DNA of 33,696 nt, from the NCBI RefSeq assembly GCF_001434055.1, contig NZ_AZCZ01000032.1, positions 1 to 33,696 of the forward strand, read 5' to 3'. The translations under genes were made by a program, and so were the position numbers. This document shows positions 1 through 33,696 of the stretch, piece after piece. Numbering within the stretch: position 1 is the first letter of the stretch; each line of letters starts with the position of its first letter. The notes under the pieces are model-generated. The model was not told where the DNA came from. It ran no database searches and saw only the letters and a list, made by a program, of their open reading frames with translations. This DNA is from Levilactobacillus parabrevis ATCC 53295. GTDB taxonomy: Bacteria; Bacillota; Bacilli; Lactobacillales; Lactobacillaceae.

Positions 1-21
1 GAGGATAGGACGTTGCCACGC
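1..21 (+). rRNA. rrf: 5S rRNA, 3' end only
   Basis: The first bases read GAGGATAGGACGTTGCCACG, which matches the conserved 3' end of Firmicutes 5S rRNA (GAG-TAGGACG-TGCC-CGC). The rest lies to the left of the window. It is followed seven bases later by tRNA-Asn, the usual rRNA operon tail. The exact 3' end is uncertain by one or two bases. Confidence 0.75.
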
Positions 22-27
22 GATTAT

Positions 28-100
28 TCCGGCATAGCTCAGTTGGTAGAGCACCTGACTGTTAATCAGGTTGTCGACGGTTCGAGCCCGCCTGCCGGAG
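28..100 (+). tRNA. tRNA-Asn (GTT)
   Basis: A full cloverleaf is visible. The acceptor stem TCCGGCA (28-34) pairs with TGCCGGA (93-99), and G100 is the discriminator. The anticodon stem CCTGA/TCAGG holds loop CTGTTAA, giving anticodon GTT. The T arm contains GGTTCGAGCC. No CCA is encoded. It lies between the 5S rRNA end and tRNA-Thr and is probably cotranscribed with the rRNA operon. Confidence 0.96.
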
Positions 101-129
101 TCGGGTTAACCTGGTTAACCAGTTGATAT

Positions 130-202
130 GCCGGCTTAGCTCAGCTGGTAGAGCATCGGTATCGTAAACCGAGGGTCGGGGATTCGAATTCCTCAGCCGG
201 CA
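130..202 (+). tRNA. tRNA-Thr (CGT)
   Basis: The acceptor stem GCCGGCT (130-136) pairs with AGCCGGC (195-201), with A202 as discriminator. The anticodon stem TCGGT/ACCGA encloses loop ATCGTAA, giving anticodon CGT. The T arm GGGGA-TTCGAAT-TCCTC is intact. The 29-nt spacer before it carries two close copies of GGTTAACC. It is the last gene of the rRNA/tRNA operon. Confidence 0.95.
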
Positions 203-209
203 TCAGATA

Positions 210-241
210 AGTGATTAGTCTACGGACTGATCGCTTTTTTT
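210..241 (+). terminator. Rho-independent terminator of rRNA/tRNA operon
   Basis: AGTGATTAGTC pairs with GACTGATCGCT (G-U pairs tolerated) around a TACG loop, followed by a run of seven T. It ends the 5S-Asn-Thr transcript. Confidence 0.9.
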
Positions 242-354
242 GTGTTTGCGGTTAAACCTGACCGGCCGGGGTTGAACCGAGATGGGAGGCCATAAGGTAT
301 CGCTGGCTTGATAGTGATGCCCGCCATTAAGGGTGAATACTCATAGAATTATGA

Positions 355-368
355 TGGAAGCGCTTACC
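355..368 (+). promoter_or_regulatory. Catabolite response element (cre) before PTS IIB-IIA
   Basis: TGGAAGCGCTTACC matches 12 of 14 positions of the CcpA consensus TGWAARCGYTWNCW. It lies about 60 nt upstream of the -35 box of the PTS genes, which is typical for sugar-uptake genes of this group. At that distance activation or repression are both possible. Confidence 0.7.
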
Positions 369-382
369 CAGAAAACGGAAAT

Positions 383-417
383 TGGTATATGCAATCTAAT
401 TAAATTGGTATATATCA
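383..417 (+). promoter_or_regulatory. Two GntR (NagR-type) operator-like repeats
   Basis: The 11-mer AATTGGTATAT occurs at 380-390 and 403-413, 23 nt apart (about two helical turns, same DNA face). Extended against the NagR/DasR-type pattern TGGTNTANACCA, the copies read TGGTATATGCAA (383-394; 8 of 10 fixed positions) and TGGTATATATCA (406-417; 9 of 10). They lie just upstream of the -35 box at 426. The cognate regulator is inferred; the only GntR protein in the window is at 12215. Confidence 0.5.
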
Positions 418-425
418 CTGATGTG

Positions 426-454
426 TTGACACACGGGCATTTGTAGCGATAAAA
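426..454 (+). promoter_or_regulatory. Promoter of PTS IIB-IIA
   Basis: A perfect -35 TTGACA (426-431) is followed by a 17-nt spacer and a weak -10 ATAAAA (449-454). A strong -35 with a weak -10 fits an activated or tightly controlled promoter. The leader to the start codon at 542 is about 80 nt. Confidence 0.55.
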
Positions 455-541
455 ATATAAATGATTTTTCTGATTATCTATTGTGGTATACCTCTATCAG
501 TGCTATTCTATAAGTATCAATTAAGCACAGGAGATGCCATC

Positions 542-874
542 ATGAAAAACGTATTGTTAGTATGTGGTCAAGGAATTTCAAGTCAATTATTCTTAGGGGA
601 AGCTAAGCGGACTGCTGAGACCCAACGTGTACCTTTACACTTCAGTGCAACGAGTTTAATGGAAGTAACGCCTGAATTATTAGCTGAACAAGACTTAGTT
701 CTCTTGGCCCCACAAGTGGCTTATCAAGCCAAGATGCGGGCTAAGATCGGTGATCAAGTTCAAACGGCACCAATTCCCAACGACATTTACGGTTGGTTGA
801 ACAGCCAAGCGTTGGTTAAGTACGCTTGTCATCAATTAAACTTTGCCCCCGCAGCTGTGACTGTCGCTTACTAA
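542..874 (+). CDS. PTS lactose/cellobiose-family IIB component
   Basis: 110 residues. PTS IIB subunits take phosphate from IIA onto a cysteine near the N-terminus and pass it to the sugar bound by membrane IIC. The N-terminus reads MKNVLLVCGQGISSQ, the family P-loop with Cys8 as the expected phosphocysteine; the usual CSAGMSTS is here CGQGISS. An upstream in-frame extension to 461 is possible, but the CAGGAGA ribosome site at 529-535 fits the ATG at 542. The IIA gene begins one base after the stop (876). No IIC gene follows, so the pair must serve a IIC encoded elsewhere or act in regulation. Family call is good; substrate is unknown. Confidence 0.85.
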   Translation: MKNVLLVCGQGISSQLFLGEAKRTAETQRVPLHFSATSLMEVTPELLAEQDLVLLAPQVAYQAKMRAKIGDQVQTAPIPNDIYGWLNSQALVKYACHQLNFAPAAVTVAY

Positions 875-875
875 C

Positions 876-1166
876 ATGACACCCACGATTGAACAGCTGG
901 CGATGCAGGTGTTGGTCACCGCAGGAACTGCTAAGGAGAGCCTGTATCGTGCCATTGCAACCGCTCGTGAACAGCATCAGTCGTTAGAGTTATCGGTTTG
1001 TCACGATCAACTCCTAGCGGCCCATAAGGTCCAAACGCAGATGATGGCAAAAATAGCTGCTGAGGACCTTCCCGTTACAATCCTCATCAACCATGCGATG
1101 GATACTTTAATGGCCGTACAGGGGAACTATGAGCTCCTTGAAGCTCTCGGTCCTGACTGGCACTAA
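876..1166 (+). CDS. PTS lactose/cellobiose-family IIA component
   Basis: 96 residues, close to the usual 100-105 for this all-helical trimeric family. IIA accepts phosphate from HPr. The signature appears as INHAMDTLMA at 71-80 (family HAQDHLMT), so His73 is the expected phosphohistidine and Asp76 the metal-binding aspartate; the AHKVQT segment (49-54) corresponds to the conserved AHxxQT helix. It starts one base after the IIB stop without its own clear ribosome site, so it is probably translationally coupled. The later HLMT histidine of the family is Thr77 here. No IIC partner is adjacent. Confidence 0.85.
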   Translation: MTPTIEQLAMQVLVTAGTAKESLYRAIATAREQHQSLELSVCHDQLLAAHKVQTQMMAKIAAEDLPVTILINHAMDTLMAVQGNYELLEALGPDWH

Positions 1167-1180
1167 TTTCAAACTGTACT

Positions 1181-1214
1181 CAAGTCCGGGACGTGTCGCC
1201 TCGGGCTTTTTGAT
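1181..1214 (+). terminator. Terminator after PTS IIA
   Basis: AAGTCCGG pairs with CTCGGGCTT (with G-U pairs) and is followed by TTTTT. It confirms that the transcript ends after the two PTS genes. Confidence 0.75.
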
Positions 1215-1427
1215 TTGCACTGCTTTATCGAGAGCGAGCACGTGAACGGCACTTTTAGATATCCTGTAAGTCGGATAATCAGCGCAATTTTATTCATTAA
1301 AGGAATAATATTCGCCGATCGATGGAAATGAATAAAAAATAAGAGGATTGCATGAGATAGCTAATAATTTCATCATTGTTTTTTGCGCGTGAGGGCGGGG
1401 ATGGAGACGCTTTTATAACGAAAACCG
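1215..1427. other. Intergenic stretch, no gene
   Basis: AT-rich spacer before the dtpT promoter. I see only a short inverted repeat, TTATTC-N7-GAATAA near 1290-1308, and no ORF with a ribosome site on either strand. Confidence 0.6.
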
Positions 1428-1456
1428 TTGCGTAACGGGCCTTCATGAAGTATAAT
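1428..1456 (+). promoter_or_regulatory. Promoter of dtpT
   Basis: TTGCGT (1428-1433), exactly 17 nt, then a perfect TATAAT (1451-1456). The predicted transcript starts near 1463. Confidence 0.8.
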
Positions 1457-1476
1457 TACAACTATGTTTTATTAGA

Positions 1477-1522
1477 GGTCTATGAGACCCTGCCACAATC
1501 GCATTTAGCGAATCAGATTGTG
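1477..1522 (+). promoter_or_regulatory. Two hairpins in dtpT leader
   Basis: The ~108-nt untranslated leader holds GGTCT-ATG-AGACC (1477-1489) and CACAATC (1494-1500) pairing with GATTGTG (1516-1522). Neither has a T tract. They could stabilise the mRNA or bind a regulator; no known riboswitch is recognised. Confidence 0.45.
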
Positions 1523-1570
1523 AAATAAAGAAATATTCATTTTAACAAAGGCAATGGAGGTATTATCGTT

Positions 1571-3052
1571 TTGAATAACAAACCAGAGTCGACCACCCAA
1601 GACCGAACTTTCTTCGGTCAACCGCGGGGGTTATCAACGCTGTTCTTCACAGAAATGTGGGAACGGTTCAGTTACTACGGGATGCGTGCCATCCTTATCT
1701 ACTACATGTACTACTCAATTTCCAAGGGTGGTCTGGGGTTCGATCAAGCAACTGCTGCCTCAGTGATGTCCATCTATGGATCGATGGTTTACCTGTCATC
1801 CGTCCTCGGGGGTTACCTGAGTGACCGGGTATGGGGGAGTCGTCGGACCGTCTTCATCGGTGGGATTCTCATCATGTTTGGTCATATCGCTCTGTCTGTG
1901 CCAGCTGGTCGGATTGCGCTGTTTATCTCCATTCTGTTGATTGTCTTGGGGACTGGGCTCTTGAAGCCAAACGTTTCCGAAATGGTTGGTGGCCTGTATG
2001 ACGCCGGGGATACCCGTCGTGATTCCGGGTTTACCATCTTCGTCTTCGGGATCAACTTAGGTTCCCTGGTTGCGCCACTGCTTGTTGGTTGGTTAGGGAT
2101 GTCCTACAACTTCCATTTAGGGTTCTCATTGGCCGCTATCGGGATGTTCCTGGGATTAGTCCAATACTGGTACGGTGGGAAGAAGTACTTGAGTAAGGAT
2201 AGTCTTTACCCAACCGACCCATTGGAACCAGGCGACATGAAGAAATTAGGTGTCCGCACGGCCATTGGTGTCGTTGCCTTTGCTTTAATTGTTCTGTTAA
2301 TGTTCCTCTTAGGCTCATTGAACTTAAACAACTTCATTCTCTTACTTTCTATCGTGGCCATCGCCACGCCAGTCGTTTACTTCACGATCTTCTTAACGAG
2401 CAAGAAGGTTACGACGACTGAACGTAAGCACGTTTGGGCATACTTAGGTCTCTTCATCGCTGCCGCAATCTTCTGGGCAATTGAAGAACAAGGGTCTTCT
2501 GTTCTGGCCTTGTTCGCCGCTAACCAGACGAACAACCATTTCTTGGGCCTGCACATCTTGCCTTCTTGGTACCAGATGTTAAACCCACTGTTCATCTTGA
2601 TCTACACGCCATTCTTCGCTGCAATGTGGAACCGTTGGGGTAAGAAGCAACCAAGTTCACCAGCTAAGTTCGCAACTGGGATGCTGTTTGCTGGGGCATC
2701 ATACCTGATCATGGTGATTCCCGTTGTTCTGTTCGGTACGGATGCCAAAGTCAGTCCACTCTGGTTAGTTGGTAGCTGGGCAGTTGTTGAAATTGCCGAA
2801 TTACTGATCTCCCCAATTGGGTTGTCCGTGACGACTAAGCTGGCACCAAAGGCCTTCCAATCTCAAATGATGAGTATGTGGTTCTTGGCCGATGCCGCTG
2901 GGCAAGCCGTCAACGCGCAGATCGTTAAGCTTTACACGCCAGAAAACCAAGCAGCCTACTTCATGGGTGTGGCCATTGTGGCTATCGCCGCTGGGTTGAT
3001 CATGTTTGCACTGGTTAAACCAATTAAGAATTTAATGGCCGGTATTAAATAG
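1571..3052 (+). CDS. dtpT: Proton-coupled di/tripeptide symporter (POT/PTR family)
   Basis: 493 residues, the usual size for bacterial DtpT/PepT transporters, which import di- and tripeptides with protons through a major-facilitator fold. The N-terminus shows the POT signature FFTEMWERFSYYGMRA (about residues 26-41), whose ExxER element couples protons; GLLKPNVSEMVG (about 128-139) is the second family signature. About 12-14 hydrophobic segments are spread along the chain. The start is TTG at 1571, set by GGAGG at 1556-1560. It has its own promoter and terminator and is monocistronic. Peptide uptake is central to nitrogen supply in amino-acid-auxotrophic lactic bacteria. Confidence 0.95.
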   Translation: MNNKPESTTQDRTFFGQPRGLSTLFFTEMWERFSYYGMRAILIYYMYYSISKGGLGFDQATAASVMSIYGSMVYLSSVLGGYLSDRVWGSRRTVFIGGILIMFGHIALSVPAGRIALFISILLIVLGTGLLKPNVSEMVGGLYDAGDTRRDSGFTIFVFGINLGSLVAPLLVGWLGMSYNFHLGFSLAAIGMFLGLVQYWYGGKKYLSKDSLYPTDPLEPGDMKKLGVRTAIGVVAFALIVLLMFLLGSLNLNNFILLLSIVAIATPVVYFTIFLTSKKVTTTERKHVWAYLGLFIAAAIFWAIEEQGSSVLALFAANQTNNHFLGLHILPSWYQMLNPLFILIYTPFFAAMWNRWGKKQPSSPAKFATGMLFAGASYLIMVIPVVLFGTDAKVSPLWLVGSWAVVEIAELLISPIGLSVTTKLAPKAFQSQMMSMWFLADAAGQAVNAQIVKLYTPENQAAYFMGVAIVAIAAGLIMFALVKPIKNLMAGIK

Positions 3053-3067
3053 TCAATATCCACCGGT

Positions 3068-3101
3068 AAAAGTGCTACTCTGTTATGGAGTGGCACTTTT
3101 T
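3068..3101 (+). terminator. Terminator after dtpT
   Basis: AAAAGTGCTACTC pairs with GAGTGGCACTTTT (one G-U) and ends in a T run. The symmetric A/T flanks would let it work in both directions. Confidence 0.92.
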
Positions 3102-3275
3102 GTTTGGCTTACTGAACCGAACAATGCACCAGCAGGCTTGCGGCATCATATTGAGAGTGACGCCACGAGAGTTGAGATAGTCGTAATGGCATGACTGTCC
3201 TCCCTGAGATTAACGGCGTCTGGTTCCTAGCATGAATCGCCTTACAATAGAAGTAATGAGAGAGGAGCAATATTT

Positions 3276-4091
3276 TTGGTCAAAGTAGCGTTAATCAGTG
3301 ATCTTCATTTCGATGTCAACCGGCAGTCTGTGGATGCACTCTTGCCGCGGCAGGCCGGATATCTCATGCAACAGGGTGTGGGCCTGTATTTAGTTGCCGG
3401 AGACATTACCAATCATTTCACGCAATCCTTAGACTACGTGACGCGATTACAGCGGTTAATTGCGCCCGCCCAGGTTCGCTTTATTGCTGGAAATCACGAC
3501 ATGTTACATGATGTGACGTATGCGGCCCTTGAGAGCCCCTTAGCGCCGACTTACATCCATCAGGGACAATTAGACGTGAGTGGGACTAACTGGCGAATAA
3601 TCGGCAATAATGGCTGGTACGACTACCAGTTTGCAGACAACCTGGTCAATCGTGACTTTTTAACCTGGAAACGGGCTTTTTGGGTCGATGGCACCATTGA
3701 ACAGCCACAGTCTGATCCGGAACGGATGGATCACGTGTTAGAAACGGTGACAGGCCAGCTAGAACAAGCTCAGGCTGAGCATAAACGTGTCTTGTTCATG
3801 ACGCATTTCGTCCCCCACCGGGCGTACATTCGCTATACGGACGACGATCGTTTCTGGAATATGGCGAATGCCATGTTGGGGAGTCCGCGGATGGGGGAAT
3901 TGCTAGACCGATACCACGTTGACGTGGTGCAGTTCGGCCACGTTCATCGCCACTTTGCGCCACGGCAATTCGGGCAAACAACCTACTATGATCAGGCTGT
4001 GGGGTATCACAACAAGCGGATCAACGAGTGGTCACAGACCGATTATTTCACGGAATGGCGCGACCGGCTGCGGTTCCTCGAATTAAAATAA
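3276..4091 (+). CDS. Calcineurin-like metallophosphoesterase
   Basis: 271 residues. All five metal-site blocks are present in order: ISDLHFD (Asp9, His11), AGDITN (Asp43), AGNHDM (Asn73, His74), MTHFVPH (about 178) and FGHVHRH (about 221). The enzyme should be a two-metal cytosolic phosphoesterase; the substrate cannot be read from sequence. There is no signal peptide. The start is TTG at 3276, with AGAGGAG (3261-3267) eight bases upstream. A possible -10 TACAAT lies at 3243-3248. It stands alone between dtpT and a tRNA pair; its stop is only 20 nt before the tRNA promoter. Confidence 0.85.
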   Translation: MVKVALISDLHFDVNRQSVDALLPRQAGYLMQQGVGLYLVAGDITNHFTQSLDYVTRLQRLIAPAQVRFIAGNHDMLHDVTYAALESPLAPTYIHQGQLDVSGTNWRIIGNNGWYDYQFADNLVNRDFLTWKRAFWVDGTIEQPQSDPERMDHVLETVTGQLEQAQAEHKRVLFMTHFVPHRAYIRYTDDDRFWNMANAMLGSPRMGELLDRYHVDVVQFGHVHRHFAPRQFGQTTYYDQAVGYHNKRINEWSQTDYFTEWRDRLRFLELK

Positions 4092-4111
4092 AAATATTTT
4101 CTAGAAAAGGC

Positions 4112-4140
4112 TTGACGATTTATGCAGAATTCTGTATGAT
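4112..4140 (+). promoter_or_regulatory. Promoter of tRNA-Tyr/Gln
   Basis: TTGACG (4112-4117), 17-nt spacer, TATGAT (4135-4140), about 35 nt before the tRNA-Tyr gene. Near-consensus and typical of stable RNA promoters. Confidence 0.85.
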
Positions 4141-4175
4141 AATAAACGTTGATTCGTTACGGCGATTCACGTTTT

Positions 4176-4258
4176 GGTGGGGTAGCGAAGTCTGGCTAAA
4201 CGCGGCGGACTGTAAATCCGCTCCTTCGGGTTCGGTGGTTCGAATCCACTCCCCACCA
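4176..4258 (+). tRNA. tRNA-Tyr (GTA)
   Basis: 83-nt class II tRNA with a long variable arm (CTCCTTCGGG). The acceptor stem GGTGGGG (4176-4182) pairs with CCCCACC (4251-4257), discriminator A4258. The anticodon stem GCGGA/TCCGC encloses CTGTAAA, giving GTA. No CCA encoded. Confidence 0.96.
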
Positions 4259-4268
4259 TTTTTATTAT

Positions 4269-4340
4269 TGGGCTATAGCCAAGTGGTAAGGCAACAGGTT
4301 TTGATCCTGTCATGCGCTGGTTCGAACCCAGCTAGCCCAA
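4269..4340 (+). tRNA. tRNA-Gln (TTG)
   Basis: 72 nt. The acceptor stem TGGGCTA (4269-4275) pairs with TAGCCCA (4333-4339), discriminator A4340. The anticodon stem ACAGG/CCTGT encloses TTTTGAT, giving TTG. It sits ten bases after tRNA-Tyr and shares its promoter and terminator. Confidence 0.96.
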
Positions 4341-4345
4341 CTTAG

Positions 4346-4374
4346 ACCAGTCACTGTGTGTGGCTGGTTTTTTT
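4346..4374 (+). terminator. Terminator after tRNA-Gln
   Basis: ACCAGTCAC pairs with GTGGCTGGT (one G-U) followed by seven T. Confidence 0.92.
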
Positions 4375-4384
4375 GTGTCCAATT

Positions 4385-4670
4385 TTGACTGACAGCTTCT
4401 ATCAACAATGTTTTTCAGTCGGCGGCCTTCGCTGAAATGGGACCGATCCGACAGCGGAAAGTCAGAAGGGGACATCGTTTAACAATCAGCTGTGTGCAGA
4501 ACAGCTAATGCCAGTCTCACAACAGGTAACGGCCGTAAAACGGACCGATGAGGGTGTGCTGCAGGGCTGGCAACTTTGAGCTGAAGAATCCTCAGGACTA
4601 AGAAATACTCAAACGAGAATTGAATAGATGTACGGAACAGGACTGAAAAATTCATAAGCCCTGTTTTTTT
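4385..4670 (+). ncRNA. Candidate structured non-coding RNA ending in a terminator
   Basis: No credible gene lies in 4375-5070. Within 4385-4670 several short hairpins follow one another: TTTCAG/CGCTGAAA (4414-4438 region), AGCTGT-N7-ACAGCT (4488-4506), CCGT-AAA-ACGG (about 4531-4541) and CTGA-N7-TCAG (about 4583-4597). The stretch ends with AACAGG (4636-4641) pairing CCTGTT (4660-4665) and a T run to 4670, i.e. a terminator with no gene upstream of it. A TTGACT at 4385-4390 could be a -35, but no good -10 is seen. Read-through from the tRNAs is the alternative. Not recognised as a known RNA family. Confidence 0.3.
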
Positions 4671-4812
4671 GCATAAGTGAGTTGTGCGTGACGAAATAAA
4701 TCGGGGCAAATTTTGAGGGAACGGGTTCATAAGGATGGATAGAAATCGATATTTTTGCTTAAAATTTGTCGTCAGGTTCCTGATAATGTGTTAAAAATAA
4801 AAAAACTTTTTT

Positions 4813-4838
4813 CACCACACGATGCGGATAGTGTGGTG
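4813..4838. repeat. 8-bp inverted repeat in long intergenic region
   Basis: CACCACAC (4813-4820) and GTGTGGTG (4831-4838) pair perfectly around ten bases, preceded by A7 and T6 runs. It lacks a T tract on its 3' side in either direction, so it is not a standard terminator. It lies about 230 nt before the surface-protein gene and could be a regulator site. Confidence 0.4.
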
Positions 4839-5070
4839 TAACAATTGCCTGATTCAGTGAGCTTTCCATCATTTACTAACATTTAGTACACAGAAAACGG
4901 TTTTAATATTGAACAAGTTATCACATCGAGCCTACGATAGCCATAATGGTTTATCCCCTTCGCAGTTAACAATCGCTGGCATTTATTTTTGACCGTGGTA
5001 CGATGAATATTGTGTTTTTTTATTGAACGATTTTAAATAGACGACAAAAAGTAAGGAGCGGTGGCTGATA

Positions 5071-7431
5071 ATGCGTAACGAAGAGACCCATCAACCGTTA
5101 AAAATGCAAAAAGTGAAGCGTTATTGGCTATATGCTGGTATTGCGCTGGTGGGACTAGGCACCGGCATGGCATTGACCACGTCACCAGTTAAAGCGGACG
5201 TACAGGAAGAAGCTTCTCAGGCAATTGATGGCAAGGATATAAGTGACGATGCAAGGGATGTCCAGTTGGACAAGAATAATCTGACCAACGGGAATCCTAC
5301 GTCAGGAAACGACAACAACGATCCGGATAACGCGTTAGACGCTGACATGGATGGATTAGATGATGGAACGGAAGATGATTCCGAGAAAACAGACGATGAA
5401 AAAGTTGAAGAGGCGCCAGCTGATGGCGATGTTCCAGTAACGCCTCCGACAGATCCAGAAGATACGCCAGTTGGGGCGGCTGATGGCGATACTGCGGATA
5501 AAGAAGAGAAGTCCGACTTCACTTTTAGTCAAGATGCCAGTGGCAACTATACAGTCACGGGTTATACCGGTGCCGCACGGCAACAGGCCAATGGGGATGC
5601 CCCCGTTGGTGGATACGCGACGGCGATTACTATTCCGGATACGTATCTGGGAAAATCCGTCATTGCAGTCGGTGCCAATGCGTTTAACAATGACGGCACC
5701 AGCAATGATCACTTGTCGATTGTCGACAAGTTGACGGCGGTCACGCTTGGTCGTAACTTACAGTGGATCGAAGCGGGGGCCTTTGCGAATAACGCCCTTA
5801 CTTCGCTTAGTTTTGCGCCGGCTAATAATCTGTGGTCAGTCGGGGAGAATGCCTTTGCAAACAACCGACTAACCGATGTTGACCTAAATCAGGTCGCTCA
5901 GATCAATACGGATGCGTTCAAGGGCAATCGGCTGACTTCTTTGGTGATTCCAGAGAAAGCGACGAACATTGCCGCAGGGGCTTTTGCGAACAATTCGCTG
6001 ACGCAGCTTACTTTAGGGAGCAATCTGGTAACGGTGGGTACTGGGGCGTTTGCCGATAATCAGATTGCAGGAACGCTGGTGTTGCCAGCGAATCTAACCC
6101 AATTAGGCGATTATGCCTTTAAAAATAACGATATCCAGTCAATTGTTTTTAATGCTGCTATGAAGCGATTGACGACAGGGGTCTTTGCGGATAATCACTT
6201 GACTGGAACCTTAAGCCTACCGATGGGACTACTCAGCGTGGGAGAATCGGCTTTCCAGAATAACCAGTTAACGGGGATAGAGCTCGGGGATTCGCTCGAA
6301 ACGATTGGCGACTATGTCTTCGCGGGCAACCGGATTGGCCATATTCGTGCGGCTGGCTCAGTGAAAACGTCTATTGGGGACGAGGCCTTTAGTGACCAGT
6401 CAGCTTCGGTGGCCGCTAGTGTGGAGACGACCACCACGGCGGCCTTAGGTGTTAGGGTGGCAATCAAAGCACAATTGGGATTGACCAACCTGGACCTTGC
6501 CGGGCTACAATTTATTTATGGTGGGAATGGCTTGGACTATAACGAGTATGAGGACACCTTGACGCTACCCCAGGACTACGATGACGCAACAATTGCGTTA
6601 GAGTTGAAGACGGTCAGCACGGATACGGGAACCTATGGCACGGACGGGCTGGTCTTGAAGCTGGTGCCAATCATCGTTAAGGCAGATCTGCACATTCCAA
6701 GCACCAAGGATGGGCAGGATTGGCTTGATAACTGGGTGGCCGATGTCACGGGGCAAATAGGTGCCACGGTGACCATCGCAGTGCCCCAGCTTAAGGGCTA
6801 CGATGCCCAACCGATTACGGTCAAGGCAACCGTCAATGCTGATGGTACAATCACCACGCAAGACCACGTGACTTATACACGACTCGCTGCGCCGACAACG
6901 GGCGGCAGTCACTTTGGCGGTGGCGAAAGCTTGGATATTAGTGGTGAGAGTGATGTGAACATGCCAACGACAGGAAATATGCCCCAGCTTGGCGATCAGC
7001 AGAGTGGTCCAAAGGGAGCGGCAACTTTACCTGTTACGGAAACTACGACAACCAGTCATTTGCAATCACCCCAACAGACCACTCAAGTCCTGCCGTTAGC
7101 CGTGCGGTCGGATCGACCGGGCATGGCAACACCAGCGTCAGCTAATACGGTGTGGGGGATGCCAACTTCAGCTAACGGAGAGTCTTTCGCCCAGTCAGCG
7201 ACTGGTCCAGATGGGATACCGACCACAGCGATGGCGGGGAAAGCCCGGTTACCCGAAAGCGGTGGGCAGCGGGCTTCATCCGTGAACTCACATTCAACCC
7301 AGGTAAGGCCTGTCACGGCGTCAACCTTGCCTCAGACGGACGACCAGCGATCAGTCTGGCAGTGGTTGGGAATCGTGCTACTGGCGGGATTAGGTTGGTT
7401 AGGTTTAGGTCGCCGTAAACATCAAAATTAA
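5071..7431 (+). CDS. LPXTG-anchored cell surface protein with BspA-type LRRs and a MucBP-like domain
   Basis: 786 residues, secreted and wall-bound. A basic N-terminus and hydrophobic core (about 18-36) end at VKA-D, a likely signal cleavage near residue 42. An acidic Asp/Asn-rich linker follows (about 45-148). Residues about 170-430 contain roughly ten LRR_5 units of the form AFANNxLTxLxL, a fold used by BspA-like adhesins. About 545-615 reads like a MucBP/MUB unit (GQIGATVTIAVPQLKGY..., ending HVTYT). A Pro/Ser/Thr-rich stalk leads to LPQTD, a hydrophobic stretch and RRKHQN, the sortase signal. MPTTG and LPESG also occur in the stalk. ATG at 5071 has AAGGAG at 5053-5058. It is monocistronic. 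Adhesion is inferred from family; ligand unknown. Confidence 0.9.
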   Translation: MRNEETHQPLKMQKVKRYWLYAGIALVGLGTGMALTTSPVKADVQEEASQAIDGKDISDDARDVQLDKNNLTNGNPTSGNDNNDPDNALDADMDGLDDGTEDDSEKTDDEKVEEAPADGDVPVTPPTDPEDTPVGAADGDTADKEEKSDFTFSQDASGNYTVTGYTGAARQQANGDAPVGGYATAITIPDTYLGKSVIAVGANAFNNDGTSNDHLSIVDKLTAVTLGRNLQWIEAGAFANNALTSLSFAPANNLWSVGENAFANNRLTDVDLNQVAQINTDAFKGNRLTSLVIPEKATNIAAGAFANNSLTQLTLGSNLVTVGTGAFADNQIAGTLVLPANLTQLGDYAFKNNDIQSIVFNAAMKRLTTGVFADNHLTGTLSLPMGLLSVGESAFQNNQLTGIELGDSLETIGDYVFAGNRIGHIRAAGSVKTSIGDEAFSDQSASVAASVETTTTAALGVRVAIKAQLGLTNLDLAGLQFIYGGNGLDYNEYEDTLTLPQDYDDATIALELKTVSTDTGTYGTDGLVLKLVPIIVKADLHIPSTKDGQDWLDNWVADVTGQIGATVTIAVPQLKGYDAQPITVKATVNADGTITTQDHVTYTRLAAPTTGGSHFGGGESLDISGESDVNMPTTGNMPQLGDQQSGPKGAATLPVTETTTTSHLQSPQQTTQVLPLAVRSDRPGMATPASANTVWGMPTSANGESFAQSATGPDGIPTTAMAGKARLPESGGQRASSVNSHSTQVRPVTASTLPQTDDQRSVWQWLGIVLLAGLGWLGLGRRKHQN

Positions 7432-7454
7432 CGCGTGCAATGAAATCGAGCGAA

Positions 7455-7485
7455 AGCGGGTAAGCTTAGTCTTACCTGCTTTTTT
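7455..7485 (+). terminator. Terminator after surface-protein gene
   Basis: AGCGGGTAAG pairs with CTTACCTGCT (one G-U) and is followed by a T run. Confidence 0.92.
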
Positions 7486-7668
7486 GTTGCCTGGTTTTCA
7501 TTTCGGCGGATGAAATGGCCCCTTACTTACTACTAATGTAAAAATTGCCGATATAGTCGCATCAACTTGCGAAATTTCGGCAAGATTCGTTTTAATGATG
7601 AATTGGGTAAGGGTGGAAAGTATTTGTTGGAAATGTACCTCGCACGATGCCCGGTACAGCAGTCATAA

Positions 7669-7697
7669 TTGACAAGTCAGTCGAACTTCGCTAAAGT
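7669..7697 (+). promoter_or_regulatory. Promoter of S9 peptidase gene (decides the start codon)
   Basis: A perfect TTGACA (7669-7674), 17-nt spacer and TAAAGT (7692-7697). The longest ORF would start at this very TTG, so the -35 box overlaps the formal start and the long N-terminal extension is probably not translated; the ATG at 7756 is preferred. Confidence 0.65.
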
Positions 7698-7755
7698 CAA
7701 ACTAATAATTGCTCCAGACCATTTGGAATTTGAACTGAGAAAGTGGGGTCTTGTG

Positions 7756-9696
7756 ATGCCAACAACTGTGCAACCAGAAGACCTGTTTGCCTTGCGTCCA
7801 TTGGCACAACCAGTGAGTGATGGGAAACGGGTGTACTACTTAGAAAGTTACCTAGACCAGCAGGCGAATGCCGGGTTAGCGACCATTTATAGCGTTAGTC
7901 TTAAAGATGGCGATGATCAGCGGCAGTGGAGTCCGGATGGTGTGGCGGTCAGTCAGCTGGCACTGAGCCCCGACCGACGTTACCTGGCCTTTAGTGGACG
8001 GGTGAACGACCATTCGCAGATGTTTCTGGTTGCGGTCGATGGTGGCACCCCCGAACAGATTACGCACGGCGATACCGATGTCACGAACCCGGTGTGGTCC
8101 GCACAGGGAGAGACGTTGTATTTTCAGACAACGGTTGGAGCGCCTAAGCCCAGTGAATTGCCCCAAGTCAAAGTGGTCACGCGGTTGATGTATAAGGCCA
8201 ACGGTGCGGGTGTCTTACCGGAGAACCTGACGACACAGTGCATTCGCTACGAGTGTGCCACCGGTGATCAATCCGTCGTGTTAACACAGTCGATTGACTT
8301 CACTGTGACGGCGGCGAATGCTAATGGACTGGTGTATTCACGTGAGCGTTTGCCCGAAGATGAGCACGATTTCAGTACCGGAGTCTACTGGCACGCCTTT
8401 GGTGGCGGGACCGATCGCCTATTGAATCAGGATCAGGCGCAGGGCGATTTCGGCAAAGGGGTTCTGAGTCCCGATGGCCGGCACGTTGCGCTGTGGGGAC
8501 AGGATAATCACATCATGAATGTATCCCAGTCCCACGCTTGGGTGGTTGATTTGATGACGACACACTTGACCGACGTGACTGCTCCTCGTGATGTTGAGGT
8601 CGGTGACATGTTGGCGGTCGACAGCCAGCAGGGACAGTCCGGACACTGGCTGGCTTGGCGAGATGACGACACGCTGCTGACGGTGGAAAATGAACACGGT
8701 CGGCTGAGTGTGATCAGCCAATCACTGACCACCTGGGAAGTGACGCCGCTGTTGGATGGCAACCGAGCCATTACGGATTTCTCGGTCGTCAATGACCACA
8801 CGTTAGTCTTCACCGAAACGACCATGACCAGTGTCAGCCGCCTGAAAAAGTTGGACCTAACGACGGGACTGGAGGTCGAGTTGGTCAATCCCAATGCCAC
8901 CTACGAGGCGACCCATACGCTGGTTGATGGGCAACGTTTTACTTTTAAGGGTGCACAGGACTGGCCAATCGAGGGCTGGTACTTCCCACCGGTTACGCCG
9001 GCAGCACACCATCCCGCGGTCCTCTACGTCCATGGCGGACCACAGGTTGACTTTGGATACGGCTTCTATCATGAGTTACAGTACTTAGCGGGTGAAGGTT
9101 ATGGCGTGATCGCCATCAATCCTCGCGGGGGCAATAGCTACGGTCAGGACTTTGAGACGGCTGTGATTGCGCATTACGGTGAGGGTGATTTCGAGGACTT
9201 AATGTTGGGAACGGATGCCGCCTTGGCTTTGGATCCAACCATCGATCCTAAACAACTCTGCGTGACCGGTGGCTCGTACGGTGGTTTCATGACCAACTGG
9301 ATTGAAACGCATACGGATCGGTTTGCGGCTGCTGTAACACAACGCTCAATTTCCAACTGGATCAGTTTCTACGGCACGAGTGATATTGGGTACTTCTTTA
9401 CACCTTGGGAGCTTCAACAGGATATGACGGCAATCGACGAACTGTGGAAGTTCTCGCCGCTGGCCTACGTGAAGCAGGCAACGACGCCTATTCTGGTGCT
9501 TCACGGAGAAGCAGACCTCCGCTGCCCAACCACACAGGGAGAAGAATTCTATGTGGGGCTCAAGGAAGCCGGAGTCGAGACCCAACTGGTCCTGTTCCCC
9601 GAGTCAAATCACGAGCTCTCCCGTTCCGGGTTACCCAACTTACGAATCGAACGGTTAAAACGCATTAATCAGTGGTTCAAAGACCATTTACAATAG
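7756..9696 (+). CDS. S9 family prolyl oligopeptidase / acylaminoacyl-peptidase
   Basis: 646 residues from ATG 7756 (MPTTVQPEDLFAL), the normal length for this family; an extension to TTG 7669 is open but overlaps the promoter. The N-terminal ~390 residues form beta-propeller-like repeats (e.g. LSPDRRYLAFSG, LSPDGRHVALWG). The C-terminal alpha/beta hydrolase carries the triad: GGSYGGF with Ser507, GEADLRC with Asp587, and SNHELS with His619. No signal peptide, so cytosolic. It should release N-terminal or blocked residues from short peptides. proC starts 13 nt downstream, so the two are probably cotranscribed, linking peptide breakdown with proline metabolism. Exact specificity is not readable. 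Confidence 0.9.
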   Translation: MPTTVQPEDLFALRPLAQPVSDGKRVYYLESYLDQQANAGLATIYSVSLKDGDDQRQWSPDGVAVSQLALSPDRRYLAFSGRVNDHSQMFLVAVDGGTPEQITHGDTDVTNPVWSAQGETLYFQTTVGAPKPSELPQVKVVTRLMYKANGAGVLPENLTTQCIRYECATGDQSVVLTQSIDFTVTAANANGLVYSRERLPEDEHDFSTGVYWHAFGGGTDRLLNQDQAQGDFGKGVLSPDGRHVALWGQDNHIMNVSQSHAWVVDLMTTHLTDVTAPRDVEVGDMLAVDSQQGQSGHWLAWRDDDTLLTVENEHGRLSVISQSLTTWEVTPLLDGNRAITDFSVVNDHTLVFTETTMTSVSRLKKLDLTTGLEVELVNPNATYEATHTLVDGQRFTFKGAQDWPIEGWYFPPVTPAAHHPAVLYVHGGPQVDFGYGFYHELQYLAGEGYGVIAINPRGGNSYGQDFETAVIAHYGEGDFEDLMLGTDAALALDPTIDPKQLCVTGGSYGGFMTNWIETHTDRFAAAVTQRSISNWISFYGTSDIGYFFTPWELQQDMTAIDELWKFSPLAYVKQATTPILVLHGEADLRCPTTQGEEFYVGLKEAGVETQLVLFPESNHELSRSGLPNLRIERLKRINQWFKDHLQ

Positions 9697-9708
9697 GAGG
9701 AAGTCTAG

Positions 9709-10509
9709 ATGAATATTGGATTTATTGGGGTCGGCGGTATGGCCCAAGCCATCATTGGTGGGTTGCTTAACGCTAAGACGTTTGCACCGGCAGAAATTGT
9801 GGTTCACAGTCACCGTGAGGAAAGCTATTTGCCGTATGCCCAGGCGCACGACCTAGTTGCGGCTAAGAGCAATCAGGCAGTCGCTGCGGCTAGTGACTTA
9901 ATCGTGCTAGCAGTGACGCCGAACGTGGCCCCGGCAGTCTTAGCAGAAATCAAGGATGAACTGACCGCCGATAAAACGTTGATCTCGATTGTAGCCGGAC
10001 TATCATTGGCCGACATAGCAGCGATTACCGGTGCGGGGCTTCCCACGCTGCGGACGTTGCCCAACGTGAACGTTGAGGTCGGTGCGGGGATGACGGCGGT
10101 TGCCGCCAACGCTGTACTGACCGGTGACCGTTTGAAGGCGGCACTGCGGGTGTTTAACACGATTGGGTCGACGACCACGTTAGCCGAGGACCAATTCGGC
10201 GTCTTCAGTGCGCTGGCGGGGAGTTCGCCGGCCTACATTGACTTCTTCATCGATAGCTTGAGCAGAGCCGGCGTGAAGCACGGTCTGACCAAGGCCCAAG
10301 CCACAGCAATTGCGGCTCAGGCCACGTTGGGTTCAGCTAAGATGGTCCTGAAGAGCGACAAGATTCCGTTTGAACTGATCGACCAGGTCTCCTCACCAGG
10401 TGGGAGTACGGTTGCTGGGTTGCTGGCGATGGAAGAAGCCGGCCTGATGACGGCGGTGGTCAAGGGCATCGATGCGACGATCAAACGCGATGCCGGGGAA
10501 ACGGACTAG
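9709..10509 (+). CDS. proC: Pyrroline-5-carboxylate reductase
   Basis: 266 residues, standard length. It reduces pyrroline-5-carboxylate to proline with NAD(P)H, the last step of proline synthesis. The Rossmann motif GFIGVGGMAQAIIGG is at residues 4-18; the C-terminal dimer domain has SALAGSSPAYIDFF and the conserved SPGGSTVAGL motif (about 225-235). AGGAGG ends ten bases before ATG 9709. It lies 13 nt after the peptidase gene with no terminator between. proA/proB are not in this window. No clear terminator follows within 100 nt. Confidence 0.95.
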   Translation: MNIGFIGVGGMAQAIIGGLLNAKTFAPAEIVVHSHREESYLPYAQAHDLVAAKSNQAVAAASDLIVLAVTPNVAPAVLAEIKDELTADKTLISIVAGLSLADIAAITGAGLPTLRTLPNVNVEVGAGMTAVAANAVLTGDRLKAALRVFNTIGSTTTLAEDQFGVFSALAGSSPAYIDFFIDSLSRAGVKHGLTKAQATAIAAQATLGSAKMVLKSDKIPFELIDQVSSPGGSTVAGLLAMEEAGLMTAVVKGIDATIKRDAGETD

Positions 10510-10624
10510 TTTCTGACGCTACTGTTAATGGGAACACTGGCCAAGTTTTAGAGCCCGTGAAAACAAGCGGCACGAGTGCGGCCTAACTATGAAAAAATTT
10601 GTGAAAATTATCTACGCGTGTGAG

Positions 10625-10653
10625 TTGCATTTTTGGTCTATACCGATTACAAT
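10625..10653 (+). promoter_or_regulatory. Promoter P1 of nagA with embedded GntR operator
   Basis: TTGCAT (10625-10630), a 17-nt spacer and TACAAT (10648-10653). The spacer contains TGGTCTATACCG (10634-10645), matching 9 of 10 fixed positions of the NagR/DasR-type pattern TGGTNTANACCA. Repressor binding there would block RNA polymerase. The regulator is most likely the GntR/UTRA protein encoded at 12215. Confidence 0.75.
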
Positions 10654-10665
10654 GAAAAGTAGGCA

Positions 10666-10694
10666 TTGGTTGGTTCTAGCAGGGTAGCTATAAT
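10666..10694 (+). promoter_or_regulatory. Promoter P2 of nagA leader
   Basis: TTGGTT (10666-10671), 17-nt spacer, perfect TATAAT (10689-10694); predicted start near 10701. It lies just downstream of P1 and outside the operator, so it could drive the structured leader independently of the amino-sugar repressor. Confidence 0.7.
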
Positions 10695-10759
10695 TATTTT
10701 GGCGAGAAGTGACTTGTCAGTTTTAATGAATGAGATGCAGGTATGACTGAGCAACGTTT

Positions 10760-10983
10760 CGGCTTTAGTGTGGAGGGTGTCTCCATATGAGCCGTGAGGG
10801 TGGCGTCAATCAACCCAGCTGTGGGAATTATCTTAGCGGTTTACCGCTTAGATAATTGGTGTCTTTGAAACTCGGTCTATGAGGTTCAAAGACAAGCCGG
10901 AAGGCCGCACTAAGGCTTCCGGCGCCCGCCCTCAGCGTCCCGGTTGATTGACGCCACCCGGCAAGGCGCTGGTTATATCCAGC
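10760..10983 (+). ncRNA. Large structured RNA element in nagA leader
   Basis: An 18-bp perfect stem joins 10798-10815 with 10942-10959 (first arm GGGTGGCGTCAATCAACC). It encloses three hairpins: 10826-10857 (AATTATCTTAGCGGT arm, one mismatch), 10861-10893 (GTCTTTGAA/TTCAAAGAC plus CTC/GAG) and 10896-10923 (GCCGGAAG/CTTCCGGC). Flanking it are CGGCT/AGCCG (10760-10794, with inner TGGAG/CTCCA) and GCTGG/CCAGC (10968-10983). CCCAGCTG (10814-10821) can alternatively pair CAGCTGGG (10980-10987), and TGAGGG (10795-10800) with CCCTCA (10929-10934), so switching is possible. No T tract follows, so it appears to be a leader or processed RNA, not a terminator. It does not match RNase P, tmRNA, SRP, T-box or glmS ribozyme signatures that I know. 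A MITE-like element with 18-bp ends is the alternative. Confidence 0.6.
10787..10855 (+). CDS. Possible 22-residue leader peptide before nagA
   Basis: ATG at 10787 opens a 22-codon frame (MSREGGVNQPSCGNYLSGLP, then LR, then TAA) with GGAGGG at 10772-10777, nine bases upstream, a good ribosome-site spacing. The frame crosses the 5' arm of the 18-bp stem and all of the first hairpin, so translating ribosomes would have to open the structure. The ribosome site itself sits in the TGGAG/CTCCA hairpin. It may be chance; no homology is recognised. Confidence 0.3.
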   Translation: MSREGGVNQPSCGNYLSGLPLR

Positions 10984-11035
10984 TGGGGTACACTAATGCC
11001 AGACTAGTTGTTGTCATGTGATGAGGAGGAGACTC

Positions 11036-12178
11036 ATGAGTATTGTCTTAAAGCACGCTAAGATTTATACCGGGGACGACGTGATCCCCGATGGTTACAT
11101 CCGTTTTGACCAACAGATCGAAGCGGTCGGGCCGGTTGCTGATTTTCAGACACTGCCCGCCGATGAGATTCACGTGGTTACGGGCCGGACGATTGTGCCC
11201 GGTTTTATCGATGTTCATAGCCACGGTGGTTATGGATATGATAGTATGGATGGGGACCCTGAACAGATCGATAAGATGGTCAATCTGATGGTCCATGAAG
11301 GGATTACGTCGATTTTCCCCACCACGATGACGCAGTCAAATGAAGCCATCGATCATGCCATGCAGGGGATTGCGGAAGCAGCCCAGCACAATCCGGTGAT
11401 TCAAGGGGTCCACTTGGAAGGCCCATTTATTGCGGCCATCTTCAAGGGTGCACAACCGGAGAAGTACATTAAGGATCCCGACGTTTCCCTGTTGGATCAT
11501 TGGAACAAGCTGTCCGGTGGTCGGGTCAAGTTAATTACCTATGCACCAGAGGATCCAGGTTCGAAGGCATTTGAAGCTTACTGCTTGGCTAATAAAATTG
11601 TGCCATCCGTGGGCCATTCTAACGCTACGCGAGAACAACTCCTCGAGAGCCGGGCAACCCACGTGACCCACTTGTACAACGCACAGCGAGGCTTGCGTCA
11701 CAGAGAGCCTGGTGTGACCGGTCATGCCATGCTGGAAGACAATTTGTATTGCGAATTGATCTGCGATGGCTTCCACATTGTGCCGGATATGATAAAATTG
11801 GCTTATGAACAAAAGGGGCCACACCGGTTGGAACTGGTGACCGACTCCATGCGTGCCAAGGGGATGCCAGAAGGTGTCAGTGAACTTGGCGGGCAAAAGG
11901 TGATTGTGAAAGACCGTCAAGCGCGGTTGGAAAGCGGCAATTTAGCCGGTTCCGTCTTGCGGTATGACGAAGCCTTCAGAAACATCATGGACTTTACCGG
12001 TTGTGATATGAATGACGCCGTGCAAATGAGTTCGGTCAACCAAGCTGAAGAATTCAACTTGACGCAAAAGGGCAAGTTAGTTCCCGGTCGCGATGCTGAC
12101 CTGAACCTCTTCACCCGTGATTTACAGCTGGAAACGACCTACAGTCTAGGGCGGAAGTTCAGTCAAGAATCCAAGTAA
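11036..12178 (+). CDS. nagA: N-acetylglucosamine-6-phosphate deacetylase
   Basis: 380 residues, the usual family length. It converts GlcNAc-6-P to glucosamine-6-P and acetate in the cytosol, feeding glycolysis or cell-wall synthesis. Amidohydrolase motifs are in order: DVHSHGG (His61, His63), HLEGPF (Glu128), VGHSNA (His194), THLYNA (His212) and VTDSM (catalytic Asp270). The start is ATG 11036; an upstream in-frame GTG at 11018 would place the AGGAGG site inside the gene. The bases ATGAG (11021-11025) and CTCAT (11033-11037) can pair, putting the ribosome site in a loop. It is preceded by a ~335-nt leader and followed after 36 nt by its likely regulator. nagB is not in the window. Confidence 0.95.
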   Translation: MSIVLKHAKIYTGDDVIPDGYIRFDQQIEAVGPVADFQTLPADEIHVVTGRTIVPGFIDVHSHGGYGYDSMDGDPEQIDKMVNLMVHEGITSIFPTTMTQSNEAIDHAMQGIAEAAQHNPVIQGVHLEGPFIAAIFKGAQPEKYIKDPDVSLLDHWNKLSGGRVKLITYAPEDPGSKAFEAYCLANKIVPSVGHSNATREQLLESRATHVTHLYNAQRGLRHREPGVTGHAMLEDNLYCELICDGFHIVPDMIKLAYEQKGPHRLELVTDSMRAKGMPEGVSELGGQKVIVKDRQARLESGNLAGSVLRYDEAFRNIMDFTGCDMNDAVQMSSVNQAEEFNLTQKGKLVPGRDADLNLFTRDLQLETTYSLGRKFSQESK

Positions 12179-12214
12179 AAATTTAGTTGTATTTTCAGAA
12201 GGGACGTAGGTGCT

Positions 12215-12916
12215 GTGAGCTCACCGATTTATATTCAAATTCATAATGACATTAAACGCGCTATTGAGGCAGGAAAGTGGGCGGTTGGCGACCGAATTCC
12301 GTCCGAACGAGAACTGTCTCGAGATTTTGATGTGAGTCGGATGACGCTCCGTCAGGCGATTCAGACCCTGGTTGATGAGGGGATTCTGGAGCGTCAGGTG
12401 GGGTCCGGAACCTACGTGGCCAATCAGAAGGTTCAAGAAAAGATGTCCGGGGTCACGAGTTTTACCGATCTGATGTTGGCCCAAGGTAAACAACCTGCCA
12501 GCAAGACCATTTCGTATCACGTGATGAGTCCATCACTCAGCGAGGCGGAGAAGCTGAAGCTGCATGAGGACGAGCAGGTACTACGGATGGAACGGATTCG
12601 GTTTGGAGACGATGTCCCGATTTGTTTTGAAGTGGCCACGGTACCAGAACACTTGGTGGACGGCCTCAGCAAGCAAGAGGTGACCAGCTCCCTGTACCGG
12701 GCGTTGGAAGACAAGAAGAATCTAAACCCGGGGAAGGCCCAACAGACGGTCTCCGCCATGTCCGCTTCCGAACGGATCGCCGAGTTCTTGAAGATCAAGC
12801 GTGGTGATGCCATTTTGCGGTTGCGACAGGTGACCTATCTGCAAGATGGGACGCCATTTGAATACGTGCGGACGCAGTATGTCGGCGAACGGTTCGAGTT
12901 TTATCTTGAAAAATAA
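12215..12916 (+). CDS. GntR/HutC-family regulator with UTRA domain (NagR-like)
   Basis: 233 residues. The winged helix lies at about 5-70 (SERELSRDFDVSRMTLRQAI, then LERQVGSGTYVA), followed by a UTRA effector domain (about 85-230; e.g. LRMERIRFGDDVPICFE and FEYVRTQYVGERFEFYLE). NagR/YvoA proteins of this type bind GlcNAc-6-P or GlcN-6-P and release TGGTNTANACCA-like sites. Its position 36 nt after nagA, probably in the same transcript, implies autoregulation through the operator at 10634. Starts at GTG 12215 with a weak GGGACG site. It is followed by a terminator. It is the only GntR protein here and the natural candidate for the sites at 383-417 and 24761. Confidence 0.9.
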   Translation: MSSPIYIQIHNDIKRAIEAGKWAVGDRIPSERELSRDFDVSRMTLRQAIQTLVDEGILERQVGSGTYVANQKVQEKMSGVTSFTDLMLAQGKQPASKTISYHVMSPSLSEAEKLKLHEDEQVLRMERIRFGDDVPICFEVATVPEHLVDGLSKQEVTSSLYRALEDKKNLNPGKAQQTVSAMSASERIAEFLKIKRGDAILRLRQVTYLQDGTPFEYVRTQYVGERFEFYLEK

Positions 12917-12920
12917 ATTA

Positions 12921-12955
12921 GAGGGAGCTGGACGGTGTGTTCGGCTCCTTTTTTG
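12921..12955 (+). terminator. Terminator after gntR
   Basis: GGAGC pairs with GCTCC around about 15 bases, followed by TTTTTT. It closes the nagA-gntR unit, but part of the transcript may continue into the small gene at 12974. Confidence 0.65.
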
Positions 12956-12973
12956 AAAAGGAAATGGTGTGAA

Positions 12974-13159
12974 ATGAAGAAGGAGCAACGGTTTGAAATC
13001 ACCCCTACCAAGGCTGACGGTGGCGTGTCGTTTGACGTCGTGACGGATAAGCAAACGGGGGTCCAATACGTGTTGGCCTCTAACTATATTGGCAGTAGCT
13101 TAACTGTGTTGGTCGATAAGGAGGGTAAGCCACTGTTGAAACGGGAGAGCCTGACGTAA
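12974..13159 (+). CDS. Small DUF6440-like protein
   Basis: 61 residues from ATG 12974 (MKKEQRFEITPTK). An in-frame TTG-type extension to 12935 would run through the gntR terminator and is unlikely. The core FDVVTDKQTGVQYVLAS and SLTVLVDKEGKPLLKR resembles the short DUF6440 family (Asp-Lys-x-Thr-Gly-Val-x-Tyr, then LLDKxGKP), a two-strand beta fold of unknown function found as single small genes in Firmicutes. No signal peptide or membrane segment. The ribosome site is weak (GGAAATGG). It ends two bases before a bidirectional terminator shared with the opposing gene. Confidence 0.7.
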   Translation: MKKEQRFEITPTKADGGVSFDVVTDKQTGVQYVLASNYIGSSLTVLVDKEGKPLLKRESLT

Positions 13160-13161
13160 TC

Positions 13162-13195
13162 AAAAAAGGCACCATCCATAGTGGGACGATGCCTT
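13162..13195 (-). terminator. Bidirectional terminator between converging genes
   Basis: On the minus strand AAGGCATCGTCCC pairs with GGATGGTGCCTT (mismatch and G-U tolerated) followed by TTTTTTG. It ends the minus-strand glycosyltransferase transcript and may also serve the plus-strand gene ending at 13159. Confidence 0.8.
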
Positions 13196-13234
13196 CGTAT
13201 GAAAGTGAAACTGAGTATTGATGAGAACCGTAGT

Positions 13235-13972
13235 CTACGAACGCTGACGTTTGGCCTGTTGCCGAACCAGGTGTAGGTAGTGGGGAATCACGGCGATACG
13301 CTTCAAGCGTTTGGGTTCCTTAACCGTGCGGTAGAACCATTCCAAGTGATGGTCTTGCCAGAATTTTGGTGCCCGATCGACAGCGCCAGCAAGCACGTCG
13401 AAGCTCCCGCCAACGCCCATCCACAGGCCTTTGGTCGTGTGACGATGGGTAGCCACGAATTCTTCTTGTTTCGGGAAGCCAAGAGCGGCGAAGACCATAT
13501 CAGGCTGTGTCCGTTGAATATCGGCAATGATGGCCGTATCGTCCTTGAAGTAGCCATCGTGAATTCCGGCGATGATCAGCCCAGGATAGTCGCGCGGTAG
13601 CTTTTGTTTTAAAGCGGCGATGACTTCGGGCTTGGCTCCGACAAAGTAGGCCGAGCGGTGATTGTCGCTGGCCCACTGAAGCAACCTGATCAGGGTGTCG
13701 AAGCCGGTGATTCGTTCGGGCAAAGGTTGCTTCAGAATCTTAGCACCATCGAGAATCCCGATGCCGTCCGGTGTAATAAAGTCGGCGGACTGAACGAGTT
13801 GCTTGTAGGCGGGATTGTGGTGGGCGTACATCACGATTTCTGGATTAGCGGTCACCACGAAGGTATTTTGTTGCGCGATGATGCGCTGTTGAATAGTTTG
13901 TTGGAAGTTAGCAGCGGTGGTCTTGACGAAGGGTAAGTCGAGCACCGTTACGGTAGAAAATGAAGGTTGCAT
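13235..13972 (-). CDS. tagA: WecG/TagA/CpsF-family glycosyltransferase (teichoic acid linkage unit)
   Basis: 245 residues. The family adds N-acetylmannosamine to undecaprenyl-PP-GlcNAc, the second step of the wall teichoic acid linkage unit, at the cytoplasmic membrane face. Conserved blocks are visible: TANPEIVMYA (about 41-50), FITPDGIGI with the catalytic-site Asp (about 65-73), ERITGFD, and FAALGFPKQEEF and GVGGSFDVLAGAVDRAP near the C-terminus. The Arg-rich C-terminal tail fits membrane association. ATG 13972 is preferred over upstream 13996 because AAAGGAGA lies just before it. It is alone, divergent from pncB. tagA rests on family; other WecG sugars are possible. Confidence 0.88.
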   Translation of the reverse strand: MQPSFSTVTVLDLPFVKTTAANFQQTIQQRIIAQQNTFVVTANPEIVMYAHHNPAYKQLVQSADFITPDGIGILDGAKILKQPLPERITGFDTLIRLLQWASDNHRSAYFVGAKPEVIAALKQKLPRDYPGLIIAGIHDGYFKDDTAIIADIQRTQPDMVFAALGFPKQEEFVATHRHTTKGLWMGVGGSFDVLAGAVDRAPKFWQDHHLEWFYRTVKEPKRLKRIAVIPHYLHLVRQQAKRQRS

Positions 13973-14125
13973 GGGGTCTCCTTTCGAGATGGTCATGCCA
14001 ACGAATAAAGCCGGCGCGACCGTACTAAATAGTATGACGCTCTGTGTGATTCATGCTAAAATAAGTCTATTAGATTAAAATATGAAACAGTCCAGCTTGA
14101 AAACTAGCTAAGGGAGTAGCTCATT

Positions 14126-15592
14126 ATGACGAATTTGTATCCTGACGACAGTTTGACTCTGCACACGGATGCCTACCAGATCAATATGATTCAGACGTAT
14201 TATCAACAAGGGATTGCCGACAGACACGCTGTTTTTGAAGTGTTTTTCCGTGACATGCCGTTTCATAACGGTTATGCCGTGTTTGCTGGTTTGGAGCACA
14301 TCGTTAATTATATCCAAAATCTGCACTTTTCCCAAGCGGACATTGAATATTTACGAGAAGCTGAAGAATATCCAGAAGATTTTCTGGACTATCTTGCTAA
14401 TTTTAAATTCCGAGGCTCAATCCGTTCCGCCGTTGAAGGCGAACTGGTCTACGCTCACGAACCAATCTTACAGGTGGAAGGGCCCCTGGCTGACTGCCAG
14501 TTAGTGGAAACGGCCATTCTTAATATTGTGAATTACCAAACATTGATTGCCACGAAGGCCGCCCGGATTCGTTCCGTGGCTGGTGACGACGCGTTGATGG
14601 AATTCGGAACGCGGCGGGCGCAGGAATTTGACGCCGCTATCTGGGGGACGCGAGCTGCCTATATTGGTGGTTTTGACGCGACCTCTAACGTGCGGGCCGG
14701 CAAGATTTTTGGAATTCCAATCAGTGGGACCCACGCTCATGCGCTCGTGCAGACTTACGGCAACGATTACGATGCCTTTATGGCTTACGCCCAGACCCAT
14801 CACGACTGTGTCTTCTTGGTTGACACCTATGATACGTTGCGCAGTGGGGTGCCGAATGCGATTAAAGTTGCCAAGGAACTTGGCGACAAGATTAATTTCC
14901 AAGGTGTGCGGATCGACTCCGGAGATATGGCTTACCTGTCCAAGCGGGTGCGTCAAAAATTAGACGAGGCCGGTTTCCCCAACGCTAAAATATTTGCGTC
15001 CAATGACCTCGATGAAAAAACGATTCAAAGTCTCAAGATGCAGGATGCTAAGATTGATGTCTGGGGGATTGGAACGAAGCTGATCACCGCCTTTGACCAA
15101 CCAGCACTGGGAGCCGTCTACAAGATGGTGGCCATTGCTGATGATGCCGGTAAGATGAAAGGCACGATTAAGCTGTCCAACAACGCCGAAAAGGTGACAA
15201 CGCCAGGTAAGAAGCAGGTTTGGCGAATCACCAAGCGTGCCGATGGGAAGACTGAAGGGGACTACGTAACCTTGGCGGATGAAGATCCGCGTAGCGAGGA
15301 AACGATTTTCATGTTCCATCCTAGCTTTACCTATATCAATAAGACGGTTAATGACTTTAATGCACGGCCAATTCTTCAGTCGATCTTTGAAGATGGCAAG
15401 CTGACCTACAAGTTGCCAGCGTTGTCAGCAATCCGTGATCGTTGTCGGGGGGCCTTGGCCAATCTTTGGCCAGAGTACAAACGAGACTTGAATCCACAGA
15501 AGTATCCCGTTGACCTTTCCCAAGATTGCTGGGATCACAAGATGGCCATTATCAAGAAAATTCACACCTACGTGCAAAAGATGCCTGAATAA
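14126..15592 (+). CDS. pncB: Nicotinate phosphoribosyltransferase
   Basis: 488 residues, the length of the Gram-positive PncB type. It joins nicotinate and PRPP (ATP-dependent) to give nicotinate mononucleotide, the entry step of NAD salvage. Family blocks visible: LHTDAYQINM at the N-terminus, EFGTRRAQEFDAA and SNVRAGKIFGIPISGTHAHA (about 150-205) and GVRIDSGDM (about 260-268). AAGGGAG stands about eight bases before ATG 14126. nadE follows 90 nt later without a terminator, giving a salvage unit; no de novo nad genes are in the window. Confidence 0.95.
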   Translation: MTNLYPDDSLTLHTDAYQINMIQTYYQQGIADRHAVFEVFFRDMPFHNGYAVFAGLEHIVNYIQNLHFSQADIEYLREAEEYPEDFLDYLANFKFRGSIRSAVEGELVYAHEPILQVEGPLADCQLVETAILNIVNYQTLIATKAARIRSVAGDDALMEFGTRRAQEFDAAIWGTRAAYIGGFDATSNVRAGKIFGIPISGTHAHALVQTYGNDYDAFMAYAQTHHDCVFLVDTYDTLRSGVPNAIKVAKELGDKINFQGVRIDSGDMAYLSKRVRQKLDEAGFPNAKIFASNDLDEKTIQSLKMQDAKIDVWGIGTKLITAFDQPALGAVYKMVAIADDAGKMKGTIKLSNNAEKVTTPGKKQVWRITKRADGKTEGDYVTLADEDPRSEETIFMFHPSFTYINKTVNDFNARPILQSIFEDGKLTYKLPALSAIRDRCRGALANLWPEYKRDLNPQKYPVDLSQDCWDHKMAIIKKIHTYVQKMPE

Positions 15593-15682
15593 TCACGTAT
15601 TACGGGTCGCGGTACCCAGCATTTAAGGACGCAATTATTGCGGCTGGGCATCGTGGCCTGATTTAATTAGGGGGCAAGCAAC

Positions 15683-16513
15683 ATGCGAGCAATGCAAAAA
15701 GAGATTATTGAAGCGTTGAAGGTTCAACCCACCATTGATCCGGCCAAGGAGATTCGGCGTAGTGTCGACTTCCTAAAGGCGTATCTGAAACGCTATGACT
15801 TTTTAAAGACGTTAGTTCTCGGAATTTCCGGCGGGCAAGATTCAACGTTGGCGGGAATTCTGTGTGAACAAGCCGTGACGGAATTGCGTCAGGAAACCAA
15901 TGACAGCAGTTATAAGTTTATTGCGGTACGGTTACCTTATGGCGAACAGGCCGATGAGGACGATGCCATGATGGCCATCGATGTCATGGGTGCTGACGAG
16001 ACGCAGCGGGTCAATATCAAGGACGCAGCGGACGCCATGGAGGCCGCAGTGACGGCGAACCACAATACCGTGAGTGACTTCAATAAGGGAAATATCAAGG
16101 CACGGCAACGGATGATCGCGCAGTATGCCATCGCCGGGGCCCACGCCGGGGCTGTGGTCGGAACCGACCACGCAGCCGAAGCCATTACCGGGTTCTACAC
16201 GAAATTTGGTGACGGTGCGGCGGATATTTGTCCCCTTTGGCGGTTGGATAAGCGTCAGGGAGCGTCTATGTTGGCTTACCTGGGGGCACCCGAAAACCTC
16301 TACAAGAAGGTGCCAACGGCTGACTTGGAAGATGATCGACCAGCATTGCCCGATGAGGTGGCATTGGGTGTCCGGTATGCGGATATCGACGACTACCTTG
16401 AAGGCCGCGATGTGAGTGACCAGGCGGCTGAAAAGATTGAAGGTTGGTACCGGAAGACCGCGCACAAGCGGCACTTACCGGTGAACATTTACGATACTTT
16501 TTGGAAAGACTAG
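15683..16513 (+). CDS. nadE: NH3-dependent NAD+ synthetase
   Basis: 276 residues, matching the ammonia-dependent single-domain form (no glutaminase domain). It adenylates and amidates nicotinate adenine dinucleotide to NAD+. The ATP PP-loop is [13 protein letters not shown] (about 46-58). [18 protein letters not shown] (about 170-187) is the conserved substrate loop, and [17 protein letters not shown] follows. ATG 15683 has AGGGGG nine bases upstream; the internal ATG 15692 is too far. The gap after pncB carries a CCCAGC/GCTGGG hairpin without a T tract. The next gene starts about ten bases after the stop. Confidence 0.95.
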
Positions 16514-16523
16514 GTGATTAGTG

Positions 16524-16958
16524 ATGCGCAAGAGTAATATGAGTGGATACATCAACGTTTTAAGTAAGGTGCTTCAAGGAACCGAAGATGAAGCTGGCGA
16601 AATGAATAGCGACTTTGAAAAGGTTCGGGCAGCTATCGACAACGATACGGTCAGTGACCTTTCCCAAGTGGACTTGCAAAAGATTGTCGACAACTTCCAA
16701 CGGGGAACCGATGGCTACGAGGACAAGCTGAACAAGCTCGAACAGGCCAGCGCACCGGTACGGATTCTGGGTAAGCACAAGTCATTGGTGGCAGCGTTCC
16801 GCGTTTACACGGACGCTTGCCAAGCAATGACCGATAGCATCAACGTGGAAGCCCAAACGGTAGATGTTGACGCCTTCAATCAATCTGAAAAGACACAAGA
16901 AAATGCCATGGAAAAGGTTACCGCTGCCACGCAACGGATTATGACCAGTTCCATGTAA
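16524..16958 (+). CDS. Conserved-looking helical protein of unknown function
   Basis: About 144 residues. I do not recognise the family. It looks soluble and mostly alpha-helical, rich in Asp, Glu, Gln and Lys, with no signal peptide, membrane segment or cysteine. Heptad-like hydrophobic spacing in about 20-80 (VDLQKIVDNFQRGTDGYEDK region) and near the C-terminus suggests a coiled bundle. Start choice is open: GTG 16521, ATG 16524 or ATG 16539; TAGGTGA at 16511-16517 fits 16524 best. It begins about ten bases after nadE and is followed by a strong terminator, so it is the last gene of the pncB-nadE unit. Confidence 0.75.
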   Translation: MRKSNMSGYINVLSKVLQGTEDEAGEMNSDFEKVRAAIDNDTVSDLSQVDLQKIVDNFQRGTDGYEDKLNKLEQASAPVRILGKHKSLVAAFRVYTDACQAMTDSINVEAQTVDVDAFNQSEKTQENAMEKVTAATQRIMTSSM

Positions 16959-16962
16959 GACG

Positions 16963-16997
16963 AAGGATGTCACTCATTTCGAGCGGCATCCTTTTTG
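16963..16997 (+). terminator. Terminator of pncB-nadE unit
   Basis: AAGGATGTC pairs with GGCATCCTT (one G-U) followed by a T run. Confidence 0.92.
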
Positions 16998-17092
16998 TTC
17001 GCATGGGGGATAAGACCGTTGTGGTGGTGGGATTCTAGTAAGCGAGGGCCGGCAAATTTTGACCGTAAGTCAGCCGGTGTTCCTGCTAACCA

Positions 17093-17101
17093 TGGTATAA
17101 T
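17093..17101 (+). promoter_or_regulatory. Extended -10 promoter of tex
   Basis: TGGTATAAT: a perfect TATAAT (17096-17101) with the upstream TG extension. No good -35 stands 17 nt upstream, which extended -10 promoters tolerate. The start codon is at 17133. Confidence 0.65.
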
Positions 17102-17132
17102 GCAGGTATGATTACAATGACGGAGGGTTTGC

Positions 17133-19328
17133 ATGGCAAGAGAGAATGAAGAACAGCTCAGCGCCTTGGCACGGCCAGTTCACCAGCAACTAAGCCAGTA
17201 CCGAGTGCAGCAGATTCAGGCGGTCCTGACCCTCATGGATGAGGGAAATACGGTACCGTTCATCGCACGTTATCGAAAGGAACGGACCGGCTCGTTGGAC
17301 GAAGTCGCCATTCGAGAGATTGAAGACGAAGCGAACCGTTTATCTAAATTAAATAAGCGGCGGCAAGATGTGTTGAAGACAATTGCTGACCAGCAGGCTT
17401 TGACGCCACAGCTCAAGCAGAATTTAGAGCACGCGACGACCTTGCAGCAGGTCGAGGATTTGTACTTACCCTATAAGAAAAAACGGCAGACTAAGGCAAC
17501 GATTGCGGCGCAGCATGGGCTAAAGCCGTTGGCAGAGTGGCTGTTGACCTTTCCACAGGAGAACTTGGATGCGCGGGCCCGGCAGTACGTGAAGCCGGAG
17601 CAAGATTTACCGGATCTCGCGGCTGTCTGGGACGGGGTTCACGAGATCTTAGCGGAGACATTTAGTGAACAGGCGGCTTTTCGAGAATGGATTCGGCATT
17701 ACACGTGGCAACATGGTGAATTGACCAGCAAACTACGGCGCGGTGCAAAGGATCGTGATGAGCAGCAGGTTTACGCGACCTATTACGAGTTTAACCAGCG
17801 CCTGAATCAGTTGCCACCGTACCGGGTTTTGGCGATTAACCGTGGTGAACGGGAAAAGATTCTGTCCGTGGGAATCGATATTGATGCCACGTCAATTCTA
17901 CAGTATGGACATTTTCGTTTAGTCGGCCAGCACAAGGGTCCGGCGGTGGCCAAGATTGAAGCGGCCTTTGCGGATGCCTACAAGCGATTCTTAGGGCCAG
18001 CGATTGAGCGGGAATTGCGGCGGCAGTTGACCGATCGAGCTGATGAGCACGCCATTCAGGTCTTTGGCAATAACTTGTATCACTTGTTGATGCAAGCGCC
18101 ACTGAAGGGGAAGGTCGTGATGGGCTTTGACCCGGCATACCGGACGGGCTGCAAGTTGGCCATCATGGACGCCAACGGCCGGTTCCTGACTAAGCAGGTG
18201 ATTTACCCGCATAAGCCTGCCAGTGGTAAGCAACGCGCGGCAGCGGGACCAGCCTTTAAGCAATTATTAGAGCAGTATCACGTCGAAATGATTGCCATTG
18301 GTAATGGAACGGCGAGTCGGGAATCCGAAGAGTTCGTCAGCGATATTTTAAAGACGTTGGATCATCCAGTCTATTATGTGTTGGTCAACGAGGCGGGGGC
18401 GTCGGTCTACTCGGCGAGTGCGAATGCCCGGGCTGAGTTCTCAGATCTCCACGTTGAGGAACGGTCGGCTGTCAGCATTGGCCGGCGGTTGCAGGACCCC
18501 TTAGCCGAGTTGGTCAAAATTGATCCGAAGGCAGTTGGCGTAGGACAATATCAACACGATGTGCCCGAGAAAGCTTTAGATGAACAGTTGGATCGCATCG
18601 TGGAAACGGCGGTCAACCAGGTAGGGGTCAACGTGAATACGGCGAGTCCGGAATTACTTACCCATATCTCTGGGTTGACGGCGACGACGGCACAAAACAT
18701 TGTGACGTATCGTAACGATAACGGGGCCTTTGCCAGCCGTAAAGAACTGCAGAAAGTTCCCCGCCTTGGGCCCAAGGCTTATCAACAATCGGTTGGGTTC
18801 CTTCGCATCATTGGCGGTCAGGACCCCCTGGACAATACGGATATTCATCCTGAAAGTTATTCGGCGACGCGCCAGTTATTACAGGGGTTGACCGCTGAGA
18901 GAGCAGCGATTGGTACACCCAAACTGCAGCAGGAGTTAGCTCAGTTGAACCAGGATAAGTGGGCAGCGGAGTTGGGTGTGGGTCGTGAAACCTTAGCCGA
19001 TATCATCGCCGGGCTGAGTAAGCCAGGACGAGATCTGCGGGATACGATGCCGGCGCCCCTGTTGCGACAAGATGTGTTAACGATGGCTGATTTAAAGCCT
19101 GGGATGGAACTACAAGGGACCGTCCGCAACGTGGTCGACTTTGGTGCGTTCGTTGATATCGGTGTGAAACAAGACGGTCTGGTTCACATTTCCCAGTTAG
19201 CGGATCACTACGTCAGTGACCCGAGTGTGGAAGTGACGATTGGGGATGTCGTGACGGTTTGGGTGTTGACCGTTGATGAGAATCGACAACGAATTCAGCT
19301 GACGATGCGGACTGATGGTCATGACTAA
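17133..19328 (+). CDS. tex: Tex family RNA-binding transcriptional accessory protein
   Basis: 731 residues, close to the family's 720-780. Tex binds nucleic acid and is needed for robust transcription in several bacteria. Domains in order: N-terminal helical region with VPFIARYRKERTGSLDE (about 29-45); a YqgF/RNase-H-like fold beginning VVMGFDPAYRTGCKLA (about 329-344); helix-hairpin-helix modules (VNTASPELLTHISGL and LQKVPRLGPKAYQQ, about 500-550); and a C-terminal S1 domain (GTVRNVVDFGAFVDIGV, about 665-681). GGAGG ends eight bases before ATG 17133. The end overlaps the sprT start, implying translational coupling. Confidence 0.95.
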   Translation: MARENEEQLSALARPVHQQLSQYRVQQIQAVLTLMDEGNTVPFIARYRKERTGSLDEVAIREIEDEANRLSKLNKRRQDVLKTIADQQALTPQLKQNLEHATTLQQVEDLYLPYKKKRQTKATIAAQHGLKPLAEWLLTFPQENLDARARQYVKPEQDLPDLAAVWDGVHEILAETFSEQAAFREWIRHYTWQHGELTSKLRRGAKDRDEQQVYATYYEFNQRLNQLPPYRVLAINRGEREKILSVGIDIDATSILQYGHFRLVGQHKGPAVAKIEAAFADAYKRFLGPAIERELRRQLTDRADEHAIQVFGNNLYHLLMQAPLKGKVVMGFDPAYRTGCKLAIMDANGRFLTKQVIYPHKPASGKQRAAAGPAFKQLLEQYHVEMIAIGNGTASRESEEFVSDILKTLDHPVYYVLVNEAGASVYSASANARAEFSDLHVEERSAVSIGRRLQDPLAELVKIDPKAVGVGQYQHDVPEKALDEQLDRIVETAVNQVGVNVNTASPELLTHISGLTATTAQNIVTYRNDNGAFASRKELQKVPRLGPKAYQQSVGFLRIIGGQDPLDNTDIHPESYSATRQLLQGLTAERAAIGTPKLQQELAQLNQDKWAAELGVGRETLADIIAGLSKPGRDLRDTMPAPLLRQDVLTMADLKPGMELQGTVRNVVDFGAFVDIGVKQDGLVHISQLADHYVSDPSVEVTIGDVVTVWVLTVDENRQRIQLTMRTDGHD

Positions 19329-19800
19329 TCAGGAACTGCAGCAGTTGGTGGAACGAATTTCACTAGAGAGCTTTGGCAAGCCATTTCGACACCGCGCCTG
19401 GTTCAATGCCCGACTGCGAACAACAGGAGGGCGTTACCAGCTCAAGGATCACAGTATTGAGATCAATCCCAAAATGCTAACGGACTACGGCGAAGCGACG
19501 TTAGTGGGAATCATTAAGCATGAGCTTTGCCATTACCACCTACACTTGGCGGGGCAATCCGGGCAACATCGGACGCGCGCATTTCGAGAATTACTCCAAC
19601 AGGTAGGGGGCTTACGATTTGCGCCAGCGCCGAAGCAAGCGCAACCGAAGCCGCGTCGTTGGCAACTATACGTGTGTCAGCACTGTGGGCAGAAGTATTA
19701 CCGCGCGCGACGCATTGATGTTTCGAAGATGGTGTGTGGACGATGCCACGGTCGGCTAGTTTGGCAGAAGACGGTCGTGGCGGTGCAACGTCCGCGTTAA
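19321..19800 (+). CDS. SprT-like zinc metalloprotein
   Basis: 159 residues. SprT-like proteins share a zincin fold; the eukaryotic relative Spartan cleaves DNA-protein crosslinks, while the bacterial role is unproven. The zinc motif HELCHYH is at about residues 60-66, and a C-terminal zinc ribbon has CQHCGQ and CGRCHG. Start is ATG 19321, or ATG 19315; either overlaps the end of tex by 8-14 nt, so tex and this gene are coupled. The pairing tex-sprT is commonly seen in lactic bacteria. thrB follows 20 nt later. Confidence 0.9.
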   Translation: MTNQELQQLVERISLESFGKPFRHRAWFNARLRTTGGRYQLKDHSIEINPKMLTDYGEATLVGIIKHELCHYHLHLAGQSGQHRTRAFRELLQQVGGLRFAPAPKQAQPKPRRWQLYVCQHCGQKYYRARRIDVSKMVCGRCHGRLVWQKTVVAVQRPR

Positions 19801-19820
19801 AATTAGGAGGTCAGTGAATT

Positions 19821-20702
19821 ATGGGAAAAACAATTATTCGAGTACCAGCAACGTCGGCGAACATGGGTCCTGGCATTGATTCCATTGGTGCTGCGCTGCA
19901 TCTGTACTTAACGGTTATTATTGAAGAAAAGACGGAAAAATGGCGGGTCAACCATGCATTGGGTACCAGTATTCCCCGTGATGAAAACAACCTGATGGTG
20001 CAGACAGCGCTGAAGGTGAACCCGAAGTTGCAGCCGCACCAGCTGACGGTAATGTCCGATATTCCAGTATCCCGTGGATTGGGTAGTTCCACGAGTGCTG
20101 TGATTGCTGGCATTAAGATTGCCAATGAATTGGGCGAGATGGACCTGACGATTCCAGATCAATTGAACTGGGCGGTTAAGCTCGGTGGTGAATTGGACAA
20201 CGTGGCCCCGGCTCTGATGGGACAAGCGGCTGTTGCAACGGTCAATGATGGCGTTGCCGATGCCATCAAATTGCCGTTGCCCGATTTACAAGCGTTGGTC
20301 TTTATCCCAGGACAGAAGTTGTTGGCTCAGAAGAGTCGTAAGGCGTTGCCCAAGCAAGTGTCCTTCGATACAGCGGTTCATGCCAGCAGTGTGGCGAACG
20401 TCTTGGTGGCTGCCCTGTTAAAGGAAGACTGGGAATTGGCAACAAAGCTGATTGAACAGGATGAATTCCACGAACAGGCGCGGTCACAGCTCGTTCCTGA
20501 ACTGAATCAAATTCGCGAGGCCGCTCATGAACTTGGCATTGTCGGGACCTATCTGAGTGGAGCTGGTCCAACCGTTGTGACGTTCGGAACTTCAGCACAA
20601 TTGACTTTATTGCGGACTAAGCTTGCAAACGCTGATTTGCCAGGTAGTCTGCGCATTCTTGAGCTCGATCAAGACGGTGCAACTGTCCTAACGGATGCAT
20701 AA
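19821..20702 (+). CDS. thrB: Homoserine kinase (GHMP kinase)
   Basis: 293 residues, typical for ThrB. It phosphorylates homoserine on the way to threonine. GHMP motifs: VPATSANMGPGIDSIG (about 7-22), the ATP loop PVSRGLGSSTSAVIAG (about 83-98) and a C-terminal GTYLSGAGPTVVTF (about 242-255). AGGAGG lies ten bases before ATG 19821. It stands apart from thrC and hom, which are not in this window, and follows sprT by 20 nt in the same direction. A different small-molecule substrate of the GHMP group cannot be excluded but the sequence is ThrB-like throughout. Confidence 0.9.
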   Translation: MGKTIIRVPATSANMGPGIDSIGAALHLYLTVIIEEKTEKWRVNHALGTSIPRDENNLMVQTALKVNPKLQPHQLTVMSDIPVSRGLGSSTSAVIAGIKIANELGEMDLTIPDQLNWAVKLGGELDNVAPALMGQAAVATVNDGVADAIKLPLPDLQALVFIPGQKLLAQKSRKALPKQVSFDTAVHASSVANVLVAALLKEDWELATKLIEQDEFHEQARSQLVPELNQIREAAHELGIVGTYLSGAGPTVVTFGTSAQLTLLRTKLANADLPGSLRILELDQDGATVLTDA

Positions 20703-20737
20703 TTTTAAATTTTTTTGAATTAACTTGCAAAAAAATA

Positions 20738-20766
20738 TTGTCACTGCCCGAATCATTTGGTATACT
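20738..20766 (+). promoter_or_regulatory. Promoter of tRNA-Leu
   Basis: TTGTCA (20738-20743), 17-nt spacer, TATACT (20761-20766), 17 nt before the tRNA. Confidence 0.85.
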
Positions 20767-20783
20767 ATTTCTTGTGAGTTAAT

Positions 20784-20868
20784 GCGGCCATGGCGGAATT
20801 GGCAGACGCGCAAGATTAAGGATCTTGTCCGGGTAATCCGGGTGGAAGTTCGAATCTTCTTGGCCGCA
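20784..20868 (+). tRNA. tRNA-Leu (AAG)
   Basis: 85-nt class II tRNA. The acceptor stem GCGGCCA (20784-20790) pairs with TGGCCGC (20861-20867), discriminator A20868. The anticodon stem CAAGA/TCTTG encloses TTAAGGA, giving AAG. The variable arm GTCCGGGTAATCCGGGT is long, as expected for Leu. An A at position 34 would need conversion to inosine to read CUC. Confidence 0.94.
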
Positions 20869-20880
20869 TAATGATTATAG

Positions 20881-20916
20881 AGGCACTGATCAGTTTATCT
20901 GGTTAGTGTCTTTTTT
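20881..20916 (+). terminator. Terminator after tRNA-Leu
   Basis: AGGCACTGATCAG pairs with CTGGTTAGTGTCT over 13 bp with G-U pairs, followed by six T. Confidence 0.92.
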
Positions 20917-21141
20917 GTTGATCCGAAATGTGGTAAGGCTTATTGGACAAGTGGATTTAGGTTAACCAGTGTTTTGGACGTTTTGAAAAAATGGGAAGCT
21001 ACTAGAGCATGAGAGCTTTATACCGTCGATTGCTTGGAACAGACTAGTGGTGTAAGCCTATTGTGGAAGAAAGGCCAGTTAATTTAGAAGATATCGGAGA
21101 GCTTCATACGACAGCTTGTTTTTGCTTAGCAATTGGTGAAA

Positions 21142-21180
21142 TTTTCATAAATAAGTCAGATAGCCGTTTATTTATGAAAA
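21142..21180. promoter_or_regulatory. 13-bp inverted repeat, candidate operator
   Basis: TTTTCATAAATAA (21142-21154) and TTATTTATGAAAA (21168-21180) are perfect reverse complements 13 nt apart. The core TTTATGAAAA recurs in the palindrome at 21440. The surrounding 20917-21550 is AT-rich and has no credible ORF, so this region looks like a regulatory spacer or eroded DNA. Confidence 0.55.
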
Positions 21181-21365
21181 CAGGCGCATCTCATGAATAC
21201 CAGTTTTGTTAGCATAATGGTGCTAGATGCTGATTAAACCTGTTTTCAGTAAAGATTATGTAAAGGCACTTGAAGTTATGAATAATCTGCTTAAAATAGG
21301 TCGGTAGAACTCGAAATCAAGGACTAATGTGCCCGTTAAATGACAAACAGATAACATTTTCGCTA

Positions 21366-21379
21366 CGCAATCGTTTTCA
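21366..21379 (-). promoter_or_regulatory. Possible cre site
   Basis: On the minus strand TGAAAACGATTGCG matches 12 of 14 consensus positions. The spacing to the MATE gene (about 170 nt) is long and the site may be chance. Confidence 0.3.
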
Positions 21380-21422
21380 GGTGAAATGGGTCTTCAAAAA
21401 TCATTAAGAAGGGCGTATTATT

Positions 21423-21462
21423 GAAAACTAATCGAGCATTTATGAAAATTTTCATAGTTTTC
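21423..21462. promoter_or_regulatory. Nested palindrome, candidate operator before MATE gene
   Basis: TATGAAAATTTTCATA (21441-21456) is a perfect 16-bp palindrome. A second outer pair, GAAAACTA (21423-21430) and TAGTTTTC (21455-21462), overlaps it, and TCGAGCA occurs on both sides. It lies about 90 nt before the MATE start. The shared TTTATGAAAA element with 21142-21180 suggests one regulator, not encoded nearby. Confidence 0.55.
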
Positions 21463-21550
21463 GAGCAAATAGGCTGACAAAGTGGTTAGCAGGCGTTATA
21501 GTAGTAATCCTGTGCCAACGGTTGGCAAAATTTTAAAAGGAGGTCGGCGC

Positions 21551-22993
21551 ATGAACGACTTAACTAAGGGTAACTCCCTCAAACTCATTTTCTTTTTTAC
21601 GATTCCACTTTTAATTGGTAACTTATTTCAGCAATTATATAACGTTTCTGATACTGTGGTTGTGGGGCAAACCTTAGGGGTCAAAGCGCTGGCTGCGGTG
21701 GGGGCAACGGGCTCCATCAACTTTTTGATTATTGGTTTCGCGCAAGGATTAACTGCTGGTTTGGCCATTATTACGGCTACGCGTTATGGTGCACGTGACT
21801 ACAAGGGTGTACGGAAGTCATTTGCTGCGAGCATTGTCATCTCGATTTTAATGACGGTTGTCTTGACCGTATTGGCGTTGACGTTTGTTGACCCGATCTT
21901 GCATCTCATGCAAACGCCAGCTTCCATTTTTGAAAATGCCCGGATCTTTATCAGCACCATTTTTGCCGGAATTTTCGCTTCAATGGCCTTCAACTTACTT
22001 TCAAACATTATTCGGGCTCTCGGGGATTCCCGAACACCACTGATCTTCTTAATGATCGGAACGGTGATCAACGTTCTATTGGAATTACTCTTTATCTTAG
22101 TCTTTCACATGGGGGTTGCTGGTGCCGGTTGGGCAACGGTTATCTCACAGGTCATTGCATCTCTGCTCTGTGTAGTCTACATCGTTCGGTCCATTCCGTT
22201 ACTGCACATCTCCAAGGACGACTTTAGAATTGACTTCCACGAGCTGTGGGACCACTTCTCTACGGGGATGCCGATGGGTTTTCAACTGTCGATCATCGCA
22301 ATTGGAACGATGGTGATGCAGGCAGCCCTGAACTCATTAGGGACAGACTCCGTTGCCGCTTCTACCGCTGCTTCCAAGGTTGATCAATTGTGCTCCCTGC
22401 CAATGTCATCCTTTGGTGTAACAATGGCGACTTTTGCTGCCCAAAACTTTGGGGCATCGAAGTACAGCCGGATCATGGAAGGGGTCAAGAGGACTCTTTG
22501 GTTATCTGGAAGTTTCGCCGTCTTTGCCGGTGGTTTGGTTATTTTCTTCGGGAAGCCAATTGTGACGCTGATCATCGGAACTGCTGATGAGAACGTCATT
22601 CGGTTATCACAGACCTACTTCAACATTATTGGGAGTAGTTACCTGTTATTGAGTGTCCTCTTTATCATTCGGAACACCCTCCAAGGTCTTGGACGGCGGG
22701 TATTGCCAACGCTGGCTGGTGTTGGTGAATTAACCATGCGCGTCTTTGCCGCGGTATTCATGGTTGGGGCATTCGGCTATGCCGGTGCCGTATCAGCGGA
22801 ACCGCTGGCTTGGTTGGGCTCCTGTGCTATTCTGGTACCGTCTTGGATTCGTGCCGTCAAGCAACTGCGGAACCTGCAACGTTCTGTGGATGTTGTTGAA
22901 GGTAAGACGACGGAAGAACAGGCAGCTGTTGCGTCACAAACGGCAGCAACCCAACCACGATTGGCCGGGGCACAGCCTAAATTAGAGTCTTAG
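21551..22993 (+). CDS. MATE-family multidrug/metabolite exporter
   Basis: 480 residues with about twelve membrane segments. MATE proteins export cationic drugs or metabolites by proton or sodium antiport. The N-terminal block TIPLLIGNLFQQLYNVSDTVVVGQ (split in two repeats: about residues 17-40 and a related motif near 235-265) is the family hallmark, and FAQGLTAGLAI follows. ATG 21551 is chosen because AAAGGAGG ends about nine bases upstream; the open frame to 21482 carries the ribosome site inside. The C-terminus is a soluble Ala/Gln/Thr-rich tail. It is preceded by the palindrome array at 21142-21462. Substrate unknown. Confidence 0.9.
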   Translation: MNDLTKGNSLKLIFFFTIPLLIGNLFQQLYNVSDTVVVGQTLGVKALAAVGATGSINFLIIGFAQGLTAGLAIITATRYGARDYKGVRKSFAASIVISILMTVVLTVLALTFVDPILHLMQTPASIFENARIFISTIFAGIFASMAFNLLSNIIRALGDSRTPLIFLMIGTVINVLLELLFILVFHMGVAGAGWATVISQVIASLLCVVYIVRSIPLLHISKDDFRIDFHELWDHFSTGMPMGFQLSIIAIGTMVMQAALNSLGTDSVAASTAASKVDQLCSLPMSSFGVTMATFAAQNFGASKYSRIMEGVKRTLWLSGSFAVFAGGLVIFFGKPIVTLIIGTADENVIRLSQTYFNIIGSSYLLLSVLFIIRNTLQGLGRRVLPTLAGVGELTMRVFAAVFMVGAFGYAGAVSAEPLAWLGSCAILVPSWIRAVKQLRNLQRSVDVVEGKTTEEQAAVASQTAATQPRLAGAQPKLES

Positions 22994-23013
22994 CATTAAG
23001 CGTGATACACTAG

Positions 23014-23045
23014 AGGTGGTCGTTTTTAAGCGGCTGCCTTTTTTT
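23014..23045 (+). terminator. Terminator after MATE gene
   Basis: AGGTGGTCG pairs with CGGCTGCCT using several G-U pairs, followed by seven T. Weak stem but good T tract. Confidence 0.65.
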
Positions 23046-23147
23046 GACGAAAAACAGACGGTAGTGGCTGACTAACTGACTTTGACTGCTAGCTGAGTGG
23101 TTTACTCGGTGACGTGGCTACCCGCTAATCAAGGAGTGCTTAACGAA

Positions 23148-23759
23148 ATGAAGAGTTTTATTTTTGATATTGATGGAACCCTGCTGGACACGGAAGCGAT
23201 GTACATTAAGTCCCTTCAGGCTATTTTGCATGAGCGGGGGATGGATCGCCCGTATGCTGAACTGGCGACGACCTTTGGCATTCCAAGTCGTGATGCATTG
23301 ATTCGATTAAAGGTTCCGGAAGTTGAGAAAGTTTTGGCCTTATGGGGTCCACGTACGCAAGCTTATCGTGAGACGGTTGCCGTTTACCCAGGGGTTAAAG
23401 CCGCTCTGCAACAGTTGAAGGATGCCGGTGCCCAGTTGGCCGTCATGACCTCTAAACAGAAATTTGAGTATGAACGTGACGTGGTTGGTGAAGGCTTGGC
23501 GGATTACTTTACACAGCACGTCATTGCCGAGGACGTCGCACATGGCAAACCGGATCCGGACGGCATTTTGTTAGCAATGGCGCGGTTGCATGCGGACCCA
23601 GCGTCCACCATTTATGTTGGTGACACGGATTACGATGTTCGCGCCTCACAGGCTGCACACGTGACCTTTGGGTTTGCAGGTTGGAACGGCAAACAACCGA
23701 ATGGCTTTACGCCAGATATGACGTTTGCGCAACCGAAGGATATGTTGAAATTGCTGTAA
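23148..23759 (+). CDS. HAD-superfamily phosphatase (Gph/PGP-like)
   Basis: 203 residues. HAD motifs: I FDIDGTLLDTE with Asp7 nucleophile and Asp9; II VMTSKQK (about 98-104); III GKPDPDG; IV YVGDTDYDV. A helical cap (about 15-80) lies between motif I and II, as in phosphoglycolate or beta-phosphoglucomutase-type enzymes. Start is ATG 23148 with AAGGAG at 23131-23136; the longer frame to 23097 carries the ribosome site inside. The substrate cannot be told: small sugar phosphates or pyrophosphate are possible. It stands alone before an orphan PTS IIA. Confidence 0.85.
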   Translation: MKSFIFDIDGTLLDTEAMYIKSLQAILHERGMDRPYAELATTFGIPSRDALIRLKVPEVEKVLALWGPRTQAYRETVAVYPGVKAALQQLKDAGAQLAVMTSKQKFEYERDVVGEGLADYFTQHVIAEDVAHGKPDPDGILLAMARLHADPASTIYVGDTDYDVRASQAAHVTFGFAGWNGKQPNGFTPDMTFAQPKDMLKLL

Positions 23760-23847
23760 AGTAGTTGTTCTAGAAGTTTTGTGCTATATTTGTCTCGAAC
23801 GGTTATTCAGAAAGCCGTAATTGTGGTATCACCAAAGGGGTGGCAGG

Positions 23848-24261
23848 ATGCTTGCCATAATCGTCACAGGTCACGGTGAATTTACCCGTGGCATCTTACA
23901 GAGTGCCGAGATGATCTTCGGTAAAGCGCAGAAAGTTATGGCCGTGACTCTAGGGCCCAACGAGAGCGTGGAGGATTTGGTCAATCATTATCGTGTAGCT
24001 ATTCAGAGCATGCAACCCGTTTCGGAGTTGTTATTTCTGGTTGATTTATGGGGTGGTGCGCCTTTTAATGCGGCGCAACAGGTTGTTGCCCAGGCACCAG
24101 AGAAGTATGGCTTAATTGCGGGGCTCAATCTGCCCATGCTGATTGAAGCACTGACGATTCAAGACCAACCGCTTGAGCTCGTCGTTCCTCATCTCGTTCG
24201 TGCAGCGCAGGGGGGTGTTCGTCACCTTGATTTGTCTGCACAGGATGACGATGAAGATTAA
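23848..24261 (+). CDS. PTS mannose-family IIA domain protein (stand-alone)
   Basis: 137 residues, the size of a lone IIA-Man domain. The N-terminus MLAIIVTGHGEFTRG holds the phosphohistidine, His9, in TGHGEF; FLVDLWGGAPFNAA (about 63-76) is the second family signature. The acidic tail ends DDDED. Start is ATG 23848 with AAAGGGG/CAGG upstream; the frame to 23821 lacks a site. No IIB, IIC or IID follows, and a terminator does. It may complete a PTS encoded elsewhere or act as a phosphorylation sensor. A palindrome TGGTATCACCA (23823-23833) lies just upstream of the ribosome site. Confidence 0.88.
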   Translation: MLAIIVTGHGEFTRGILQSAEMIFGKAQKVMAVTLGPNESVEDLVNHYRVAIQSMQPVSELLFLVDLWGGAPFNAAQQVVAQAPEKYGLIAGLNLPMLIEALTIQDQPLELVVPHLVRAAQGGVRHLDLSAQDDDED

Positions 24262-24284
24262 GTCGAATATGTTGAGATTACGAG

Positions 24285-24315
24285 AAGTCTTGCCAAGTTG
24301 GGTGAGGCTTTTTTT
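24285..24315 (+). terminator. Terminator after IIA gene
   Basis: AAGTCTTGCC pairs with GGTGAGGCTT (with G-U pairs) followed by a long T run. Confidence 0.85.
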
Positions 24316-24749
24316 ATTTCGGGAAGCGCCAGTTTGTGTGGCGATAAGTACACCAGCATCCGTTCTGTGGCGGAGTGGATGGTCTTTAGGAAAGTACCGC
24401 GGGCGGATGCGTAAGCGGCTGAGACAGGAATCTAGGCTTCCTAGATGTAAAGTGAATGGTCAACGGATAAGCAATAAAGAACGCTTTCCTATGGATGGAG
24501 ACTGGCGTGTTGGTGAAAGGAGACTTGTGAGGACAGCTACCAAAGCGTGATTGCGGTTGCAAGAGGACTTCCATTCCGGATCACCCACCATTCAATTTTT
24601 TTGGTAGGTTAACCTTAGCATAGATTTTAATTTAATACAGCCTATTGACCTTATAAATATATTTTTAAAGCGTTCGGGTAACGAGAAAATGTTGAGAATG
24701 GGTCTCAGATAACCTTTACAAATATTTTACACAGCGCGGTCGTAAGGTA
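24316..24749. other. Intergenic stretch without a recognisable gene
   Basis: An open frame crosses 24173-24550 on the plus strand but overlaps the IIA gene, lacks a ribosome site and has no recognisable domain, so I do not call it. A small perfect hairpin TCTAGG-CTT-CCTAGA lies at 24431-24445, and AGGTTAACCT (24605-24614 region) is palindromic. The right half is strongly AT-rich. It may be remnant DNA. Confidence 0.5.
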
Positions 24750-24772
24750 TGTTATGATTCTGGTATAGACCA
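24750..24772 (+). promoter_or_regulatory. Orphan promoter with perfect NagR-type operator
   Basis: An extended -10, TGTTATGAT (24750-24758), is followed directly by TGGTATAGACCA (24761-24772), a full match to TGGTNTANACCA, sitting over the expected transcription start. Only a 13-codon frame without ribosome site (24775-24816) follows before the converging terminator at 24836. The operator therefore has no obvious target gene. Confidence 0.6.
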
Positions 24773-24835
24773 AAATGGTTAGCGTAGGCTCCTTGATATA
24801 CATCGTTCAATACTGAAAAAGGTTGGATTAAGAAC

Positions 24836-24868
24836 TTAAAACGGACCTCTACGGATTGTAGAAGTCCA
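24836..24868 (-). terminator. Terminator of first GGDEF gene
   Basis: On the minus strand GGACTTCTAC pairs with GTAGAGGTCC (one mismatch) and is followed by GTTTT. Confidence 0.8.
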
Positions 24869-24876
24869 TTAACGGT

Positions 24877-26007
24877 TTAGCCCACAGTCACCTGATCGCG
24901 ACCGTGGCGTTTAGAGTGGTAGAGTTGTTCGTCAGCACGGCGATAGGTATCCACTTGGTTTTCATCGCCAGATTTCAGTTGGGTCAGCCCCACTGAAATT
25001 GTAATATTGAAAGTTTCACCCGCATGCTGCATGGGTGTTTCTCGAATACGACGAGCAATGGCAGTCACCGTTGTGTGTGCTTGTGCTGGCGTATAGTTAG
25101 CGAAGAAAATTGTAAATTCTTCACCACCTGTACGGTAAAGCTGCAGTTTGGGATTGCTGGCCTTGAGCTCTTGCGTGATCATACGAGAGACGGTCGTTAA
25201 CACGTAGTCACCGGTCAGATGACCATAGGTGTCATTTACCTGCTTGAAGTGATCGATATCAAAAAGCATGAGTGTTAGAGGTTCCTGGTGTCTCTGTGCG
25301 TGGTCGAAGGCCTGACCGAAATTATTCTTGTACGCGTAAAAGTTATGAACGTGAGTTAATTCATCAAAATTAGTGGTATACGTGAGCTGCGCGATGGTGT
25401 TAGCACCGTCGCGGACAGAACTGATATAGACAAACATGATGGTCATGAAGAAAAAGCTGAACAGTATTTCCCAACCAACCGTTATCGGGTGCAGATTGAA
25501 CCGGAACTTCATGACGCCCCACATAGCTGTTGAAAAGGCAAGATTGACCAAACTATAATCAACAAAGTCTGTCCATGTGTGGTGCTGATGTTGCTTAACC
25601 AGTTTCATGGCGTAGTACAGCCCCACATAGATGGCAGCAAACAACCAGGACAGGGGGATCATCAGAGTACCATTGATACCCATAAAGCCTACGATGACGA
25701 TAGCCGTTTGCCAGAATTTAATTTCTAATTGTAGGAAGTAACTGATGAAGACGACCGCAAATATTTGAAAATTGACGAATACCCAGCCGTTCCCGGTACC
25801 ATCGACGGAAAGTTGTGCGCCAACAATCAAGATGGCCATGTAAAGCAAACCAATAATGGTTCGCACTCTGCTGACGTTAATGGTCGGATGGCGCTTCTGG
25901 AGCTTTTTAGTGATACGATCGGTCATAAACCAATAAAGGGTTAACACGCCTAGTAAAAAGAAGACACTCGTGAAAGCAGGCGTTACGAACCATTGGGCCC
26001 AAGTCAT
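24877..26007 (-). CDS. Membrane diguanylate cyclase (GGDEF), copy 1
   Basis: 376 residues from the start at 26007 (MTWAQWF), chosen because AAAGGA precedes it and the paralogue starts identically; the open frame continues to 26100. The N-terminal half has about seven hydrophobic segments (about 10-195), a membrane sensor of unknown ligand. The GGDEF domain follows: FDIDHFKQVNDTYGH (about 249-263) supplies metal and guanine contacts, and YRTGGEEFTIFF places GGEEF at 294-298, so it should make c-di-GMP from two GTP. The inhibitory RxxD site expected just before is absent (NPKLQLYR). It has its own terminator, and the paralogue's terminator lies upstream, so it is transcribed separately. Confidence 0.9.
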   Translation of the reverse strand: MTWAQWFVTPAFTSVFFLLGVLTLYWFMTDRITKKLQKRHPTINVSRVRTIIGLLYMAILIVGAQLSVDGTGNGWVFVNFQIFAVVFISYFLQLEIKFWQTAIVIVGFMGINGTLMIPLSWLFAAIYVGLYYAMKLVKQHQHHTWTDFVDYSLVNLAFSTAMWGVMKFRFNLHPITVGWEILFSFFFMTIMFVYISSVRDGANTIAQLTYTTNFDELTHVHNFYAYKNNFGQAFDHAQRHQEPLTLMLFDIDHFKQVNDTYGHLTGDYVLTTVSRMITQELKASNPKLQLYRTGGEEFTIFFANYTPAQAHTTVTAIARRIRETPMQHAGETFNITISVGLTQLKSGDENQVDTYRRADEQLYHSKRHGRDQVTVG

Positions 26008-26096
26008 ATTAAGCCATCCTTTCCAAAATTTTTTTAGTGCGCTTTGTATACTACCACAGATTACACTATTTTTGGTCATCATTTTTGCGATGTGTG

Positions 26097-26129
26097 ACAA
26101 AAGGACTCAGAACCAGCGTTCCGAGTCCT
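26097..26129 (-). terminator. Terminator of second GGDEF gene
   Basis: GGACTCGGAAC pairs with GTTCTGAGTCC on the minus strand, followed by TTTT. It separates the two cyclase genes into distinct transcripts. Confidence 0.85.
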
Positions 26130-26145
26130 CGTTAAGGCTAGGGGG

Positions 26146-27276
26146 TTAGCCAATTGTGACTTGGTCACGACCATGACGTTTAGAGTAATAGAGACTTTCA
26201 TCCGCCCGGCGATAGAGGTCGACTTGGCTGTCGTCCTCTGTTTTTAACTGGGTAGCGCCAACTGAAATACTAATATCGATGGTCTTACCTGCATGCCGAA
26301 ACTCAGCTGAACGCACACCCTGTGCGACAGCGTCGACGTGTTCACGGGCCTGACCGATGGTGTAGTTGTCAAAGATGATCGTGAACTCTTCACCACCGGT
26401 TCGGTAAAGAACGAGTGTGGAATCAATCGTTTGCAATTGCTGCGTGATTAATTCGGCGACGTGACTCAGGACGTAATCACCCGTCAAATGACCATAAGTA
26501 TCATTCACGTGCTTAAAATGGTCGATATCAAAGAGCATTAACGTTAAGGGATGGTGCTCTGTTTGCGCGGCCGTGAACTGGTGGCCAAAAGCTTTCTTAA
26601 AGGAATAGAAGTTGTGTACCCGCGTCAATTCATCATAGTTCGTCGTGTATGTCAGCTGGGCCAATGTGTCGGCACCAGCCAACAGAGAATCGACGTAGAC
26701 GTACATAATCGATAACAGAAGGAAGCTAAAGAGAATTTCCCAGGCGGCAATCGTCCAACCGAGATTGAAACGTAGCAAAATCAACCACCACAGAATAGTA
26801 GAGAAGAAGAGGGCAGTGCTGGCAAAATCGAAGTAGTCGCGCCAGGGACTGTGGCGGTGATTCTTAATGAGCTTCATAGTTAGGTAGAAGCCAATGTAGA
26901 CAACGGCATATGCCCAAGTTAGCCCAATCGTCAAAGTGCCATCGATTGCCATGAATATGAGCGTTGCCAAGGCCAACTGCCAGATGCGAATCTCCAGCAT
27001 CAAAAAGTAACTGACAAAGACTACTGCAAAAATCTGAAAGTTAGTAAAGACCCAACTATGGTCGGTACCCATGACGGAAACTTGTGTCACGATGAGGAGA
27101 ATAACCATGTAGATGAGTCCGAAGATCGTTCGAACTTGGTTAGGATCAGGGTGTTGACCACGGTTTTCCATGTATTTAATTAGTTTACTAGTCGAGAACC
27201 AGTAGAGGGTCAGGACGCCCAGCAGGAAGAAGATACTGGTAAAGGCGGGCTCCACGAACCATTTGGACCAGGTCAT
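26146..27276 (-). CDS. Membrane diguanylate cyclase (GGDEF), copy 2
   Basis: 376 residues, exactly the length of copy 1 and aligned along its whole length: N-terminus MTWSKWFVEPAFTS, multi-span membrane half, FDIDHFKHVNDTYGH, YRTGGEEFTIIF, and the end RRADESLYYSKRHGRDQVTI. The catalytic residues are intact; the RxxD product-inhibition site is missing (IDSTLVLYR). It is an old tandem duplication, since many membrane-half residues differ, suggesting the two copies sense different inputs. The ribosome site is weak (GGATGA before ATG 27276). Confidence 0.9.
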   Translation of the reverse strand: MTWSKWFVEPAFTSIFFLLGVLTLYWFSTSKLIKYMENRGQHPDPNQVRTIFGLIYMVILLIVTQVSVMGTDHSWVFTNFQIFAVVFVSYFLMLEIRIWQLALATLIFMAIDGTLTIGLTWAYAVVYIGFYLTMKLIKNHRHSPWRDYFDFASTALFFSTILWWLILLRFNLGWTIAAWEILFSFLLLSIMYVYVDSLLAGADTLAQLTYTTNYDELTRVHNFYSFKKAFGHQFTAAQTEHHPLTLMLFDIDHFKHVNDTYGHLTGDYVLSHVAELITQQLQTIDSTLVLYRTGGEEFTIIFDNYTIGQAREHVDAVAQGVRSAEFRHAGKTIDISISVGATQLKTEDDSQVDLYRRADESLYYSKRHGRDQVTIG

Positions 27277-27377
27277 GAGTTGTCATCCATTCTATAATTG
27301 ACTACCAAAAAAGCATTCGGTACTTATATATTAACGCGCAAAACTTAATGGAACCACCCATTGCGTAAAATTTAAAC

Positions 27378-27419
27378 GAAATAAGGAGTCGACCTGAACA
27401 TACGATTCAGGCGACTCCC
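27378..27419 (-). terminator. Terminator of EAL gene
   Basis: On the minus strand GGAGTCGCCTGA pairs with TCAGGTCGACTCC (one bulge). The tail is TTATTT, a modest T tract. Confidence 0.7.
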
Positions 27420-27422
27420 TGT

Positions 27423-28070
27423 TTAGACGAGGCTAGGCTTGCCGTAAAGGTAGCCTTGATGCAGTGAAATGCCAAATTTCTTGGCAAGGGCTTGATCCTT
27501 AGCATCTTCCACGCCTTCAAGAATCAATTGTAGCCGGTAATATTTTGCGATTTTGGACCAAAAAGCTAAGGCCGTTGGAATTTCTTTTGCCCGTCCGTCC
27601 ATTCGCAGATTTTGCATGGCAAATTTAATTTGATCGACGAAGGGAAGCAGGTGCTGAATATTATCGTACGTGTTCGACCCGGTACCGACGTCGTCTAAGA
27701 CCAAGTCAATATCGTATTGGTGAATGGCGGTACTAAAAAGTTGAATTTCCGGTAAGGTAGGCGCTTCGGTAAGTTCAATCGTTAGGGCGGCCGGTTTTAG
27801 TCGCTTTTTTAGCGCAATAATGGTCCCCAAGGTGAGGGGATCACGTAGTTGTTGATTGTTAAGGTTAAAGGCCAGTACTTGCTGATTGACCGCTGTGTTT
27901 AAAGCTTCAGCGGTCTCTTCTAAGAGTTTGGCTTGTTCGCCCACTGAAATATCGGTGAAGTGTTGAGGAAGAACCCACGTCTCATTTTGCTGCTTACGTA
28001 GGAGGACCTCGTAGCCAAATATCTGATGATTCTCTTGGTTAATCTGTGGCTGCACAAAAAAACGATACAT
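27423..28070 (-). CDS. EAL-domain c-di-GMP phosphodiesterase
   Basis: 215 residues, a single compact EAL domain with no membrane or sensor part. Catalytic positions are kept although the wording varies: EVLLR (Glu21) for EALLR, FNLNN (Asn69/71), IELTE (Glu99, Glu102), LDDVGTG (Asp126, Asp127) for DDFGTG, IKF (Lys149), LEGVED (Glu185, Glu188) and HQGYLYGKPS (Gln205). An active hydrolase of c-di-GMP to pGpG is therefore likely. Start is ATG 28070 with AAAGGAG upstream; the open frame to 28097 carries the ribosome site inside. Upstream promoter at 28115-28142. It sits next to two cyclases, giving a complete c-di-GMP turnover set. A degenerate receptor role is the alternative. Confidence 0.85.
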   Translation of the reverse strand: MYRFFVQPQINQENHQIFGYEVLLRKQQNETWVLPQHFTDISVGEQAKLLEETAEALNTAVNQQVLAFNLNNQQLRDPLTLGTIIALKKRLKPAALTIELTEAPTLPEIQLFSTAIHQYDIDLVLDDVGTGSNTYDNIQHLLPFVDQIKFAMQNLRMDGRAKEIPTALAFWSKIAKYYRLQLILEGVEDAKDQALAKKFGISLHQGYLYGKPSLV

Positions 28071-28114
28071 TTGGGTCGACTCCTTTAAATTTCCCAATTT
28101 AATGAATTAACTAT

Positions 28115-28142
28115 ATTTTAGCGCATTTCTATAAAAGAACAA
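28115..28142 (-). promoter_or_regulatory. Promoter of EAL gene
   Basis: Minus strand TTGTTC (28142-28137), 16-nt spacer, TAAAAT (28120-28115), about 45 nt before the start codon. Confidence 0.55.
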
Positions 28143-28220
28143 CGTCATATATCGTTTAGTGTTGCCATTGATTCACGTTTCGATTAAAATCAGATGTATA
28201 CTACCGACGCCCTTGATGAG

Positions 28221-29132
28221 TTATTGTACTTGCTGAATTTTCTCTAGCTGGCGATATTGTCCTTGCATCCAGGTCAGATAGTTGGCATCTTTGGGTAGCG
28301 TCTCGGTTACATTAAGGACGGGTACCTGATGCCGATCGGCTAGCTTCACCATGGCCTTGACTGTCTTGTCAGAGGCCTGACGGTTATTGACAAAAAAGGC
28401 AATCTTGTGTGTTTTGATATCGTTTTGCATCTGCTTAATATCTCTTGGTGAGGGATCCGTTCCGTTCTCGACAGCTAAAGCAAAGTGCGTGTTATTTTGG
28501 CGATACCCCAATGCCGTCAGGGCGTAGTCGAAGACGGGTTCACTAACATCGACACGCTGATTGTGGCTGTTTTGCTTAAGTGTCTTAATCTGTTGTTGAA
28601 GTGGCGCAAGGTGTTTAATGTATTTGGCGGCGTTTTGCTGATAGGTGGCCTTATACTTCGGTGCTTTCTTACCGAATTGCTTTGCGAGGGCGTTGGCTAG
28701 CTGGGCCATGGTCTCCGGATCGTACCAGATATGCTCATTGGCACCGGTCTTTTTGCCCATAACGTCCTCACCGACCCGAATGTTGCGGACAGACTTGCTG
28801 GCGTTACTTTTCACGAGTTTTTGCATCCAAGCATCATAGCCTAAACCGTTGGAAAGCAGCACGTTTGCTTGGGAAACGGCAGCGGCTTCCTTGGGTGTGG
28901 GTTCGAAATCGTGAGGATCAACGCTAGCGCTCTTTATGATGGTTGTGACGGTGCCATGGCTCCCCAGCACAGCCTTGGCCGTTTCGCCGTAGAAGTCCAG
29001 GCTGGCGACCACGTGAATTGGCTTAGTCGCACTGGTTGCTGACTTCTTGTTCGGCTGGCTACAGGCGCTAAGGCTGACACTAACGAGGATCAGGCCGATA
29101 AGACTAAACGTAGCTTTTTTGAAAAATGACAT
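28221..29132 (-). CDS. Metal-binding lipoprotein, ZnuA/AdcA/TroA family
   Basis: 303 residues. A lipoprotein signal with lipobox LSAC gives a lipid-anchored Cys near residue 24. Cluster A-1 fold features follow: HVVASLDFYGE, then DPHDFEPTPK (His ligand), EHIWYDPE (His ligand), VSEPVFDYAL and VENGTDPSPRDIKQ. These bind Zn2+ or Mn2+ for an ABC importer; zinc is favoured by the operator at 29149. A classic His-rich zinc loop is absent. The ABC permease and ATPase genes are not adjacent, so this is an orphan binding protein. AGGGAGAG precedes ATG 29132. Confidence 0.9.
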   Translation of the reverse strand: MSFFKKATFSLIGLILVSVSLSACSQPNKKSATSATKPIHVVASLDFYGETAKAVLGSHGTVTTIIKSASVDPHDFEPTPKEAAAVSQANVLLSNGLGYDAWMQKLVKSNASKSVRNIRVGEDVMGKKTGANEHIWYDPETMAQLANALAKQFGKKAPKYKATYQQNAAKYIKHLAPLQQQIKTLKQNSHNQRVDVSEPVFDYALTALGYRQNNTHFALAVENGTDPSPRDIKQMQNDIKTHKIAFFVNNRQASDKTVKAMVKLADRHQVPVLNVTETLPKDANYLTWMQGQYRQLEKIQQVQ

Positions 29133-29148
29133 CTAAAATTCTCTCCCT

Positions 29149-29185
29149 TAGTATCTAAATAGTAATTATTACTATTTAGATACTA
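29149..29185. promoter_or_regulatory. 37-nt palindrome, Zur-like operator
   Basis: A perfect 18-bp inverted repeat with one central base (arm TAGTATCTAAATAGTAAT at 29149-29166). Its centre GTAATTATTAC equals the core GTAATNATTAC of Gram-positive Zur boxes; the outer bases differ from the Zur consensus. It lies 17 nt upstream of the binding-protein start, where a Fur-family repressor would block transcription. Confidence 0.75.
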
Positions 29186-29245
29186 CAGAAAGATGATTCG
29201 TTTGGCAAGGATAATTTTAGGAAGAGCCGTTAACTTCAGGCGCAA

Positions 29246-29284
29246 TAACTAAAAACGACGTCACCTGTAGGGGATAACGTCGTT
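29246..29284 (-). terminator. Terminator after GNAT pseudogene
   Basis: AAACGACGT pairs with ACGTCGTTT around about 16 bases, with TTTTT on the minus strand and A/T flanks on both sides, so bidirectional activity is possible. Confidence 0.8.
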
Positions 29285-29318
29285 TCATTTGTCATAACTG
29301 GAGCTGGCTGTGGTGGTT

Positions 29319-29806
29319 TTATTTTTCTTCATTTGCGAGGTCAAGTTGGAGTTCTAATTCAATAGCCTTAGTGGGCGTATTCTCTGGTGGTGCCTCCACG
29401 TAGCAAAGATGAGTAAATCCCACGGCAACCCAGAACTTTAAACCGAGGTAATTGGCAGCCGAGACCATTAGTCGGATGGTCTGATAGCCTTGTTGCCGGT
29501 ATTGCCGACCGAGTGACGCCCGAGGCCTCGTCGCCGATTAGCCTGTGAGATGTAGAAATGAAGTAAGTAAATATTGGTACTGGTTTCCGCAAGTGTCCAG
29601 GCATAACCGATGATCTGTTCATCATGATAAAGTGTTAGGCAATGGGTTCGGTCGACTGGAATCTCTGGAATTACGGCGTGAATGTCGCCAAGTGGTGCTA
29701 ATGGATCGCGACCTTCAATCTGCTGAAAATAGGGTTGGGCCTCTTGATAGATTGTATTTAGAACAGGAAGCCCATTTGCGACTGAAGGGGAGACAGCAAT
29801 TGTCAA
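29319..29806 (-). pseudogene. Frameshifted GNAT acetyltransferase
   Basis: Minus-strand frame one reads MTIAVSPSVANGL to the acetyl-CoA motif ANRRRGLG, then turns to nonsense and stops at 29468. Another frame takes up the fold exactly there: LGRQYRQQGYQTIRLMVSAA, then NYLGLKFWVAVGFTH, ending at TAA 29319-29321. The total length (488 nt) is one base short of a whole number of codons, so a single-base deletion near 29510-29525 explains it. The lesion is inside the CoA-binding loop, so both halves should be inactive. Start TTG 29806 suits AGAAGG upstream; GTG 29815 is possible. A sequencing error cannot be excluded. Confidence 0.8.
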
Positions 29807-29871
29807 TGGGAACACCTTCTAACTTCAATATTTAGCAGTGATTTGCCTAGCCTCAGTATACTGCGCTCAAA

Positions 29872-29907
29872 CAAAAACAGCACCACCCTAGAAGGTGATG
29901 CTGTTTA
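29872..29907 (-). terminator. Terminator of LCP gene
   Basis: AAACAGCATCACCTT pairs with GGGTGGTGCTGTTT on the minus strand, followed by TT-rich sequence; A and T tracts on both sides. Confidence 0.88.
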
Positions 29908-29929
29908 TTCGATCTAAATTTAAAAGGGA

Positions 29930-31087
29930 TTAGTAACCGTAGTTGCCGTTATTCGCAGAGCCCGTTGACGCGTCATAACCGGAGTTGGTCGTGGTCGTGT
30001 CGTAGCTGGTATCCGTACCGTAAGCGGAGGTATCGGCATCCGTCGTGAAGTTCTTGGTATTGGCCAAGCCCAGCGTCTTACGAATATGATTCGAGATCTT
30101 CTTCAGTTCGTCGTTGGTTGGAACTTGATAAGAGAGGCCATCGATCATGGCGTCCTGTCCCTGCAACGTTTCTGACTTGATATGGTGAGAGGCATCACCG
30201 TATTTAGCACGGATCTGCATCAGATCATCAAAGGTCAAGTCGGTCTTCAAATTCCCCTTCAGGGAGGTTAAGATCTGTTGGTAACGGGTAAGTGAAGTCA
30301 AGCCGGCCGCCTTAACGACTAGCTTTTGTAAGACTTGTCGCTGCCGTTTTTGTCGACCGTAGTCACCTAAGGGATCTTCATGCCGCATTCGGGAATAAGC
30401 CAGGGCCTGTTTCCCATTCAAATGAATCTTCTTACCCTTAGTGACGTTAGCTGCGCCGTATTGGAAGGTTAGGGGTGGTGTCACATCGACGCCGTTAACG
30501 GCATCGACCATCTTCTCCAAGCCACCCATGTTGACGATAGCGTAGAAGTCGATTGGAATGTCCAAGAGGTTTTCAACGGTTTTAACGGCCGTCTTCGGAC
30601 CACCAAGCGTATAGGCGGCGTTGATCTTCTGAACGGAAGCATTGACCCCAGAACCGACCGTCACTCGCGTATCCCGTGGAATACTGGTCAGGTAAGCAGT
30701 TTCGGTCTTGGGATTGATTGTGGCGACCATCAGGGTATCGGTTCGTCCCACATCAGAACGGCCTAATGCCCCAGTATCGGTTCCCATCAGCAGGATGGAG
30801 AAGGGCTGGTTCTTCTTCAGAACGGCGGAGACGTTACGACTCTTAGACGCCTTGGAGGACTCATAGGTTTGGCTAAAGGTCTTCTTGGCTGAGTTCCAAG
30901 CCTGATAGCCGTAAGCCAGTCCACCGGTCAGCATCACCAGTAGGGCAATGACAATCGTCCACATCGCGGGACGATGGGGGTGAACTTGCGGCGTTTTAAA
31001 GTGTGAGTTACGGTCAGCACGCCGATCATAGACTTGTTCGAAGTCTTCTGGTGATCGGTGACGTCTACTTTCATTATCGTTTGGCAT
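29930..31087 (-). CDS. LytR-CpsA-Psr (LCP) family cell-wall glycopolymer ligase
   Basis: 385 residues. LCP enzymes transfer teichoic acids or capsule from undecaprenyl-PP to peptidoglycan outside the membrane. A charged cytosolic head (1-40) precedes one membrane helix (about 44-64, WTIVIALLVMLTGGLAYGY). The LCP domain shows ILLMGTDTGA, GRTDTLMVATINP, LTSIPRDTRV (catalytic Arg/Asp), KINAAYTLGG and QALAYSRMRHEDPLGDYGRQ RQ-rich motif. The C-terminal tail is Ser/Thr/Tyr/Gly-rich, low-complexity. ATG 31087 is preferred (GATGAGGA site upstream) although the frame stays open to 31231. A terminator-like hairpin lies in its leader at 31230-31263. Confidence 0.9.
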   Translation of the reverse strand: MPNDNESRRHRSPEDFEQVYDRRADRNSHFKTPQVHPHRPAMWTIVIALLVMLTGGLAYGYQAWNSAKKTFSQTYESSKASKSRNVSAVLKKNQPFSILLMGTDTGALGRSDVGRTDTLMVATINPKTETAYLTSIPRDTRVTVGSGVNASVQKINAAYTLGGPKTAVKTVENLLDIPIDFYAIVNMGGLEKMVDAVNGVDVTPPLTFQYGAANVTKGKKIHLNGKQALAYSRMRHEDPLGDYGRQKRQRQVLQKLVVKAAGLTSLTRYQQILTSLKGNLKTDLTFDDLMQIRAKYGDASHHIKSETLQGQDAMIDGLSYQVPTNDELKKISNHIRKTLGLANTKNFTTDADTSAYGTDTSYDTTTTNSGYDASTGSANNGNYGY

Positions 31088-31229
31088 AGTTATTTCCTCA
31101 TCCTCATTAAAATCTTTGTATACGCGCTGCTGGCGCTCACGAAATACTACCGGAGTCGGCCAGCGCAACCAAATTCTAAAAGTTCCCCTGGAAATCTGGT
31201 TTGCGGACTCAATTAATTTATTAGACCAC

Positions 31230-31263
31230 AAAAAAGGCCATTCGTAAACGCCAGGTTGGCCCT
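31230..31263 (-). terminator. Terminator-like hairpin upstream of LCP gene
   Basis: On the minus strand AGGGCCA pairs with TGGCCTT, followed by TTTTTTG. No minus-strand gene lies to the right. A possible minus promoter, TTGAAA-17 nt-TATTGA, ends near 31285, so the hairpin may sit inside the LCP leader as an attenuator. Confidence 0.5.
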
Positions 31264-31352
31264 AAAACAGTGAAAACGCCAATCAATATGGAAGATGAAA
31301 GTCGTTTTCAAAAGCTTGTCAAGGCTAGTCAAAGCATGGTACATGGGCGTTT

Positions 31353-31364
31353 GTAACCGGTTAC
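31353..31364. promoter_or_regulatory. 12-bp palindrome at AEC promoter
   Basis: GTAACCGGTTAC is a perfect palindrome about 27 nt upstream of the -10 box at 31391, where a repressor or activator could act. The binding protein is unknown. Confidence 0.4.
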
Positions 31365-31387
31365 GAATCTGGCGATTTTCAGAACCG

Positions 31388-31396
31388 TGCTATAAT
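31388..31396 (+). promoter_or_regulatory. Extended -10 promoter of AEC/EamA operon
   Basis: TGCTATAAT: TG extension plus perfect TATAAT (31391-31396), with no good -35. About 58 nt before the start codon. Confidence 0.7.
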
Positions 31397-31454
31397 GGGC
31401 CAAGTTAGTTAAGAATCGTTAATATTTTAGCACGTGCGGCGAGGAGGGTGACTG

Positions 31455-32402
31455 ATGGCCGTCTTTGTTCGAAGCATCTCCGGTGTTTTAATTATCCTGG
31501 TGATGATTGGTTTGGGTTATATTCTTTCTCGTCGCGGTTGGTTCGACGAGCACTCTCGCCGGCTGATTGCGCGGTTGGTTACGCAGATTGCGTTGCCAGC
31601 CTACATGATCAGTACGATTACGACCCAGTTCTCGGCGCAGACTTTGAAGTCAACGCTGCCAGATCTGCGGTTCCCCGTCGTTTCCATGTTAATTATGTTT
31701 GGATTATCGGTGATTGCATTTCATGGCTTCAAGATTCACCCGCAACGGCGGGGATTGTTTGAAGCCATGTTTGCCAATTCCAACACTGTGTTCGTTGGCT
31801 TACCAGTCAATGAAGCCCTATTTGGACCGAAAAGTATGCCGTTCGTCTTGGTCTATTACATGGCCAACACCACGTTCTTCTGGACGTTGGGGGCTTACCT
31901 GATTCAACGAGACGGGCAGGGCACTGCGAAATTCAATCTCGTGACCACGTTGAAGAAAATCTTCTCGCCACCGCTACTAGGCTTCATGCTGGGGGTCGTG
32001 CTGGTTTTACTCGATATTCAATTACCGGCGTGGATCATGAAGGACTTCAGCTATGTCGGTGGCCTTACGGTGCCGCTGTCGATGATCTTCATCGGGACAG
32101 CAATCGCTGGTGCTGGCGTCCAGAATATCCGGCTGAATCGAGATAGTTTAGGCATTTTATTTGGTCGGTTCTTAGTTGCACCGACGTTGATGGCTTGCTT
32201 GGTCATTCCAACGCCGATGCCAGTGTTAATGAAGCAAGTCTTTATTTTACAAGCGGCGATGCCCGTCATGACGAACGCACCGGTAGTGGCAAAACTCTAC
32301 CATGCGGATACGGATTACGCGGCCATCATGGTAACCGAAACGACCCTCCTAAGTTTAGTGGTGATTCCGATTCTGATGGTAATCGTCCAGCAAATTCATT
32401 AG
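31455..32402 (+). CDS. AEC-family (auxin efflux carrier-like) transporter
   Basis: 315 residues with about ten membrane spans in two five-helix halves, the AEC layout. Visible family features are LGYILSRRGWFDEHSRR LIARL-type first loop (about 21-41), FANSNTVFVGLPVNEALFG (about 106-124) and a second half beginning IFSPPLLGFMLGVVL. In lactic bacteria such carriers often move malate or other organic anions; nothing here fixes the substrate. AGGAGG lies eight bases before ATG 31455. The EamA gene begins 36 nt later with no terminator between. Confidence 0.9.
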   Translation: MAVFVRSISGVLIILVMIGLGYILSRRGWFDEHSRRLIARLVTQIALPAYMISTITTQFSAQTLKSTLPDLRFPVVSMLIMFGLSVIAFHGFKIHPQRRGLFEAMFANSNTVFVGLPVNEALFGPKSMPFVLVYYMANTTFFWTLGAYLIQRDGQGTAKFNLVTTLKKIFSPPLLGFMLGVVLVLLDIQLPAWIMKDFSYVGGLTVPLSMIFIGTAIAGAGVQNIRLNRDSLGILFGRFLVAPTLMACLVIPTPMPVLMKQVFILQAAMPVMTNAPVVAKLYHADTDYAAIMVTETTLLSLVVIPILMVIVQQIH

Positions 32403-32438
32403 TTGATAGGTTTTACATAGGGAGGAACTAGGTTCGTT

Positions 32439-33506
32439 TTGAGAAGAACATTGTTGTACGTCGCATTTTCAACTTTAATGTTTAGTTCAATGGAAATTGC
32501 CTTGAAGGCTGCCGGTGGGGCATTCAACCCCATCCAACTCAACCTGATTCGATTCTTCATTGGGGGAGTCATCCTGTTGCCAATCGCCTTACGGGCATTG
32601 AATAAGCAACAACACCACTTGACGCGTTCCGATTGGGGCCTGTTCTTCCTGACCGGTTTCGTCTGCGTCATTGTTTCCATGACACTGTATCAGTTGGCCA
32701 TCTCAGTTGACGAAGCCTCAACAGTTGCCGTTTTATTCAGCTGTAATCCCGTCTTCGCGCTGATCTTCTCCTACCTGATCTTGCACGAACGGCTTGGTCG
32801 AGCCAACTTGATTGCTGTTGTCATTTCAATCATCGGGTTAATCGTCATTGTGAACCCCGCTCATTTGACCAATCCTGTTGGTTTAAGCTTAGCTATCGGT
32901 TCTGCACTGACCTTCGGGCTCTACAGCATCGTTTCGCGGTGGGGTTCCGTACGGCATCACTTTAATGGGATTATTATGACCTGCTTTACTTTCTTTGCTG
33001 GGTCGTTTGAACTGTTAGTCTTGATGCTGTTGAGCCACGTGCCCGCCGTTGCCGGTGGTATGCGGCAGGTGTCTTGGCTCAGCCAATTCGCTGCAATGCC
33101 GATCTTAAAGAATGTTAGCCTGGAATACTTCTGGTTACTATTCTTCATCGGAGTCTGTGTGACCGGTGGTGGGTTTGCCTTCTACTTCTTGGCGATGGAA
33201 CGTTCCGATGTTTCCACGGCGTCCTTGGTCTTCTTCATCAAGCCAGGGTTGGCACCAATCTTAGCCGCTTTACTGATCCACGAACAGATTTTGACCAATA
33301 CTGTTATTGGGATCGTCATTATTCTGTTGGGGTCAGTGGTCACCTTTATGGGGAACCGGGTCAAGTCTCGGGAATCTCAATTGGCGGATCAAGAGGCCAC
33401 CGTACCAGCCAGCGATTTCCAGGAAGAGACGCAGACGGCAGCTGCCAAGCTCCGTGCGCGGGCGCAAGCTCACGTGAAGTCTTCGTCCACGGAATCAACG
33501 GATTAA
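32439..33506 (+). CDS. EamA (DMT superfamily) metabolite transporter
   Basis: 355 residues. Ten membrane segments make up two EamA repeats (about 5-130 and 145-290), as in amino-acid or nucleotide-sugar exporters. LFSCNPVFALIFSYLILHERL and SLVFFIKPGLAPILAALLIHEQ are the two equivalent helices with their HE(R/Q) turns. A charged, Ala/Glu/Ser-rich soluble tail of about 60 residues follows, longer than usual. Start is TTG 32439 with GGAGGA at 32421-32426 (12-nt spacing); the next ATG (32478) would cut the first helix. Probably cotranscribed with the AEC gene. Substrate unknown. Confidence 0.88.
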   Translation: MRRTLLYVAFSTLMFSSMEIALKAAGGAFNPIQLNLIRFFIGGVILLPIALRALNKQQHHLTRSDWGLFFLTGFVCVIVSMTLYQLAISVDEASTVAVLFSCNPVFALIFSYLILHERLGRANLIAVVISIIGLIVIVNPAHLTNPVGLSLAIGSALTFGLYSIVSRWGSVRHHFNGIIMTCFTFFAGSFELLVLMLLSHVPAVAGGMRQVSWLSQFAAMPILKNVSLEYFWLLFFIGVCVTGGGFAFYFLAMERSDVSTASLVFFIKPGLAPILAALLIHEQILTNTVIGIVIILLGSVVTFMGNRVKSRESQLADQEATVPASDFQEETQTAAAKLRARAQAHVKSSSTESTD

Positions 33507-33555
33507 TTTAAAAATAAATGTGTTCCTGAACGCTAATTTAGCGCTTAGGTAACGG

Positions 33556-33597
33556 ATAGTAGAGATGACTGGTGACAGTTGTGTCTACTATTTTTTT
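33556..33597 (+). terminator. Terminator after EamA gene
   Basis: ATAGTAGA pairs with TCTACTAT, with an inner GACTG/CAGTT stem, followed by seven T. The remaining 33598-33696 shows no feature. Confidence 0.9.
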
Positions 33598-33696
33598 GCC
33601 ATATGTTAAGGCCTGTTACCTGAAATAGGTTGTATTGCCAGTGAGCGACTAGCCGTAACGTCTTGCATCTGGGTAGCGTCAAGAATCTTGTGTAAA

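Follow-up and report, generated by a model that had tools for sequence, protein, structure and literature searches.

The region between a promoter and nagA in Levilactobacillus parabrevis ATCC 53295 folds into an extensive structure, raising the question of whether it is a leader RNA of nagA or something else. The initial annotation of the window (the whole 33,696-nt stretch of DNA analysed) described it as a large uncharacterized leader and offered three options: a sensor of an amino sugar, a separate small RNA or a palindromic mobile element. The structure is genuine, but the label is wrong: it represents a single copy of a repeat dispersed in high copy number between genes of the Lactobacillaceae, so that a dispersed, structured and probably mobile repeat sits in the nagA leader; of the three options the palindromic mobile element is favoured, with dozens of unlinked copies in the genome.

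Organization of the nagA locus

The promoter, nagA and the repeat features described here are all on the forward strand. The open reading frame at 11036–12178, which we take to be nagA, as in the initial annotation, has GAGGAGGAG upstream at 11023–11031. The nagA promoter (10625–10653; −35 TTGCAT, 17 nt, −10 TACAAT) lies over a palindrome, GGTCTATACC (10635–10644), that is presumably a GntR/NagR operator; GGTCTATACCGATTAYAAT is present in all 30 nagA loci of the genus examined, with a fuller form including TTGCnTTTTT in 21 of them. An open reading frame just 3′ of nagA (12215–12916), which by eye we assume to be a GntR-type regulator, fits this palindrome.

Relative to the short leaders of L. 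tujiorum (G028) and L. hammesii (G011), the locus contains an inserted unit of ~340 nt (10662–11000) whose ends, GGCATTGGT and ACTAATGCC, are near-perfect inverted repeats; its boundaries were placed by eye and are uncertain by several nucleotides. Visual inspection of the junctions at nagA, which carry the same uncertainty of several nucleotides, revealed no recognisable target-site duplication. The promoter (P2) earlier proposed for the leader would correspond to a TTGGTT—17 nt—TATAAT sequence at 10666–10694 (9/12 matches); this lies within the leader part of the inserted unit (10662–10759), and the nagA promoter of the genus is the one at 10625–10653. The 10666–10694 site is putative, and such sites are not clearly enriched ahead of 46 copies of the repeat: the mean best promoter score is 7.8 in the sense direction versus 7.5 antisense, 7.5 in shuffled sequence and 6.9 in the 3′ flank, with scores of 10 or above in 3/46, 1/46 and 1/46 sense, antisense and 3′ flank sequences, respectively.

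The structured part of the unit contains a conserved core of ~178 nt (10790–10967; AGCCGTGAGGG ... CCCGGCAAGGC) inside an outer stem, P1, with a 5′ arm of copy-specific sequence at 10761–10785 and a 3′ arm at 10984–11000 (exact register uncertain for both). The perfect 18 bp stem that had been reported is confirmed as the closing stem of the core (P2; 10798–10815 with 10942–10959), and the three hairpins said to lie within it are present as P3 (10826–10857), P4 (10860–10894) and P5 (10896–10923). In the minimum-energy fold, outer pairings around the stem join 10760–10785 with 10984–11013. Two alternative pairings are also readable in the sequence as described: 10814–10821 (CCCAGCTG) with 10980–10987 (CAGCTGGG), and 10795–10800 (TGAGGG) with 10929–10934 (CCCTCA).

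The structure near nagA is real and far beyond chance: the folding energy of 10760–11036 is −139.1 kcal/mol compared to −93.95 (sd 5.3) in 200 dinucleotide shuffles (z = −8.5), none of which is as stable. There is indeed no T tract 3′ of the stem, and the combination of hairpin and U tract that defines an intrinsic terminator is absent; the sole terminator-like site (10699–10720) falls inside the leader part and occurs at chance frequency (1 found versus 1.4 expected). The window copy is overlapped by no open reading frame of 60 aa or more.

The Rfam search proposed in the initial annotation upholds, for Rfam 15, its statement that the structure belongs to no known RNA family. At gathering cut-offs the whole window yields only tRNAs, and at E ≤ 10 the region 10500–11100 yields only a chance-level Plant_SRP fragment. 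The element behaves like a structured RNA in covariance models, yet over the element no Rfam 15 family exceeds its gathering cut-off, either in the window or across 18 copy-bearing loci.

Distribution of the repeat

A blastn search with a 297-nt query gives 43 matches in the L. parabrevis genome (133 contigs), including the window copy and fragments, and the other matches are 72–85% identical over up to ~200 nt. When a covariance model derived from 44 of the copies was applied to the genome, 77 candidates were scored and at least 71 matches passed E ≤ 1e-6, the window copy being matched over 10788–10967 (E 6.8e-39); the genome thus holds the many unlinked copies that had been named beforehand as the mark of a mobile element. 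Element matches are carried by 32 of 34 Levilactobacillus genomes. There are four in L. brevis ATCC 14869 and none at E ≤ 1e-6 in L. huananensis (G012) and G024, whose relatives have dozens; the counts for nine genomes of the genus are lower bounds, 77 candidates having been scored in each. In a sample of the bacterial family, scanned with stricter filters and scoring the best 10 candidates or fewer per genome, matches occur in 72 of 251 genomes and 11 of 40 genera (E ≤ 0.001).

Copies within the genome have a median core identity of 0.757 and a maximum of 0.929 (46 copies); they are old, unlike those of a recently active element. Carriage by phages or plasmids was considered and dropped, as blastn with a 196-nt core region finds no match in either collection, a search that would miss distant relatives. 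The repeat is undescribed in the open-licence PMC literature searched, with publication elsewhere being possible.

Common fold and covariation

Forty-six near-full copies of the L. parabrevis genome were used, two of which (L061 and L065:3241) are internally deleted and were left out of the alignment of 44. The core spans AGCCGTGAGGG to CCCGGYAAGGC and comprises the closing stem P2 with an inner helix, followed by hairpins P3, P4 and P5. The covariation analysis suggested in the initial annotation reveals compensatory double changes in 42 of 61 pairs (44 own copies), including 12/18 in P2, 14/14 in P3, 10/12 in P4 and 5/11 in P5. The covariation score is 0.435, compared with 0.167 for shuffled and at most 0.088 for slid alignments, and 98.4% of paired cells can pair (85.5% shuffled; at most 48.1% slid). 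A second set of 31 copies was drawn from 22 additional loci, of which 20 belong to other genera and two (L088 and L098) to divergent congeners; here double changes are seen in 56 of 61 pairs, with a score of 0.684 (0.151 shuffled; at most 0.095 slid) and 94.3% paired cells (60.2% shuffled; at most 45.0% slid), in an alignment that, being fitted to the model, is biased in its favour.

The outer stem behaves differently from the core. When the P1 arms are cut out (45 of 46 copies), arms of the same copy pair with a mean of −22.8 kcal/mol versus −15.2 kcal/mol between copies, and none of 2000 permutations is as good as the own-arm mean; P1 is therefore complementary within each copy while its letters differ between copies, for which only a weak consensus is seen by eye. 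The downstream flanks of the copies share nothing at E ≤ 0.01. At the ends of the core, the two sides of the internal loop vary together from one copy subtype to another (e.g. GCCGTGAGGG..CCCGGTAAGGC versus GCCGCAGGG..CCCGGAGGC), which suggests a non-canonical paired motif.

Paired arms and gene surroundings

Many copies have a second type of arm (type C) upstream in the opposite orientation. The regions of the L. parabrevis genome analysed contain 71 arm matches including fragments (51 type A and 20 type C), and 23 neighbouring arms within 900 nt are arranged as leftwards then rightwards in 19 instances, both leftwards in three, both rightwards in one, and never rightwards then leftwards; two of the four exceptions to the first arrangement (L042 and L062) turn out on inspection to be fragments of a single broken arm. 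All nine second arms in the 22 other loci have the leftwards-then-rightwards order, with spacers of 26–265 nt and 23–44% GC. The typical form is two folded arms head-to-head with 3′ ends outward and an AT-rich middle, each arm being a ~178-nt core inside a copy-specific outer stem. Single arms also occur (e.g. the nagA copy).

With genes called simply as open reading frames of at least 100 codons, 43 of 45 copies have a gene closer to their 3′ end than to their 5′ end (median distances 62 and 385 nt, respectively). The first gene beyond the 3′ end runs in the same direction as the copy in 30/45 and against it in 15/45, and copies are found in co-directional, divergent and convergent gene gaps. 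An all-against-all comparison of open reading frames near the copies reveals no family that accompanies them generally; there is one large family (presumably ABC ATPases), several families common to two or three loci, and translated element sequence.

nagA leaders in relatives

A NagA homologue is present in all 34 genomes of the genus searched, and 30 nagA loci were compared in detail, 13 of them with the covariance model. A AGGAGGAG ribosome-binding region is visible in the leaders compared, and most relatives have a short leader behind the same promoter, as the initial annotation stated is normal for nagA. The element is located between proC and nagA in nine of the 30 loci, and the other 21 show a promoter and a ribosome-binding site but no element, the model having been applied to 13 of the 30. 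The proC–nagA gap in these 21 is 72–127 nt in 17 and 189–202 nt in G028, G022 and G005; proC was not found in the G031 locus. By eye, the G028 (L. tujiorum) gap has an apparent 3′ remnant of the element. The leaders of G022 and G005 (loci L111 and L112) are longer by ~100 nt downstream of the nagA promoter and ahead of the ribosome-binding site; the extra sequence corresponds to the position of the element in the window and is possibly an old remnant.

Only in L. parabrevis and L. fuyuanensis, among the 30 loci, is the element between the promoter and the ribosome-binding site, and the distance from the −10 box to the ATG is 382 nt in the window versus ~45 in L. tujiorum. In the seven other loci with an element it lies between proC and the nagA promoter, as a pair in four and as a single model match in three. 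Model matches upstream of nagA occur in 8 of 29 named Levilactobacillus-group loci, one of which bears just the title Lactobacillus sp., compared with 0 of 51 other named loci, some on short contigs, and a general regulator of nagA is therefore excluded. Because of its location between promoter and gene, the element is probably part of the nagA transcript in L. parabrevis and L. fuyuanensis; any effect on nagA would be incidental, in that an extended, folded 5′ leader may reduce or modulate expression.

Changes between sister species

Of 42 matches in L. fuyuanensis (G010), 30 were compared with L. parabrevis, 21 of which are orthologous to the copy loci analysed; two of the nine remaining loci were sought in the L. 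parabrevis genome. At the L138 site L. parabrevis retains a 3′ stub only, and there are one-unit insertions or deletions at L137/L040 and L161/L054. In L. parabrevis L161 (1040–1480) inverted arms CTTAGCTGAC/GTCAGGTAAG are separated by an 11-nt loop, and in L. fuyuanensis L054 (11035–11185) a whole C-type unit lies between CTTAGCTGAC and GTCAGCTAAG. At the L031 site (L. parabrevis L165, ~1250–1590) a C-type unit is enclosed by outer stems (P1 and outer P2) that belong to an A-type element, which gives the appearance of a replaced A-type interior.

The 22 orthologous pairs compared (the L137 pairing was set by hand) have core identities of 0.91–0.97 in 12, referred to here as descent orthologues, and 0.715–0.79 in eight, with which L037:13919 (0.825) is grouped; the internally deleted L061 pair has an identity of 0.877. 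In the nine low-identity pairs the core, or part of it, is about as different as random copies of the genome (median 0.757) while the flanks are orthologous, being 79.5–99.5% identical apart from one left flank without a match; L048/L151, for example, has 94 and 99% identical flanks around a 78% core. L053/L139 and L067/L142 and L143 are likewise seen to have closely similar flanks and differing cores. Only some helices differ strongly in L067:1471/L142 and L037:13919/L160, and single hairpins appear to have been exchanged separately at some sites. A search for donors among the copies compared gives per-helix best identities of mostly 0.75–1.00 and no donor of a whole core. The low-identity cores could arise by gene conversion, by exchange, by independent insertion at one site or by very fast compensated change.

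The P1 arms remain recognisably orthologous even where the core is replaced. P1 was rejected as a stem that covaries in place, as orthologues show 6 double-kept versus 126 broken P1 pairs, and arms swapped between the two species pair about equally well (among 21 comparisons the natural combination is the better in 12 and the chimeric one in 8, with one tie); P1 is therefore site-specific, without support for compensatory maintenance. Core double changes between the species were also rejected as in-place compensation, since 103 of 107 come from the nine low-identity sites and four from the 12 descent sites.

Constraint on the fold

The 12 descent orthologues differ at 39 of 1409 paired positions (0.028) versus 78 of 799 unpaired positions (0.098), a pattern that a dead relic would not show. 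They contain 10 broken pairs, compared with 21.5 expected (minimum 16 in 1000 redistributions), and four double changes compared with 0.7 expected (maximum 4). Among the 44 own copies G.U outnumbers A.C by 92 to 18 without two wobble-rich positions (147 to 18 with them), and in other loci by 28 to 12 without four weak positions (45 to 23 with them), so that over the long term the bias is towards the sense strand. Wobble pairs are nevertheless few (3.5% in own copies and 1.8% in other loci), a level that is low for an RNA, and recent single changes in the descent orthologues comprise 17 G.U and 13 A.C, which does not favour recent selection on a sense RNA. These data fit a constraint on the folded strand, whether DNA or RNA.

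Nature of the repeat

REP, BIME and REPIN sequences are dispersed intergenic palindromes of high copy number in which a head-to-head pair of arms is the unit and solitary arms are also found, and their presumed way of working is that a folded single strand is recognised by an enzyme. The repeat shares the high-copy intergenic palindromes, the inverted head-to-head pairs (19 of 23 in L. parabrevis and 9 of 9 in other loci) and the solitary arms, and works most like a REPIN or BIME. However, the REP palindrome is 20–40 nt whereas the core here is ~178 nt with three hairpins in a multibranch, the cores differ at shared sites, and a Y1 transposase accompanies REPIN and REP-RAYT repeats but does not track the copies here. 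Y1 transposase (PF01797) matches in the 34 genomes of the genus do not follow element counts: there are none in G020, G029 and G003 (with 66, at least 77 and at least 77 element matches, respectively), five in G012, which has no element, and six in L. parabrevis; a Y1/RAYT partner was accordingly rejected. Because arm size and Y1 partner both disagree, the repeat is not classified as a REPIN or BIME. REP, BIME and REPIN sequences and the RAYT transposase are the subject of PMC3116915, PMC2817692 and PMC3733652.

The preferred reading, to which we assign a probability of about 0.6, is that the repeat is a mobile element of the REPIN/BIME-like, non-autonomous type, set apart by structured arms of unusual size and by cores that can be exchanged. 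It builds on what is observed directly, namely the number of copies, their shared and covarying fold, the head-to-head geometry of the arms, sites that differ in presence or absence of a copy, and where the nagA copy lies; mobility is supported by presence and absence at the nagA leader, the L138 site, the L137/L040 and L161/L054 insertions or deletions and the two match-free genomes. Speaking against this reading are the Y1 matches that do not follow the elements, the lack of a recognisable target-site duplication, the age of the copies and the slower change at paired positions in the descent orthologues. The repeat would spread, or would have spread, without encoding its own enzyme; a folded single strand, of DNA or RNA, would be what an enzyme recognises, and the arms would be several times larger and more elaborate than those of REPINs and BIMEs.

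The strongest competitor, though clearly the less probable one, is that the host maintains the copies for their function as structured RNAs, for example as transcription attenuators, mRNA protectors or divergent small RNAs, after a dispersal in the distant past. The slower change at paired positions, the deficit of broken pairs, the predominance, over the long term, of sense-strand G.U over A.C pairs and the 3′ ends pointing at gene borders are all consistent with this; set against it are the near-balance of recent G.U and A.C changes, the scarcity of wobble pairs, upstream promoters that are not clearly enriched, an oppositely oriented 3′-side gene in 15 of 45 copies and the absence of matches from two of 34 species. 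A conventional MITE, an IS deletion derivative moved through conserved terminal inverted repeats, is improbable. The repeat is short, intergenic, of high copy number and without a transposase gene (~340 nt at nagA, with no open reading frame of 60 aa or more), and the nagA insertion ends in inverted repeats, but the outer repeats are copy-specific and not common to copies (the own-arm P1 energies matched by 0/2000 permutations), the downstream flanks are without similarity at E ≤ 0.01, and no IS is identified near copies (neighbouring open reading frames being compared with each other only). Least probable is a riboswitch or other leader RNA specific to nagA. The position of the element between promoter and nagA in L. 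parabrevis and L. fuyuanensis is what speaks for it, whereas a riboswitch has a conserved association with the leaders of one regulon; here there are dozens of unlinked copies, which adjoin other genes in either orientation, upstream matches in only 8 of 29 Levilactobacillus-group loci, element-free leaders with promoter and ribosome-binding site in 21 of 30, and copies upstream of the promoter in seven other genomes. The amino-sugar option is thus not supported.

A further, rather doubtful reading is a docking-site system, in which the copy-specific outer stem would be a lasting chromosomal site and the core, or single hairpins, a cassette swapped with family members by a dedicated enzyme or directed gene conversion. 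Lasting site-specific outer stems with replaced cores are, to our knowledge, unusual among bacterial repeats, and if such a system exists, dozens of intergenic sites keep a fold while its letters change. The contrast between such stems and cores, seen when the two sister species are set side by side, makes the upkeep of perfect pairing (by selection, conversion or an enzyme) directly testable in harmless, culturable bacteria, and the element-free genomes of L. huananensis and G024 provide a natural contrast for finding a partner enzyme. More generally, an RNA-like fold that is absent from Rfam 15 will confuse annotation of leader RNAs and small RNAs, and its presence in dozens of intergenic regions of lactobacilli may shape many transcripts.

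Two other groups of repeats can be set beside this one by description only. The bcr1 repeats of the Bacillus cereus group (named in PMC2267715) are dispersed, ~147–167 nt long and have a predicted common fold. The likeness is in size class and common fold, and the host group is different. The bcr1 repeats are not known to stand head-to-head or to have their cores replaced. BOX and RUP of Streptococcus pneumoniae are small interspersed repeats with extensive predicted structure, located at 5′ and 3′ regions of operons and judged parasitic and slow-moving (PMC3049150). BOX is composed of A-B-C modules, whereas here two types of arm form an inverted pair, and the hosts belong to a different bacterial family.
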